DNA of 64,000 nt from Pantoea deleyi (lineage in GTDB: Bacteria > Pseudomonadota > Gammaproteobacteria > Enterobacterales > Enterobacteriaceae): assembly GCF_022647325.1 (NCBI RefSeq), contig NZ_CP071406.1, positions 94,641-158,640 of the forward strand, written 5' to 3'. Position 1 is the stretch's first letter, and each line of letters opens with the position of its first letter. Positions 1-64,000 of the stretch are shown in pieces. Under the pieces are notes generated by a model. The model was not told the origin of the DNA. It searched no databases and worked only from the letters and a program-made list of their open reading frames with translations. The position numbers were made by a program, and so were the translations under genes.

Positions 1-671
1 CCGGCTCCGCCTCTGCGGTTGTTAACACCACGCAAAGCCGACTGGTCTTCGATGAAAACAGTGAGGTGCAATCGCTGACGGTGGTGAACTCCCACAGCGC
101 ACCGGCGCTGGTGCAAATCTGGACCGATGACAGCGATCCACTGAGTCCGCCGGATCGCATAAGTACGCCGCTGGTCGTCGTCCCTCCCCTGTTCAGGCTG
201 GACCCGGCTGAATCGCGCACCCTGCGCGTGATGCTGCTTTCACGCAAAGATATGCCCCAGGATCGGGAACGATTGTACTGGCTGAATATTTACCAGATTC
301 CACCGACGCCCCAGCCACAGGCCGCGCAGGAGAAGAAAGTCATTTTTCCGCTTCGTATCCGACTGAAGGTTTTTATACGACCCGCAGGGGTTAAAGCCCC
401 GGAAGAGGAAATCGGCAAGAAGCTGAAGTTTACGCTTAAAGCACTCAACGCGCAGAGCAGAGAACTCTGTGTACAAAATCCGACTCCCTATTATATGAAT
501 CTCGGGAGTCTCAGCCTGGGTAAGGAAATGCTGACATCAGAGATGATTGCACCCTTCTCTTCCAGCACCGTTGCCCTGAAAAAAAAGAGCGACAGCCGCA
601 TATTAACGTGGTCTGTCATTGACGATTATGGCACACAGAAATCCTATAAAAGAGAGCTGAGCTGCCCGTGA
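1..671 (+). CDS. Fimbrial periplasmic chaperone (PapD-like), 5' end missing
   Basis: The reading frame is open from the left edge, so the start codon and signal peptide lie outside the window; a GTG at 66 is internal. The visible part begins near the mature N-terminus, with the alternating hydrophobic G1 strand region (TQSRLVFDENSE) and then the pili-chaperone signatures VQIWTDD, PPLFRLDP and LYWLNIYQIPP. PapD-type chaperones bind pilin subunits in the periplasm by donor-strand complementation and hand them to an outer-membrane usher. The final third matches the C-terminal Ig domain (NPTPYYMNLGSL). The stop overlaps the next start (GTGA), so the two genes are probably co-transcribed. The usher and pilin genes would be to the left. 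Confidence 0.88.
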   Translation, partial: GSASAVVNTTQSRLVFDENSEVQSLTVVNSHSAPALVQIWTDDSDPLSPPDRISTPLVVVPPLFRLDPAESRTLRVMLLSRKDMPQDRERLYWLNIYQIPPTPQPQAAQEKKVIFPLRIRLKVFIRPAGVKAPEEEIGKKLKFTLKALNAQSRELCVQNPTPYYMNLGSLSLGKEMLTSEMIAPFSSSTVALKKKSDSRILTWSVIDDYGTQKSYKRELSCP

Positions 672-1321
672 AAACTGATACGCTCAAAACGATAAGTATG
701 ACATATTTCCACAGGTACCATATGTCCTACGATTTAATCGCTTCATTCATCCAGCATGAGATGAATATTCAAACCATTACCCTGAAACACTTTCCCGGCC
801 TGGAGGATCTTTTAACTGCCATCGAAGAAAACAGCATTGACATCATTATTTTTAACTCCTCATGTTTATTTGATGGGTCGTTCCGCGAAAAAGAGATCCG
901 GAGAGTGCTGGACGCATCGTGCGGTAACAAACATATCATCACCATTTTTTTTGCTCAGAATATGAAATCGGCGCTGCTGAAAAAAATGCTCGATGCGGGC
1001 GTCAATATTGTGGTCAGTCTGCAGGACAGACCGCAGGAGCTGATTAAAGCACTGGCAGAGAAAATGACCACCTCAGACGAAAAGACCTATATTTCTCAGT
1101 CTGTCTGTGAAAATCTGCAGCAGGAGTGTACTGAACTGACACCTAAAGAGTGGGAGGTGATTAACCTTATTCGGGAGGGATATTCGCTGTCAGAAATTGC
1201 CTCTAAAAAATGCCGTGCCATGAGCACTATTTCAACACAAAAAAGAAACGCAATGAATAAACTTCATCTGCGAAATGAAAACGAATTATTGCTTTTCCTG
1301 CATCAGAACGAATTCTTTTAA
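668..1321 (+). CDS. LuxR-family regulator with degenerate receiver-like domain
   Basis: 217 residues with a GTG start inside the stop of the chaperone gene. The C-terminus (about residues 155-215) is a LuxR/FixJ helix-turn-helix with LTPKEWEVINLIREGYS at its start and a recognition region around STISTQKRNAMNKLH. The first about 130 residues have the alternating pattern of a receiver domain, but where the phospho-acceptor Asp is expected (IDIIIFNSS) there is Asn/Ser. Classical phosphorelay control is therefore doubtful. It ends a fimbrial operon and is followed by the microcin export operon, so either could be its target; the sequence does not decide. Confidence 0.8.
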   Translation: MKTDTLKTISMTYFHRYHMSYDLIASFIQHEMNIQTITLKHFPGLEDLLTAIEENSIDIIIFNSSCLFDGSFREKEIRRVLDASCGNKHIITIFFAQNMKSALLKKMLDAGVNIVVSLQDRPQELIKALAEKMTTSDEKTYISQSVCENLQQECTELTPKEWEVINLIREGYSLSEIASKKCRAMSTISTQKRNAMNKLHLRNENELLLFLHQNEFF

Positions 1322-1345
1322 TTTTATATTATTATCTGGAAATTC

Positions 1346-2665
1346 ATGTTTATAAAATTCATCATGCCACTGGCAGGAGGACTCCTGCTGTCAACCCATG
1401 CCTGCGCACTGTCGCTGCAGGAATCGCTGATAGCGGCCAATAGCTATAATGCCGAAATTAAGGCTGCCCGAAGCGCTCATGACGCCGAGGGACAGAAAAA
1501 ATATCAGGGCTTTGCCGGGCTGTTACCCGCGATCTCGCTTGACGGATCATGGAGTCAAAGCGATCAGCCCGATGCCGCCTACTCTGCGGGGGTCACGCGC
1601 CATAACTACAGCGTCAATCTGTCACAACCCCTGTTTGACCTGGCAAAATATGCAACCTGGCGCAGAACCGTTGTGGCCGGTGACTTAGCCGATGTGAATT
1701 TGCTGATTGCTCAGCAAAAACTGATCGGCGACGTGACGAACGCTTTTTACAGTGTGGTTTATCAGCGCAGTGTCCTTAACACAAAGCAGCGGATCCTCAC
1801 CGCGTTCAGCGCCCGGCTGAAGCAGACACAGAAAGCGCTGGACGTCGGCGATGGCACCCACCTCGATGTAGCAGAAGCGCAGGCTAATTATGATAAAGCC
1901 GTCGCCGATGTGCTGGCGGCTGAAAATGATGTAAACGATGCCAGCCTCTATTTCCATCAGTTAACCGGCAGAGATCCCCAGGCTATTTCGGACAGCACGC
2001 TTCGCTGCGTGCGTTTTCAGGAAAAGATTAGGCCTGAACACGTAAAACGCACCGCCGCAGCCAATAATCTTGACGTGCTGGCCGCTATCGAAAGACGAAA
2101 ATCCAGCGAGGCTGACATAGTCACTGCGACATCCGCGCATTTGCCAGTGGTGACCTTTCAGGCTGGCTACGGCAAAAACTGGAGTCGCGCCGAAAACGGA
2201 AATTATCTCGATACTCTGTTTGGCACCACATCCAAAACGGATAACACACAAATCAGTATCAATGTTTCAATTCCCCTCTTTGCCGGAGGCGGCCAGATTT
2301 CGCAGAGTCTGGAAGCCGCTCATCGCTATGAACAGAATAAAGACCAGGTTATCGATGCCCGCCGCAAAGCCGAACAGCAGGCCATTCAGGCAGCGTCCGG
2401 CGTTCAGAACAGCCAGACACAGATTAAAGCCTACGAACGCGCCATTCGTTCGGCGAATAAACGGCTGACGGCTACCCGTTATGGTCGCGAGATCGGCCAG
2501 CGCACGCTGATTGATGAGTTCAATGCCGAAAAAGATTACTTCCAGGCTATACAGGATCTGGCCCAGGCGCAGAACATCCTGATTCAGTCGATTGTGAAAT
2601 TAAAAACAGCCACCGGCTCGCTCGATTACGCCGCGATGAAAATTTTTAACTGTGGTACGGCCTAA
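1346..2665 (+). CDS. TolC-family outer-membrane channel of a type I secretion system
   Basis: 439 residues. A signal peptide (hydrophobic stretch to THACALS) is followed by SLQESLIAANSYNAEIKAAR, the usual start of mature TolC-like proteins. Two similar halves carry the alpha-barrel pattern, including LSQPLFDLAKYATWRR and SIPLFAGGGQISQS. The family forms trimeric outer-membrane ducts that dock with an adaptor and an inner-membrane pump. Here it is first in a row with HlyD-like and peptidase-ABC genes 15-25 bp apart, so it is the dedicated exit duct for the microcin encoded downstream. Confidence 0.9.
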   Translation: MFIKFIMPLAGGLLLSTHACALSLQESLIAANSYNAEIKAARSAHDAEGQKKYQGFAGLLPAISLDGSWSQSDQPDAAYSAGVTRHNYSVNLSQPLFDLAKYATWRRTVVAGDLADVNLLIAQQKLIGDVTNAFYSVVYQRSVLNTKQRILTAFSARLKQTQKALDVGDGTHLDVAEAQANYDKAVADVLAAENDVNDASLYFHQLTGRDPQAISDSTLRCVRFQEKIRPEHVKRTAAANNLDVLAAIERRKSSEADIVTATSAHLPVVTFQAGYGKNWSRAENGNYLDTLFGTTSKTDNTQISINVSIPLFAGGGQISQSLEAAHRYEQNKDQVIDARRKAEQQAIQAASGVQNSQTQIKAYERAIRSANKRLTATRYGREIGQRTLIDEFNAEKDYFQAIQDLAQAQNILIQSIVKLKTATGSLDYAAMKIFNCGTA

Positions 2666-2680
2666 TCGGGAATATTACGC

Positions 2681-3940
2681 ATGAATAACGACTTATTTCG
2701 TCAGGAATCACTGGATGCAAAGAAGACCAAAGTATTGGGTTCCGTTGCACTCTATTGTCCGCCCTTCCGCTGGATGATTATTACTTTGGTCTGCCTGCTG
2801 GTTGCCGTCCTTATCGCCTTTTGCCTGTTTGGCAGTTACACCAAACGGGAAACCGCCCAGGGTGTACTGGTGCCGGAGAACGGCATGATGAATATCACCG
2901 CGATGAGCGCCGGCACGGTTATTTCCCTTCCCGTTCGTGAAGGTGAGAGCCTGCAGAAGAACAGCCGGATCGCGATCGTTTCTTCGGAGATCTCCACCCG
3001 CTATGGTCAGACCCGCGAGGCGATTGCTGCCCAGCTGGAGTTCCGGAAGGCGGGGCTGAGTAGCCAGCTGGACAATCTGGCCCAGCTCAACCGTGAAACG
3101 CTGAACGCGTTGCAGGAAAAAGTCACTCTGCTTGGCCAGCAGGCGAAAGAGCTGGACACCCTATACCGTCAGCGCACACAGCAGATCGAACTGTCAAAAA
3201 CCCAGCATCGCAAGATGAACGCGATGCGCCGGGAGGGCTACGCCTCAAATACCCAGGTAGAGCAGCTGCAGAACGATCTGCTTGATGCCCGCGTACGCCT
3301 GCAGGACGTTGCCCGTCAGCGCATTGATGTCCGGCAGCAACTGGCTCAGGCGCGACAGCAGTTACGCGAACAGCCTATCAGCTACGACAGGCAGAAGAGT
3401 GAACTGCAGCAAAAACTCTCAGAGATTACGCAGTCGATCGTTGAGAACGAATCCCATCGCTCAATCGAACTGCGCGCCCCCGAAAAAGGCACCGTCAGTG
3501 CCGTTCTGGTTAAGCAGGGACAGGTCGTCAGTGCGGGCCAGACGCTCGCGACGGTGCTGCCGGACAATGTTCGTCTGCAGGCACGCATCATGCTCAGCAG
3601 CCGCGCGATCGGTTTTATCCGGCCCGGCCAGCGTGTGGTGTTGCGCTATCAGTCCTTTCCCTGGCAGAAGTTTGGACAGCAGTACGGAACGGTGCTGGAA
3701 ATCTCGAAATCCGCGCTTTCCCCGCAGGAGGTGGCCACCATCACTGGCGACAACCAGGTTAAGGAGGCGATGTATCAGGTGAAAGTCACGCTGGATAAGC
3801 AGACCGTGCAGGCCTATGGCAGACAGAGCAGCCTCCGTCCCGGAAGCGGACTTGAAGCCGACTTCATTGTCGATAAGCGCCACATCTACGAATGGGTTCT
3901 TGAGCCGCTGAATGCCCTTGGCAAGATGACTTCACTCTAA
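2681..3940 (+). CDS. HlyD/CvaA-type periplasmic adaptor
   Basis: 419 residues. A cytoplasmic N-tail is followed by one TM helix (about residues 31-51), a biotinyl-lipoyl-like half-motif (GTVISLPVREGESLQ), a long coiled coil (about 105-250) and the second half-motif (APEKGTVSAVLVKQGQVVSAGQTLATVLP). The beta-barrel region (GQRVVLRYQSFPWQKFG) is close in pattern to CvaA and LcnD-type bacteriocin adaptors. The protein bridges the inner-membrane exporter and the TolC-like duct. It lies 15 bp after the TolC-like gene and 25 bp before the transporter. Confidence 0.92.
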   Translation: MNNDLFRQESLDAKKTKVLGSVALYCPPFRWMIITLVCLLVAVLIAFCLFGSYTKRETAQGVLVPENGMMNITAMSAGTVISLPVREGESLQKNSRIAIVSSEISTRYGQTREAIAAQLEFRKAGLSSQLDNLAQLNRETLNALQEKVTLLGQQAKELDTLYRQRTQQIELSKTQHRKMNAMRREGYASNTQVEQLQNDLLDARVRLQDVARQRIDVRQQLAQARQQLREQPISYDRQKSELQQKLSEITQSIVENESHRSIELRAPEKGTVSAVLVKQGQVVSAGQTLATVLPDNVRLQARIMLSSRAIGFIRPGQRVVLRYQSFPWQKFGQQYGTVLEISKSALSPQEVATITGDNQVKEAMYQVKVTLDKQTVQAYGRQSSLRPGSGLEADFIVDKRHIYEWVLEPLNALGKMTSL

Positions 3941-3965
3941 ATTTCTCTACTTAATCAGGTTTATC

Positions 3966-6128
3966 ATGGATTTATTTCACAAACTTAATCTGTCCTTTCG
4001 TCAGAAGCTGCCTGTTTTACGCCAGACGCAGGCCGCGGAGTGCGGCCTGACCTGTATCGGCATGATTGCCGGATTTTATGGTCACCATATTGATATGGTT
4101 TCGCTGCGCCAGCGGTTCCCCACTTCCCTGAAAGGCAGCACGCTGGCGAATGTCATGTCATTCGCGCAGAACCTGGGCCTGGGCTGCCGCGCTGTCAGGC
4201 TGGAGCTGGAAGAGCTTGATAAGCTGAATACGCCCTGTGTGCTGCACTGGGATATGAATCATTTCGTGGTGCTTAAGGGCGTCGCCAGAAACAAACTGAT
4301 TATCCACGATCCGGCGCGCGGAGTGCGCAAAGTCCCCATGGATGAGGTTTCAGCTTCGTTTACCGGCGTGGCGCTGGAACTCTATCCGGCCTCAACCTTT
4401 GAGAAGAAGGATGAAAAGAAATCCATCTCCATGCTCAGCCTGATACGGAATGTCTCCGGGTTAGGGTCGGCCTTTATGCAGGTAGCCCTGCTCTCGCTGG
4501 CGCTGGAATTCTTCGGCATCATTACACCGTTTTATATGCAGTGGGTGATCGACCAGGTGCTGGTATCGGCGGATCGCGATTTACTGACGCTGCTCGGTGT
4601 CGCGTTTGTCTGCATCACGCTGTTTCAGAATCTGATCTCAGCGCTGCGCAGCTGGGTCAGCACCTGGTTCTCCAGCCTGCTGAGCGTGCAGTGGTCATCC
4701 AATCTTTGTGCGCATCTGCTGGGTCTTCCGCTCAACTATTTTGAGGATCGCCACGTCGGGGACATTCTTTCGCGCTTTGGCTCCATCAGTAATATTCAGA
4801 GCACGCTCACTGGGCGCTTTATATCGTCCATTTTTGATGGCGTGATGGCCATCGTGACGCTGGCCATGATTTTTACCTACAACGTGACGCTGACCTTTGT
4901 GGTGATCGCTCTGTTCATATTGTATGCCCTGATACGCTGGATCTCATTTGAACCCTTTCGTCAGGCCAATGAGGATCAGCTGATGGCGTCGGCAGTTGTG
5001 CAGTCGCAACTGCTGGAATCTATCCGCGGCGTACAGGCGATAAAACTGAATAACAAGCAGGATCTGCGCGTCTCGACCTATACCAATGAGACGGTGGAAT
5101 CGACCAACAAAGGGATCACCATCCAGAAACTGTCGATTGGTTTCAGCACATTGCAGGGCACGATTTCGGGCGTCGGCAAAATCATTCTTATCTGGCTGGC
5201 AGCGGTGCAGGTGCTGGATGGCAACTTTACCAGCGGTATGCTGGTGGCATTTATCTCCTTCTCCGATCAGTTCATCTCGCGCTCTGCCGGGCTGATCAAC
5301 GCCCTTATCGAATTCAAAATGCTTCGCTTACACGGAGAACGTCTGTCCGACATTGTCCTGACTGAGAAAGAGCAGAACATGGAAAGCCATGTCGAATTGG
5401 CGGAACAGTCAGGGCCTGTAGGTCTCGATATCAGCGACCTCTCCTTCCGCTACTCCGCCACCGACGAAGAGATCTTTTCCGGTTTCAACCTGAGTATTGA
5501 GGCCGGAGAATCTGTCGCCATCATTGGCCCATCCGGGCAGGGAAAAACCACGCTGGCAAAACTGATGCTGGGTCTTCTGAAGCCTGAGGCGGGCGTCATC
5601 AGCGTGGATGGCATCGACCATATTAAGCTGGGCATGACCTGCTACAGAGATCTGGTCGGCAGCGTAATGCAGAGCGATATGATGTTTGCCGGTTCCATCA
5701 TGGATAACATCAGCTTCTTCGATACCAGCCTCGACAGGAATCAGGTCGAGAGAGCGGCCCGCATCGCCCAGATTCATGACGACATTATTGCGATGCCGAT
5801 GGGCTATAACAGCATGGTCGGTGACATGGGTTCGTCGCTCTCGGGCGGACAGGTTCAGCGCGTTATTCTGGCCCGTGCGCTTTATCGCCAGCCACGGCTG
5901 CTCATCCTTGACGAGGCGACCAGCCATCTGGATGTGGCCAGAGAGAGCGCCATTAATGATGCCATCAGGCAGATGAGTATGACGCGCGTCATCATTGCAC
6001 ATCGTCCGGAGACGATACTAAGCGCAGATCGGATCATTCACATCCACCGCCACGGCGTAAAAGAGATATCCAAAACGGACTTTGTGGCACTAATTAACTC
6101 TTCTCAGGTTCAACCATCAGCCAGCTAA
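3966..6128 (+). CDS. Peptidase-containing ABC transporter (C39), CvaB-like bacteriocin exporter
   Basis: 720 residues, normal for the PCAT family. The N-terminal C39 cysteine protease has catalytic Cys26 (AAECGLTC), His99 (NHFVVL) and Asp115 (HDPARG), with oxyanion Gln at 22. It cuts double-glycine-type leaders as the substrate is exported. A six-helix membrane domain follows (about 165-440). The nucleotide-binding domain has Walker A GPSGQGKTT (about 520), signature LSGGQ, Walker B LLILDEAT and the switch His (IIAHR). All catalytic residues are present, so the transporter should be active. The evident substrate is the precursor at 6786-7118, which has a leader of the matching kind. Confidence 0.95.
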   Translation: MDLFHKLNLSFRQKLPVLRQTQAAECGLTCIGMIAGFYGHHIDMVSLRQRFPTSLKGSTLANVMSFAQNLGLGCRAVRLELEELDKLNTPCVLHWDMNHFVVLKGVARNKLIIHDPARGVRKVPMDEVSASFTGVALELYPASTFEKKDEKKSISMLSLIRNVSGLGSAFMQVALLSLALEFFGIITPFYMQWVIDQVLVSADRDLLTLLGVAFVCITLFQNLISALRSWVSTWFSSLLSVQWSSNLCAHLLGLPLNYFEDRHVGDILSRFGSISNIQSTLTGRFISSIFDGVMAIVTLAMIFTYNVTLTFVVIALFILYALIRWISFEPFRQANEDQLMASAVVQSQLLESIRGVQAIKLNNKQDLRVSTYTNETVESTNKGITIQKLSIGFSTLQGTISGVGKIILIWLAAVQVLDGNFTSGMLVAFISFSDQFISRSAGLINALIEFKMLRLHGERLSDIVLTEKEQNMESHVELAEQSGPVGLDISDLSFRYSATDEEIFSGFNLSIEAGESVAIIGPSGQGKTTLAKLMLGLLKPEAGVISVDGIDHIKLGMTCYRDLVGSVMQSDMMFAGSIMDNISFFDTSLDRNQVERAARIAQIHDDIIAMPMGYNSMVGDMGSSLSGGQVQRVILARALYRQPRLLILDEATSHLDVARESAINDAIRQMSMTRVIIAHRPETILSADRIIHIHRHGVKEISKTDFVALINSSQVQPSAS

Positions 6129-6174
6129 GACGGGCCGCACTGCGCCTGTCTGACCATTACATCAAGGAGCCAGT

Positions 6175-6612
6175 ATGAATAACAGCTTAATCTGCGTGGA
6201 AGGCACCCTCCGTTTTGACGAGGAAATCAAAACGCAGACAATTAACATGATCATGTTTAAGCATGGGCAGCAGATTACCGTCAACCGGGACACACTTCCG
6301 GCCGGCAGCACATTTTTCGGCCATATTTCACAACAGATCGCGAATGCCGAAAAGATTCTCAATAATTTCAGCCTCGTCAAAATGGATGAAGTCAAAGACG
6401 GGACCTTTTTTACAGATACCCTACAGACCATCTATACTTTCTCACCCAGCCCGGTCACTGATAATCGTATCTGGCAGGTCACCTGCTCCTGTCTTATTTC
6501 AGCCAATGAGATCATTAACTTCGGGTCGATGTATCCGGACGAGACCTCAATGAAAAATGAAATGCACAGGTTAGAACACTGTGTAAAAAACTTTTCGCCA
6601 AAAATAAGTTAA
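6175..6612 (+). CDS. DUF1795/Eag-like protein, possible microcin chaperone
   Basis: 145 residues with a strong ribosome site (AAGGAG) before the ATG. No signal peptide or TM helix, so cytoplasmic. The order of elements (LRFDEEIKTQTINMI, then ITVNRDTLPAGSTFF, then a helix QIANAEKILNNFSLV, then strands ending in a short helix) resembles the DUF1795 fold used by Eag chaperones, which shield hydrophobic helices of type VI secretion effectors. It sits between the exporter and the hydrophobic microcin gene, so a chaperone role for that peptide is attractive. An immunity role cannot be excluded. Family assignment is by eye and function is inferred. Confidence 0.6.
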   Translation: MNNSLICVEGTLRFDEEIKTQTINMIMFKHGQQITVNRDTLPAGSTFFGHISQQIANAEKILNNFSLVKMDEVKDGTFFTDTLQTIYTFSPSPVTDNRIWQVTCSCLISANEIINFGSMYPDETSMKNEMHRLEHCVKNFSPKIS

Positions 6613-6675
6613 TTAATTTAACATATAATCGTAAAGGAGATTAAATTAAATCATTCAACGCCACCATTGCTCTAA

Positions 6676-6695
6676 AAATAGAAATGGTTCTATTT
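6676..6695 (+). repeat. Small hairpin ahead of the microcin gene
   Basis: An 8-bp perfect inverted repeat (AAATAGAA and TTCTATTT) with a 4-base loop in the 170-bp AT-rich leader between the Eag-like gene and the microcin gene. It has no T-tract in the coding direction. It could adjust message stability between the two genes or be part of a promoter region. Confidence 0.4.
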
Positions 6696-6785
6696 CAGCT
6701 CATTCACGTTAAATGCATAATTAACGCCGTCAGTTAATAACAGAAACATTAACTGACTCCGATAATTAATTTAAGGGAATATAAA

Positions 6786-7118
6786 GTGCGTGATTTAAAT
6801 ATGATGGAAATTGAAGCGGTATCAGGGGCTGGCTTCTGGAGCGCGTTTAACAGTGCAATCCTCGGTGCAGTGGGTGCCGGAAGCGCCGGTGCAATCATCG
6901 GCGGTATGCATGGTGGTGACGGCGGTGGCATTCTGGGTGTCGGAGCAATCGGTCAGCTGGTCGGTATGCTGGGTGGCGGCCTGATCGGGGTGGTGGCCGG
7001 CTCCGTCGGTGGCTGGATTGTAGGCTGGAGTGATCCCGCAACCGTCATTGCCCTGGTCACGCAGTTCTTCAGCAACGCCTCTAGCGGTCTTTTCCATAAC
7101 GGTCCGGCGGCTAAGTAA
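6786..7118 (+). CDS. Class II microcin precursor with double-glycine-type leader
   Basis: 110 residues, GTG start, ribosome site AAGGGA upstream. The leader MRDLNMMEIEAVSGA matches the colicin V-type pattern (MR.L...EI..VSG then G/A), so cleavage is expected after residue 15. The mature peptide of about 95 residues is glycine- and alanine-rich, with GxxxG-type spacing and two hydrophobic stretches around GGMHGGDGGG, typical of membrane-active microcins. It has no Cys and no serine-rich C-terminus of the siderophore type. It is the last gene of the export cluster and is followed by a terminator. No small membrane protein that would be a standard immunity gene is recognisable nearby. Confidence 0.85.
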   Translation: MRDLNMMEIEAVSGAGFWSAFNSAILGAVGAGSAGAIIGGMHGGDGGGILGVGAIGQLVGMLGGGLIGVVAGSVGGWIVGWSDPATVIALVTQFFSNASSGLFHNGPAAK

Positions 7119-7147
7119 TCTGAGCAGATTGATAACGTAACGGGATC

Positions 7148-7178
7148 AAAGGGGTGCTGGTAAAGCTCCCCTTTTTTT
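7148..7178 (+). terminator. Rho-independent terminator of the microcin operon
   Basis: AAAGGGG and CCCCTTT arms with the loop TGCTGGTAAAGCT (itself partly paired), then a run of T, 30 bp after the microcin stop. Confidence 0.85.
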
Positions 7179-7843
7179 AATGGTTTATGATGCCCGGACG
7201 CTGTCGACAGGCTGAAGAACGCGGATTGAAAGAGCCGGTCTTCACTTTCTCGGTTTTCCTCTTAAACGAAACATCTGCGGCCAGAACAGGCAGATGAGAG
7301 AGGTGAAAATCTGTCGATTCTGGCCAGTACTCAGGAGGCTTCACACGCTTAAAACCAGAGGATAGGACCGGGACAGGCCAGAACTCACTTTTATGATTCA
7401 GGCATTATTCAATTAACGTCCCGCACTCTTAGCGCGTCCGGAATCAGCGATGTTGATAGTCTGAATATCGTCAAAATGACAACTCATTTTTTTCGTCTCT
7501 CTCGGGTTTCAGGCTCGATTGATGCAGGCGCGGCAAGAACAGTGAATGAGCAGATCGGTATCAGTCTCAACAGCATTAATATCATCAGCCTGATTAAAAG
7601 GACGAATATTCTGCCATTCTGTACAGTCAGCAGCGCGATCAGAAAGAAGTTAAATCTGGTAACTGCGATGAAATGATGCTTATTAAAAAAGATCTGTATT
7701 CACTAAATGGGCCTTTCTGCTGCCCGCCACGGGATAAAAGCATTGCCAAATGAGAATAGAATATTAGAAATTTACATCTCTTTAAGATAACTCCAGAACT
7801 ATGAAAAAAGTTAAACTGTTTTCTTTATGCCAGGCACATTCAG
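7179..7843. other. Non-coding gap with no confident gene
   Basis: About 665 bp between the microcin terminator and the next regulator. An open frame at 7476-7676 (66 codons) lacks a good ribosome site and recognisable similarity, so it is not called. The last 100 bp are AT-rich and probably hold the promoter of the regulator at 7844. Confidence 0.5.
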
Positions 7844-8743
7844 ATGCATAACTATTACATCATCAATGGCTTCATTGAGTTTCATCCCGCAACCAGTACA
7901 CTGCGAAACCTTAACGACCCGGAAAAGGTGGTGGTCCTGAACTCTCCTGCAGGTCGCTGTCTGTTGTTGTTAATCAACAGGTATGACACGATCGTGACGC
8001 AGCAGGAGTTTATGGAGATTGTCTGGGAAAAAAATGGCATGCTGGTTTCGCCCAATACTTTCTACCAGAACATTTCAATTCTGCGCAAAGGATTAAGAAA
8101 AGCCGGTCTGTCTGTAGATCCTGTTGTGACGATTCCTCGGGTCGGGCTGACGCTGGCCAATGGCACCGAAATCAGAAAACGCAGCGGCGAAGAATCTGAA
8201 ACTGATAGCCCCGGGAGCGTCGCTTCTGATGGAGAGCAATCTCCTGAAACTGCATTACAGGAGCGAAAGAGCCTGTTACATTCCCCTGAAGCAGTAGAGG
8301 CCGACACGCCCACGCCCCCCACCGAACCGCCACTCCCCGACAGCTCTATAAAAATCCCCCGCTCTGCAATAGCTTACCGAAACGCATCCTGTGTGCTGCT
8401 GTGGACCGCCGGGCTTATAACCATCGCTTTACTGGCCATGACAGTGAATTTTTACAGAAGCAGTGACAATAACCGACACTACTTCAGTAAATATTTTTTT
8501 CTGGCTCACGCTAACGGTTGTCACGTTTTTTTCGACAGTAAAAACACAACGCCGGATACCCGAATCAGGGTGATGAAGCTGGTTGAGCAGCTGGAGAGTT
8601 CCTGCAGCAATTATCCCTGGGTCTACATCACCTACTATTACATGCTGCCCCGGATTTCGGTTATCCGCTGCAACAGGCAGATGGAACAGCCAAATACCTG
8701 TATCTCAGATTACTATTTCAGAGGCCTGGAACAGAGTGATTAA
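7844..8743 (+). CDS. Membrane-anchored winged-helix regulator (CadC/ToxR-like), pair A
   Basis: 299 residues. The N-terminal 110 residues form an OmpR/PhoB-type winged helix (QQEFMEIVWEKNGMLVSPNTFYQNISILRKGL, then TIPRVGLTL). A polar linker rich in Pro, Ser and Glu (about 112-170) leads to one TM helix (about 182-202) and a short periplasmic domain with several Cys. This is the ToxR/CadC plan, in which a membrane-bound protein binds DNA directly. Its stop overlaps the start of a small one-TM protein, as in toxR-toxS. The inducing signal and target genes are unknown; it is a paralogue of the protein at 9799-10620. Confidence 0.82.
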   Translation: MHNYYIINGFIEFHPATSTLRNLNDPEKVVVLNSPAGRCLLLLINRYDTIVTQQEFMEIVWEKNGMLVSPNTFYQNISILRKGLRKAGLSVDPVVTIPRVGLTLANGTEIRKRSGEESETDSPGSVASDGEQSPETALQERKSLLHSPEAVEADTPTPPTEPPLPDSSIKIPRSAIAYRNASCVLLWTAGLITIALLAMTVNFYRSSDNNRHYFSKYFFLAHANGCHVFFDSKNTTPDTRIRVMKLVEQLESSCSNYPWVYITYYYMLPRISVIRCNRQMEQPNTCISDYYFRGLEQSD

Positions 8744-9218
8744 GAAACTCGTGGGGGCGCTGTTATGTGCCATCATCATCTCTGAGAGTCTGTATTTATT
8801 CAATGCGTATCTTCAGCGTGAGCAAATCGATAGCTTTAACTGCACTGCAAACCAGCTCAAACATTACAGCAACGAAACTTATTACCTTACGCTTAATTTC
8901 ATCGTACGCAGCAACTTTGGCCTGGTGCACATAACAGGACATTCCGATAAAAATCCTGAAAAGATCGTGAACCGTAAGATCTCTTTTAAACTGCAGCGTA
9001 ATCGCGATCTCTATTATATGGTTTCGCAAAAAAATATCAGACTGCCGGATGACAACATCAGTGATGAAGAGTTGAGCCTTTATGTTCCGGCTTTTTTTGT
9101 CACTTCAGGCAGTGATATCTATATGCAGATCCTGAAACAGAACAACAGAAACTTTCTCTTTAAGGTGGAATCGATTCCTACCTATGTGTGCAATTCTGAT
9201 AACGGCAAAGGCCACTGA
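8736..9218 (+). CDS. Small one-TM partner of the winged-helix regulator, pair A
   Basis: A GTG start at 8736 overlaps the stop of the regulator by 8 bp; the 160-residue product then begins with a short basic tail and a TM helix (KKLVGALLCAIIISESLYLF). The remainder is periplasmic, beta-rich and has two Cys (FNCTANQL and TYVCNS). The open frame extends further upstream, but that part lies within the regulator gene. By position it is a ToxS-like accessory protein; no family name can be given from sequence alone. Confidence 0.7.
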   Translation: MIKKLVGALLCAIIISESLYLFNAYLQREQIDSFNCTANQLKHYSNETYYLTLNFIVRSNFGLVHITGHSDKNPEKIVNRKISFKLQRNRDLYYMVSQKNIRLPDDNISDEELSLYVPAFFVTSGSDIYMQILKQNNRNFLFKVESIPTYVCNSDNGKGH

Positions 9219-9250
9219 AAGAGCACAGACGCTATTCACATTAAAGAAAG

Positions 9251-9283
9251 AAATCGAGGCCCCGCGCAGTGGCCTCGATTTTT
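9251..9283. terminator. Bidirectional terminator between the two regulator pairs
   Basis: An 11-bp perfect stem (AAATCGAGGCC and GGCCTCGATTT) with T-rich sequence on the right and A-rich on the left, so it can stop transcription from both converging operons. Confidence 0.85.
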
Positions 9284-9310
9284 GCCTTTCTCTGCTCGCC
9301 TGTTATCCGC

Positions 9311-9802
9311 TCAGTAACGCTCACAGGTAAAGAGATAGGAAAGCGGCCCGCTGATGAGGTAGCTCTTATCATCTACTTTTGTGAGATCCAGTTGCAGATA
9401 GGTCGGATCCAGCGTGATTTCTGAAAACAGCAAATTAAATATGGCATCCGGTGTTGTATCGTTGGTTGCGGTCACGATGGTTCTGATTTTATAGCGATAG
9501 GTGTTGCTCTCTATTCTGTTACCACTGCTCAACGCGATGCGCCGGTTAAGTACCGTTACGGCGTCACCGGCCGTCACCTGACCGTTCAGCAGAAGATAAC
9601 CTGAATGCGGGTCGATAAAACGCAGGTCCTGTGAGACATAGAAGTCCAGGCGTTTACCTTCGTGACGGCTGAGGTCATAGCGGCTGAATGCTGAGCAGCG
9701 AAAAGGCAGATCGTTATCCTGACGTTTAAACATCACACCTGCGATAACGGCCACTAACAGGGTCAGTGACAGCGTTATTGTCACAATGACGCTCCGTTTC
9801 AA
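9311..9802 (-). CDS. Small one-TM partner of the winged-helix regulator, pair B
   Basis: 163 residues, TTG start overlapping the stop of the upstream regulator (TTGA), which suggests translational coupling. It has an N-terminal TM helix (IVTITLSLTLLVAVIAGVMF) and a periplasmic region with FRCSAFSRYDLS near the start and FTCERY at the end. The two-Cys placement and the overall plan resemble the pair A partner, though identity is low. Probably a signal-sensing or stabilising partner. Confidence 0.7.
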   Translation of the reverse strand: MKRSVIVTITLSLTLLVAVIAGVMFKRQDNDLPFRCSAFSRYDLSRHEGKRLDFYVSQDLRFIDPHSGYLLLNGQVTAGDAVTVLNRRIALSSGNRIESNTYRYKIRTIVTATNDTTPDAIFNLLFSEITLDPTYLQLDLTKVDDKSYLISGPLSYLFTCERY

Positions 9803-10620
9803 TTCATTCTCCAGTCAAGGTAGTAGAAGTTGTCGCAGGAAATGATGTGGCCATCACTGTTCAGGTTGCAGGCAGAAAGAATGGTTCTGCCATAATTGGT
9901 CGTGTTAAAGGAGGGATTCTTATCAAAATAGATCCGCCTTCCCGGCACGCAGGATTGCTTGTTTTCCCGGAGCATCTGCAGAATCTGTTTATCCAGCGAC
10001 TGCTTCTCAAACACATCCAGGCCCTGGATAATGACGGCCTCGCAGCCTCCGTCCAGTCTGATGGTACTCATCGATGAACGCTTTCCGAAGAGATTATGCG
10101 CAGTGTAGTAGCCATAAGCACCAGCCAGAACAGCCAGCACTACCAGGCCAGACACTACCTGTCTGAAGGAGATCAGAGGCTTTTTGTCCGCCGGGAGGGT
10201 GAGTTCTGGCACATCAACTACATCCTCACGATTAACCCCTTCCTCCGCCTGATCTTCCGTCTGAGCCTCTGAGTCCGCGAGTACAGGAGGAGATTCGCGT
10301 TCTATTTTTATCTCGGTATTTAACCGGATGCCAATCCTGGGAATGGTGATAATCAGATTTTCACAGCCATAGGCTGCCAGCGCCCTGCGCAGAATACTCA
10401 GATACTGATTCAGATTACTGTTTGATCCCCGCAGACCATATTTATCCCAGACCTCAGTCAGCAGAGTCTCACGCGCCAGTATTTCGCCCTGAGAATTCAG
10501 CAGCTGCTCAAACAATCTGCCGGATGAAATGCTCAGGCTCAGCGTCTCCTCAGTGGGAATATGGCTCAGCGTGCAGTCATCGGAGTTGTAAGCAATCTGG
10601 TCATCGATAATGTAAATCAT
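9799..10620 (-). CDS. Membrane-anchored winged-helix regulator (CadC/ToxR-like), pair B
   Basis: 273 residues from the ATG at 10620, where the sequence MIYIIDDQIAYN aligns in position with the start of pair A; the frame is open 90 bp further up but without domain similarity. The winged helix includes LLTEVWDKYGLRGSNSNLNQYLSILRRAL and TIPRIGIRLN. An acidic linker follows, then one TM helix (FRQVVSGLVVLAVLAGAYGYY) and a periplasmic domain with about four Cys. Same architecture and partner arrangement as 7844-9218 but on the opposite strand, facing it. Confidence 0.8.
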   Translation of the reverse strand: MIYIIDDQIAYNSDDCTLSHIPTEETLSLSISSGRLFEQLLNSQGEILARETLLTEVWDKYGLRGSNSNLNQYLSILRRALAAYGCENLIITIPRIGIRLNTEIKIERESPPVLADSEAQTEDQAEEGVNREDVVDVPELTLPADKKPLISFRQVVSGLVVLAVLAGAYGYYTAHNLFGKRSSMSTIRLDGGCEAVIIQGLDVFEKQSLDKQILQMLRENKQSCVPGRRIYFDKNPSFNTTNYGRTILSACNLNSDGHIISCDNFYYLDWRMN

Positions 10621-11065
10621 TAAGAATTCACTGGATTTATGCTCATTTCTCACAGTATAAATCAGCTTATTTAAAGAAGCACCTGGGAGACAATATAAGC
10701 GGAAAGGCATCAGAACCGGGCGTTCAGGCCGGAGAAGCAGCCTGTATTGTTTATTTGAATCAGCGACGACAGTTATGACGCGTTAGCTAAAAAACTGCCG
10801 ATTTAATGACTCATGTGCCTGCCAGAGCGCGCCCCGGTCGTGGCTGATTTATTGCGCAGGTCAGAGATCCCTTCTTTCAACCCTGGGTTCGCCTCATGAT
10901 CAACGGCCCTTTCCGGCTGACGGCCGGGAAGGACCGTTGTCTCAGCCGGCAGAGGAATCCCGAAGAATCTGCACCTTTCCTGACAAAAATGGCCAGCGCC
11001 GCGCAGCCTGACGATTTTTAGCCGCACTACAATTAACCGGGAGAAAATCACCTTCGGGGACATCA
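10621..11065. other. Divergent intergenic region
   Basis: A 445-bp region between the pair B regulator and the sugar kinase. It must hold both promoters. Apart from the hairpin at 10901-10939 no gene or recognised site was seen. Confidence 0.5.
10901..10939. repeat. Long inverted repeat upstream of the sugar kinase
   Basis: Two 17-base arms (starting CAACGG, ending CCGTTG) with one mismatch and one G-U pair around a 5-base loop. No T-run follows, so it is not a typical terminator. It could be an operator or a structured leader RNA of the kinase gene 127 bp downstream. Confidence 0.6.
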
Positions 11066-11962
11066 ATGAAAATTGCAGCTTTCGATATTGGCGGGACTTC
11101 ATTAAAAATGGGTGTTGTGGACGACAGGGGAAACATCCTTGCCAGCGACAGTGCGGATATTTCACACAATGCACGCGACAGAATACTGCAAGACATGCTG
11201 GCCTGGCTGGAAAAGAATCCTGGCTGTGCGGGCATCGCCGTCAGCACGCCCGGTTATGTCGATGCCGACGCCGGATTTATCGCCATGGGCGGCACGATCC
11301 GTGACTTTGACCAGTTTCATCTGAGCCAGTGGCTGACGGAAAAAACGTCGCTGCCTGCCACGGTGGAAAATGATGCACATTGCGCCCTGCTGGCGGAGCA
11401 GTGGCTGGGTAAAGCCACAAAGCTGAATGATTTTCTGATGTTAACGATTGGTACCGGATTAGGCGGCGCGGCGTTCTGTAACGGCGCACTGATCCGCGGA
11501 GGCCGGAATCGGGCGGGTGAGTTTGGCTGTCTGCTCACTTCGCGTCCCACCAGCAGCGATATCGAACGCCACACCATGAGCCAGAGCTGTACCATGACGG
11601 CACTGCGAAAAAACTACAGTCAGCTGCAAGGGCTGGCCATCGATGACGTCACGGGTAAAGACGTTTTCGATGCGTATGAGCGAAATGAAGACGCTGCCCG
11701 GCAGAGTGTCGCTCAGTTCTACCAGGATCTTGCAGCCTGCTTATACAACCTGTTCAGCGTCTTTGATCCGCAGATGATTTTTATCGGGGGAGGAATTACA
11801 GCCCGCGAGCCATTTCTGGCGGAGCTGGGTGCGGAGCTGGCAAAATATGATCTGGATATTCACATCGATGCCGCCACCTATGGCAATGACTCCGGCATGC
11901 TGGGGGCAACCTGGAATTTTCTGCAGCGCCAGTCGCCCGCCGAAACACTAAAAAATGGCTGA
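11066..11962 (+). CDS. ROK-family sugar kinase
   Basis: 298 residues. The N-terminal ATP-binding motif is DIGGTSLKMGVV; ENDAHCALLAEQWLG and TIGTGLGGAAF mark the sugar-binding and second phosphate regions; GGGITARE lies near the end. The zinc-binding Cys motif of bacterial repressors and glucokinases (CGxxGCxE) is not present: at the corresponding place the sequence is GEFGCLLTSRP. The product phosphorylates a hexose or a beta-glucoside in the cytoplasm. The opening resembles beta-glucoside kinase BglK, but no transporter or glycosidase is next to it, so the substrate is uncertain. Confidence 0.85.
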   Translation: MKIAAFDIGGTSLKMGVVDDRGNILASDSADISHNARDRILQDMLAWLEKNPGCAGIAVSTPGYVDADAGFIAMGGTIRDFDQFHLSQWLTEKTSLPATVENDAHCALLAEQWLGKATKLNDFLMLTIGTGLGGAAFCNGALIRGGRNRAGEFGCLLTSRPTSSDIERHTMSQSCTMTALRKNYSQLQGLAIDDVTGKDVFDAYERNEDAARQSVAQFYQDLAACLYNLFSVFDPQMIFIGGGITAREPFLAELGAELAKYDLDIHIDAATYGNDSGMLGATWNFLQRQSPAETLKNG

Positions 11963-11997
11963 AATACCGATATCAGTATAACCAGCCCGGTTCAGGC

Positions 11998-12906
11998 TCA
12001 GTGCCGGAGTTTTGCCAGCTCGTCTGACGTCAGGCCTGTCATCTCCATAATGGTCTTATGCTCCAGGCCATTCTGTAACATGGCGCGCGCGATTTTCAGG
12101 GTGGCTTCGCGTTCACCTTCCGCGCGCCCTATATCAACGCCTTTCTGCTCAAGCTGCTGTGCAATGGTCATCAGTGCATCTCCGTGTTGTGGCACCCGCT
12201 GTGCCAGTTCGCGAACGAAAGCTTCATAGTCAGCTGACTCACCAGCCTGCAGTAAATAGTTTATCAGCGTCAATACCTGGGGTGAAGAGAGATAATCAGC
12301 CATCAGCAAAGAGGAGAGACGGTCTGTCAGCGTTGCCATGTCACGTTGACGAATATGTTTCTGTAACAGCGTCAGCGCCGCCATACTGCGATGCGTCATG
12401 ATCTCGTCATCCGGGATTACCGAAACGTCAACCAGAGGAAACGCGCCGCTATAAAGCGCCTCCGCCACATGGGGGTCCTCGAACTCGTCAAACCAGCGGG
12501 TTGACCAGGGATAGGGTGAGCGCTTTCCGGCATAGAACAAGACCGGGATCACCAGAGGCAGCCGCTTATGCCCTGCATCAAGATGACGCTGCATCGCCGC
12601 AACCGCATAACGCAGCAACCTGAAGGCCATATGCCTGTCCGGTGTGGACTGATGCTCAATCAGAACGTGGATATACCCGTCACCGTTCAGGGTTCTCAGG
12701 CTGTAAAGGATGTCACTGTAGTACTGACGCAGATCCTCTTCCACAAACGAGCCTGACTCAAGCTTCAGGGTGTTAAGGTCGCAGATCGCGAGCAGATTCT
12801 CCGGAAGATGGAGTTGCATAAAATCCCGCGCAATATCGGGATGCGTCAGAAATTGCCGGAAGGTGGCATCATGAGGTGTTGGATTATTTTTCTTTTCCAT
12901 GGTCAT
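11998..12906 (-). CDS. Rpn/YhgA-family recombination-promoting nuclease
   Basis: 302 residues with a good ribosome site (AAAGGA). The N-terminus HDATFRQFLTHPDIARDFMQLHLP and the core DILYSL...YIHVLIEHQS are the hallmark of the Rpn (transposase_31) family, with PD-(D/E)xK nuclease residues Asp and Glu-x-Gln. These proteins cleave DNA and raise RecA-independent recombination in E. coli. The C-terminal about 70 residues contain the variable tail (EGEREATLKIARAMLQNGLEHKTI) seen in family members. It is a mobile accessory gene, often multicopy in enterobacteria. It stands alone here. Confidence 0.88.
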   Translation of the reverse strand: MTMEKKNNPTPHDATFRQFLTHPDIARDFMQLHLPENLLAICDLNTLKLESGSFVEEDLRQYYSDILYSLRTLNGDGYIHVLIEHQSTPDRHMAFRLLRYAVAAMQRHLDAGHKRLPLVIPVLFYAGKRSPYPWSTRWFDEFEDPHVAEALYSGAFPLVDVSVIPDDEIMTHRSMAALTLLQKHIRQRDMATLTDRLSSLLMADYLSSPQVLTLINYLLQAGESADYEAFVRELAQRVPQHGDALMTIAQQLEQKGVDIGRAEGEREATLKIARAMLQNGLEHKTIMEMTGLTSDELAKLRH

Positions 12907-13486
12907 ATTTTGTATTCCTTTCGTACGTTATTAACATTACAAAGTGAAAATAATCCACACATGACCAGTATCGTGACATTGCGCGGCTATTCATTCACCT
13001 GACACGAAGGCTTCCATTATTCATCGATAATGCTGAACGACACAGACACTCGCGATAGCCTCATAAGCAATAAGCCATAAAGACATTAAAATTCAGCATG
13101 ATGTAGAGAGCGTTCTCATTGAGAGATTAAATTCAGACATGAGGCGTGACAATATCGATACCGGTAAATAAGGCCTTAAAGGCGCCGGATATTCGTCCAG
13201 AATGAAACCGCAGACAGTTAAAAACTTATTCACACGATTATTGACGTGCCTGTAAACCTGACCTGTTTATTTAATAACGGTCAGCGACGACAACCATTCC
13301 TGGCTGCCGTATTCGCGGGTTCGATTTTGGGTAAATGGGCTATGGGCTAAAGAAGGATCGTTATACCAGCCTATTTTTGCCTGCAGAGAGACATCAGACA
13401 GAAGGCCAGCTGCCTCTGACTAATAAACCGGCATCATCAGCAGAACCGTCCGGCAAAGGTGCATTCCGGTAGTGTCAGGATAGCGG
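12907..13486. other. Intergenic region with no recognised feature
   Basis: A 580-bp AT-richer stretch between the Rpn gene and the MipA gene. No open frame with a ribosome site, no clear terminator and no repeat was seen. Confidence 0.5.
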
Positions 13487-14278
13487 TCAGAACGAGTAGC
13501 TCAGTGCCAGCGTCGCGGATGCGTTGTTGCGCCGGGCAACGATTGGGCTGTCCGAAGCGTGTTTATCCAGCCAGGTGTAATCACCGATAACGCTGGCGGC
13601 CCACGCGGGCGTAAACTGATGGCTCCATGTCAGACTGCTGTCGGTGCCATAAAATCCACCCGCCGCGTCATAACGCTTAAACCCGCTCTGGGCGCTTTGC
13701 TGGCTGCTCACGCCATACCAGGTGTTCATATAGCGTCCATCGCCTGATAATGCCGCGACCTGCAGGGCCACGGTGTCGCTGCTGGTCTGCCAGGGAATCA
13801 GCGTTACCGATGTCCGGTACTGAACCCCCTGGCTGTCACTCAGCGGCAGCGTCGCTTTCTCCTCCAGCACCAGCCACGGCGTGACTGACCATCCCAGCGC
13901 CAGTGACGTGTTCAGCGTCGGGTCGATCTTTCCCATTCCTCTGAGCCGATCGTCACCGTCGCGCCAGGAGGAGTTCCGGTCAGAACGTCCCAGCCCGTAC
14001 CCCAGCGTATGTTCCAGGTAGACGCCATTGTCCGTCTGCAGGTCATAACCCACCCCTTTCTGCGAGTCGAAAAAGAGTGCGCCATCGCGTGCCTGGACCA
14101 GCGGCATCAGCTGCCAGTGCTGTTTATCTGCGCCGCTGTAGCGCGGTGCATTGATTGCGGCGATGCCCAGCGTCACGCTCGGAGGCGGTGTTGCTGACGC
14201 ATCTGCAACCGCATCAGCCGTCAAACAGCCCAGCGAAAAACAGACCATGTGAAGCGTTATTTTTCCGGTTATCATCAC
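13487..14278 (-). CDS. MipA/OmpV-family outer-membrane protein
   Basis: 263 residues. The signal peptide ends near ADAVADASA. The mature part has the family's opening (VTLGIAAINAPRYSGAD), repeated amphipathic beta strands and a C-terminal aromatic residue (LALSYSF) typical of outer-membrane barrels. MipA was described as a scaffold between murein hydrolase and synthase; many homologues are simply small barrels induced by drugs. It is divergent from the two-component/RND genes with a 126-bp shared promoter region, so it may belong to the same regulon. Confidence 0.88.
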   Translation of the reverse strand: MMITGKITLHMVCFSLGCLTADAVADASATPPPSVTLGIAAINAPRYSGADKQHWQLMPLVQARDGALFFDSQKGVGYDLQTDNGVYLEHTLGYGLGRSDRNSSWRDGDDRLRGMGKIDPTLNTSLALGWSVTPWLVLEEKATLPLSDSQGVQYRTSVTLIPWQTSSDTVALQVAALSGDGRYMNTWYGVSSQQSAQSGFKRYDAAGGFYGTDSSLTWSHQFTPAWAASVIGDYTWLDKHASDSPIVARRNNASATLALSYSF

Positions 14279-14404
14279 ATCTCCTCATTATCACATCAGG
14301 GGCGGAGCTGAAGGATCCAGTGCCGCATCACCGCCCGGAGTATGCGCGGCGAGTGTCAATGAACGGCCAGGGATTTATGAAGAAACAGTCAAGGTGATCC
14401 GGAA

Positions 14405-15100
14405 ATGCAGTCAAAACGTGTACTGATTATTGAAGATGACGCCGATGCCGCGGGCGTACTTGAGGCTTACCTGAAACGTGAAAATTATGAGGTCACGATT
14501 GCCGGTGACGGTCCTGGCGGGCTGGAGATAGCCAGACGCTGGCAGCCTGATCTGATCCTGCTGGATATCATGCTGCCGGGCATGAACGGCACCGAAGTGC
14601 TGGCTGCGCTGCGACGCCGCGATGACACGCCGGTGATCATGGTAACGGCGATGGGTGATGCGCCGGATCGCATCGGTGCCCTGCGCTATGGCGCAGATGA
14701 CTATGTGGTCAAACCCTATCATCCGGGCGAAGTGGTGGCGCGCGTGCAGGCTGTGCTGCGCCGCAGCCAGAGTCATGCACCGGTCAGCGAGACCCTGCGC
14801 TGGGCCGATCTCGTGGTTGATCCCGTGGCACTCACCGCCGTGGTCGACAGCGGCAGTGCTGCGCCGCGCCGTCTGGATCTGACGCCAACCGAATTTTCTC
14901 TGCTGGTCACCCTGATGCGCGCCCCGACGCGCCCGTTCACCCGTCTGTTCCTGCTGGAACAGTGCCTGCCGGAGAGCGATGCGCTGGAGCGGGTAGTCGA
15001 TACCCATGTCTATAACCTGCGCCGCAAGCTGGAAGCTGCGGGCATCTCAGACGTATTACCGGCGGTACGCAGCGTCGGCTACCGGTTCAGACAGCCATGA
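14405..15100 (+). CDS. OmpR-family response regulator controlling RND efflux
   Basis: 231 residues. The receiver has acidic pair Glu10-Asp11, phospho-acceptor Asp54 (LILLDIMLPG), the Thr switch (VTAMGD) and Lys in VVKPYHPGE. The C-terminal winged helix runs from about 130 (RLDLTPTEFSLLVTL to VDTHVYNLRRKL and VGYRF). Its stop overlaps the kinase start by 4 bp. The arrangement regulator-kinase-adaptor-permease resembles SmeRS/AdeRS-type local control of RND pumps, so it probably activates the genes from 16360. Confidence 0.92.
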   Translation: MQSKRVLIIEDDADAAGVLEAYLKRENYEVTIAGDGPGGLEIARRWQPDLILLDIMLPGMNGTEVLAALRRRDDTPVIMVTAMGDAPDRIGALRYGADDYVVKPYHPGEVVARVQAVLRRSQSHAPVSETLRWADLVVDPVALTAVVDSGSAAPRRLDLTPTEFSLLVTLMRAPTRPFTRLFLLEQCLPESDALERVVDTHVYNLRRKLEAAGISDVLPAVRSVGYRFRQP

Positions 15101-16266
15101 AGAACGATACCCATACATCGCTGTGGCGCTGGATCTGCCTGCGGGTGCTGTTTCTGGCCATCGGCAGCGTAATCCTGATCGCCATCTGCATGTGGCTGCG
15201 CTTTGCGGTGCAGGCCTTCTGGGTGTATCAGCGGATGCCGGCGGCGGTGGCAGAAGAGTTCACCCGGCTGCGCGTCAATCCCGCCAGCGATCCGGCGCGC
15301 TTTCACCAGATTGTCGATCGCTGGTGGGGAATTACCTTTTCCGATCCCTCGCTGGCCTCTTCTGACTGGCTGACCGTGCTGGTACTGGTCATGGTGGCCA
15401 TTCCGTTTATGGTGCTAATCGCGCTGCGGTTTGCCCGACCGCTCTCCGTGCAGTTCAGCCAGCTGGCAGGCGCGGCGCGGGCCGTATCGAAAGGCGAATT
15501 TGGCCGGACGGCCGCGGTGGTGAAAGAGGCCCCGCAGGAGCTGGTGCGTTTTACGGAAGACTTTAACCAGATGACGCAGCAGCTGGCCCGTTATGATCGT
15601 GAGCTGCGCACCTCGCATGTGGCGATGGCCCACGAACTCCGCTCGCCGCTGACGGCCGCGATGGGCCGTCTGCAGGGCATTCTGGATGGCGTTTTTCCGG
15701 CCGAGCCGCAGCAGCTGGCGATGATCATGAAGCAGCTGACGCAGCTCAGTCGCCTGACCGACGAACTGCATCTGCTTTCACTGGCGGATGCGGGGCAGCT
15801 GACCCTGAACCGCGAGTGGATCAATCCCGGCGAGCTGCTGCGCGAGCGCAGCGGCTGGCTGCTGCCGCAGGCGGAACAGGCGGGCGTGAGCATCAGCGTG
15901 ACCTCGCCGGAGGATCTGCTGCTTTACGGTGATGCTTTCCGCCTGGGTCAGGTGGTCACCATCCTCATTGAAAATGCGCTGCGCTACGCGGCAGAGGGTG
16001 GCGCACTGCAGATCACGGCCAGCGCGCGCAATGGGGCTATTGTGCTGACTTTCCGGGATTACGGTCAGGGTGTGGAGCCGGCATTTCTGCCCCGTCTGTT
16101 TGACCGCTTTACCCGCGCCGACTCCTCCCGCGCCCGTCATTCGGGCGGCAGCGGCCTGGGCCTGTCGATCGCCAAAGCGATTGTCGAGGCGCACGGCGGG
16201 GCACTTGAGGCCACGCTGCCTGCCGACGGCGGATTGCTGATTGGGATCACGCTGCCTGTGGAATAA
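15097..16266 (+). CDS. Membrane sensor histidine kinase controlling RND efflux
   Basis: 389 residues. TM helices lie at about 15-35 and 90-110, bounding a small periplasmic domain of about 55 residues. HAMP follows, then the phospho-acceptor His in MAHELRSPLTAAM. The ATPase domain shows the N box (LIENALRYA), G1 (DYGQGVE), F (FDRFTRADSS) and G2 (GGSGLGLSIAK). Partner of the regulator encoded just upstream. The small sensor domain suggests detection of a membrane-active or periplasmic compound. Confidence 0.92.
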   Translation: MKNDTHTSLWRWICLRVLFLAIGSVILIAICMWLRFAVQAFWVYQRMPAAVAEEFTRLRVNPASDPARFHQIVDRWWGITFSDPSLASSDWLTVLVLVMVAIPFMVLIALRFARPLSVQFSQLAGAARAVSKGEFGRTAAVVKEAPQELVRFTEDFNQMTQQLARYDRELRTSHVAMAHELRSPLTAAMGRLQGILDGVFPAEPQQLAMIMKQLTQLSRLTDELHLLSLADAGQLTLNREWINPGELLRERSGWLLPQAEQAGVSISVTSPEDLLLYGDAFRLGQVVTILIENALRYAAEGGALQITASARNGAIVLTFRDYGQGVEPAFLPRLFDRFTRADSSRARHSGGSGLGLSIAKAIVEAHGGALEATLPADGGLLIGITLPVE

Positions 16267-16318
16267 AGCGTTCTGACTTGACCGTTTCTTGATGGTTCAT
16301 GGAACGTTTCTGGACACA

Positions 16319-16359
16319 AGCCGGGTTCAATGAGCACAACTCATTAAAGGAACCCGGTT
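16319..16359 (+). promoter_or_regulatory. Hairpin covering the ribosome site of the RND adaptor gene
   Basis: The 5' leader folds into CCGGGTTC-AATGAG paired with CTCATT-(AAAG)-GAACCCGG, a 14-bp perfect stem with a 5-base loop and a 4-base bulge. The bulge and next bases are the Shine-Dalgarno sequence AAAGGA, 8-9 bases ahead of the ATG at 16360. When folded, the ribosome site is largely enclosed. It may act as a translational switch or thermosensor; alternatively the inverted repeat is a DNA operator. Confidence 0.55.
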
Positions 16360-17493
16360 ATGACAGACTTCTTATCTGATGCTGCCCGTCAGGTGTGGCG
16401 TCATCTCTTCACCGTTCACATCGTTGCGCCCGTGGTGTTTGTCCTGCTCGGCGTGTTCATTCTGGCTGGCTGCCGGGATAATAATCCGCCGCCCGCCGCT
16501 GCGCCGATCCGCCCCGTCAGAACCACGATCGCCCCGCCGCCCAGTACCGATGCGTCACAGGTGCTGACCGGCGAAATCCGCGCCCATGAGGAGGTTGCGC
16601 TGGCGTTCCGGCTGGATGGCCGGGTAGTCAGCCGCACGGCGGAACTGGGCGATCGCGTCAGCGTCGGCCAGCCGCTGGCAGCCCTGGAAAAGAGTCAGTC
16701 GCGTAATCAGCTTAGCAGTGCGCAGGCCGATCTGGACAGCGCCCGCGCCGCCGAACAGGTCGCCGCGCTTAATCTGCACCGCATGACGCTGCTGATGCCC
16801 GGCGGTGCCATCGCCCGCAGTCAGCTGGACAGCGCGCGGGCAGACTGGCAGAGCGCGCAGTCGCGCCGTATCAGCAGCGAGGCCGCGCTGAAAAATGCCC
16901 GGGATAACCTCAGCTGGACGCAACTCAATGCACCCGCGGCGGGCCGGATCACTGCGGTTTCCGTTCAGCCGGGTCAGGTGGTCAGCGCCGGACAAACGGT
17001 GATGACGCTGGCCGCAGATGATGCGCGCGATGCGGTGTTTGATCTGACCACACCTGCCCTGTTACGTCCGGAAGAGGGCGCACCGCTGAAAGTTACGCTG
17101 CTCGCCGATCCCAGCGTTCAGGCCAGTGGCACGGTGCGCGACATCAGCCCGCAGGCCGACCCCCAGACCCGCACCTGGCGGCTGCGAATCACCCTGCATC
17201 AGCCACCTGAGGCGATGGCGCCCGGATCCACGGTTATCGTCAGCCTGCCCGATGCGCAGCCCCCGGTCATCGCCCTGCCCGCCAGCGCCCTGACCCGCTC
17301 AGCGGACCAGCCCGCGCTGCTGGTGGTGGATGCCGCTTCACGCCTGCAGCTCCGGCCTGTGGTGCTGGCGCGCTTCAGCGCCCGGCAGATCTTTGTCGCC
17401 TCGGGAGTGCGGCCCGGTGAACGCATCGTTACCGCCGGAATCAGCACGCTGCAGCCCGGTGAAAAAGTGAATGTGATGCAGGAGGCGCAATGA
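16360..17493 (+). CDS. RND efflux periplasmic adaptor lipoprotein
   Basis: 377 residues. An N-terminal membrane segment ends in a lipobox (FILAGC, Cys about 38), so it is probably lipid-anchored. The lipoyl half-motifs (EVALAFRLDGRVVSRTAELGDRVSVGQPLAALE and APAAGRITAVSVQPGQVVSAGQTV) flank a helical hairpin; a beta-barrel and membrane-proximal domain follow. It overlaps the permease gene by 4 bp. Together they form an HAE1-type pump that would recruit a TolC channel coded elsewhere, as there is no outer-membrane gene next to them. Confidence 0.92.
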   Translation: MTDFLSDAARQVWRHLFTVHIVAPVVFVLLGVFILAGCRDNNPPPAAAPIRPVRTTIAPPPSTDASQVLTGEIRAHEEVALAFRLDGRVVSRTAELGDRVSVGQPLAALEKSQSRNQLSSAQADLDSARAAEQVAALNLHRMTLLMPGGAIARSQLDSARADWQSAQSRRISSEAALKNARDNLSWTQLNAPAAGRITAVSVQPGQVVSAGQTVMTLAADDARDAVFDLTTPALLRPEEGAPLKVTLLADPSVQASGTVRDISPQADPQTRTWRLRITLHQPPEAMAPGSTVIVSLPDAQPPVIALPASALTRSADQPALLVVDAASRLQLRPVVLARFSARQIFVASGVRPGERIVTAGISTLQPGEKVNVMQEAQ

Positions 17494-20400
17494 ACAGACC
17501 GGCTGGCATCAATTTCTCTGGCTGGGCGCTGGCCCATCAGCAGCTGGTGATCTTCTTTATGCTGCTGATCATGGCCGCCGGAGTGCTGAGTTATGAGCAT
17601 CTGTCTCGCAATGAAGATCCGGCGTTTACCATCAAAACGGCGGTCATCTCGGCGCAGTGGCCGGGTGCGGATGTGAATACCACCGTGCAACTGCTCACGG
17701 ACGTGCTGGAACAGAAGGTGCAGGAGATCCCCTCACTGGATGCGGTAGAGAGTGAAACCCGCGCCGGACGAACGGTCATTTACGTCAACCTGCGCGATGA
17801 CACCCCCCCCTCGCAGGTAGCGGGCATCTGGTATCAGTTGCGCAAAAAGATGCAGGATGTCACCCCCTCACTGCCGCAGGGCGTCGTGGGTCCGGCGGTG
17901 AACGACGAATTTGATGACACCTTCGGCACGATTTATGGCTTCACGGCTGATGGATTCAGCGACAGAGAGTTACGCGACCGGGTCGATGCAGTGCGCCGGA
18001 GCCTTGCCAGCCTGCCCGACATCGGCAAAACCCGGCTGCTTGGCGTACAGGAGCAGCAGGTCGTCATCGCCTTTTCTCCGCGCAGGCTTAACGGCATGGG
18101 GCTGGATTTACAGCAGGTCAGCGACGCCATCAAGGCGCAGAACGACGTCGTTCCGGCGGGCAGCCTGCGCACCGATCGCGAGAATATCGCATTGCGGGTC
18201 AGCGGCACCCTGACCTCGGTAGAGAGTCTGCGGGCGATAACCCTGCACATCGGCGACCGCTTTATACCGCTCACCGATCTCGCCACCCTCAGCCTGCAAC
18301 CGGCCGATCCCCCGACACCGACGTTCCGGGTCAACGGCGTGCCCGCTATCGGGCTGGCGATCTCCATGGCGGCCAGCGGCAACATGCTCGATTTCGGCAA
18401 ACAGCTCAATCAGCGCATGCAGACGCTGGCCGATCAGCTGCCGCACGGCATCACCCTAACCCGCGTGGCCGATCAATCTTCTGTGGTCAGGAGCGCGGTC
18501 AGCGGGTTTGTCCGGATCCTGGGCGAAGCGGTGGTCATCGTACTGGCCGTCTCCTTTGTCTCGCTGGGTCTGCGTGCCGGGCTGGTAGTCGCCGCGGCCA
18601 TTCCGCTGGTGCTGGCAATGACCTTTACCGGCATGTTACTGGCAGGCATCGGCCTGCAGCGGATCTCGCTGGGCGCACTGATTATCGCGCTGGGGCTGCT
18701 GGTGGATGATGCCATGATCACCGTCGAGACGATGGTGGCGCGGCTGGAGGCGGGCGACAGCCGATGGCAGGCCGCGACGTATGCCTTTAAAACCACCGCG
18801 TTCCCGATGCTGACCGGTACGCTGGTAATGATCGCCGGTTTTATTCCGGTCGGGTTCGCCGCCTCCAGCGCGGGCGAGTACTGCTACTCGCTGTTTGTGG
18901 TAATCACCCTGGCGCTGCTCTGCTCCTGGGTCGTCGCGGTGATCTTCTCTCCGCTGACCGGCTGCTGGCTGCTGTCCGCGACGGCAATCAGGACCCAACA
19001 GCCGGGCTGGCTGATGCGCGGCTATCATCGCCTGCTGGCGCTGATCCTGCGCCACCGGCTGATGACAATTGGCGCGGCCCTGGCGACGCTGCTGGTCAGC
19101 CTTTACGCCACCAGCTTTATGCAGGGTGAATTTTTCCCTGCCTCCGATCGGCCGGAGCTGCTGGTCAGCCTGACGCTGCCTGCCAGCGCGGCCCAGGCGG
19201 AAACCACCCGCCGGACTGTCCGGCTGGAACAGATGTTGCGCGATGATCGGGATGTGGCGAACTTCACCAGTTACGTGGGGTCGGGAGCGATACGCTTCTA
19301 TCTGCCGATGGATGTGCTGCCTGACAATGAAAACATCGCGCAACTGGTGGTGGTGGCGAAGGATCTGGCGGCGCGCGATCGGCTGCGCAACAGGCTGGAA
19401 CAGGAACTGGCGGCAGATTTCAGCGACATCACCACCCGCGTCTCGCCGCTGGAGCTGGGCCCGCCGGTGGGCTGGCCGCTGAAATATCGCATCACCGGCC
19501 CGGACAATGCCAGGGTACGTCAGGCTGCCAGCCAGCTGGCGGCGCAGCTCGCCCGCTCTCCGCTGACCCGCGACGTCAATCTCACCGCGGGCGAACCGGA
19601 GCGGGTCATGACGCTGGCGGTCGATCAGACCGCCGCGCGCGCCGCCGGACTCTCCTCCGACACGATAGCCCAGGCGCTGAACACCCTGCTGTCCGGCAGC
19701 GTGGTGACCACCCTGCGCGATCGCAACCGGCTGATCGATGTGGTGCTGCGCAGCAATGATGCAGAACGGCAGGACACCGACACGCTGGCCGGATTAATGA
19801 TCACCAATGCCAGCGGAAAAAAAATCCCGCTGCGGCAGGTGGCGACCCTGAACTGGGGCGTGGATGATCCGGTCATCTGGCGACGCCAGCGGTTGGCCGC
19901 CATCACCGTCCAGACGGATATCGCGCCCGGCCTGCGGGCGGAACAGGTTTCACAGCAGCTTGCTCCGGCCATTGCCTCGCTGCGCGCCACGCTGCCCGCC
20001 GGATACCGCATCGAAGAAGGCGGCGTGGTGGCGGAGTCGGATAAAGGCAACGGTTCGGTGTTTGCCCTGCTGCCGATCACGCTCTGCGCCATGCTGCTCC
20101 TGCTGATGATCCAGCTCCAGCGCTTTTCCGGCATGCTGCTGGCGCTGAGCATGGCCCCGTTTGGCCTGCCCGGCATTGTTCTGGCGATGCTTCCGGCGGG
20201 GACGCCGCTGGGATTTGTGGCGCTGCTGGGCATTATCGCGCTGGCAGGCATTATCATCCGCAACGCGGTGATCATGATCAGTGAAGTGGATGCCAACCGT
20301 CGGGCCGGGCTGCCCGCCAGTGACGCGATCAGGGAGGCCGCACATCACCGTGCGCGTCCTATTGTGCTGACCGCCTGTGCGGCCATCCTCGGCATGATCC

Positions 20401-20531
20401 CGATTGCCCATCAGGTGTTCTGGGGACCGATGGCGCTGGCGATCATCGGCGGGCTGATCAGCGCAACGCTGGTTACGCTCACGGTGCTGCCCGCGGCGTT
20501 AAGCCTGCTGTTGCAGCGCAGTGCGCGGTAA
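17490..20531 (+). CDS. RND multidrug efflux permease (HAE1/AcrB superfamily)
   Basis: 1013 residues, close to the usual 1020-1050. It has the N-terminal TM helix, porter subdomains, TM2-6 with the proton-relay motif (LGLLVDDAMITVETM), a second porter half and TM7-12 (GIIALAGIIIRNAVIMISEVD). The opening with SRNEDPAFTIKTAVISAQWPGA resembles the TriC/YegN-like branch rather than AcrB itself. It exports lipophilic drugs or biocides using proton-motive force. Last gene of the efflux operon. Confidence 0.93.
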   Translation: MNRPAGINFSGWALAHQQLVIFFMLLIMAAGVLSYEHLSRNEDPAFTIKTAVISAQWPGADVNTTVQLLTDVLEQKVQEIPSLDAVESETRAGRTVIYVNLRDDTPPSQVAGIWYQLRKKMQDVTPSLPQGVVGPAVNDEFDDTFGTIYGFTADGFSDRELRDRVDAVRRSLASLPDIGKTRLLGVQEQQVVIAFSPRRLNGMGLDLQQVSDAIKAQNDVVPAGSLRTDRENIALRVSGTLTSVESLRAITLHIGDRFIPLTDLATLSLQPADPPTPTFRVNGVPAIGLAISMAASGNMLDFGKQLNQRMQTLADQLPHGITLTRVADQSSVVRSAVSGFVRILGEAVVIVLAVSFVSLGLRAGLVVAAAIPLVLAMTFTGMLLAGIGLQRISLGALIIALGLLVDDAMITVETMVARLEAGDSRWQAATYAFKTTAFPMLTGTLVMIAGFIPVGFAASSAGEYCYSLFVVITLALLCSWVVAVIFSPLTGCWLLSATAIRTQQPGWLMRGYHRLLALILRHRLMTIGAALATLLVSLYATSFMQGEFFPASDRPELLVSLTLPASAAQAETTRRTVRLEQMLRDDRDVANFTSYVGSGAIRFYLPMDVLPDNENIAQLVVVAKDLAARDRLRNRLEQELAADFSDITTRVSPLELGPPVGWPLKYRITGPDNARVRQAASQLAAQLARSPLTRDVNLTAGEPERVMTLAVDQTAARAAGLSSDTIAQALNTLLSGSVVTTLRDRNRLIDVVLRSNDAERQDTDTLAGLMITNASGKKIPLRQVATLNWGVDDPVIWRRQRLAAITVQTDIAPGLRAEQVSQQLAPAIASLRATLPAGYRIEEGGVVAESDKGNGSVFALLPITLCAMLLLLMIQLQRFSGMLLALSMAPFGLPGIVLAMLPAGTPLGFVALLGIIALAGIIIRNAVIMISEVDANRRAGLPASDAIREAAHHRARPIVLTACAAILGMIPIAHQVFWGPMALAIIGGLISATLVTLTVLPAALSLLLQRSAR

Positions 20532-20534
20532 ACC

Positions 20535-20558
20535 GCCTCCGGCGGAAACGCCGGAGGC
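20535..20558. terminator. Strong hairpin between convergent genes
   Basis: A 10-bp perfect stem (GCCTCCGGCG and CGCCGGAGGC) with a GAAA tetraloop. There is no T-run, but its place between the permease and the converging small gene supports a terminator or stabilising role. Confidence 0.6.
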
Positions 20559-20560
20559 AG

Positions 20561-20806
20561 TCAGTTCATCACCTCGACCAGAATCAGCGGGCACTTTCTG
20601 ACTTTGCAGGCCTGACTGTAGGCCAGCGAGCAGACCGAACAGAGGTCGCGCACGTCAGACTGGTACTCATACTCCATGAAATAGCGGAAACGGCCGCCGG
20701 CAGAGTCTGTTCGCCAGAATCGCTGCGGCTCGAGAATTTCGTCCAGTTGCCTGAATGTCAGGGCTGACGGGTTATGAAACCCGACTCTTACGCGGTATGT
20801 TGTCAT
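20561..20806 (-). CDS. Small uncharacterised protein
   Basis: 81 residues from the ATG at 20806 (MTTYRVRVGFHNP), preceded by CGGAGC; the frame is open further up but lacks a site there. It is soluble, rich in aromatic and basic residues, and has a Cys cluster (DLCSVCSLAYSQACKVRKC) that could bind metal. It lies 71 bp downstream of the LysR gene on the same strand, so it may share its transcript. No family recognised. Confidence 0.55.
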   Translation of the reverse strand: MTTYRVRVGFHNPSALTFRQLDEILEPQRFWRTDSAGGRFRYFMEYEYQSDVRDLCSVCSLAYSQACKVRKCPLILVEVMN

Positions 20807-20877
20807 GCTCCGATTATTGGCTTCCGGGCACCCTGCCGCCAGCTGGTTATTGTTTTCAGTATGATAGCTGCCGCTTA

Positions 20878-21783
20878 TCAACCGGCGTCGCCCGGTGCCG
20901 CCGGTGAGTCCGGCAACAGCGCCAGCAGATGCAGAACGGCCTTCGATGGATGATGGCGACGCCAGGCAAAGGCAACATCCGTAAACAGCGTGTTGTTCTC
21001 AATGTCGCTGAAGCGGACCTCGGGATTGTCGACGCAGCGCATCGACTCCGGAACCAGCGCGATGCCGCAGCCCGCCGCGACCATCCCCAGCGAAGTGGTG
21101 ATCTGCGGCGCCTGCTGAAAGGTATGGCGGGAAAAGCCGGCCCGCAGACAGGCCGTAACGATCAGCTCATAGAGGCTGGGTGAGACGTCGCGCGGAAAGA
21201 TAATCAGGGTCTCGTCCGCCAGTGCAGAGAGCGCCAGCACAGGCGTGCCGCTGAGGGGATGGCTGCGCGGCAGGGCAATCAGCATTTTTTCGGTGGAGAT
21301 GAGGCGCAGATTAAACGCCTTGCTGCTTTCACACGGCAGCCGGATAAAGGCGGCATCCAGCAGCCCCTCCTGCAGATCCTGCATCAGCAGGGCCATATTC
21401 TCTTCCCGCGTCAGCAGCGTCATCGCCGGATAGCGCGCCGTAAACTGACGGATCAGGGTAAAGATGCGCGGATTAAACGCCACCGAACTGGCAAACCCCA
21501 GCGAGAGCTGACCGCTGATCCCACGCGCGATACCGCGCGCATTCTCCAGTGCCTGGTCGGCGAGCTGCACGATCTGCAACGCATCCGCCAGAAAGGCTTC
21601 CCCCGCTTCCGTCAATTCCACCCCGCGCGTCAGCCGCTTTAACAGCGGTGTGCCAATCTCCTGCTCCAGCCGCAGTATCTGCTGACTCAGGGGCGGCTGC
21701 GAAATCCCCAGCATTTCGGCGGCCCGGGTAAAGTGAAGCGTCTCAGCAACGGCAACAAAATAACGCAGATGGCGCAATTCCAT
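20878..21783 (-). CDS. budR: LysR-family regulator of the acetoin/butanediol operon
   Basis: 301 residues. The N-terminal winged helix (MELRHLRYFVAVAETLHFTRAAEMLGISQPPLSQQI) is classical LysR; the effector domain follows (LSLGFASS, LIIFPRD, GCGIALVPES). It is transcribed divergently from budA with about 104 bp between the starts, as with budR in Klebsiella and alsR in Bacillus, whose products activate the operon in response to acetate or low pH. The short promoter region contains GTTAACA/GGTTAAC elements that could be the binding sites. The assignment rests mainly on position. Confidence 0.85.
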   Translation of the reverse strand: MELRHLRYFVAVAETLHFTRAAEMLGISQPPLSQQILRLEQEIGTPLLKRLTRGVELTEAGEAFLADALQIVQLADQALENARGIARGISGQLSLGFASSVAFNPRIFTLIRQFTARYPAMTLLTREENMALLMQDLQEGLLDAAFIRLPCESSKAFNLRLISTEKMLIALPRSHPLSGTPVLALSALADETLIIFPRDVSPSLYELIVTACLRAGFSRHTFQQAPQITTSLGMVAAGCGIALVPESMRCVDNPEVRFSDIENNTLFTDVAFAWRRHHPSKAVLHLLALLPDSPAAPGDAG

Positions 21784-21887
21784 ATCAAAAACGTCTCAAA
21801 GTTAACAGGTTTCGCTATTGGACCCGACAGCGGAATCGGTTCACCATTAGGTTAACACGGCTTAACGGTTATTCGATGAGGCATCAA

Positions 21888-22670
21888 ATGAGCAATTATG
21901 TAACTGATTGTTCCTGTGAGGATCAACTCAAACACACCGTCCTGAAACTTTCTCAGGATGCACCAGAAAGCGTTATATATCAGACCTCTCTGATGAGTGC
22001 GCTGCTGAGCGGCGTATATGACGGTAATGTCAAAATCGCCGACCTGTTGCGTAAAGGTGACTTCGGTCTGGGCACGTTTAACCGGCTGGATGGCGAAATG
22101 ATTGCCTTCGACAGCAAGGTCTATCAGCTGCATGCCGATGGCAGCGCTCATCCGGCCGACCCGGCACAGAAAACCCCGTTTGCGGTGATGACCTTTTTCC
22201 GACCGCAGCACCGCTATGAGTTTGACCGGCCGCTGTCGCGAGAGGCCATTCATCAGGTGATCGACCGCGAGATCACCTCCGATAACCAGTTCTGCGCGTT
22301 GCGCATCAGCGGTCATTTCAGCCGCGTCGACACCCGCACCGTGCCGTGCCAGTGCCGTCCCTATCGCTCAATGCCGGAGGTCCTGGGCGACCAGCCCACC
22401 TTTGCTTTTCGCCAGCGCGCGGGCGAGCTGATTGGATTCCGCACGCCCCAGTATATGCAGGGGATCAACGTCGCAGGCTATCACGAACATTTTATTACCG
22501 ACGATCGCCAGGGAGGGGGGCACATTCTCGACTATGCGCTGGAACGGGGCACCCTCACCTTCGGAGCCATCAGCAAGCTGGTCGTGGATTTACCGCAGGA
22601 CAGCGATTTTCTGAATGCCGACCTGAACCCCGCCAATCTTGACGCCGCGATTCGTGCGGTCGAAAGCTAA
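21888..22670 (+). CDS. budA: Alpha-acetolactate decarboxylase
   Basis: 260 residues from the ATG at 21888, chosen for its GAGG ribosome site and match to Klebsiella BudA; an ATG 12 bp upstream is in frame. Family signatures are [35 protein letters not shown] and the C-terminal [14 protein letters not shown], which supplies zinc-binding His residues. The enzyme converts acetolactate to acetoin in the cytoplasm. First gene of budABC, whose route diverts pyruvate to a neutral product and limits acidification. Confidence 0.96.
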
Positions 22671-22684
22671 TCAGAGGAATGACG

Positions 22685-24364
22685 ATGAAAACTCCAACCG
22701 ATACCACACTCTGGACCTGCGGCGCTGACCTGGTGGTCGCGCAGCTGGAAGCGCAGGGCGTTCAGCATGTCTTTGGCATTCCCGGCGCAAAAATCGACAA
22801 GGTTTTTGACTCGCTGCTGGACTCCTCTATCCGGACCATTCCGGTTCGCCATGAAGCTAACGCCGCGTTTATGGCCGCTGCGGTAGGCCGTCTCACCGGT
22901 AATGCGGGCGTGGCGCTGGTCACCTCCGGGCCGGGCTGCTCCAACCTGATCACCGGGATGGCCACAGCCACCAGCGAAGGGGATCCGGTGGTCGCCCTCG
23001 GCGGCCAGGTCAAACGCTCCGACAACGCCAAGCAGGTGCATCAGAGCATGGACACGGTGGCGATGTTTCGCCCGGTCACCAAATATGCCGTGGAGGTCAC
23101 CGATCCCTCGGCGCTCTCTGAGTGTCTGTCGAATGCGTTTCGTCACGCCGAGCATGGCCGGGGCGGGGGCGCCTTTATCAGCCTGCCGCAGGATATTGTG
23201 GACCAGCCGGTGACCGGCAAAGCGCTGAGCAGCAAAGGCCGTCCGGTGCTGGGTGCCGCGCCTGATGCGATGATCGACGCGGTCAGCCGGGCGATTGCCG
23301 GCGCGAAAAATCCGGTCATCCTGCTGGGCCTGATGGCGAGTCAGCCTGAGAACAGCGAGGCGATCCACGACCTGCTGACCCGCAGTCATATTCCGGTGAC
23401 CAGCACCTATCAGGCGGCCGGAGCGATCAGACAGGAGCACTTCTCACGTTTCGCCGGGCGCGTCGGCCTGTTTAACAACCAGGCGGGCGATCGGCTGCTG
23501 CAACAGGCTGACCTGATCATCACCATCGGCTACAGCCCGGTGGAATATGAACCGGCGATGTGGAACAGCGGCAGCGCCACCCTGATCCATATCGATGTTA
23601 TCCCGGCAGAGACCGATAACCGTTACCTGCCGGATGCCGAACTGGTGGGCGACATCGCCGCCACGGTGCGCAAGCTGGCAGCACGGATCACCACCCCGCT
23701 GCAGCTGACCTCAGAAGCGGCCAGCATCCTGGAGGATCGGCAGCAGCAGCGTAAATTACTGGCGATGCAGGGGGCCAGCCTCAACCAGTTTGCCCTGCAT
23801 CCCCTGCGCATCGTGCGCGCCATGCAGGACATCATTAACAGCGACGTCAGCCTGACGGTCGATATGGGCAGCTTCCACATCTGGATCGCCCGCTACCTCT
23901 ACAGCTTCCGCGCCCGTCAGATCATGATCTCCAACGGTCAGCAGACGATGGGCGTGGCGCTGCCGTGGGCGATTGGGGCCTGGCTGGTCGATCCGCAGCG
24001 CAAGGTGGTGTCGGTGTCCGGTGACGGTGGCTTCCTGCAGTCCAGCATGGAGCTGGAAACGGCCGTGCGGCTGAAAGCCAATATTCTGCATATCGTCTGG
24101 GTGGATAACGCCTACAACATGGTGGCGATGCAGGAAGAGAAAAAGTATCAGCGCGTGTCAGGCGTCAACTTTGGCCCGGTCGATTTCAAAGCCTATGCAG
24201 AAGCGTTTGGCGCGGCAGGCTTTGCGGTAACCCGGGCAGCCGAGCTGGAGCCGATGCTGCGTCAGGCGATGGATGTTCAGGGCCCTGCGGTCGTGGCGGT
24301 GCCGGTCGATTACGCCGACAACCCGCTCCTGATGGGTCAGCTGCATCTGAGCCAGCTTCTTTAA
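22685..24364 (+). CDS. budB: Catabolic acetolactate synthase
   Basis: 559 residues from the second ATG (22685), 6 bp after AGAGGA; the ATG at 22679 is too near that site. It is a thiamine diphosphate enzyme with catalytic Glu in [19 protein letters not shown], and [22 protein letters not shown] as the metal/ThDP motif. No regulatory subunit gene is present, as expected for the FAD-independent catabolic form. It condenses two pyruvates to acetolactate. 14 bp after budA. Confidence 0.96.
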
Positions 24365-25162
<798 letters not shown>

Positions 25163-25171
25163 TGCCTCTTC

Positions 25172-25197
25172 GCCTGTTGCGCGCTGGCGCAGCAGGC
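25172..25197 (+). terminator. Hairpin after budC
   Basis: GCCTGTTGCGC and GCGCAGCAGGC form an 11-bp stem with one wobble, 10 bp after the budC stop. A T-tract is missing directly after it but an A/T-rich run follows 20 bp later. Probable terminator or 3' stabiliser. Confidence 0.5.
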
Positions 25198-25296
25198 ACC
25201 CTTTCCGTGCGGGAAAAACGTTAATTTTTTTTATCTTAAAAGCGGTTAATCATCAATGCGTTGCCCTTTTCAGGCGCATTCTGCCGCCACAGCCAT

Positions 25297-25323
25297 TAAA
25301 GCTACTTATCACCCTGCCGATAA
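25297..25323 (+). promoter_or_regulatory. Sigma-28 (FliA) promoter of the flagellin gene
   Basis: TAAAGCTA, 11 bp, GCCGATAA: the -10 element is perfect and the -35 differs from TAAAGTTT only at the last bases. It lies 33 bp before the flagellin ATG. This is the class 3 flagellar promoter type of enterobacteria and implies control by chromosomal FliA/FlgM. Confidence 0.85.
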
Positions 25324-25355
25324 AACTGAGACTCCTCACCCTGTCCGAAGCGACC

Positions 25356-26807
25356 ATGTTAACTATCAATCATAACGATGCCGCCGCTAAAGTGAGCAAT
25401 GCGCGGTACAGCACAGAGTCGATTCTGGGACGAACGATTGAACGCTTATCATCAGGGATGCGGATTAACAGTGCGAAAGATGACGCGGCAGGTCAGGCGA
25501 TTGCCAACCGCATGACAGCCAACGTCAACGCCGATGCGGTGGTGGCCCGGGGCCTTAATGACGCAATCAGCTATTCTCAGACCGCCGATGGCGGCCTGAA
25601 CAGCATCGTGAATATGCTGGTCCAGGCGCGCGCACTCTCCGTTCAGGCCGCGAACGGCACGCTCTCCGACGCCGATCGGCAGAGCGTGAACGACCAGTAT
25701 CAGCAGATCCTGGCAGGCATCAACGACATTGCCGATCAGACCGAAATTTTTGGCCGCTATCCGCTGGCGACCAATAATCCCGATCTGCCTCCCGCGAAGC
25801 TGGGCAACGTCGATCCGATAAACACAAAATTTCCGGTCGCGGGCAAAAGCTACTCGTTTACCTCCGGCGTGATCCCGCTGGCCTATATTCCGGCAGGATC
25901 GACGGGGATTGCCATCACCATCGACTCCCTGGGACAGGATGATGACCTTCAGCTGTTTACCCGTGACGGGAAGCACCTGGCCGGAACGCCGCTGGACGGC
26001 GCAGCTCCCGACTACACCTGGAGCAGCAAAGGCATCAGCGATGCGACAACGGCGGATGCCCGGCTGCTGACCAGCAAAAACGGTTTCACCCCCGGCGCGA
26101 CCTATGACAGCTCACAGCTGGTGGAGGGAGGAGCAAGCTGGGCGCTGGCGGGCAGTAACAGCGGCAGTTACAACGGCATGAACATCACCTACAGCGGTGA
26201 CGGCGATCGCTATGAAGATGTCGCCAGCGGTGAATTCAATAACGGCACCATCACCGGCACCCGGCTGGAGCGCATTTCGCTGGATACCGTCACTGAAGAT
26301 CTGATTGTGGTGGTCGTTGGCAACGGCTCCTTCACCGCTAGCCTGACCTGGGGAAATCTGCCGGAGCCCAAAGGCGTGCCCGCGACTCCGCCCCATCAGA
26401 GCCGCCCGCTGGAGGTGATCACCAGCGCCGATTACGGTCAGCCGGTGCAGTCGGATAGCATTCCCGCGACGCCGTCAGACACTAAAGCGCTGGGGCTGAA
26501 CAACACCACGCTGCTGACCAGTGGTGATATCAGTGTCACGATGAAGGCGCTGGATGGCGCGCTGGCGAAGGTCAGCGGATATCAGTCCCTTTATGGCGCT
26601 AAGATCAACCGCTACGAGTCGAACCGTAACGTGTTAGCGCAGCAGGGCGTGGATACCGCCGCCGCGCGCAGCCGTATTCAGGATGCCGATTATGCTGAAG
26701 AAGCGAGCCAGCTGGCGCGCAGCCAGATCATTCAGCAGGGTCAGACGGCCGTCAGCAAAATGACCAATAAAACGCCGGAGATGATCATTCAATTGTTAGG
26801 CAGCTAA
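25356..26807 (+). CDS. Orphan flagellin with large central domain
   Basis: 483 residues from the ATG at 25356; the open frame runs 216 bp further up through the promoter and is not coding there. The N-terminal D0/D1 helices (TESILGRTIERLSSGMRINSAKD, then QAIANRMTANVNADAVVARGLND) and C-terminal helices (RSRIQDADYAEEASQLARSQIIQQ, ending IQLLGS) are typical flagellin. The centre (about 135-385) is a beta-rich, Asp/Gly-rich surface domain unlike the usual enterobacterial D2/D3. Flagellins polymerise into the filament after type III export. No other flagellar gene is in the window, so it relies on the chromosomal machinery and may be an alternative filament subunit. Confidence 0.9.
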   Translation: MLTINHNDAAAKVSNARYSTESILGRTIERLSSGMRINSAKDDAAGQAIANRMTANVNADAVVARGLNDAISYSQTADGGLNSIVNMLVQARALSVQAANGTLSDADRQSVNDQYQQILAGINDIADQTEIFGRYPLATNNPDLPPAKLGNVDPINTKFPVAGKSYSFTSGVIPLAYIPAGSTGIAITIDSLGQDDDLQLFTRDGKHLAGTPLDGAAPDYTWSSKGISDATTADARLLTSKNGFTPGATYDSSQLVEGGASWALAGSNSGSYNGMNITYSGDGDRYEDVASGEFNNGTITGTRLERISLDTVTEDLIVVVVGNGSFTASLTWGNLPEPKGVPATPPHQSRPLEVITSADYGQPVQSDSIPATPSDTKALGLNNTTLLTSGDISVTMKALDGALAKVSGYQSLYGAKINRYESNRNVLAQQGVDTAAARSRIQDADYAEEASQLARSQIIQQGQTAVSKMTNKTPEMIIQLLGS

Positions 26808-26816
26808 CCTTCTGAA

Positions 26817-26846
26817 AGGGCTGAGCATTCTCCTCAGCCCTCTCTT
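26817..26846 (+). terminator. Rho-independent terminator of the flagellin gene
   Basis: AGGGCTGAG and CTCAGCCCT stem with a short loop, followed by TCTCTT, starting 10 bp after the stop. Confidence 0.8.
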
Positions 26847-26939
26847 CCCGCACCGGCGCTACCTCTTTCAATCCCACGCTATTCTGGTCCTGACTGCCGG
26901 CTCACGCTGTCGTTGCGTTTGATCCCGATCACACAATCT

Positions 26940-26960
26940 CGTTTAAGAACCGTTTAAGAA
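26940..26960 (+). promoter_or_regulatory. Tandem 10-bp direct repeat upstream of the CitMHS gene
   Basis: CGTTTAAGAA occurs twice with an 11-bp period, the pattern bound side by side by OmpR-family response regulators. It is about 190 bp before the transporter start in a 335-bp intergenic region. Function inferred only from the layout. Confidence 0.45.
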
Positions 26961-27142
26961 TGACGGCGATCACCTTTCTTTGTTAAATAAATGCTAAATC
27001 CGGATAACTCTTTACTATCAGCTCTCTGAGCAGGGTTAATTAAAACAACAGCTTAATCGTTACCAGGCTAAGCAATTACCTGAATTCTCCTGCCTGAACA
27101 ACACTTTTCTATAACTTTTACACCATTGCGAGGGCTGTTATT

Positions 27143-28456
27143 TTGCTGACGATACTGGGTTTTTCCATGGTGGTCTGCTTCATGTATCTGATCATGACCA
27201 AGCGCATGTCTGCCCTGATTGCGCTGATCCTGATCCCCACCCTGTTTGCGCTGATCGGCGGGTTCCACGCGGGCCTGGGTGCCATGATGCTGGATGGCGT
27301 CAAAAAACTGGCCCCCACCGGTGTGATGCTGACCTTCTCCATTCTCTATTTTGGTCTGATGATCGATGCCGGACTGTTCGATCCACTGGTGCGTTTTATT
27401 CTCCGGCTGGTGCGCGGAGACCCGCTCAAAGTGCTGGTCGGCACCGCAGTTTTAACCCTGCTGGTTTCGCTGGATGGTGACAGCTCAACCACCTATATGA
27501 TCGCCATCGCCGCTTTCCTGCCACTCTATCACCGGCTGGGTATGAACGTGCTGATGATGACCTGCCTGGTCAACCTCGCCAGCGGCATCATGAACCTGTC
27601 TCCATGGGGCGGACCGACGGCCCGCGCCGCTGCGGCGCTGCGCATCGATGCCCTCGACATCTTTATTCCGATGCTGCCTGCCATGCTGCTGGCGTGCGTC
27701 AGCCTGGTGGCGATGGCGGTGCTGTTTGGCCTGCGTGAGCGTAAGCGTTTAGGCGTGATGAGCATGAAAGAGCATCACCTGGACAGCATCGAGCTGGGCC
27801 TGGGCGATGCCGAAGAGTGCGCCGCCAACCGGCGTCCGAAGATGTTCTGGCCAAACTTCATTCTGACCACCGTGCTGCTGGTGCTGCTGGTCATCGGCTT
27901 AATGCCGATTCAGATCCTGTTTATGCTGGCGTTTGCGATTGCGGTCATGCTCAACTATCCGACGCTGGAAGAGCAGAAAGCCCGCATCAGCGCGCATGCC
28001 GGGAACGTACTGGCGGTGACCTCGCTGATTTTTGCCGCCGGTATCTTCACGGGGATCCTCTCCGGAACCGGTATGGTCGATGCGATGGCGAAGAGCCTGC
28101 TGGCGGTGATCCCGCACAGCTTCGGGCCTTATCTGGCGCTCTTTACCGCGCTGGTCAGCCTGCCGTTTACCTTCTTTATGTCGAACGACGCCTTTTACTT
28201 CGGCATTCTGCCGGTTATCGCGCAGACGGCGGCCAGCTACGGCATTACCGCAGAAGAGATCGCCCGCGCATCCATCGTTGGACAGCCGTTCCACCTGCTG
28301 AGCCCGCTGGTGCCGTCCGTTTACCTGCTGGTGGGCCTGGCGAAGGTCGATATCGGTGACCACCAGCGCTTCGCCATCAAATGGGGCATTCTGGTCAGTC
28401 TCGTCCTGATGGCGGGCGGCCTGATCACCGGCGCTTTCCCGCTGTTCCACCGTTAA
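27143..28456 (+). CDS. CitMHS-family citrate/metal-proton symporter
   Basis: 437 residues, TTG start preceded by GAGGG at a good distance; an ATG 24 bp downstream is an alternative. About 11-12 hydrophobic helices are visible. Family motifs include LVSLDGDSSTTYMI near the middle and NLSPWGGPTARAAAAL; the C-terminus has HLLSPLVPSVYLLVGLA. Members import citrate complexed with Mg2+ or Ca2+ together with protons. It is monocistronic, with a tandem repeat upstream that might bind a TctD- or CitB-like regulator; no such regulator is next to it. Confidence 0.9.
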   Translation: MLTILGFSMVVCFMYLIMTKRMSALIALILIPTLFALIGGFHAGLGAMMLDGVKKLAPTGVMLTFSILYFGLMIDAGLFDPLVRFILRLVRGDPLKVLVGTAVLTLLVSLDGDSSTTYMIAIAAFLPLYHRLGMNVLMMTCLVNLASGIMNLSPWGGPTARAAAALRIDALDIFIPMLPAMLLACVSLVAMAVLFGLRERKRLGVMSMKEHHLDSIELGLGDAEECAANRRPKMFWPNFILTTVLLVLLVIGLMPIQILFMLAFAIAVMLNYPTLEEQKARISAHAGNVLAVTSLIFAAGIFTGILSGTGMVDAMAKSLLAVIPHSFGPYLALFTALVSLPFTFFMSNDAFYFGILPVIAQTAASYGITAEEIARASIVGQPFHLLSPLVPSVYLLVGLAKVDIGDHQRFAIKWGILVSLVLMAGGLITGAFPLFHR

Positions 28457-28469
28457 TCGTCGGTTTTAT

Positions 28470-28504
28470 GGCGGATAACCGACACTTTTGCCCGGTTATC
28501 CGCC
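28470..28504. terminator. Hairpin after the CitMHS gene
   Basis: A 12-bp perfect stem (GGCGGATAACCG and CGGTTATCCGCC) with an 11-base loop, 14 bp after the stop. No T-run; a weak terminator or 3' stabilising structure. Confidence 0.55.
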
Positions 28505-28616
28505 TCACCGCTCCGCCTACTGTTTCAACCCTTTCTACACTCTACAGCCAGACGGAGATCTGCGCGCCGGACGGCGCCAGGCTCTGGTCATATTCCGTTA
28601 ACGCTGTGGAGCTTCG

Positions 28617-29456
28617 ATGAAAATTCACCATCTCAACTGTGGCTGTATGTGCCCGCTGGGCGGCGCGTTCTACGATGGATTCAGCAGAGGCCTTAAGGCG
28701 CATCTTGTCTGCCACTGTCTGCTGATCGAGACCGATCGCGACGGGCTGGTGCTGGTGGATACCGGATTCGGGCGGCAGGATATTCATGCGCCCGGCAGCC
28801 GTCTGTCCGGCTTTTTCCGTGCACTGAACAACATTCAGCGACGTGACGAACTCACCGCGCTGTCACAGATCACGGCGCGGGGATTCCGGGCGGAAGACGT
28901 GCGCCATATTATTCTGACCCATCTCGATTTCGACCATGCTGGCGGACTGACCGATTTTCCGCAGGCGCGTCTCCATCTGTTACAGCAGGAGGTCGATACC
29001 GCTCATCAGCGGCATAGCTGGCTGTCGCGTGAACGTTACCGTCCCGGACAATGGGGCGGGATCAGCCAGTGGGAGACCTATCAGCCGCAGGGGGAAACCT
29101 GGTTTGGCTTTGAGGCCGTTAACCGCCTGCGTGATCTGCCGCCAGAGATTCTGCTGGTGCCGCTGGCAGGCCATACGCCGGGACACGCGGGTATCGCCAT
29201 CCGGCAGCCCGATGGCTGGCTGCTGCACGGCGGCGATGCCTGGTTTTATCGCGGGGAGATGCGTCAGCAGACACGGCACTGTACACCGGGGCTGCGCTTT
29301 TATCAGTGGATGATGGGAATGGATAACCGGGCCAGGCGGCATAACCAGCAGCGACTGCGGGCGCTCTCCTGCCAGCACGGCGGCGACATTACCTTTTTCT
29401 GCAGTCACGACGCGCGCGAACTGGATGGATTGCAGGGTAATGCCCCGCTGCGCTGA
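28617..29456 (+). CDS. Metallo-beta-lactamase-fold hydrolase
   Basis: 279 residues. The metal motif THLDFDHAGG (HxDxDH), a later His in AGHTPGHAG and Asp in HGGDAWF are all present, so a binuclear metal site is expected. The overall plan, with LVDTGFG early and the second His before a GIAI strand, resembles lactonases such as AHL-lactonase or related hydrolases. No signal peptide, so cytoplasmic. The substrate cannot be told from sequence. Quorum-signal cleavage is one possibility, since AhlD/AiiA-type enzymes share this fold. Confidence 0.82.
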   Translation: MKIHHLNCGCMCPLGGAFYDGFSRGLKAHLVCHCLLIETDRDGLVLVDTGFGRQDIHAPGSRLSGFFRALNNIQRRDELTALSQITARGFRAEDVRHIILTHLDFDHAGGLTDFPQARLHLLQQEVDTAHQRHSWLSRERYRPGQWGGISQWETYQPQGETWFGFEAVNRLRDLPPEILLVPLAGHTPGHAGIAIRQPDGWLLHGGDAWFYRGEMRQQTRHCTPGLRFYQWMMGMDNRARRHNQQRLRALSCQHGGDITFFCSHDARELDGLQGNAPLR

Positions 29457-29615
29457 TAACCTATCGCTCTTCCCTGAGCCGGGCGGCAGCGTGATCGGGT
29501 GACCTATGCCGTCCAGCGGCCTCGTGTTCATCGCCTGAGTGACGGGCTCAGATGCGGACGCCCGAGCCCTGAGGGTCCAGCCGTCTCAGCCGCAGCGGCA
29601 TCCCGTGCAATCAGC

Positions 29616-32153
29616 TTACGCCGGATCGCCCGCCCGCTTTTTCAGCTGCGCAGCAAGCCAGGGGGCGGTAAGACTCTGTTCCGCGCGGCTGACCGCTTCC
29701 GGTGAACCGGCAGCGACAACCCGTCCGCCCTTCAGCCCGGCACCGGGCCCCAGATCGATCACCCAGTCCGCCTCGGCCACAATCCGCATCGTATGTTCCG
29801 CCATCACCACGGTATGGCCGCGTGTGACCAGCTCATCCAGTACGATCAGGAGCTTATCCATGTCCGAGGGATGCAGGCCGGTTGAGGGCTCATCCAGCAA
29901 ATAAAGCGTAGCGGTTCGCTGCACGCGCTGCAGTTCCCAGGCGAGCTTGATGCGCTGACACTCGCCACCGGAGAGTTCGGTGGCGGGCTGACCCAGCGTC
30001 AGATAACCCAGACCCAGCGACGTCAGCGCCTTCAGGGAGCGCTGGATGCCGTCGTACTCCCGGAACCGCTCGGTGGCTTCATCGACGGTGAGCGCCAGCA
30101 CATCAGCAATCGTGAGGTCATTCCATGTCACCTCAAGCGTTTCGGGATTATAACGGCTTCCCCCACAGACCGAGCAGGTTGCCGTCGCGCTCGGCATAAA
30201 GAGCAGCTCGATAGAGATCTGTCCCTGCCCTTCACACGCCGGACAGCGCCCGGCAGGCAGGTTAAATGAGAAGCGGCTGGCGCTGAACCCTCTGGCTTTG
30301 GCGGCGGGCGTGTCGGCAAAGAGTCGGCGGATAATGTCGAAAAATCCGGTATAGGTGGCAAGATTTGAGCGTGGCGTCCGACCAATCGGGCGCTGATCGA
30401 TCCTGACCAGCCGGCCGATGGCGTCACCGCCACTGATAACCTGCCCCGTCACGTCCGGTACTGGCTCCTCCTCCTCGCCCTCTTCGCTGTCAGGCGGGGT
30501 ATCAAAACGTCCGAGCATTTCGGGCAGCACGCGATTCAGCAGGGTGGATTTCCCCGAGCCGGAAATCCCGGTAACTGCCGTCATTCTCGCCAGCGGGATA
30601 GCGATATCAATCCCGTTGATGTTGTTACAGGCGATCTGTTCCAGCCTGAGCCAGTGTTCAGCAGGGTGACGCTGACGCAGCCCGCTGTAGCTGCGGGCAA
30701 AGAGGTATTCCGCGGTCGGGGAAGCGCCGACCTCTTCCAGTCCGGCTGGCTCGCCGTTATAGACGACTGCGCCGCCATGACTGCCCGGACCCGGCCCGAC
30801 CTCCACCAGCCAGTCCGCCTCGGCAATCAGGTCCGTATTATGCTCGACGACAACCAGCGAGTTGCCAGCCCGGACCAGATTTTTCAGGGAGGCCAGCAGC
30901 GATCGGACATCGTCGGGATGCAGGCCTGCAGACGGCTCATCCAGCACGTAGAGCACGCCAAACAGACGGGAAATCAGCTGGGTGGCCAGCCGCACGCGCT
31001 GCAGTTCGCCAGAGGACAGCAGCGTGGTACGGCGCCCCGGCGCGAGATGCCCCAGCCCCAGCATCTCGAGCTGCCCCAGCCGCGTGCTGATATCGGAGGC
31101 CATCCGGATCACTGCCTCGCGCAGCGCCGCCTCAGCGGGCATGTCCGGTGATGTGCCCTGTGCGTAGGGTTTCAGCCGTTCGTTCAGTTCAGAGACCGGG
31201 CGTTCACTCAGGCTGGCGATATCCTCACCGGCAAAGGTGACAGAGAGCGCATCCCGGTTAAGCCTTTTGCCGTGGCATTCCGGACAGGGCGCGACCGTCA
31301 CAAAGCGCGCCAGCCGTTTCTTCGTGGCTTCGCTGCCACCCGCATAGCCCTGCAGCACGATTTTTGCCGCGCTGGTGTAGGTGCCGGTATAGGCGGGCTC
31401 TTCGCCCGCCGCCAGCGCTTTTTCCCGCTGCGCCGCGTTCAGCCCGACAAAAATCGGCACTGAGGGTTGTTCATCGGTCAGCAGTATCCACTGCCGATCG
31501 CGGGATGAAAGCGTGTGCCAGGGCGCATCGACGTCATAGCCGAGCGTCTCCAGAATGCTGCGCAGATTCTTGTTGTGCCAGCCTCTGGGCCATGAGGCAA
31601 TCGCGCCTTCGCGGATGCTGAGTGATTCATCCGGCACCATCGCTTCGGTTCTGACGGTATGCACCCGGCCAAGTCCCTGACAATGCGGACAGGCGCCTTT
31701 GGGATGGTTGGGGGAAAAATAGTCGGCCGTCATGAAGGGCACGCCCTCTGGCCTTACGCCCGCTCGGGAAAACAGCAGGCGCAGCGTGACGGAAATGCGG
31801 GTCAGGCTGCCTACCGTAGAACGTTCCTGCGCTCCGGTACGGCTCTGCTGAAGCGCCACCGCGGGCGGAAGCCCGTCGATATTGTCTACATCCGGCGCAG
31901 CTGCCTGATCGATCAGACGGCGGGCATGTGGCGATACCGACTCAATAAACCGGCGCTGCGCTTCCGCGTAGAGGGTATCAAAAGCGAGTGAGGACTTACC
32001 CGAGCCGGAGACCCCGGTAAAGACCACCAGCGCATTCCGGGGGAACCGCAGCGACACCTCTTTGAGATTGTGTGTTCTGGCACCCTGAACCGAGACATAA
32101 GGGTCAATATGCTCATCAGCGCGGTAAGGATCGGTGGAGCTTTTTTCTCTCAT
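29616..32153 (-). CDS. UvrA-like ABC ATPase (short UvrA2-type paralogue)
   Basis: 845 residues against about 940 for UvrA. It has two ABC ATPase halves: Walker A GVSGSGKSSLAFDTLYAEAQRR and GISGSGKSTLLNRVL, signatures LSSGELQRV and LSGGECQRIKLA, and D-loops LDEPSAGLHP and LDEPSTGLHP. Zinc motifs CPHC, CPEC, CPAC and CSVC are present. The N-terminal UvrB-interaction region is shortened, as in UvrA2 and drug-resistance relatives such as DrrC. It probably binds damaged or drug-modified DNA without the full excision complex. It stands alone in its locus. Confidence 0.88.
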   Translation of the reverse strand: MREKSSTDPYRADEHIDPYVSVQGARTHNLKEVSLRFPRNALVVFTGVSGSGKSSLAFDTLYAEAQRRFIESVSPHARRLIDQAAAPDVDNIDGLPPAVALQQSRTGAQERSTVGSLTRISVTLRLLFSRAGVRPEGVPFMTADYFSPNHPKGACPHCQGLGRVHTVRTEAMVPDESLSIREGAIASWPRGWHNKNLRSILETLGYDVDAPWHTLSSRDRQWILLTDEQPSVPIFVGLNAAQREKALAAGEEPAYTGTYTSAAKIVLQGYAGGSEATKKRLARFVTVAPCPECHGKRLNRDALSVTFAGEDIASLSERPVSELNERLKPYAQGTSPDMPAEAALREAVIRMASDISTRLGQLEMLGLGHLAPGRRTTLLSSGELQRVRLATQLISRLFGVLYVLDEPSAGLHPDDVRSLLASLKNLVRAGNSLVVVEHNTDLIAEADWLVEVGPGPGSHGGAVVYNGEPAGLEEVGASPTAEYLFARSYSGLRQRHPAEHWLRLEQIACNNINGIDIAIPLARMTAVTGISGSGKSTLLNRVLPEMLGRFDTPPDSEEGEEEEPVPDVTGQVISGGDAIGRLVRIDQRPIGRTPRSNLATYTGFFDIIRRLFADTPAAKARGFSASRFSFNLPAGRCPACEGQGQISIELLFMPSATATCSVCGGSRYNPETLEVTWNDLTIADVLALTVDEATERFREYDGIQRSLKALTSLGLGYLTLGQPATELSGGECQRIKLAWELQRVQRTATLYLLDEPSTGLHPSDMDKLLIVLDELVTRGHTVVMAEHTMRIVAEADWVIDLGPGAGLKGGRVVAAGSPEAVSRAEQSLTAPWLAAQLKKRAGDPA

Positions 32154-32872
32154 GATGTCCCTGCTTGATCATCTCCGGCAGGCTAAGAGCCGCCTGCCGA
32201 TAGTTGCTGAAAGTGGTGATGGCCGATTGGGTGTTCAGGCGATGCGGCCCGATCCGGCCTCGGCACCCAGGCAAGGGTAGTCAGGGATCCCGGGATGTAC
32301 AACGCGGAGGGGGTGTTTGATGGGGGGAGAGGCGGGCAATGCCGCATTAACCGGCACTCACCTCATAAGTCAGGAGATATACACTGACTGGACCCGTAAC
32401 CGGTAATCTGACAGGTTCACGCACCCGCCACATGGAGAGTCCGGATCATTGCAAGGGCAGCTCGCGCCCTTTGGGCAGCACGTCATAAACGCAATCAGGC
32501 TGTTCAGTCGCCGCTAGCGGCTCTCTTGCAGCCAGCCTCGGCTGCTTCATGCAAAATTTGATCGCCGTTGCCGGATCGGATGCCTCGATCGGCGAATCTT
32601 CCTGCTCATGTTGTTCAAAAGGCAGAGCCACGTCCGTAAATCCCCCGCTTCACTTGAGTGAGTGCTCATTGTTGAACAAGGGAGAAACAGCCGCCCGCGC
32701 TGCCTGATAATCTGCTTTATTGTGAACAGGTTTGACTGACTCAAGCCTCATATCGCCATCATTCCGGCGACTTGGCTGCTGTACCTGGCATGTGTACCAA
32801 CAAATTCAACAGAGATTGCCAAATCTGTATGTTACCGCGACGACCCGATGGAAGTGGTTTCACACCAAACTG
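32154..32872. other. Intergenic region, possibly decayed
   Basis: About 720 bp with only short open frames on both strands, none with a good ribosome site or recognisable similarity. It lies beside a frameshifted toxin gene and may hold gene remnants, but none could be named. Confidence 0.4.
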
Positions 32873-33290
32873 TTACTCATAGGCTTGATTTGCCCAAGCC
32901 TCCAGCATCAGGCCAGGCATTCGCTCAAATTCCCGAACAGTGTTTGTTACCAGTACGGCACCACCAGCAGCGATGGCATGACCGGCAATGGCCATGTCGT
33001 TTGGCTCGATAAGCGCTGCGGCAAGCTGCAGCGCGACACGAATGTTTGTGATCGCCTCTAATGCAGCATGATCCCAGGGCAGGATGGCATAAAGTCGGGC
33101 ACAAAACGCGTCAACCAATGGAGTATGATGCGGAGAGGCCTTCGGGCCGGTGGCACCGAAGCGCATTTCAGAGTAGGTAATGGCAAAGACAACAAATACG
33201 CTGATTACGAAAGACTGCCTGCTCCAGGCGTCTGAGCAGAGCGTCAGGCTGCTCGCGCATGATGAACGAACTGATACATGTGTCGAACAT
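32873..33290 (-). pseudogene. vapC: VapC-type PIN-domain toxin, frameshifted
   Basis: Two frames together give a full-length VapC. The first part, from the ATG at 33290, reads MFDTCISSFIMREQPDALL and continues RRLEQAVFRNQRI. The second, in another frame, reads FAITYSEMRFGATGPKAS and ends REFERMPGLMLEAW. Removing one base in the A-run at 33194-33196 (T-run on the coding strand) joins them as RIVVFAITYSEMRFG. PIN toxins are ribonucleases with Asp at the start, Glu in SEMRFG and Asp in EPNDMAIAGH; all are present, but not in a single frame. The toxin is therefore likely inactive, unless the extra base is a sequencing error. Confidence 0.75.
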
Positions 33291-33525
33291 CCAGACGTTT
33301 TTCACAGGTCGGATCGTCCTTTATCACTACATCCTCACGTACTGTCATAAAGACTGGTTCGGCCCTCTCAAATTCGAGCAAGGTCCATGTCGGGCGAACC
33401 GGATGCAGAATGATACTGTCCCCTCCCCGGATAATCGCCAGGATGCTGACTCCCTCAAAATCCAGATCGCGGGGCAGACGAATAGCACGGTGATTACCCT
33501 TCCTGACAATAGATACGATGCTCAT
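33244..33525 (-). CDS. vapB: VapB-type antitoxin
   Basis: 93 residues from the ATG at 33525 (MSIVSIVRKGNHRAIRLP); the frame is open 7 codons further. The AbrB/SpoVT-like swapped-hairpin DNA-binding domain is clear (GNHRAIRLPRDLDFEGVSIL, then GDSIILHPVRPTW), followed by a toxin-binding tail. VapB neutralises VapC and represses the operon. The gene overlaps the toxin start by 47 bp, more than usual, so the C-terminus (after KDDPTCEKRL) may be extended by a mutation. It is adjacent to the broken toxin. Confidence 0.85.
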   Translation of the reverse strand: MSIVSIVRKGNHRAIRLPRDLDFEGVSILAIIRGGDSIILHPVRPTWTLLEFERAEPVFMTVREDVVIKDDPTCEKRLDVRHMYQFVHHARAA

Positions 33526-33773
33526 AGTGGATTCCCCTGCGTTCATGTTTCTCAGAATACTTGTCCGTATCAGGTATGGGCTGAGGTTGATTACAGGATA
33601 AATTTTAACCTGAACATATCCCTTGCAGATGTGAAGTCCCAGATAACAATTTTTACGATCCCCGCCAGGACACTGGCCTGCTCCGCCTTTTCACCGTGAG
33701 CAGGCGGCAGTTTCTTCGATAAGTAGTCAGAAAATCACCGCCCGTCAGCGCGACTCCCCTCGCGCAGACCATC

Positions 33774-34343
33774 TCACGGGTTGATCCATTCGCTTGCCTG
33801 CAATACTCCGTCAGCCGCATAGCGGAACAGCGCGCGCTGGTTGTCGTTCCGCTGGAGCTGATAAGCGTCCAGCGAAACGACCTGCACGATCACCACGCCG
33901 AAGCGGGATTCTCCGGCTTCCGGTTCCGTCGATTCATCTGTGAGAGACGCAGTTGCCCGCACCTCGCCCGGCGGTCCACCGTGGTATGTCTGCCGGGTAT
34001 GCGACGGCAGCGCACGCCAGATGCGCCGGGCAATCTCACTGCCTGCCGCATAACAGTGAACCTGCCCGGCCAGGCGCAGTTGCAGTCGACGCTCATGGCA
34101 ATATCCCAGCACGGTCACCTGAGGATTTGCTGCCATCTCCTGCCATTTCGGGCTGCGGACATCGGTATGAAATGTCAGCCTCCGGCGCGCATCATCGCAT
34201 TCGCGCAGAACTACGATCCGCGCCTGAGGCCGCTGCGCGGTATCGGCCGTGCAGAGCGTCACATACCGGAATCCGGCGTGCGGATCGGCGGCCGCGTCCA
34301 TGAGTTCCGTCCAGGCGGCAGCTTCAAACGATCTCAAATCCAT
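33774..34343 (-). CDS. Pyridoxamine 5'-phosphate oxidase-family flavoprotein
   Basis: 189 residues. The split-barrel FMN-binding pattern is visible: RYVTLCTADTAQRPQARIVVLRECD, then LTFHTDVRSPKWQEMAANPQV and LQLRLAGQVHCY. The C-terminal conserved substrate-binding segment of true PdxH is not clear, so it is better described as a family member acting on an unknown compound. It is the type often annotated as a general-stress or flavin reductase-like protein. It is convergent with no neighbour and apparently monocistronic. Confidence 0.82.
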   Translation of the reverse strand: MDLRSFEAAAWTELMDAAADPHAGFRYVTLCTADTAQRPQARIVVLRECDDARRRLTFHTDVRSPKWQEMAANPQVTVLGYCHERRLQLRLAGQVHCYAAGSEIARRIWRALPSHTRQTYHGGPPGEVRATASLTDESTEPEAGESRFGVVIVQVVSLDAYQLQRNDNQRALFRYAADGVLQASEWINP

Positions 34344-34588
34344 TGGGTTACCCTCATCAGCGTTAACGTCAGCAATCGGCTAAGCGTAGCAACGAAGCGG
34401 GAAGATGACCTGCCAGCGCTGTCACGAACGCAGCCCTGCGCCAGTTTATTCAGGCGAACACGGAGACAGAAAAATGTCCTCTGTTGCGGGATGTCTCGCA
34501 ACGTGACGCGATCGCTTCACGCCCGTCGGCGACACTGTGCTATTTTTGCCGCATCGTCTGACTCAACTGATCCGCAGGAAGTGACCGC

Positions 34589-35158
34589 ATGTCTAGGGAC
34601 GCATCGCCAGAATCTGAGCCGCAGGTCACTTCACCGCGCCTCACCTACCGTCCGCTGCGTCAGCAGGACTGGCCTTTCTATCTGGCAGTCAGTCAGGACC
34701 GATCGGTGATGCAATACATCAGCGACCCGCGCAGCGCCGAAGAGATCAGAACACACTCTTTTGATGTGCGGCTGCCCGCCTGGTACAGGGGCTGTCCGCA
34801 CTGGCTGTGTCTGGTGATTGAGGAGAAAACCTCCGGGCTTCCGGTGGGCCTGTGCGGGTTTATCGATCGCGGAGACGGGATAGCTGAGGCGGGTTTTCTG
34901 CTGGCCGCAGAGGCGCAGGGAAAAGGCTAAGGCAGCGAGTCGCTGCGGGCCACGATCGCCTTCTGCTTTGAGCAGCAGAATTACCGTAAAATGGTCGCCA
35001 CCGTCACGGCGGGTAACGCGGCATCATGCCGGACCCTGCTGTCGGCCGGTTTTATTCAGGAAGGCACCTTACGGCAGAACTTTTTTCTCGACGGCAGATG
35101 GCAGGATGACTGGATCTTCGGCTTGCTGAAAGAGGAATACCGGCCAGCAGCACGCTGA
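34589..35158 (+). pseudogene. RimJ/RimL-type GNAT acetyltransferase, broken by an in-frame stop
   Basis: The frame encodes a 189-residue protein except for a TAA at 34928-34930. The first 113 residues (SPRLTYRPLRQQDWPFYLAVSQD to GFLLAAEAQGKG) and the following in-frame part (GSESLRATIAFCFEQQNYRKMVATV to GFIQEGTL) form one continuous GNAT with the acetyl-CoA motif QGKG*GSE. Tyr is usual at the stop position, so a single change TAC or TAT to TAA explains it. The cut removes part of the cofactor site and the last third, so the product should be inactive. Confidence 0.8.
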
Positions 35159-35194
35159 TGAGTGGCCAGCGCGCCGCCGTACAGGACGAACCGG

Positions 35195-37393
35195 TCAGCG
35201 TGGCGTGACGCCGTAACCGCTGACAGCAGGCAGCACAGGGGCTTTCTGATCCAGCATCGCCTCAAAGTCCTCTGGCGTGAGTGGCTGACATAACCCATTT
35301 CCCTGCATCACGTTGCATCCGGCTGTCGTGACAAAAGCGATCTGATCTTTCTCCTCCACGCCTTCTGCCGCGACCTGAATGCCCAGGCTTTTCCCCAGCG
35401 CGGTCATGGCGCGAAACATCATCCGCACCCGCATACTGGAATCCAGTTCCAGCGTCAGCGACTTATCGATCTTGAAGCCCGACACAAAGCTGTAGCGCAG
35501 CAGATTAAGCGCCCCCAGCGTCCGACCGTAGTGATCGATAACAAAGGAGGCGCCCGTCCGGCGCACGGCCTCCACCTGCGCGGGCATATCCTGCACCAGC
35601 ACCGCCAGCAGCGGCTCATCCACCTCCAGCTCGACGAAACCGGCATCGCCTCCGGCGCTTTCACGGATCACCGCTTCCAGCGTCTGTCCGGTCAGCTGAC
35701 GCGGAAACAGGTTGATGCTGACGCGAAGCGCGGGAAAACGCACCTGCCACTGCCGGACCTGAGCCAGCGCACTGCGGATAATCCACTCCCCGAGCGTGAC
35801 GGAAAGCGGACTCTTCACCAGCATACCGATGAACTCCGCGGGCAACAGCAAGCCGCGCGTCGGATGCTGCCAGCGCACCAGGGTCTCGCAGCCCACGAGT
35901 CTGCCGCTTTCCACGTCGTAGCGGGGCTGATAATAAAGCGTGAACTGCTGCTGCCGTACCGCCGTTTCCAGTTCGCGCTCAAAGCGACGACGCTGCTGTT
36001 CGGCATCCCGGAATGCGGGCATAAACAGAATGCTGCACCCTTTGCCCGAAGCCTTGGCGCGATAGAGCGCCAGGTCCGCGGCAGACATCACCGAAGAGGG
36101 ATCGCGGCCATGCTCAGGATAAGAGGCGATCCCGGTGCTGGCTCCCACCACAACGGGTGAATCGTGATAACGGAACGGCGTCTGCACGGCCGCAATCAGT
36201 TTTTCCGCCATGATTGCCGCTTCGGCGCTGCCACCCGCCAGCAGGATCACAAATTCATCACCGCCCAGACGCGCAGCCGTTACGGCGCTGGTACAGACCG
36301 CCCGGATCTGTTCGGCGACGTGACACAGCAGCGCATCCCCGGCGGCATGTCCCAGCGTGTCATTGACCTCCTTGAAGCCATCGAGGTCGGTCATCAGTAG
36401 CGTATAGGGCACGCCCGCTTTGGTCAGCTGAGCCACCTGCTCCATAAAGGCGCTGCGGCTGGCGAGTCGCGTCAGCATATCCAGCGAGGCCAGTTCACAG
36501 AGTCGCGCTTCACTCTCATAGCGGGCCGTGACATCACGGATAATCATTCCCACCAGCCGCTCGCCCTCTTCACACCAGCCGGAAAAAGAGACCTCGGCCG
36601 GAAATTCGCGACCGTTCCGGGTCACGCCCCAGATCTGTAACGAGCGCGGCAGAGAGATTGCCGCATCATCCGCGGTGATACGAGCCAGTTCGGTGCGATA
36701 ATCGGTCTGGCAGCGCGCCGGAATCAGCTCGCTGACATACTGGCCCCGCATCTCTTCGGCGGTGTAGCCAAACAGCGCCGTCGCGGCCGGATTCCAGAAG
36801 ATGATGCCGCGCCGCAGGTCGGTGCAGACAATGGCGTCAGGCGAGGTCGATGAAATCGCCTGAAGCCGCTGCTGGCTGGTGTAACGCAGCAATTCCAGAC
36901 GGTGCATCTCCATGCGATCCATCACCAGGGCGGCGATGTCGGCCAGATGCTGCCGATCCTCCGCCGTCAGCGGCTCACGCGGATGGCTGTCGGTCAGGCA
37001 GACGGTGCCAATGTGATGACCATCGGGGGTTGAGAGCGGGATCCCGGCGTAAAAGCGGATAAAGGGATAGCCATGCACCAGCGGACTGTCGCAAAAGCGC
37101 GGATCCTTCAGCGTATCGGGCACACAGAGGATGTCGCCTTTCGCCAGCGTATGATTGCAGAAGGCGACGTTACGCGCGGTGCCGGAGATATTCAGACCGT
37201 AGCGGGAGGCGAAGAATTGCCGCTTCTCATCAATCAGCGACACAAAGGCGACCGGCACCTTAAACAGGCGTGCGGCCAGCGTGGTGAGCCGGTCCAGCGC
37301 ATCGGTCGGCGGTGTATCCATCAGATGATACTGTTTGAGTGCGTCGAGGCGAGCGGCCTCGGCATCATGATAAACGGGACGTTTCAACGTCAT
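35195..37393 (-). CDS. GAF-PAS-GGDEF-EAL c-di-GMP protein with degenerate EAL
   Basis: 732 residues from the ATG at 37393 behind AGAGGGGAG. Order: GAF (about 20-165), PAS (about 175-295), GGDEF (about 310-465) and EAL (about 480-715). The cyclase site is intact (RLGGDEFVILL); the inhibitory RxxD site is absent. In the EAL domain the first motif is ETLVRW and DDFGTGYS is replaced by IDHYGRTLG, losing a metal-binding Asp, so phosphodiesterase activity is doubtful. Lys in FKIDK and Glu in AAEGVEE remain. It may be a diguanylate cyclase whose EAL serves as a binding module. No TM helix. Confidence 0.9.
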   Translation of the reverse strand: MTLKRPVYHDAEAARLDALKQYHLMDTPPTDALDRLTTLAARLFKVPVAFVSLIDEKRQFFASRYGLNISGTARNVAFCNHTLAKGDILCVPDTLKDPRFCDSPLVHGYPFIRFYAGIPLSTPDGHHIGTVCLTDSHPREPLTAEDRQHLADIAALVMDRMEMHRLELLRYTSQQRLQAISSTSPDAIVCTDLRRGIIFWNPAATALFGYTAEEMRGQYVSELIPARCQTDYRTELARITADDAAISLPRSLQIWGVTRNGREFPAEVSFSGWCEEGERLVGMIIRDVTARYESEARLCELASLDMLTRLASRSAFMEQVAQLTKAGVPYTLLMTDLDGFKEVNDTLGHAAGDALLCHVAEQIRAVCTSAVTAARLGGDEFVILLAGGSAEAAIMAEKLIAAVQTPFRYHDSPVVVGASTGIASYPEHGRDPSSVMSAADLALYRAKASGKGCSILFMPAFRDAEQQRRRFERELETAVRQQQFTLYYQPRYDVESGRLVGCETLVRWQHPTRGLLLPAEFIGMLVKSPLSVTLGEWIIRSALAQVRQWQVRFPALRVSINLFPRQLTGQTLEAVIRESAGGDAGFVELEVDEPLLAVLVQDMPAQVEAVRRTGASFVIDHYGRTLGALNLLRYSFVSGFKIDKSLTLELDSSMRVRMMFRAMTALGKSLGIQVAAEGVEEKDQIAFVTTAGCNVMQGNGLCQPLTPEDFEAMLDQKAPVLPAVSGYGVTPR

Positions 37394-37745
37394 CTCCCCT
37401 CTGATGTTATCTGCTGTGGCCGGCATGACACAGCATAAAGAGGACACGTTCAATCAGACAGGACGGACAGATTGCGCTGCCGACCCGCTGCCGGAAGAAA
37501 GGCCCGTCAGTGAGCCCGGCAGCAACAGATTGCCGCACAGAGCCCGATAAAGCTGGTGCCGCCAGAAGCGGACGCCAGTTAACACGTTCTGCCCGGCTGA
37601 GAGGTCGCGACGCAGCAGCGCCTGTTTGCGGACCGCGCCAGCCAGAACCGGCCGGGGCATATCAGACGAGCGGGATAATGCGCTTCGTTTAGCTATATAT
37701 CGGCCTGACATAACTTTACTTCAGCGAAAACAGAGGCTGACGATC

Positions 37746-37985
37746 CTACTTTTTCGGTCTCGGGACCAGCTCATAGTAGGGATGCTCTCCGGCCAGCAGC
37801 ATCAGCAGCTCATATTCCCCCTGGCTGAGCAGCGCAGGATTTTTCGATGCTTCTTTGGTCTGCCAGACCCGCTGGCTGAGATCAAACCGCTCTGCCGCAA
37901 TCTCCTGTGAGAGTCCGGCTGCCTTACGCAGTTCACGCACGTTGTGCTGCACAACGACGGGCTGCTGAAAAATCTGATTTCTCAT
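37746..37985 (-). CDS. Small XRE-type helix-turn-helix protein
   Basis: 79 residues from the ATG at 37985, with GGAG at a proper distance; the longer open frame is rejected. The core NVRELRKAAGLSQEIAAERFDLSQRVWQTKEAS is a lambda-repressor-like helix-turn-helix, and the C-terminus (GEYELLMLLAGEHPYYELV) is a short dimer or accessory helix. Size and pattern fit small plasmid- or phage-borne regulators. It has no partner gene next to it; targets unknown. Confidence 0.7.
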   Translation of the reverse strand: MRNQIFQQPVVVQHNVRELRKAAGLSQEIAAERFDLSQRVWQTKEASKNPALLSQGEYELLMLLAGEHPYYELVPRPKK

Positions 37986-38341
37986 ATGAACGCTCCGCAT
38001 ACGGTGCCCCGATCCGATGGCCGGGCAGAAGGATCTGCCTGCAGCCAACACATAAATTTGAGTTAAGTTTTAAATCCCGGGTATTTTTCGCGTCAGGAAA
38101 GCGTAAAAAATCAGCAAACGTGCTGGAATTAAGTGAAATTATATTTTCCGTTCTCATCGGACAATTCCTGCCCGGCTTGAATCATTATTTTCATTCTGAA
38201 TCGCTAAAATGGCTTTGCGATGATCGGCGTCAATAACACTTAAAATAAATGATGCATTTATTCATCTTTAAAATAAGCCGGAAAGCTGGCCGCGATTAAT
38301 ACATATACGGCCAGCCCGGACTTAATGAGAGGGCGTTCAGG
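37986..38341. other. Intergenic region after the chemoreceptor gene
   Basis: 356 bp; includes CTGGCCG/CGGCCAG arms at 38286-38314 that could form a weak terminator for the chemoreceptor gene. Nothing else was recognised. Confidence 0.4.
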
Positions 38342-39778
38342 CTAGGCCTGACTGAAAGCGGCCCAGCCACCCGGCTGCTCCACGGGCGCTGCGGGCCTGC
38401 TGACCGCAGAAGCAGGCTGCTGTGGCAGGGTAAAACGCGTAATCACGCTTCCCAGCGTTTCGGTCTGTCCACTGAGGCTGCCAGCCGTTGCAGAAACCTG
38501 CTGAACCAGCGTCGCATTCTGCTGGGTCACGCGGTCCAGTTCAGCCACGGCCACCGTCACCTGGGCAATCCCCTTGCTCTGCTCATCCGATGCCAGCGCA
38601 ATCTGTCCGATGCGCTCGTTAACACCGCCGACGCCACGCAGCACCGCTTCCATCGTGGTCCCTGCGCTCTCGGCCGCACGCCTGCCGTCATCGACACGCG
38701 CGACCGTTTCGGTAATCAGCTCTTCAATCTCTTTAGAGGCGGCCGCGCTGCGCTGCGCCAGTGAACGGACCTCGCTGGCAACCACCGCAAAACCGCGGCC
38801 CTGCTCACCCGCACGGGCCGCTTCGACGGCGGCGTTCAGCGCCAGGATATTGGTCTGAAACGCAATGCCGTTGATGGTGGCGGTGAACTGGCGAATTTTT
38901 TCTGAGCCCTGCGCGATGCTGGCAATAGCCGTCGCGACTGTCCGGACCAGCGCCACACCCTCGCGGGTGGTATCCGTGGTGCTGACGGCCAGTTCCCGCG
39001 CCTCGCGGGCGTTCTGCGCGTTATTGCGTACGGTGACGGTGATCTCCTCCATGCTGGCCGCCGTCTGCTCCAGCGCCGCAGCCTGGGTCGAAGTCCGGTC
39101 AGAGAGGTCCGCATTGCCTGCGGCAATGTCACCCGCTTCGCGATGAAGAATCGCCGCGTTATCGTGAATGGCACTGACCGTTTCCAGCAGACTGTGCTGC
39201 ATCTCTTTCACCAGCGGCACCAGTTGACCAACGCAGTTGCGCCCCAGATCTTCAGGTTCACGGGTCAGATCGCCGTCCGCGATTACTTTCAGGTGCGCGC
39301 GGATCTTACCTACCGGACGCACCAGATGAACCACCAGATAGCGGTCACAGAACAGCAGCAATGCCACGGACATCAGCAGCGCGGACAGCAGTGCGCCTTC
39401 CAGCTTACGGCGGTCAGCCCTGAGCGGAGCCTGACTTTGTGCCAGCTGCTGCGTCAGCTGATTAAGCTGTTCGCGGGCAGCGGACGGGAAGTCTGCAGGG
39501 GCAGCCAGGAGGGTTGTACGCAGACCATCCCATTCAGGGCCGGCCGGCATCGCGGCAATGAGCGCATCTTTCTCGGCCGGGCGGCCGCTCTGCATAACGA
39601 GAGCACTCTGCGCCAGCACGCTCAGTTGCTGCGACAGGAGGTCGGCGCGTTCCGTCTGGCGAAAGATATCGCGCACGACCTGGTTGCTGTAGCCGCCCGC
39701 CAGCGCGATCACGCCGACGGATACGATCATCATCCACAGCACAACGCGGCGGATGGTGAAATGCCTGAGTGAATTCAT
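38342..39778 (-). CDS. Methyl-accepting chemotaxis protein
   Basis: 478 residues. TM1 (about 13-30), a short periplasmic four-helix-type sensor (about 31-128), TM2 (about 129-148), HAMP, then the long signalling coiled coil with the hairpin-tip region [28 protein letters not shown]. Methylation-type Glu/Gln-rich helices flank it ([20 protein letters not shown]). The receptor lacks the C-terminal NWETF docking peptide of Tsr/Tar and ends GGWAAFSQA. It should feed the chromosomal Che pathway; ligand unknown. Confidence 0.93.
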
Positions 39779-40124
39779 GAGGGTTTCCCTGATGTTGTTT
39801 TGGTGTAGTTAAAAAAGGCAATAATGAGTTTTGTCATCTACTTTAATGCGTTATTATATAGCGCACTATTTTTATGCTTTCTATCCTGGCAGGGTATTTC
39901 AGAAATTAAAAGTTTCTGACGACAAAATAATAGAATCGTGATTAATAAAATATTTCGTTAAAGAAAAAAGCCCTGCTATCCTGGTCAGGAGTGGCGCGCA
40001 GTGAACTAAAAAAATAAACTGTCAGGGCTATTCCCTTTTTAAGAAATTGCCTGTAGTGATCACGCTATATCATTAAATTTATCTGTTTAATTTCGCTCCG
40101 TAACCAGACGGTGCGGAGGGATCC
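39779..40124. other. Divergent intergenic region
   Basis: 346 bp of AT-rich DNA between the chemoreceptor gene and the GAF-EAL gene, expected to hold both promoters. A pair of arms AGCCCTG/CAGGGCT about 55 bp apart lies near 39968-40028. No sigma-28 box was found. Confidence 0.4.
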
Positions 40125-41906
40125 ATGCTTACATGTTCAGGCGGCGACGACGATTGCCGCGCGCGCACGCTGAATGCGCTGTTGAGTTACGACGAAAGCC
40201 GTGACCAGGTTTTGCGGCAGTTTGTCCGGCTGGCCAGCCAGGCGCTCGCTATTCCGGGGAGTTTTATCTCCGTGCTGGATGATGAGATGCAGTACGTCAG
40301 GGCAGCGCATAATTTCACGCTGACGCACTCTTCCCGTCAGGATTCGCTCTGCCGTCACGCCGTAGACAGTGACAGTATCGTGGTGGTGCCTGATACGCTG
40401 CAGGACGCACGCTTTGCGGAACATCCGCTGATCCTGGGCGCGCCGTTTATTCGCTTCTATGCCGGCGTGCCGCTGAAGAGCAGCACCGGCCTCATTCTGG
40501 GAACGTTGTGCGTCACCGACGTGGCACCTCATCGCTTCGGTAGCGAGCAGGTGGCGATGCTCACCATGCTGGCGGCGCTGGTAATGTCTTTTCTGGAAGC
40601 CTGGTATTCGGCGGGCTTTGCCGATCCGGTTACGGGCCTGCCTAACCGTCAGCGTCTGATCCGCGATCTGCAGTTTCTGGCCGCCTCCGGCGACACCACG
40701 CCACGGCGGCTGGTTCTGATTGACTGCATCGATATGCCGCGCGCCTATGAGCTTGCGCGCTCGATGGGAATGGGCCCGGTTGAAAGCCTGCTGAAAGATG
40801 TTGCCACCCTGCTGCCGCTGCGTCTGCGGCCCGCGCCGGGTGAAATGCTCTACACGGTGGCAACCGGGCGTTTTGCGCTGCTGACACGTCAGGAGAGCAG
40901 GATGACGGCCAGCTGGGTGGCAGATAAGCTGACGGGGATCAGCGCCGATCTCGGCGACGGACTGTCGGTAGCGCTGGTGACTCACACCGGGGAAGCCGGG
41001 TTCAACACCGGGGAACTGCCGCCGCAGGAGATCCTGCGACGTGCCGTCAGCGCCCTGCATGAGGCGATTACCCGTGACGTTCCCTCCATGCTTTTCAGCA
41101 AGGATACCGATACCCGCCACACCCAGGATTTCACCCTGATGCATGATCTGGCCGCAGCCATCCGCCAGAATAAAGGGCTATGGCTCGCCTATCAGCCTAA
41201 AATCTGTCTGCACAGCGGCAAGCCCATCGGCCTGGAAGCGCTTATCCGCTGGAAGCATCCCCAGCACGGCGAACTCTCACCGGCGCAGTTTCTGCCTTTT
41301 GCCGGACAAACCGAACTGCTCAGCGAGCTGACAGCCTGGGTGACCGATCAGGCTATCACCCGCCTCGCACGACTGCGCGACAGTTATATTCAGCTGCCGG
41401 TCACCATTAACGTCAGCAGCAGCGATTTTTCCCGCGACGGTTTTGCCGACCAACTGGAGGATCAGATGATCAGAGCGAAGCTGCCGGTTTCGCTGCTGGG
41501 CATTGAGTGTCTGGAGACCGAACGGATCCTGGAAAGCCCGGCGGCGATGCAGGGGCTTGAGATGCTGAAACTGCGTGGCTTCGGAATTTCGCTGGATGAT
41601 TTCGGTACGGGCTACAGTAACATCAGCTATCTGCGACGCATGCCGCTGGACGTGATCAAGCTCGACCGCTCGCTGATCAGCGAGATTTCATCGGATACTG
41701 CTTCGCGCGTTATTGCCCGCAGCATAATCGCTATGCTCAAGGATCTGGATTACACAGTGCTGGCCGAAGGCGTGGAGAATGCGGAAACCGAAACGGCACT
41801 GACCGAGTTTGGCTGCGATCAGGCGCAGGGCTTTTTCTATGCCCGACCGTTGCCGGAAATGGCGCTGGATGAGTGGCTCGGCTGGCGACTTCGCAGCAAG
41901 TGCTGA
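40125..41906 (+). CDS. GAF-(degenerate GGDEF)-EAL phosphodiesterase
   Basis: 593 residues with a good GGAGG site. The GAF domain (about 20-160) resembles that of the protein at 35195-37393 (FIRFYAGVPLKSS, ILGTLCVTD), so the two are related by duplication. The GGDEF motif is replaced by ATGRFALL and cannot be catalytic. The EAL domain (about 340-585) is intact: EALIRW, INVSS, CLETE, DDFGTGYSN, IKLDRS, AEGVE. The predicted role is degradation of c-di-GMP, with the GAF and inactive GGDEF as sensors. No TM helix. Confidence 0.9.
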   Translation: MLTCSGGDDDCRARTLNALLSYDESRDQVLRQFVRLASQALAIPGSFISVLDDEMQYVRAAHNFTLTHSSRQDSLCRHAVDSDSIVVVPDTLQDARFAEHPLILGAPFIRFYAGVPLKSSTGLILGTLCVTDVAPHRFGSEQVAMLTMLAALVMSFLEAWYSAGFADPVTGLPNRQRLIRDLQFLAASGDTTPRRLVLIDCIDMPRAYELARSMGMGPVESLLKDVATLLPLRLRPAPGEMLYTVATGRFALLTRQESRMTASWVADKLTGISADLGDGLSVALVTHTGEAGFNTGELPPQEILRRAVSALHEAITRDVPSMLFSKDTDTRHTQDFTLMHDLAAAIRQNKGLWLAYQPKICLHSGKPIGLEALIRWKHPQHGELSPAQFLPFAGQTELLSELTAWVTDQAITRLARLRDSYIQLPVTINVSSSDFSRDGFADQLEDQMIRAKLPVSLLGIECLETERILESPAAMQGLEMLKLRGFGISLDDFGTGYSNISYLRRMPLDVIKLDRSLISEISSDTASRVIARSIIAMLKDLDYTVLAEGVENAETETALTEFGCDQAQGFFYARPLPEMALDEWLGWRLRSKC

Positions 41907-41930
41907 GCCCCCTCATCCCCTGAAGCGTTA

Positions 41931-43511
41931 TCAGGCCGGGGCAAAGGCGATGAACCCTTCAGGCCTCGCCATTATCACCCTGTTGCGTCCGGCGGCTTTG
42001 GCCTTGTAGAGCGCTTCATCGGCACGCCGTATCAGAGATTCACGGTCACTCCCCTTCTCTGTCAGCGAGGCGACCCCAGCAGAGATCGTCATTGTGCCGG
42101 CAAACGGAAAGGTCGTGGCGCTGACGGTTTCACGGATACGCTCCGCGATACTGGCGGCGTCAGCTAAGGTGGTGTGTGGCAGCAAAAGAATAAACTCCTC
42201 GCCGCCGAACCGGCTGACAACATCGCCTGTGCGACAGGCCTGACGCAGTAACGAAGCCAGCCTGACCAGTGCTGCATCGCCGGCATCATGCCCGTAGAGA
42301 TCGTTAATCTTTTTAAAATGGTCAATATCAATCGCGATCACGCACTGCTCATGCTGGCTGTCTGAGGCTGTCGCCAGCGCCGTAAAACCGCGCCGGTTGC
42401 ACAAGCCCGTCAGCGGATCGGTCATCGCCTCGTTATTCAGCGCCGCCAGACGCCGGGCAACGATATAGCGGTACTCCTGCGCGGCCTCTTTCAGCCGATC
42501 GGCCTCGTAATACCAGGTTTTCACCGCCGAGAGAGCTCCGCTCTGCGGGTCATTGCCCTCGTTGCGAACCTGGTCCGCCAGCTTTTCGAGGGGTAAAGCG
42601 ATTCGCCCGGCAAGTGACGCAATAATCGCTGCTGTCAGAGCGATGATGATCAGAATGAACCAGAGGGCATTCTCGGCTGACTTGATCTGAATCGTTCTGA
42701 CCGTTTCAGAGGAGCCGGTGACAAAGATGTTCCAGCCCGTGCTGCGCAGCGTTCCGTAACCGGTCAGAAAGTCCCGTCCGTCTCGTTCCAGCGTGAAATG
42801 GCCGTTCTCGGTCGATGCGAGCTGCTTCTGAAGCGCCGGGCTGAGGGGCATCTTTGTGCCCACGCGCGCCGGATCGTGACTGAAAATAACCAGCCCGTCA
42901 TTGCTGACCACGCTGACTGTCGACCCTTTGGTATAGAAATGCTGGCTCAGGATCTCACTCAGTATGCTGTGTTTTTTGAGGTAGATCGTCCCGCCCACAT
43001 AGCCAAGATAATGCCCTTCCGGGCTGAAGAGCGGCTGAGACAGGAACACCACATAATTTCCGGAGGCCGAAGTAAAAGGATTGGAAATAAAGGGCTTTTG
43101 CGTCGTAATGGCCTGCTGACTGGCGGGTGAATCGAGTCTGACCCCCTTCAGATTCAGGCTTTCGGGGGAGATGGCGGTCACGATGGCATGACTGTTGACC
43201 ACCAGCACCGAGTTGAAAATGCCCGACTGCATCCGCAGCCGCTCGGTTTCCGCTTTCAGCAGTTGCGTGTCGCTGAGCCCCCTGATCTGGGTGGCGCTCC
43301 ACGCCAGTTCACGCTGTGCTGTCGCCAGGTAGCGATCGGTGGTATCTGCCAGTTTACTGGCATACGCAATGTTGCCTTCCAGCAGGCTCTCTTCGATGTT
43401 GGCCTTCTGAAACAGCAGCAGCGCGCCCAGCAGCAGACCCGAGGTCAGTATAACCCCGCCAATAGAGAGTAAAGTCAGCAGTGAGCGAAGACGGATTTTT
43501 TCACGAAACAT
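41931..43511 (-). CDS. Membrane diguanylate cyclase with periplasmic Cache domain
   Basis: 526 residues from the ATG at 43511; a TTG start 63 bp upstream is possible but adds no domain. TM1 (about 13-35), a periplasmic double-Cache-type sensor (about 36-280), TM2 (about 288-310), a linker helix, then GGDEF. The active site is RFGGEEFILLL and an inhibitory RxxD site (RTGD) lies five residues before it. All catalytic features are present, so it should make c-di-GMP with product inhibition. It converges on the EAL gene at 40125. Confidence 0.92.
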   Translation of the reverse strand: MFREKIRLRSLLTLLSIGGVILTSGLLLGALLLFQKANIEESLLEGNIAYASKLADTTDRYLATAQRELAWSATQIRGLSDTQLLKAETERLRMQSGIFNSVLVVNSHAIVTAISPESLNLKGVRLDSPASQQAITTQKPFISNPFTSASGNYVVFLSQPLFSPEGHYLGYVGGTIYLKKHSILSEILSQHFYTKGSTVSVVSNDGLVIFSHDPARVGTKMPLSPALQKQLASTENGHFTLERDGRDFLTGYGTLRSTGWNIFVTGSSETVRTIQIKSAENALWFILIIIALTAAIIASLAGRIALPLEKLADQVRNEGNDPQSGALSAVKTWYYEADRLKEAAQEYRYIVARRLAALNNEAMTDPLTGLCNRRGFTALATASDSQHEQCVIAIDIDHFKKINDLYGHDAGDAALVRLASLLRQACRTGDVVSRFGGEEFILLLPHTTLADAASIAERIRETVSATTFPFAGTMTISAGVASLTEKGSDRESLIRRADEALYKAKAAGRNRVIMARPEGFIAFAPA

Positions 43512-43665
43512 TAAAGTCGGGACCCGTATTGAGATTAATCTGAGTGTAACAGCTGATGCCCGGGTCAAAGGCAAAAACAGAAAGCGATTTCACTGCCGTT
43601 ATGAACGATAATAACCGCAGGGATCGCCGGTTCGTGCCGCTGCCCGGCCTGACGGGCCGGGACCG

Positions 43666-45549
43666 TCAGGCACTGCCGACGCCATAGCGTTTCATTTTGC
43701 GCCATAGCGTGGTCGGGCTGATACCCAGCATCACGGCCGCCCTGGCGCGATCGCCCGCGGTCTTTTCTATCACGGCGGTAATCAGTTTCCGCTCCTGCCT
43801 GCTGAGTAAATCCACCTCATCGTCCACGCTAAGAGAGCAGGCGTCAGGCTCGCGGGCGATACAGTCGAGGTGGCAGAGCGAGTGCAGCACAGCGGCATCC
43901 ACGTCACAGGTTTTGTGCAGCACAATCAGGCGGGAAATCACGGTGCTGAGTTCGCGGACATTCCCTGGCCAGGCATGGCGATTGAGGAGCGCGATCGCCT
44001 CATCGGTAAAGGTGAGTGTTTTGTTCTGCTTCGCCAGCAGTGAGGCGATGATCAGCAGGATGTCTCCGTGACGATCTTTCAGCGCAGGCAGATGTAACTC
44101 AAGGACATTGATGCGATACCAGAGATCCTGACGAAACGTGCCCGCCGCCACCAGCGTACGGAGATCTTTATTGCTGGCGGTTATCAGGCGAAAGCGGGTG
44201 CTGATTAGTGTCTCTCCGCCTAACCGGCTGAACCGCTTCTCCTGCAGAACGCGCAGCAGTTTGATCTGCACCATGAGCGGCGCCTCGCTGATTTCATCGA
44301 TGAAAACCGTGCCGTTGGCCGCCATCTCGAAAATGCCGGGCTTTCCGCCCCGGCGCGCATGCGTAAAGGCGCCGTCGGCATAGCCGAATAGTTCGCTTTC
44401 CAGCAGCGTCTCCGGGATCGCGGCGCAGTTGATAGCGATAAACGGCCCGCTGCTGCGTGAGCTGGCACGATGAATACTTTGCGCAAACAGCTCTTTGCCG
44501 GTACCGGTCTCGCCCAAAATATTCACCGGCAGATCATGAGCCGCATAGAGTCTGGCCTGTCCGATGGCGGATTCAATGGCAGGCGAACGGCCAATGATGT
44601 CTGAGAAAGTGTAAAGGGTGGTGAAGTGAGAGCCCGGATTTTTTCGGGCTGCCGGGGAGCCATATTCTTCCGTCTGCCCTGCCCTGACACCGGACATGAG
44701 CGTGTAAAAACTGTGCTGGCCGGGGAAGTGCTTAACGGTCAGGTGAACAAACTCTCCGTTAATCTCAATCAGCTCCTGGGGAACGTCCACCTCGTTGATG
44801 ATGCTGCTGAAAAGCGGCTTGAAGGCCTCATTTTTAAGGATCTTCTCCCCGACATCGCACTGGAACAGCGATAAGCCCGGCGCGTTGATATTGATGACTT
44901 CACCCGACTGGTCGAGCCACATCATCCCTTCTCGGGCCTGATTCAGCGCTGACCAGGCCATCGCCAGTTTTGTACTCTCGCTGTTGAGATATTTCAGCAT
45001 GCTGGCGGCGACATCCAGCGCCTGTTCGATAGCGATATTATCGGTATCACCCATGATGACGTTCAGATCATACTTTCGGGCCATCTCGGCTACCGTCAGG
45101 CCGCCGATAACCAGATCGTAATCGCTGTCCGCCAGATTTTTGACGACATAGTCGATGTCGTAGTGGTTATAAACCTGGCAGATCTTGAACTCTTCATGCG
45201 TCATATTCTGGTACTGGCGCAGCACATGGCAGAACTGTGGGAAGCCCACTGCGGCAATCTTCTGCGACTGTTTGCGCGCTTCCTGCAGAATGCGCGAGAT
45301 ACCGTGCAGGTCATGCGCAATTTCGACGACCGGAATGTTCAGGCTGTTCCGCAGAAGTGCCGCTGTGCCGCCCCGGCTGATGAGCACCCGGGTTCCGCTC
45401 TGGATCAGCTGCTGCGCTTTTTCAACCACCTCGAAGCAGGGATATTCGTAGACCGGAATATCAATCTTCTTCTCAATCAGCACGTTGGAGATGCGCTGCG
45501 TGATGGTTTTTGACACCGAAAGAATCGCGATCTCGTTATTGTTCATCAT
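43666..45549 (-). CDS. Sigma-54-dependent activator, PrpR type, with GAFTHA variant
   Basis: 627 residues. The N-terminal PrpR sensor domain (about 1-190) reads SVSKTITQRISN and RGGTAALLRNSLNIPVVEI; then comes PAS (about 195-290), AAA+ (about 320-540) with Walker A GETGTGKE and Walker B GTVFIDEI, and an HTH_8 (ARAAVMLGISPTTLWRKMKRYG). The sigma-54 contact loop reads GAFTHA instead of GAFTGA. It lies last in the cluster and probably activates the operon from 49964 whose promoter is sigma-54-type. The ligand should be a small organic acid or derivative, as PrpR senses 2-methylcitrate. Confidence 0.9.
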   Translation of the reverse strand: MMNNNEIAILSVSKTITQRISNVLIEKKIDIPVYEYPCFEVVEKAQQLIQSGTRVLISRGGTAALLRNSLNIPVVEIAHDLHGISRILQEARKQSQKIAAVGFPQFCHVLRQYQNMTHEEFKICQVYNHYDIDYVVKNLADSDYDLVIGGLTVAEMARKYDLNVIMGDTDNIAIEQALDVAASMLKYLNSESTKLAMAWSALNQAREGMMWLDQSGEVININAPGLSLFQCDVGEKILKNEAFKPLFSSIINEVDVPQELIEINGEFVHLTVKHFPGQHSFYTLMSGVRAGQTEEYGSPAARKNPGSHFTTLYTFSDIIGRSPAIESAIGQARLYAAHDLPVNILGETGTGKELFAQSIHRASSRSSGPFIAINCAAIPETLLESELFGYADGAFTHARRGGKPGIFEMAANGTVFIDEISEAPLMVQIKLLRVLQEKRFSRLGGETLISTRFRLITASNKDLRTLVAAGTFRQDLWYRINVLELHLPALKDRHGDILLIIASLLAKQNKTLTFTDEAIALLNRHAWPGNVRELSTVISRLIVLHKTCDVDAAVLHSLCHLDCIAREPDACSLSVDDEVDLLSRQERKLITAVIEKTAGDRARAAVMLGISPTTLWRKMKRYGVGSA

Positions 45550-45615
45550 TCAGATCCGTCCCTGTCCCTGAAAATATGCTCTGTCCACGCAGAACCACTG
45601 CCTCATGGTGAAGCG

Positions 45616-45644
45616 AAAATGCCTGCACGGGCAGGCATTTTTTT
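45616..45644. terminator. Terminator between the amidohydrolase and regulator genes
   Basis: AATGCCTGC and GCAGGCATT stem with the ACGG loop and a T-run on the right. On the transcribed (minus) strand it is followed by four T. It probably separates the catabolic operon from the regulator gene. Confidence 0.65.
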
Positions 45645-45659
45645 GTCTGGCGGTGCGGA

Positions 45660-46823
45660 TTAAAACCGCTGCCGTCGGTAGACTATCTGCCCGTTACTGA
45701 TCGTCGCACAGTTGTCGATATAGTGATCCCCGACAAGCTGCTCCCCGCGGGTGTCTTCAAACACGATCTTCTCCCTGCGTATCTTCACAATGGCGATATC
45801 GGCAAACGCACCGGGCGCCAGCGTGCCGATCTGCCCCTGCATTTTCATCAGGCGCGCGGGCGTGCGGGTGACTGTGCATATCACGTCGAAGAATGACATG
45901 CCCATGTTCAGATATTTGGACATGATAAAAGGCAGACTATAAACCCTGTCGGTGCGCAGACTATTACGCAGGGTCAGGTCCGTGCTGATAATATCGGGAG
46001 TAAATCCCTGCTCAAGGGCGCGACGGGCCACGCTGAAATCAAAGTGCGCCACGCCGTTAGAGCAATCGAACACCACCCCGCGCTGCCTGGCCGCGACAAT
46101 TTCCGGGAAGAGATCGCCGTTTTCCTGAAGAAGGGTATGGCCGGTACCGTGGAAACAGTGCGCATAGATATCGTCACGCCGGAAATGATGGATGAGTTCG
46201 CTGGCTGGCAGACGCGCGTCGGTGACATGCACACACAGCGTCGTGTTCAGCTTCCGGGCCAGCGCAGCGGTGGCAAGCAAGGGATCGCCGCTGAAGTTGC
46301 GTCCACGGGCAATCTCCTGGCTGTACCGCAGTTTGAGTCCCAGAATCGTGTCGCGATGCTCATCCAGAACCTGGCCCATCTTCTCTTCATTAAAATTCGC
46401 AGGGTTACTGTTTTCCAGATACCCTGTCGGCCCGCCGCCCAGTGTCGAAAGACCCACGTTCACCACGTTCAGGTAACTTCTGATGCGCGTCTGCGCCGTG
46501 CTGATCACGCTGTTGCGAAATAACCGGTAGTTAACCCACCCGCTGCTGCCCGCATCGACGACCGACGTCACGCCGTTGGGCAGGCAGATGACGTCCGGAT
46601 TCACACTGATGGCCGATCCGCCGTGAAAAACGTGGGTGTGGAAGTCAATCAGGCCGGGTAACACAATGCAGCCTGCCGCATCGATAACGGTTTCCGCCTG
46701 CGGCGCTTCGGTCGCCTGCATAGCGACGATGCGGTTACCCGCCACCCCGATGTTCCTGTTCATCAAGCCTGCGCTATCGGGATCGGCGACCTGCCCGTTT
46801 TTAATCAGAATATCCAGTTTCAT
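45660..46823 (-). CDS. Amidohydrolase/deacetylase-family metallohydrolase
   Basis: 387 residues from the ATG at 46823 (MKLDILIKNGQ) after AAGGGAAA. Metal ligands follow the amidohydrolase plan: HTH in LIDFHTHVFHGG, a Lys candidate for carbamylation in GLKLRYS, His in CVHVTD and YAHCFHG, and Asp in ISTDLTL. It is related to dihydroorotase-like deacetylases of the EF_0837/AHA_3915 group, which act on N-acyl or cyclic amide compounds. Last structural gene of the operon; its start is 13 bp after the transporter stop. Confidence 0.88.
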   Translation of the reverse strand: MKLDILIKNGQVADPDSAGLMNRNIGVAGNRIVAMQATEAPQAETVIDAAGCIVLPGLIDFHTHVFHGGSAISVNPDVICLPNGVTSVVDAGSSGWVNYRLFRNSVISTAQTRIRSYLNVVNVGLSTLGGGPTGYLENSNPANFNEEKMGQVLDEHRDTILGLKLRYSQEIARGRNFSGDPLLATAALARKLNTTLCVHVTDARLPASELIHHFRRDDIYAHCFHGTGHTLLQENGDLFPEIVAARQRGVVFDCSNGVAHFDFSVARRALEQGFTPDIISTDLTLRNSLRTDRVYSLPFIMSKYLNMGMSFFDVICTVTRTPARLMKMQGQIGTLAPGAFADIAIVKIRREKIVFEDTRGEQLVGDHYIDNCATISNGQIVYRRQRF

Positions 46824-46836
46824 TTCGTCATTTCCC

Positions 46837-48234
46837 TTATCCAATGCCGATCATTTTCCAGTAGGGGATCCCGATCAGGAAGTAGACCAGTACGTTAATC
46901 AGCACCATGATCGAACCCAGCAGCCAGAAGGTTTTCTGCGGAACATATCCGCTTGAGAACGTGAAGACGCCCGCGCCGTTGCCGTAATGCGTCAGGAGCG
47001 CGCCGTAACCTGCGGAAAAGGCCAGCGACAGCGCGATATACATGGGATGAGCCTGCGTCGTCATTCCGAGCGTAAACAGGACCGGATAGAAGGAGACCAC
47101 AAAGGCAGAGTTCGAGACGAAGAAGTAGCGCACCGCGAGACTGATAAAAATCAGTACGCCGATGGCGCTGATTTCACTGAGCTGCGAGAGATCCAGGTAG
47201 TTCTTGATGACGCCGACCAGATAGAGATAGAACCCCCCTTTTGAGAGCGCCACGGCGCAGCCGTAAAAGGCGCCATACCAGACAAACGTCTGCCAGGCCG
47301 ATTTCTCGCTGACGACGTCGTTCCAGCTCAGCACCCTGAAAAGCAACAGAGAGGCCAGAAAGGCCAGGCCTACCGGAATAAAGGCAATCCCGGTCACCGA
47401 TCCCGTCATCCAGCCCAGAATACCCAGCACAAAGAAGACGATCAGCAGTTTCTCTTCGCGTTTGACCGGGCCAAGCGCATGCAATCCCTTCTGCGCGATC
47501 TCATTGACGTTATCGATGCTCTTTAACTCTGGCGCATAGAGTTTATAGAGGATCCAGGGCGCTGACAGCAGCACCAGCCCGGCAGGCAGAACGGCCGCTT
47601 TAAACCAGACCATCCAGCTCAGATTGACGTGCATGATCTCATTCGCCAGCGAGACGGTAATAGAGTTCGTCGCCATTCCGGTCAGGAACAGGCTGGAAGT
47701 GCCCATCGACACGACATACATCAGAATCGTGAGATAGGCGCCAATTCTGCGGCTGCCGTTCTCCGGTGTTGAGCCCAGGGCTTCGGCAATATTACGGAAA
47801 ATGGGAAAGGTGATACCGCCCGAGCGCGACATGTTAGACCCGGTGGCGGGTGCCAGAACCGTGTCGGTGACCATCATCAGGTAGCCCAGCGTCAGGGTAT
47901 TTTTGCCGTAGCGCTTCAGCAGCAGATAGGCGATGCGTTTACCGAGACCGGTGATCACAAAGGCTTTGCAGATGATGAATGCGCTGATAATAAACCACAC
48001 CATCGGGCTGCCGAATCCGGCGAACAGTGAAACCGGCTCGATCACCAGCGAGGCAAAGCCCAGAATAATCAGCATTATTACGGCGTCGGTAAAGGGCCGC
48101 AGCACCAGGCCACACAGCATCGCCAGATAGATGCCGACAATATGCCATGTCTGGGCTGTGAGCGCCTCCGGGTGAGGGATGATCCAGAACAGAACGGGAA
48201 AGAAGGTGATGGGTAAGAGTTTAAGATAAAGCAT
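46837..48234 (-). CDS. DASS-family anion/dicarboxylate transporter
   Basis: 465 residues with about 11-12 TM helices. Family motifs include TDTVLAPATGSNMSRSGGITFPI and, at the end, GNGAGVFTFSSGY. The sequence fits the divalent anion:sodium symporter family (CitT, YbhI, TtdT), which exchange or import di- and tricarboxylates or their hydroxy derivatives. It is between an aldolase-like and an amidohydrolase gene, so it probably brings in the substrate of the pathway. Confidence 0.9.
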   Translation of the reverse strand: MLYLKLLPITFFPVLFWIIPHPEALTAQTWHIVGIYLAMLCGLVLRPFTDAVIMLIILGFASLVIEPVSLFAGFGSPMVWFIISAFIICKAFVITGLGKRIAYLLLKRYGKNTLTLGYLMMVTDTVLAPATGSNMSRSGGITFPIFRNIAEALGSTPENGSRRIGAYLTILMYVVSMGTSSLFLTGMATNSITVSLANEIMHVNLSWMVWFKAAVLPAGLVLLSAPWILYKLYAPELKSIDNVNEIAQKGLHALGPVKREEKLLIVFFVLGILGWMTGSVTGIAFIPVGLAFLASLLLFRVLSWNDVVSEKSAWQTFVWYGAFYGCAVALSKGGFYLYLVGVIKNYLDLSQLSEISAIGVLIFISLAVRYFFVSNSAFVVSFYPVLFTLGMTTQAHPMYIALSLAFSAGYGALLTHYGNGAGVFTFSSGYVPQKTFWLLGSIMVLINVLVYFLIGIPYWKMIGIG

Positions 48235-48256
48235 AATTACATTACCTGTATTTGCA

Positions 48257-48282
48257 GCCGCGCGCCGGGGTCAGCGCGCGGC
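48257..48282 (-). repeat. GC-rich hairpin between aldolase and transporter genes
   Basis: GCCGCGCGC and GCGCGCGGC form a perfect 9-bp stem with an 8-base loop, between the stop at 48302 and the start at 48234. It may reduce read-through or protect the upstream message within the operon. Confidence 0.6.
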
Positions 48283-48301
48283 CTGTCCTTATTATTGCGA
48301 T

Positions 48302-49000
48302 TCAGGGGCAGATGCCGTCGATGAACTCAACGCCTTTTTCATCCAGCGATTGTCTTACCCATGCGCGGTTAGCAGTGCCGTTCTTCGCCGCCTCGACCTT
48401 TCCTGCATCGAAGCTGGCATAGCGGGTTGCTTCATCGAGCAGCGCCGCGGCGTCACCGAGGGGTACCGCAATGACGCCATCCGCATCGCCCACGATCAGA
48501 TCGCCGGGCCGGACCGCCACGCCGCCGACGGCAATCGGCGTGTTGACCTCTCCCGGTCCCTCTTTAAACGGACCTGCCGGGTTAGAACCGGTGGCAAAAA
48601 TCGGGAAATCCAGAACCGACAGCGCGTCAATGTCCCGCACCGGGCCATCCAGCACGATACCGGCGATTTTCCGGGTGTAGTGGGCGTAAGCGATCATGAT
48701 CTCGCCCATCAGCGCACGAGAGCGATCGCCTTCGTTAGAGACGACGATGACATCGTTTTCCGTGGCCATATCCAGCGCCGCGTGCAGCATCAGATTGTCG
48801 CCGGCCCGGACTTTCACCGTAATCGCATAACCCGCCATAATCGGTTTCGCGGGTGACGAGACGCGTCGGATCCCGTTACCAAGGACCGCAATGCGGTTCA
48901 TGGTGTCTGCAATATTTGCCGTCGGCAGGTGCTGATAAGATTTAAGTAACGCCGGATCGCCTGCGGGACGCTGAATAAAAATACGATTGCCAATAGCCAT
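48302..49000 (-). CDS. RraA-like HMG/oxoadipate aldolase
   Basis: 232 residues from the ATG at 49000 with a strong AAGGAG site; the longer open frame overlaps the upstream gene and is rejected. The family motifs DGPVRDID and GDADGVIAVP are clear, with the catalytic Arg-Asp pair in VRD. The enzymes of this group (class II HMG aldolase, 4-carboxy-4-hydroxy-2-oxoadipate aldolase) split gamma-hydroxy-oxo acids to pyruvate and another acid, or decarboxylate oxaloacetate. Its place in the operon suggests a catabolic role rather than inhibition of RNase E. Confidence 0.87.
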   Translation of the reverse strand: MAIGNRIFIQRPAGDPALLKSYQHLPTANIADTMNRIAVLGNGIRRVSSPAKPIMAGYAITVKVRAGDNLMLHAALDMATENDVIVVSNEGDRSRALMGEIMIAYAHYTRKIAGIVLDGPVRDIDALSVLDFPIFATGSNPAGPFKEGPGEVNTPIAVGGVAVRPGDLIVGDADGVIAVPLGDAAALLDEATRYASFDAGKVEAAKNGTANRAWVRQSLDEKGVEFIDGICP

Positions 49001-49010
49001 ACTTTTCTCC

Positions 49011-49964
49011 TTAAAAGCCCGGCACCGGCCAGGATGGTTTTTTACCCGATAACACTTCATCAATCCCGATGGCGGAATGCAGCGATGCGCGGTCGGTCGC
49101 TTCCTGCGTCGCAGCACCGATATGAGGCGCAATAACCACGTTGCTCAGTGCAAAAATGGGGTCGGCCGGATCGAACGGCTCTTTTTTCAGGACATCCAGA
49201 CCAGCGCCCGCAATGCGTGACGTGGAAAGCGCATGGTAAAGCGCCTTTTCATCAACCAGCTTGCCGCGCGCGGTATTAATGAAGTAAGCCGTTGGCTTCA
49301 TCAGCGAAAACTCTTTCTCGCCAATAAAATCGAACGTTTCCTCTGTTGCCGGGCAGTGCAGCGAAACAAAATCGCTCTCTTTAAATATCCGGTTAAAGTC
49401 CTGCGTTAATTCGACCCCTTCCGGCATCTGCTCAGCCGTTTTATAGGGATCATAAGCAATGACTTTCATATTGAAGCCGTGCAGGGCTTTCAGGGCCACA
49501 CGTGAACCAATATTCCCGAAGCCAATCAGCCCCAGCGTTTTGCCGTCCAGTTCAACTTTTGGCGTCCGGAGTTTTGCGTGGTAGTAATCCTCCAGCATCG
49601 TCTGCCTGACCAGCGTGAAATTGCGCGAGCAGTGCAGCATGAAGAAGATCGCCAGTTCGGCCACTGACATGCTGTTGGCCAGAGGCGCGTTGAGGACGGT
49701 CACGCCGTGACGTCTGGCAGCCTGCAAATCCACCGTGTCATAGCCTGCGCCGTGGCGGGCAACGACCTTAAGCTTGCTGGCCGCCTCGAACACGCGCGCC
49801 GACATTTTTGAGAGCCGAACGATAATGCCATCGCAGTCAGGAATATCCCGGATAATATCGTCCTCTTCCATGCCTGAACCCGTAATGAGTTCATAGCCAC
49901 GACTTTCCAGATATTCCCGTCCTTCCTGCATAATTTCCTGTGGAAGTAGAATTTTATAACGCAT
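49011..49964 (-). CDS. D-isomer-specific 2-hydroxyacid dehydrogenase
   Basis: 317 residues. The NAD-binding motif is GLIGFGNIGSRVA; the catalytic Arg (INTARGKLVD), Glu (KKEPFDPADPI) and His (APHIGAAT) are all present. The opening is like 3-phosphoglycerate dehydrogenase, but the C-terminal regulatory domain is missing, as in catabolic members. It interconverts a D-2-hydroxy acid and a 2-oxo acid. First gene of the operon, 24 bp from the predicted start of transcription; the next gene begins 10 bp after its stop. Confidence 0.9.
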   Translation of the reverse strand: MRYKILLPQEIMQEGREYLESRGYELITGSGMEEDDIIRDIPDCDGIIVRLSKMSARVFEAASKLKVVARHGAGYDTVDLQAARRHGVTVLNAPLANSMSVAELAIFFMLHCSRNFTLVRQTMLEDYYHAKLRTPKVELDGKTLGLIGFGNIGSRVALKALHGFNMKVIAYDPYKTAEQMPEGVELTQDFNRIFKESDFVSLHCPATEETFDFIGEKEFSLMKPTAYFINTARGKLVDEKALYHALSTSRIAGAGLDVLKKEPFDPADPIFALSNVVIAPHIGAATQEATDRASLHSAIGIDEVLSGKKPSWPVPGF

Positions 49965-49999
49965 ATAACCTGCTCCATGTGGGTTTCCGGAGCAGTAAT

Positions 50000-50015
50000 T
50001 GCAGATAGCGTGCCA
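50000..50015 (-). promoter_or_regulatory. Sigma-54 (RpoN) promoter of the catabolic operon
   Basis: TGGCACGCTATCTGCA on the minus strand matches the consensus TGGCACG-N4-TTGCA at all but one place, with the correct spacing between GG and GC. It lies about 35 bp before the start codon at 49964. Confidence 0.85.
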
Positions 50016-50045
50016 GCTTTTATTTTTTCAGATTATTTTAACGCC

Positions 50046-50174
50046 ATATCACTGATATAGAATAACTTTTCAATCACACGCCTGAATATCACAGGATATT
50101 TACCCGTGATACCGGTCTCACTCTGCCGCACAGGGAGACGACTGCCTCTTTCAAAATGAAACGTGAATATTCAC
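50046..50174 (-). promoter_or_regulatory. Candidate upstream activator sites
   Basis: Three symmetric elements lie 30-160 bp upstream of the sigma-54 promoter: ATATCACTGATAT (50046-50058), TATCAC-13 bp-GTGATA (50087-50111) and GTGAATATTCAC (50163-50174). Activators of the PrpR family bind dimeric sites in this range. Which of them is bound is unknown. Confidence 0.5.
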
Positions 50175-50446
50175 ATCTGAAATTAACAGTCGGTTAAATT
50201 CAGGTTTATTTTCTGTGAGCGACAGTGGGAGATAATGCTGCCTGGCCGCTTTCCCTGATTCATTCAATCCGGAAGGACAATAAGAATATCACCAAAAAAA
50301 AGGGATTAACGATATAAACAGCGGACTATAACATCTGACTTTTTATTAATGACACGGCAAATAAAATGCTTTAAACCTTTAACTGCCAGAGCGTGCGGCA
50401 GACGGCTCGCGCATTCGGGTGCGTTGTCTTCGGAAGCATTGAAAAT

Positions 50447-50478
50447 AAATAATGGAGCAAATATCGCTCCATTATTTT
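50447..50478. terminator. Terminator downstream of the small gene
   Basis: A 12-bp perfect stem (AAATAATGGAGC and GCTCCATTATTT) with a 7-base loop, T-rich beyond either end. It lies 74 bp after the stop of the small gene on the minus strand and would also block read-through from the other side. Confidence 0.85.
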
Positions 50479-50551
50479 AGTGAAGACCGATCCTGATTCG
50501 CCTGACAGCCGGCCGGTAAAAGATGCAACCGGCTAATCATTCAGGATGAGG

Positions 50552-50725
50552 TTAACGCCAGAACGACTTGATATAAGAACGGCTGCTGAGTCTTTTAATA
50601 AAATGGTAGGGGCAGGTAAATCGTTGCCCATCCCACTCCAGATTAAACCACTGAAATTCATCATCTTTTATTTTATCTAACAGCGTCATTGCCTGCATAG
50701 GTGTCTGAAAAGCATAAGCTTTCAT
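50552..50725 (-). CDS. Small uncharacterised protein
   Basis: 57 residues from the ATG at 50725 (MKAYAFQTP), preceded by AGAGGG at a suitable distance; a start 36 bp upstream (MVHIDLCTK) after GGGGG is also possible. Soluble, with several aromatic residues (EFQWFNLEWDGQRF) and a basic end. A strong terminator lies downstream, which supports a real transcript. No family recognised. Confidence 0.5.
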   Translation of the reverse strand: MKAYAFQTPMQAMTLLDKIKDDEFQWFNLEWDGQRFTCPYHFIKRLSSRSYIKSFWR

Positions 50726-50761
50726 TACGCCCTCTTTGGTACATAAATCAATATGAACCAT

Positions 50762-51212
50762 AAAAACCCCCGGGTGTTAAAAAACAGAACATTTTATAAT
50801 TATCGGACAGCCCCTAAAGCATAAGCCATTTATTGCTGGCTGATTATCTGATTCCGTCATATTTTCGTAAAAGTTTTGCCACCCCGATACTCTTTATATT
50901 TTTGTGCAACTCTGGCTTATATCATCAATTAATTTGACCATGCCGGGTTAATCCGGCCCCCATCGCCAGCGCGGAATGACGGAGTGAGGTTCAGCAGGGT
51001 TAGCCTGGAACGCTGGTTGCGACACGTTGCTCATATTTCAATCACAACCTTACGGGCGGAGTGAACCGGACGGCCTGCGGAACCGATGCGTTTGTGATGG
51101 TCAAAAAGCAGGCACTTCGTTTACACTCTCAGCAGCCACATCGGCCCCTCTGCGCTCCGGCTGAGCGGCAGAGAAGCGGGCGATCGCTGACGGCGGCCAA
51201 ATAAGGACTCTT
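50762..51212. other. Intergenic region with no recognised feature
   Basis: About 450 bp, AT-rich on the left and GC-richer to the right, between divergent genes. It must hold both promoters; no repeat or operator was recognised. Confidence 0.4.
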
Positions 51213-52124
51213 ATGCTGAATTATATGGTGTCGCTCTATCGTACCGTTCCGGTCTCTTCTGCATGCCTCAGCGACTGGCTGACCCGCTGGCTGGCACAGG
51301 AGACGTTAAGATGTCACGATCATCATTTCTCCGCGGCTTTTCCCTGGCGCGAAACCGGCCTGCCCCAGCACACCTTTCTGCAGCGTGAACTGTCGATTAA
51401 CGGTCAGCGTTATCTCACCGGTCCCCGTTATCTGGGTGGCGATCTCGCCCAGCCTTTTATTGATATCGTGGCGCGGGACGGAGAGCTGGACCATACCGTT
51501 GCCAGCGCCATCATGCAGGCCTGGCAGGCGCTGAGCCCCCTGAAGCTGCGTATCCTGTTGCCTGCCTCTGCGCCTGATATTGGCGTCACCGATCAGCTGG
51601 TTTTCGTCAGCGATCCCGCATCATCCTGCGGACCGGACGATCCGCCGCTTTCGCTGGTGACGGCCAGCCGCAGGGATTATCCGGTCTGTATGGCGGCGAT
51701 TAACCGCGCCTATCGCACCAGCTGGCACAAGCTGCCTCACCTGCGCGGCCAGCTGCTGGCAACCAGCAGTCAGGAGCTGCGTGACGATATTGCCGGTGGC
51801 CATGTCTGTCTGATCGTCTGGCAGGGCCGCGTGGCCGGGCTGATGATTTGCGTGCCGCGGCGGCTGGCCTTTATGGAGGGATTCCAGATTATGGATGAGG
51901 TGATTACGCCTGCGTTTCAGGGCCGCGGGCTGGCCGCACGCGCACAGCGCTGTCTGCAGCAGCAGCTCAGTCAGCGCTACGGTCCGGCGGCACTCCTGAC
52001 CGGCACGATTCTGCCTGGCAATCTTCCCTCTCTGCGCAGCGCGCAGAATGCCGGGCGGCGCTGTCTGCTGAAATATCACTTTTTTACGCCTGCAGATCTG
52101 CGCACCGCCCGACGCGCTATTTAA
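51213..52124 (+). CDS. GNAT-family N-acetyltransferase
   Basis: 303 residues after AAGGA. The C-terminal half has a GNAT fold: VCMAAINRAYRTSWHK, then CLIVWQGRVAGLMICVP, ITPAFQGRGLAARAQRCLQ as the acetyl-CoA motif, and the terminal NLPSLRSAQNAGRRCLL. The N-terminal about 150 residues are unlike known domains and may bind the substrate. Single gene, no obvious partner. Substrate unknown. Confidence 0.8.
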   Translation: MLNYMVSLYRTVPVSSACLSDWLTRWLAQETLRCHDHHFSAAFPWRETGLPQHTFLQRELSINGQRYLTGPRYLGGDLAQPFIDIVARDGELDHTVASAIMQAWQALSPLKLRILLPASAPDIGVTDQLVFVSDPASSCGPDDPPLSLVTASRRDYPVCMAAINRAYRTSWHKLPHLRGQLLATSSQELRDDIAGGHVCLIVWQGRVAGLMICVPRRLAFMEGFQIMDEVITPAFQGRGLAARAQRCLQQQLSQRYGPAALLTGTILPGNLPSLRSAQNAGRRCLLKYHFFTPADLRTARRAI

Positions 52125-52489
52125 CTGCACGCCGGTTTCGCCCGCGATCTCACCCGCTTTTGTTCCCCCTGCCCTTTTTCTCTCCGGTTAACGGCCCTAA
52201 CACCCTTCTGACACCGGACCTGTTTATCTGCGCAGCGATTGAAGACCAGAGAGCATACGGCCCGGAAAGTGGCCCGATCCGGCGTCAGATTGCGCTGAAA
52301 ACAATCTGCCATTCTGGCATTCACAGATGAATGTTTAATGAAAGAATGGCAGGAAAACACAACCTGTTTAACAACATAGAACAATATGTTGTCTCAGGGC
52401 AGTTGTTCACATTTTGAAAACAAAATAATCACACTGAGTTATTTTTTCATGCCTAAATCAGTGCCAGTTTTCATTAACGGAGCAGGCAG
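52125..52489. other. Intergenic region with no recognised feature
   Basis: 365 bp; the last 100 bp before the chorismate mutase gene are AT-rich and likely carry its promoter. No terminator was evident after the GNAT gene. Confidence 0.4.
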
Positions 52490-53026
52490 ATGACGCAATT
52501 TGTGGCAGTTTTTCTCTCTTCACTGTTTATATGCAGCAACGCTTTCGCGGGATCGGTGTCATCCGATGCCATCTCAGCAGCACTGAATGAACGCATGCAG
52601 ATTATGAAGGCCGTTGCCGGTTATAAAGCCCGGCAGCATCTGCCTGTGGAAGATCTGCCTCGCGAGCAGGTCGTGCTGGATAAGATGCTGAGCAACGCGC
52701 AGCAGGCAGGGCTGGAACCGCAGTCGGTGGCACCGTTCATTCATGCGCTGATGAACGCCAGTAAAGCAATTCAGTATCGCTATCTGGCAGACTGGCTCTC
52801 CACGCCTGAACATTCCCGCGCGCCCGCCGACCTGGCGGAAACCCGGCAACAGATCGAGCGGCTGGATACCGAACTGCTTACCGCGATCGGCCAGCGTCTG
52901 GAGGCAGGCCCGCTGACGGCGTCGGATCGACGCGGGCTGATCGCGGCGCTGGCAGCGCCTCACCTCAGTGAGGCCGATAAAGCGAGCCTGGTGACCGCGC
53001 TTGCCCGCATTCAGCGCAAAGCGTAG
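52490..53026 (+). CDS. aroQ: Exported chorismate mutase (AroQ-gamma)
   Basis: 178 residues. A signal peptide ends at SNAFAG. The mature protein starts with an AroQ helix (SSDAISAALNERMQIMKAVAGYKARQHLPVED), carrying the Arg and Lys residues of the active site, and continues with EQVVLDKMLSNAQQAGLEP and FIHALMNASKAIQYRY, as in the secreted gamma class of Salmonella and Mycobacterium. The enzyme converts chorismate to prephenate in the periplasm or outside the cell. Secreted forms are common in plant- and animal-associated bacteria, where an effect on host chorismate is suspected. Confidence 0.9.
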   Translation: MTQFVAVFLSSLFICSNAFAGSVSSDAISAALNERMQIMKAVAGYKARQHLPVEDLPREQVVLDKMLSNAQQAGLEPQSVAPFIHALMNASKAIQYRYLADWLSTPEHSRAPADLAETRQQIERLDTELLTAIGQRLEAGPLTASDRRGLIAALAAPHLSEADKASLVTALARIQRKA

Positions 53027-53057
53027 TGGCGCCGGTGGCCGGACAAGAATCTGGCCA

Positions 53058-54062
53058 CTATCCGCGCAGACGCAGCGTGGCGGGCAGCACCAGCTGACTT
53101 CCGGATGGCTCCTCACCCGCAATCATGGTGGTCAGCAGAGAAAAACAGGCCTGCGCCAGTTCCGGGACATTCTGCTCTACGGTATCAATGGGAATCGAGA
53201 GCGAATCATAGAGATAGTGATCGTCGAAGCTGGCGATACGAATGTCGCTGTTCAGCAGGTTATGCTCGCTCATGTAGCGCAGCACCCCCTCAAGCAGGCC
53301 ACAGGCGGCGGTGAACATCGCTTTCGGCGGGCGACCCAGCCGGCTGCAGAGCGCGGCAAACATCTCATAGCCGCTGCCGGGATGATAGTTGCCCTGGATT
53401 ATCCACTCCGGCTGCGCGGTGACGCCTGCCCGCGCCAGGCCCTGCCTGAATCCGGCCAGACGATCCTGCGTCGGGGAGAGCGCTGACTGACCGCCCAGAA
53501 AGTAGATCTCTTCCGGGCAGGCGCGAGCCAGCTTTTCAACCAGCTCAGCGGTCGGCGTAACGGAGTCGGTAATGACCCAGGGCAGCTTCGTATTATTCAT
53601 GTGGCGGTCAAACAGCAGCACCGGCAACTGTTCGCTGAGGCTCAGATAGTCGCTGTCGCTCAGCATGCTGGAGGCGACGATCAGCCCGTCGACCTGGCGC
53701 GACACCAGATTACTGACCACAACGCGCTCCTGGGTGGCATTCTCGTCGGTACAGGAGATCAGCAGCTGCAGGCCCGCCGCGCGGCAGAGATTTTCCAGCG
53801 CGTGAGAAAAGGCGGCAAAACCGTGGTTGGTGATCTCCGGCACTACCAGCCCCAGCGTATGGCTGCGGGCATCGTGCAGCATCCGCGCATGGATACTGGG
53901 CTGATAGTGATGTTCGCGGGCCAGAGCCAGAACCCGCTCACGCGTCTCCTTCGCGACCCGTAACTCTTCACCACGGCCGTTGAGCACCAGGCTGGCGGTG
54001 GCTTTTGAAACCCCGGCCAGCCCGGCGATGTCACTGATGGTAACGCGTTTTGTTTTTCTCAC
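53058..54062 (-). CDS. scrR: Sucrose operon repressor (LacI family)
   Basis: 334 residues, GTG start. An N-terminal LacI headpiece ([23 protein letters not shown]) is followed by a periplasmic-binding-protein-like effector domain. ScrR represses scrK and scrY-A-B and is released by fructose or fructose-1-phosphate. It lies 29 bp downstream of scrB on the same strand, as in the pUR400-type and Klebsiella scr regulons. Its targets are the palindromes at 58496, 58554 and 59562. Confidence 0.95.
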
Positions 54063-54091
54063 GACAAGGCATCGGTTAATGAAACAGGCAC

Positions 54092-55501
54092 TTATTCTAC
54101 CATGCAGCGACGTAACGACCAGTAGCGCACCTGCAGTTCTGCGTCGCCGCGCAGTGTCAGTCGCGCCGGATGCGCCGGGAAATAGCGGCTGCTCATCACC
54201 CCTTCCCCGTCATTGATGAAGATCTCAACGCTGGAGTGGTCGCATAGGATCTGCAACCGGCGGGCAGCTCCGGTCCAGTAGCGGGTCAGCCACTCGCCCG
54301 TCACCAGACTTCGACGCGTCAGCCGCAGTTCATCCTGCTGCCACGTCAGGATTAACGTATCCGCGAAGCTGAGTTCGATGCCGCCCTCACTCTCCAGTAT
54401 CAGCTCCAGTCGCCGCGCAGGGATCGCGGGCGCATCACTGGCACGGCCCAGATAGTGTTGCTCCTTTTCACGCAGCGCCTGCAGTTCGGCAATCGGCTGC
54501 TGACAGAGCCAGCCATTGCGCACGCTCAGCTCGCGTATGCAGGTCATCTGATGTATCCACCCCTGCGCGACGGTTGGCTGAGCCATCTCCTCCCCGTCCG
54601 GGGTGCCCATCCAGCCCACCAGCAGACGCCGGCCGTCAGCAGTCAGCGTGGTCTGCGGGGCATAAAATTCGAATCCGGCATCCATCTCGTTCAGCGGCCC
54701 GTGCGAAAAGGCAGGCTGCGCATAATCCAGCGAACCGCTCAGCCAGGCGCAGGCGTGACTGTTGAGATAGCGCTTCTCTTCGCTCGGCACGCCCTGCGGA
54801 CAGCAAATCAGGAAGGTGCTGTCGCCCAGCGTGAACATATCCGGGCATTCCCACATGTAGCCTGCGGCCGCCAGGCCTCCCCGTTCGCTGCCCGCGATCT
54901 CACCGAGATTCTGCCACGTCCGCAGATCCTCAGAACGCAGCAGCAGCACCCTGCCCTGCCGTGCCATCGTCTGCGCGGCCAGTACCATGTACCAGTGATC
55001 GTCATGCCGCCACACTTTCGGATCGCGGACGTGGCCGGTGTAGCCCTCGGGCAGCGCGACGACCGGCCCGAGCTTGTCGAAGCCGCCTGCGCGGTTCTGC
55101 TGTGCCAGACACTGCCATGCGGTGCGCGAGCCATCTTCAAACTTCACGTTGCCGGTGTAGATCAGCGTCAGGATCCCTGCATCCTCCACCGCGCTGCCGG
55201 AATAGCAGCCGCTGCGGTCATACTTCTCATCCGGCATCAGGGCGATGGGCTGATGTTCCCAGTGCAGCAGATCGGCTGAGCGCCAGTGTCCCCAGCATTT
55301 GTGCTGATGCGCACAGTCCAGCGCGTTCCACTGGTAAAAGAGATGATATTCACCGCCGGAGTGGATGAAGCCATTCGGGTCATTCAGCAGACCCGTTACC
55401 GGTGCCAGATGCCAGCCGGGATAGTGGCTGTCGCTGAGCGCCTTTGGCATTCCCTGCATGACCGCCTGCAGGATGGCGGCCAGATGAGATGATGAAACCA
55501 T
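54092..55501 (-). CDS. scrB: Sucrose-6-phosphate hydrolase
   Basis: 469 residues, glycoside hydrolase family 32. Nucleophile in [16 protein letters not shown], transition-state Asp in RDPKVW and acid/base Glu in WECPDMF. It splits sucrose-6-phosphate to glucose-6-phosphate and fructose in the cytoplasm. Its start overlaps the scrA stop (TAATG), so the two are translationally coupled. Confidence 0.97.
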
Positions 55502-56871
55502 TATTCCGCCTCCGTTTTGTATTTCAGCAGACAGGAGAGCACGAACGCGGTCGTGAACGCGATAACGATACCGATAATATAGTTCAGCAGAGAACCCGCC
55601 TGGACAATCGCCATGCCCGGCAGACCGGTCAGCCCTACCGCCGTCATATAAACATGCACCGACACGACCCAGGCTCCGCCCAGCGCCCCGCCCACTAATC
55701 CGGCGATAAAGGGCTTCACAAAGCGCAGGTTAATACCAAAAATGGCCGCCTCGGTGATCCCCAGCAGCGCCGAAAACGCCGAGGGCAGCGAGATCGCTTT
55801 GATTTTTGCATCGCGGGTTTTAAACCAGACGGCCAGACAGGCGCCGCCCTGGGCGACGTTCGCCATCGCCCAGATCGGCAGCAGGAAATTCACGCCAATC
55901 GAAGGATTGCCCAGCAGCCCCGCTTCGATAGCGTGAAAGCTGTGATGCACACCGGTAATCACAATCACCGAATAGAGTCCGCCGAACACCAGTCCGGCCA
56001 GCCAGCCCGCGTGCGCAATCAGCGTGCTGAGGACAAATGAGATCCCATCGCCCAGCATACGGCCGGCCGGGCCGATAATCAGCAGCGCGATAAAGCCGGA
56101 GATGATGACCGTCAGGAACGGCGTGAGGATTAGATCCAGCGCATCCGGAATAATCCGGCGCAGCTGCTTTTCCAGCAGGCTCATAAACCACACCGCCAGC
56201 AGCACCGGGAACACCGTGCCCTGATAGCCAATCATTGCCACTTCGAAGCCGAAGAAGTTCATGGTGTGGAAACCGGCGGCCACGCCCCAGGCGTTGGTCA
56301 GCGCCGGATGCGTAAGGATGCCGCCCAGCGTCGCGCCCAGAAACGGGTTACCGCCAAACTCACGGGCCGCCGTAAAACCAATCAGGATCGGCAGAATGAT
56401 AAAGGCTGCCGAGCTGCACATGTCCAGCATGATGTAGAGCGCATTTTCCGGATTGACCCAGCCGTAGGTTTTGACCATCCCCAGCAGGCCCATCAGCAGG
56501 CCCGATGCCACAATCGCCGGGATAATTGGCACGAAGATATTGGATAACAGGCGGGCGATGCGCTGGAAAGGGTTGAGCTTGCGGGCGGCTATGTCGGCGG
56601 CTTCAGACTTGCTCGATTCACTGATCCCCGCCTCGGCGATAAAGGCCGCGTAGACCTTGTTCACCACGCCGGTGCCGAAGATAACCTGCAGCTGACCGGC
56701 GTTGCGGAAGCAGCCTTTGACGCCTTCAACACGGCCAATCGCGGCGGTGTCCGCCTTCTCATCGTCTGCCAGCACCAGCCGCAGGCGCGTGGCACAGTGG
56801 GCGGCGCTGGCGATGTTCTCCCTGCCTCCCATCAGCGGCAGGAGTGCCCGGGCGATTTTTACGTAATCCAT
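55501..56871 (-). CDS. scrA: Sucrose-specific PTS enzyme IIBC
   Basis: 456 residues. The EIIB domain (about 1-90) has the phospho-Cys in HCATRLRL; the EIIC domain with about 10 TM helices follows (GGILTHPAL, GVHHSFHAIEAGL). It takes up and phosphorylates sucrose; the EIIA function comes from the glucose EIIA, as no IIA domain is attached. 67 bp after scrY. Confidence 0.97.
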   Translation of the reverse strand: MDYVKIARALLPLMGGRENIASAAHCATRLRLVLADDEKADTAAIGRVEGVKGCFRNAGQLQVIFGTGVVNKVYAAFIAEAGISESSKSEAADIAARKLNPFQRIARLLSNIFVPIIPAIVASGLLMGLLGMVKTYGWVNPENALYIMLDMCSSAAFIILPILIGFTAAREFGGNPFLGATLGGILTHPALTNAWGVAAGFHTMNFFGFEVAMIGYQGTVFPVLLAVWFMSLLEKQLRRIIPDALDLILTPFLTVIISGFIALLIIGPAGRMLGDGISFVLSTLIAHAGWLAGLVFGGLYSVIVITGVHHSFHAIEAGLLGNPSIGVNFLLPIWAMANVAQGGACLAVWFKTRDAKIKAISLPSAFSALLGITEAAIFGINLRFVKPFIAGLVGGALGGAWVVSVHVYMTAVGLTGLPGMAIVQAGSLLNYIIGIVIAFTTAFVLSCLLKYKTEAE

Positions 56872-56938
56872 AGATACCTCAGTTTTGTTATGTTTTTATC
56901 CGCATGGCGTGATGGCCCCGAATGCCGGGGCCGCCTGT

Positions 56939-58570
<1,632 letters not shown>

Positions 58571-58573
58571 GAT

Positions 58574-58589
58574 TGTGAGACAGCTCGCA
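58574..58589. promoter_or_regulatory. CRP-like site upstream of scrY
   Basis: TGTGA-6 bp-TCGCA differs at one place from the consensus TGTGA-N6-TCACA. Known scr operons are subject to catabolite control, which fits. Confidence 0.7.
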
Positions 58590-58609
58590 AAACAGGGGGT
58601 AAATGACCG

Positions 58610-59536
58610 TCAGCCAGGCAAATCGCCCAGCTGATGGCGCCAGGGAAGCGCCGTCATCGCGCCCTTAGCCGTGGTTGCCAGTGCGCCACAGCGCTGAGCG
58701 CTGGCAAGAGAGAGGGCTAACTGCGATTCGTCGGCAGGCAGGCCGTGCTGCGCCAGCTTCCAGAGCAGCCCCGCCACAAAGGCATCGCCTGCGCCTGTGG
58801 TATCGACGCTGGTAACCGGCGAGGTCGCATACTGTTTTATCTGGCCCTGGAAACAGGCGATGACCCCTTCCCTGCCCCGCGTGACCAGCAGTAATTCAAT
58901 GCTGAACTCTGCCGCCAGCTGCGGCATGCTGATCAACGGCTCCTGATCCGGGCAGAGAAACGCAAGCTCATCGTCCGACAGCTTCACTACGTCGGCAAGG
59001 CTCAGCGCCTCGTTCACCACCGTTTGTAACTGTGCCGTATCGGGCCAGAGATCCTGGCGCAGGTTTAAATCGAAGCTGACATGCCCCCCTGCGGCCCGCA
59101 TCTGCTGCATCGCCGTCAGCGTCGTGGTACGCGAAGGCTCAGCGGCCAGGGCGATGGAGCAGCAGTGCAGCCACTCGCCGGGACGGAAGTCAGGCAGATC
59201 CGCGACAGACAGAAACAGGTCGGCACTGGGCCGCACCATAAAGGTAAAGGAGCGTTCACCCTGCTCATCCAGACCCACCACGACAGTGGAGGTACGGTGC
59301 TCCGGATCGGCCACCATGTAGCGGGTATCGACCTGCTCTTCACTGAGCGTCTGCCGCATGAACGCACCAAAGGGATCGGCCCCTACCCTGCCGATGAAAC
59401 CGCTGTTTCCCTGAAGACGGGCGATACCCACCGCCACATTGGCGGGTGCACCGCCCGGACACTGCATCAGCCGACCCGGCGTTTCGGGCAGCAAATCCAC
59501 CACGGCATCCCCGAGGCACCATACGCGAACAGACAT
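58610..59536 (-). CDS. scrK: Fructokinase
   Basis: 308 residues of the PfkB/ribokinase family. Conserved CPGGAPANVAVGIARLQG at the N-terminus and the ATP/catalytic motif DTTGAGDAFVAGLLW near the end. It phosphorylates the fructose freed by ScrB. First gene of the scr regulon, with its own operator at 59562 and a good AGGAG site. Confidence 0.96.
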   Translation of the reverse strand: MSVRVWCLGDAVVDLLPETPGRLMQCPGGAPANVAVGIARLQGNSGFIGRVGADPFGAFMRQTLSEEQVDTRYMVADPEHRTSTVVVGLDEQGERSFTFMVRPSADLFLSVADLPDFRPGEWLHCCSIALAAEPSRTTTLTAMQQMRAAGGHVSFDLNLRQDLWPDTAQLQTVVNEALSLADVVKLSDDELAFLCPDQEPLISMPQLAAEFSIELLLVTRGREGVIACFQGQIKQYATSPVTSVDTTGAGDAFVAGLLWKLAQHGLPADESQLALSLASAQRCGALATTAKGAMTALPWRHQLGDLPG

Positions 59537-59561
59537 AAAACACTCCTCTGATTGAATCTGA

Positions 59562-59581
59562 TAGCTAAACCGTTTTAGCTA
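59562..59581. promoter_or_regulatory. ScrR operator of scrK
   Basis: TAGCTAAACCGTTTTAGCTA, 26 bp before the scrK start. Two further half-sites (GCTAAACC) lie within 45 bp on the right. Confidence 0.88.
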
Positions 59582-59697
59582 TAGCGCTAAACCGCCATGA
59601 CTTCAAGCTAAACCCTACTGATCTGGAGCGCGGTTAACAGAGATTCTGCAGATGCCCCCTGGAGAGGCAGACGCGTGATGACCGGGATTATTAGCCG

Positions 59698-59724
59698 GAA
59701 AAAAAACCGGCGCCGGGCCGGTTT
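59698..59724 (-). terminator. Terminator of the parAB operon
   Basis: On the minus strand AAACCGG and CCGGTTT form a stem with a 7-base loop and a run of T follows. It lies 26 bp after the parB stop. Confidence 0.85.
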
Positions 59725-59749
59725 CTGTTCTTCGTAAGCTGATACGCGA

Positions 59750-60721
59750 TTATTTGATGGTGGAGAGTATCTGTCTGATCGAGGCATCGATCTGCTCGGC
59801 TATCTCTTTAGGCAGGCGGCTGAACTCATACTGTATGGTGCGCTTTTCGTCATTGGTTTTGCGACGCGCATAGGTATTGGCTGTGCTGAACGTGGCCAGT
59901 TTTTCCGTCACCGTTTTGCTGGCGGGAGCCGGTTTCTTTAACTGACGACGGGCACTCCTGAACCCGTTCAGGATGACGCTTTTTTTCTCATCCAGGCTGG
60001 CACTCTGCAGCGCCGCATCTTCATCCAGTCTGTGACGGATCTCACCGGCCAGTTCACTGACATCCACCGCCTCGGCTTTCGCCTCTTCCCAGACATCAAG
60101 CAGCAGCTGATAGTCCTGCAGGGTCAGTTCGGAGACGACCGGAAACAGTTCAATAAATTCGGCAGGAACCGCAGCCGCCTGGAAGGCGCGGGAAACCTTG
60201 GCATTGGAAATCCCCTCTGCTCTGGCGATCTCGGTTTTGCTCATGCCATTCTCGTTCATCAGCTTAAAGCGCAGCCCCAGTTCACGCAGGTTATGCTCTT
60301 TCGCCGTCTGAATATCTGCGGCCAGCTGACGTGCATCACTGAGACTCAGTTCATCTGCGGTCACCAGCACTTCCAGACTTGCCCCGGAAAGTATGCAGGC
60401 GGCGCGGCGGCGCGAGCCGTCCATGATCTCAATCTGGTTTCCGTTCACGCGACCAATGGCCGGAAAAAACTGCTGCAGCGTAATGGTGCGGGTGATCTCC
60501 TGAAGCGACTCAGGCGTCAGCGTGCTCTGATCGCGTCCGTTGATACCGGGGTCAACGCTGGTCCGGGTTGCAATATCATCATGCGGGATCAGCTGACGGA
60601 CAAAGGTGGCCTTTGCCCCCGACTTCAGCGTAAAGGTGCGTGACTGGCTGCTGCTGTCTATCATGCTGGCGATAGCCGAGTCGCCGAATTTGCGGCCGAT
60701 ACGCTGTATAGGTTTGCTCAC
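59750..60721 (-). CDS. parB: Plasmid partition protein ParB (P1-type)
   Basis: 323 residues, GTG start after AGGAG. An N-terminal ParA-contact tail is followed by the ParB/Spo0J nuclease-like domain (IPHDDIATRTSVDPGINGRD, then IMDGSRRRAACI), then a helix-turn-helix (MSKTEIARAEGISNAKVSRAF) and a C-terminal dimer region. It binds the centromere parS and stimulates ParA. Its start overlaps the parA stop by 4 bp. The parS site was not identified with confidence. Confidence 0.94.
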   Translation of the reverse strand: MSKPIQRIGRKFGDSAIASMIDSSSQSRTFTLKSGAKATFVRQLIPHDDIATRTSVDPGINGRDQSTLTPESLQEITRTITLQQFFPAIGRVNGNQIEIMDGSRRRAACILSGASLEVLVTADELSLSDARQLAADIQTAKEHNLRELGLRFKLMNENGMSKTEIARAEGISNAKVSRAFQAAAVPAEFIELFPVVSELTLQDYQLLLDVWEEAKAEAVDVSELAGEIRHRLDEDAALQSASLDEKKSVILNGFRSARRQLKKPAPASKTVTEKLATFSTANTYARRKTNDEKRTIQYEFSRLPKEIAEQIDASIRQILSTIK

Positions 60722-61920
60722 AGGGTACTCCTGATATATTCGATTCGGTCAAAAACAGCCCTGGAGAACTGCTCGGCTTCATGTTTGGCTTTGCGCAGCG
60801 CGTCGGCACTCCCCGGATAAGAGGCCGGGTTAGCACTGATAACAGTGTCAAATGATTCGCCGCATCGCTCAAAGCCATCCAGCCGCGGCAACCCGCAATC
60901 CAGCATCGATTTGGTAAAAACTTCACGCGCGTAGCTCTGGGAAGTCAGATGATCGTGCTTGGAAGTCATCTTGGACATGAAGCCGATATTCGCTTTGAGC
61001 CGTGGCTCGACGCCTTCTGATTCGATCCGCTCCAGCATTTCCGGCAGGCGGGTCAGATACTTCATGGTGGAATGGAAATCGACCTGCGCCGGAGGCGTTG
61101 GCGTCAGCAGGACATCGCTGGCCGCAATCGCATTCAGCATAAAGGAATCAAGGTGGGGACCGGTGTCCAGGAAGATGAAGTCATAGTCACCTGCCAGACG
61201 GTCGATCACATTACGCCGCAGGACCTCTGAAGGCGCCACGCCAGGCAGATGTTCAGCCACCAGCTCTTCCCAGTCGCTGGCAACAAAACCGTCGTCGATT
61301 GACGCCGGGATCACGTCCACACCGGGCATCACGGTTGGCTTGATAAACTGCTCTCGCAGCTGATCGGCATCCAGGTCGTTAAGCATCGCCTGCGCAGCGG
61401 TTTCGAGCACCGAACCGACGCTGTTGGTGTGGCTCAGGAACATGGTGCTCGAAGCCTGAGGATCGAGGTCGATAACCAGGATACGCAGATCGTTGTGCAA
61501 CATAGAAGGGTGCGCGCGCATGCCATGTGCAAGGGTGACCGTGCTGACGGTTTTGGAGACGCCGCCTTTCAGGCTGACAACAAATACGACAAAGGGGCCA
61601 TCATGACGATCGCGATATTTAGGGACTTTACGATGCTGATAAATGTCGACCACGTTCTGAATGGTCAGTGCGTACTGTGACGTGCTGCCGGTCTGTTTTT
61701 TGCCAAACTGATAGCCTGCGGCTTCCATATCGCTGATCGCGGCAACCACAGCATGTTTGCTCAGCAGCGGCATGTTGGCGACCGCATTGCGGGAGAAGGT
61801 CTGATAAAAGCCGGTCTGGTTAAATTCCTGACGTTGCTGTTCAATATGATCGCTGAGTCCATGCAACATGGAGTTGGCACGCGTGGCCATCTCCAGCACT
61901 CCACCATAATCACGCTTCAT
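60718..61920 (-). CDS. parA: Plasmid partition ATPase ParA (P1-type)
   Basis: 400 residues after GAGGGG. The N-terminal about 100 residues are a DNA-binding extension, as in type Ia ParA, and the ATPase begins near VFVVSLKGGVSKTVSTVTLAHG (deviant Walker A KGGVSKT), followed by LVIDLDPQASSTMFL and FIFLDTGPHLDS. It moves plasmid copies apart and represses its own operon. Close in size to P1 ParA (about 398 residues). Confidence 0.96.
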   Translation of the reverse strand: MKRDYGGVLEMATRANSMLHGLSDHIEQQRQEFNQTGFYQTFSRNAVANMPLLSKHAVVAAISDMEAAGYQFGKKQTGSTSQYALTIQNVVDIYQHRKVPKYRDRHDGPFVVFVVSLKGGVSKTVSTVTLAHGMRAHPSMLHNDLRILVIDLDPQASSTMFLSHTNSVGSVLETAAQAMLNDLDADQLREQFIKPTVMPGVDVIPASIDDGFVASDWEELVAEHLPGVAPSEVLRRNVIDRLAGDYDFIFLDTGPHLDSFMLNAIAASDVLLTPTPPAQVDFHSTMKYLTRLPEMLERIESEGVEPRLKANIGFMSKMTSKHDHLTSQSYAREVFTKSMLDCGLPRLDGFERCGESFDTVISANPASYPGSADALRKAKHEAEQFSRAVFDRIEYIRSTL

Positions 61921-61977
61921 AAGCCCCTCTTTATTAATGTTTTTGGCATACTACACAAAAAGCAGCGACCTGCCAAT

Positions 61978-61998
61978 TTTTTAGAAAAATGCTAAAAA
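61978..61998. promoter_or_regulatory. Candidate ParA autoregulation operator
   Basis: TTTTTAG and CTAAAAA arms around a 7-base spacer, 58 bp before the parA start in an AT-rich stretch. P1-type ParA represses its own promoter through an inverted repeat at such a position. Confidence 0.5.
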
Positions 61999-62188
61999 CC
62001 TGGATTTTTCATTACGGAGTGATGTGAAGTCGGGGCGGCAGTGGCGGGGTGTATGTGTCTTGTATGGCTTTATAACGTAAAGCGGAATGATGACTGTAGA
62101 AGGGCGTAAAGGGTATATGCAGGAAAATGGGCTCATGCCTTCTCATTATGCCGTCTGAGCTTCCGGTCAGGATAATGAAGGTTATTTA

Positions 62189-62262
62189 ATGGTGTTTTCA
62201 GCATGAAAATTTCATTAAATTTCATTTAAATCAGTAATTTATAAGAGAAAATGCCTGGTGAA
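62189..62262. repeat. Imperfect long repeat, copy 1
   Basis: Shares ATGGTGTTTTCA, CATGAAAAT, AAATCA(G)TAATTTA and TGGTGAAA in the same order and spacing with 63118-63193. The first two elements form a near-palindrome. Confidence 0.6.
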
Positions 62263-62520
62263 AAATTCCCTTTTGGCTTTTGTGCCACAGATTTCAGAGG
62301 GGTTATTCGTTTAACGTGCATATGACCTCTGAGTCTGCTCTTAAGATACCGTTTCACAAGATACTAAATTACGTACCGGCATCCGCGAGAGGTAAATTAC
62401 CTGACAGATAAAGTGTAATGGGCCTGTTCAGATGATTTATTAAAAAGCCTGAGGCTGATATCGGTTGTTGTCACAATCCGCAATCCCTCGCCACCTTCGC
62501 CATGCATACCTGTTCCATAT

Positions 62521-62534
62521 ATGTAACGTTACAT
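62521..62534. repeat. Perfect 14-bp palindrome
   Basis: ATGTAACGTTACAT in otherwise unannotated DNA of the maintenance region; a possible binding site for a dimeric protein. Confidence 0.6.
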
Positions 62535-63117
62535 CAGTAGTACAAATCGTGGCTTTACTCAGCCAGACCCGTGTTCACTATAGTGGCTGCTGAATTTCAT
62601 TCACCGTTCTGTAAGCAGGGCAGGGTAATTTACAAAAACCGTTCAGTCAGTAACAAAGATCCAAGTACAACTTCGTCAGGTTGCTGTTAATCAGTGCAGA
62701 GGTTTAATGAAAGTGCGGCTCATAAAGATGTTCGTATTTTCGTTCAAGAGCTAACTCTCTGCTGTGCTGATGGTGGTGTCAGTTATTTTTGCGGCTACTT
62801 TCTGTCAGAAAGTCAGAAGCCTTTCTCTCATCATCTTTAATAGCGCGATGCCCGTTTATGCGCGACGCTGTAAAGTTCTGCGGATGTTCAGATACGATGT
62901 CATGGTTAATGCCGTTGTTGTTAAGTCTGACTTATCAACAGCAGTCCCTAAGTCAGCTATTCGAAATGCTGCTTAAGTCTGCATCTGCATAGATTCTGAT
63001 TGTCATTTTTTGCTCCTCAACTCCTTTGTTCTTCTGTCAGGGTTAAACTACTGTCCCTGTAGCATTTCTCATTTATGCCCGATAACCGTTATAAAAGCGC
63101 TGACAGAACATTTCCGG

Positions 63118-63193
63118 ATGGTGTTTTCATCATGAAAATAAAGTAAATTAACTTTTAAAATCAATAATTTACTATTAATTTTTTATGGTGAAA
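63118..63193. repeat. Imperfect long repeat, copy 2
   Basis: Second copy of the element at 62189-62262, with a perfect TTTTCATcATGAAAA palindrome at 63124-63138. Confidence 0.6.
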
Positions 63194-63401
63194 CGTTTCC
63201 GGAGCACTCTTCTGGTCTGACGGCCTGACGCCAGTCTCCTGTTTAGCCAGCATGTTGCGGCAGATGCCCGCACATTCTTCTTTATCGCCCATTTTAGACT
63301 GTTTCAACATTGTATGACCCTCTCCTGTCTGACCGGTTTCTGTACGAACGGTAAAACAGGCTGCGCTTTGACCTCAGTCCATGCGTCTTTTTTTATCCCC
63401 G

Positions 63402-63410
63402 TTATCCACA
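63402..63410 (+). promoter_or_regulatory. DnaA box of origin module A
   Basis: TTATCCACA, a perfect DnaA box, immediately left of a GATC array and five iterons. Confidence 0.85.
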
Positions 63411-63415
63411 GGCCA

Positions 63416-63465
63416 GATCCAATTGTTCGATCCTTAATAGATCAAACTGAGATCCTAAACAGATC
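63416..63465. repeat. Phased GATC array, module A
   Basis: GATC begins at 63416, 63429, 63440, 63451 and 63462, mostly within AGATCC and 11 bp apart, one helical turn. P1 oriR has five such Dam-methylation heptamers. This array probably serves methylation-dependent melting or SeqA sequestration. Confidence 0.8.
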
Positions 63466-63512
63466 CCCGCAGCCCTCCAGGCCTTGTCACACAACGCCTG
63501 AACGGGGATCAG

Positions 63513-63614
63513 TAACCACTATAGCGAGAAGAATAACCACTGTAGCGAGTACAACAACCACTATAGCGAGGAAAGCAACCGCGCTGGCGAGTGACGGATA
63601 ACCACTGTAGCGAG
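63513..63614 (+). repeat. Iteron cluster A (five repeats)
   Basis: Five direct copies of about TAACCACTATAGCGAG start at 63513, 63534, 63555, 63576 and 63599, with 21-bp spacing (last 23). The fourth is degenerate. These are binding sites for the plasmid replication initiator. Confidence 0.9.
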
Positions 63615-63631
63615 TAAATGGCCTTTCAGCG

Positions 63632-63640
63632 TGTGGATAA
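63632..63640 (-). promoter_or_regulatory. Inverted DnaA box between the origin modules
   Basis: TGTGGATAA, the reverse complement of TTATCCACA. Confidence 0.8.
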
Positions 63641-63751
63641 GCTGCTGCCAGGAGCTACTGAGGTACTTTTATGGGGTCAGGTAAGCGAAACGCCTACAGA
63701 AAGTGATCGGCGGGTCAGAGAGTTGCATAGTTTTCAGTCAGAACAGATGAA

Positions 63752-63760
63752 TTATCCACT
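63752..63760 (+). promoter_or_regulatory. DnaA box of origin module B
   Basis: TTATCCACT, one base off the consensus, placed before the second GATC array as in module A. Confidence 0.7.
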
Positions 63761-63765
63761 GGGTC

Positions 63766-63813
63766 GATCCAATAACAGATCCTCATAAGATCCGTGAGAG
63801 TTCCAAAGAGATC
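63766..63813. repeat. Phased GATC array, module B
   Basis: GATC at 63766, 63778, 63789 and 63810, with a degenerate GTTC at 63800 keeping the 11-bp phase. Confidence 0.8.
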
Positions 63814-63860
63814 CCGCCATCCCGCGAGGCGCTGGTGTGCCTGCCTTCCGGCTGTGTCAC

Positions 63861-63961
63861 TAACCACTATAGCGAGTAAAACATCCACTGTAGCGAGACA
63901 ATTAACCACTATGGCAAGTAGATTAACCGCTATAGTGAGTGATAGTATCCACTGTATCGAG
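63861..63961 (+). repeat. Iteron cluster B (five repeats)
   Basis: Copies begin at 63861, 63882, 63903, 63924 and 63946 with 21-22 bp spacing, same orientation as cluster A. The later copies are more diverged (for example TATCCACTGTATCGAG). The initiator gene is expected to begin to the right of the window. Confidence 0.9.
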
Positions 63962-64000
63962 TAGCGGCGGCTTTTGCCTGTTCACATCACGGATCTTCCC

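Follow-up and report, generated by a model that had tools for sequence, protein, structure and literature searches.

The gene between the C39 peptidase exporter gene and a glycine-zipper microcin gene on a Pantoea plasmid encodes a DUF1795 protein whose nearest solved relatives are the Eag chaperones of type VI secretion systems (T6SS). We consider it likely that this protein is an Eag-type chaperone that has moved from type VI effector operons to a microcin export system consisting of TolC, HlyD and a peptidase-containing ABC exporter (PCAT), where it would hold the helices of the precursor, and probably of any precursor that uses the exporter. This view is based on the family and predicted fold of the protein, the position of its gene in the operon, its conservation with the exporter, and several Eag contact residues that have been kept.

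The window, i.e. the whole stretch of 64,000 nucleotides that was analysed, is part of contig C2 (158,640 bases) of a 4.68 Mb genome in 4 contigs, and its closest named relatives are Pantoea. The carrier of the exporter and DUF1795 gene pair is a bacterial plasmid; a protein-based search of plasmid records returned a single record, that of Pantoea anthophila NZ_CP110474. The genes of the LuxR-type regulator, TolC, HlyD, the exporter, the DUF1795 protein and the precursor are all located on the + strand and are followed by CadC/FidL-type regulators (Table 1). The start of the window corresponds to the tail of a chaperone-usher fimbrial operon, whose upstream fimbrial genes are seen in locus L021. 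Two pairs of a CadC-like gene and a small-protein gene (7844-9218 and 9311-10710, one of them FidL-like) are present beside the operon in many relatives and possibly form its control system. An Rfam search of positions 1-12000 gave no match, a promoter scan gave 2 sites against 1.0 expected, and relatives sought in viral contigs were not found.

Table 1. Positions of the features of the microcin export region in the window.
Feature	Position	Strand	Basis and remarks
PapD-type fimbrial chaperone, last gene of chaperone-usher operon	66..671	+	PapD_N 112.9 bits, PapD_C 52.3 bits; true start just before the window
LuxR/RcsB-like regulator	668..1321	+	GerE 32.1 bits; 4 bp overlap with PapD stop
TolC-type outer membrane channel	1346..2665	+	OEP 164.7 bits; TIGR01844 241.3 bits (cut-off 225)
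HlyD-type membrane fusion protein	2681..3940	+	HlyD_3 63.2 bits
C39 peptidase-containing ABC exporter (PCAT)	3966..6128	+	Peptidase_C39 118.7, ABC_membrane 118.7, ABC_tran 97.7 bits
Shine-Dalgarno AAGGAG ahead of DUF1795 gene	6164..6169	+	sequence; similar in relatives
Eag-like DUF1795 (PF08786) protein, proposed cytosolic chaperone for exported precursor(s)	6175..6612	+	Pfam, model, fold and profile searches
Class II microcin-like precursor, 110 aa, GTG start	6786..7118	+	ORF; GxxxG count; names of relatives
Double-glycine-type leader, 15 codons, MRDLNMMEIEAVSGA	6786..6830	+	sequence; kept in precursor alignment
CadC-like membrane regulator, conserved neighbour	7844..8743	+	Trans_reg_C 28.4 bits; found in relatives
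Small partner ORF of CadC-like gene, start uncertain	8583..9218	+	conserved in relatives; no Pfam match
FidL-like protein	9311..9802	-	homologue annotated FidL-like in NZ_CP110474
Second CadC-like regulator	9799..10710	-	Trans_reg_C 38.9 bits

Residues 9-107 of the DUF1795 protein matched the Pfam family DcrB (PF08786) with 38.6 bits (cut-off 27.2), and its structure, predicted as a single chain, had a pLDDT of 90. The Eag chaperones were its nearest solved relatives in the fold search as well as in the profile search. A search of solved structures with the single sequence gave 0 matches, and hence the Eag link needs a profile or a fold. The DUF1795/Eag fold assigned in an earlier note on this DNA is thus borne out by profile search and structure prediction. 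A hydrophobic N-terminal stretch is absent, which indicates that the protein is likely cytosolic, as that note had also held. The periplasmic lipoprotein DcrB (6e8a) belongs to the same Pfam family; assignment as a DcrB-type periplasmic lipoprotein was rejected because the protein has no signal-like N-terminus and the fold match was weaker.

The protein shares with the Eag chaperones SciW and EagT6 its family (PF08786/DUF1795), predicted fold, size, several helix-contact residues and a probably cytosolic location, and its gene, like theirs, adjoins that of a secreted, probably membrane-active protein. Unlike Eag genes however, it has no PAAR, VgrG or Rhs gene among the neighbours examined, but a type I exporter gene and that of a 110-aa double-glycine precursor without prePAAR motif. 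Since no prePAAR/transmembrane T6SS effector was found beside it, we classify the protein as Eag-like and not as a T6SS Eag.

According to passages of PMC7773334, EagT6 grips helices with I22, I24, V39, A62, L66 and other residues and makes hydrogen bonds via S37, S41, Q58 and Q102, and Eags hold GxxxG/A helices via knob-in-hole contacts; Q58A and L66A weaken binding (excerpts of PMC12881460). In the profile alignment, counted by eye, residues I22, I24, S41, Q58, A62 and L66 of EagT6 correspond to I23, M25, N37, Q54, A58 and L62 of the window protein. The alignment of microcin-linked members (21) and the trees include genomes common to the two sets described below once each. All 21 members have Gln at the Q58 site, as do 37 of 44 other relatives, and all 21 have Ser, Asn or Thr at the S41 site; their palm is mostly hydrophobic. 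At the V39 site they have a polar residue (Thr or Asn), and the L66 site is variable (Phe, Leu, Met, Val, Ile, Cys, Thr). Q102 is lost in the clade of the window (Thr or Ser); Gln is present in 9/9 of the other large clade. The Eag residues touching transmembrane helices therefore appear, as judged from the alignment, to be kept in part.

The leader of the precursor ends in AVSGA, and the remaining 95 aa (8.9 kDa, 27% Gly) contain 12 GxxxG motifs, compared to 6.7 on average in shuffled sequences (p 0.006). Its scores are below the Pfam cut-offs for MccV (11.7 of 27 bits) and DUF5862 (19.3 of 33.3 bits). Among 87 precursor relatives, obtained with an alignment of 8 precursors in a search that scored the 8000 best candidates, 13 are named 'colicin V synthesis protein' by NCBI. 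The precursor profile produced nothing meaningful against the PDB (one match, E 0.15), and the predicted model, three helices of low confidence (pLDDT 49), was too poor for use.

The features by which class II microcins are recognised, a double-glycine leader, a PCAT and a membrane fusion protein in the operon, and a short precursor, are all present, and the operon resembles in these respects (C39 exporter, HlyD-type protein) those of MccV and its relatives. It differs from the MccV operon in having its own TolC, a LuxR regulator, a fimbrial operon and a DUF1795 gene, and in lacking a recognised immunity gene; none was recognised between 6128 and 7844, where a 66-aa ORF (7476-7676) has no Pfam match. 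The combination of a glycine-zipper precursor and a type I exporter is that of the Cdz bacteriocins of Caulobacter, as portrayed in parts of PMC5380434. In contrast to Cdz, no three-helix or CdzI-like immunity protein was recognised here, and the fimbriae are of the chaperone-usher type.

Four precursor-like sequences were matched in the genome of the window, one of them containing internal stops, versus a single exporter of this type and a single DUF1795 gene of this kind. One of these copies (G000:C2:64792-65106, L037), 48% identical, is located on the same contig, and no exporter gene is present in the 3.3 kb examined. In G044, the precursor gene adjoining the DUF1795 gene is broken by a stop (L012, about 12037-12168), whereas another copy on that contig has an open frame. 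At several loci a shorter second double-glycine peptide is encoded beside the main precursor (L055 12673-12960, L060 12779-13117, L065 12732-12995, and after the precursor in L150-L153); its mature part starts like SLTSxILDFF in most cases, and the arrangement is as in two-peptide bacteriocins.

The exporter and DUF1795 genes recur together at other PCAT operons. Precursor matches were present in 14 of 99 related genomes, all of the same genus. A C39 exporter of this kind is encoded in twelve of these, with the DUF1795 gene directly behind it in 12/12 (in G044 across a contig end); both genes are missing from the remaining two, G026 and G055, and G057 has an additional weak C39 match (28.8 bits) without a DUF1795 gene. 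An exporter alignment run against genome contigs matched 30 loci, 25 of them with close relatives of the exporter (the weak loci L068-L072 are excluded from all counts). An intact DUF1795 gene is located behind the exporter gene in 8/25 (L043-L047, L049, L051, L063) and is the last gene of the fimbrial operon in 3/25 (L055, L056, L058); L059 contains a stub, and the gene is absent in 13/25. The samples overlap (G020 = L043, G031 = L044, G102 = L055, G103 = L063), the 12-genome and 25-locus sets having two genomes in common. Eight further loci of the same genus display the order precursor, fimbrial genes, LuxR, TolC, HlyD, exporter, DUF1795. In the 18 loci measured, the DUF1795 gene follows the exporter gene on the same strand with a gap of -8 to +63 bp, and its start overlaps the stop in 6.

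The control consisted of 93 further genomes from the order that encode long C39 exporters, drawn from 213 genomes with a C39 match (listed match in a frame of at least ~650 aa; the own genome and G033 left out). A PF08786 match was found in 16 of these, and none is near C39 among the matches listed. The p-value for 12/12 versus 0/93 was set aside, the 12 representing one genus. As far as sampled, the exporter-DUF1795 pair occurs in a single exporter subfamily within the Enterobacterales and nowhere else. Because it recurs in many genomes, the exporter-DUF1795-microcin gene order is not due to chance; together with the Pfam match, this confirms the arrangement that the earlier note had described.

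The association with the microcin itself is looser. A glycine-rich double-glycine precursor is encoded locally in 9/11 loci with an intact DUF1795 gene and in 6/14 loci without one, which is a trend only (p 0.099, 2x2 table of the 25 loci). The exceptions among the 11 are L044, whose genome has precursors at other places, one of them on the same contig, and L046, which stops at a contig edge. We gave no weight to the joint loss of microcin and DUF1795 genes in Erwinia persicina (L048, L050), since they are neighbours and one deletion could take both. Dedication of the protein to a class II microcin, as first proposed, holds in so far as the gene is conserved with the exporter of a microcin operon, but not as a tie to the adjoining microcin: G031 has no adjoining microcin, 6 of the 15 loci with a local microcin lack the gene, and in the own genome and in related ones several precursors occur with a single exporter of this type and a single copy of the gene.

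We propose the following mechanism. A cytosolic dimer of the DUF1795 protein would claw the GxxxG-rich helices of glycine-zipper precursors, which would be similar to the GxxxG/A helices bound by Eags, as Eags (domain-swapped dimers) do with transmembrane segments of effectors, and would so keep the precursor from aggregation or from insertion into the inner membrane of the producer. It would then pass the precursor on to the exporter. The double-glycine leader would stay accessible to the C39 domain, which cuts it, and binding to the exporter or translocation would free the precursor. The chaperone would probably serve any precursor using this exporter and not one cognate microcin. That such a protein keeps the hydrophobic precursor soluble had been suggested before; the family, the predicted fold, the conserved position and part of the contact residues are what we observe, and the action itself we infer.

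Distances of the DUF1795 protein track those of the exporter (rho 0.88) and HlyD (0.83), and those of the precursor less (0.61; 18 loci). This tracking, together with the gene's place behind the PCAT gene in all 12 genomes and at the end of the fimbrial operon in three loci, would also suit an Eag-fold accessory of the machine, helping the exporter or another operon product (PCAT/HlyD membrane segments, fimbrial parts) instead of the microcin; we regard this as unlikely, since related PCATs occur without the gene, 14 of the 25 loci lacking an intact copy. PapD-type chaperones fold fimbrial subunits in the periplasm, where a protein without signal-like N-terminus would not get to them. Furthermore, the known Eags bind secreted effectors, as stated in parts of PMC7773334. 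Less likely still, the protein would confer immunity by neutralising the microcin in the cytosol of the producer. The gene follows the exporter and not a given microcin, extra precursors occur without a second copy of it in the own genome and in relatives, the nearest relatives are chaperones, and glycine-zipper immunity in Caulobacter is provided by an inner-membrane protein (sections of PMC5380434). A helper of the export route therefore fits better than a cognate immunity protein. Although genes of this family often adjoin those of T6SS effectors and the own genome has such a case (L019), a stray T6SS Eag gene without function in the operon is very improbable, given that the open frame, a Shine-Dalgarno-like site and the place are kept down to about 61% exporter identity (L017/L063), that the Gln at the Q58 site is invariant, and that the gene is present in 12/12 of the genus.

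The proposed chaperone gene is most likely derived from T6SS Eags, once or twice, as judged from its relatives, which are mostly T6SS Eag-like, and from the Eag gene located beside a PAAR/RHS gene in the same genome. Thus, 35 of 47 other relatives have directly downstream a gene with a prePAAR-like motif, scored with a pattern of our own modelled on the motif AARxxDxxxH; 12 have no adjoining effector gene, and one of them (L101) is a microcin-linked duplicate. In the tree of 64 rows the microcin-linked genes, together with an orphan clade, fall into two groups, of which one is inside other relatives; the best tree needs two changes, and a single clade is not rejected (p-AU 0.478). In the tree of 69 rows both groups are among other relatives, and the clade of the window is placed elsewhere among the Eags. 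L088, L101 and L104 were dropped from the latter, and L058, L107, L083, L094 and the lipoprotein also from the former. Two proven origins were rejected on account of this p-AU value and of the disagreement between the trees on the window's clade. The presence of the DUF1795 gene requires at least four changes on the exporter tree, and so the gene was repeatedly gained or lost. A sister clade (L015 9832-10380, L073, L074) has no microcin or exporter gene adjoining; its member in L015 neighbours genes for a 331-aa membrane protein, an acyltransferase (PF00698) and a LolA-like protein (PF17131).

These results suggest that a kind of chaperone known from T6SS toxins has been put to a second use in an export route of a very different nature. 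The 'new use of the fold' put forward earlier was right in kind, in the sense of an Eag-type chaperone serving type I secretion, and 'dedicated to this microcin' was too narrow. Eag function would then reach beyond type VI secretion. The question touched is how strongly hydrophobic class II microcins remain soluble and harmless before export, and with a known chaperone structure and known contact residues it is directly testable. In the open-access literature, outside which most subscription papers fall, no paper treating a microcin together with DUF1795 or DcrB was found. Word searches of main texts detected neither 'chaperone' nor 'fimbria' in PMC9746304, PMC11494933 and PMC13174018, and neither 'chaperone' nor 'DUF' in PMC5380434. 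Of the papers retrieved with DUF1795, DcrB, bacteriocin and Eag terms, PMC12472927 concerns T6SS, judging from part of its text, and PMC13129497 has a T6SS title. Candidate microcins of Pantoea, Erwinia and Xanthomonas exported via the MccV exporter gave weak inhibition, and inefficient secretion is among the several possible causes given by the authors (portions of PMC13174018); a DUF1795 chaperone may bear on this for the Pantoea and Erwinia candidates.

A PapD-type gene is present within the fetched flanks of 21/25 loci of the exporter subfamily (two as fragments) and of 8/8 further loci of the same genus, in three gene orders. Fimbriae genes (Tafi) are located near many Cdz-like clusters, with Erwinia among the holders, according to extracts of PMC5380434. 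The fimbria-microcin islands (window 66-7118 with L021; L043-L067; L148-L155) may represent a contact-dependent, fimbria-aided weapon. More tentatively, Eags might have been recruited, perhaps twice, from T6SS to such a fimbria-linked type I weapon, an island of fimbriae, exporter, claw chaperone and glycine-zipper microcins in which the chaperone would keep the membrane-active peptides in safe store until their delivery to fimbria-held cells. If true, Eag claws would offer a general way to store secreted transmembrane helices, independently of the secretion machine used. Finally, two divergent genes precede the precursor or fimbrial genes, one of LuxR type and one encoding 196 aa that match HTH_46 weakly (25.6 bits, cut-off 29.3) (L151 1250-1837 and relatives; L021 3110-3700).
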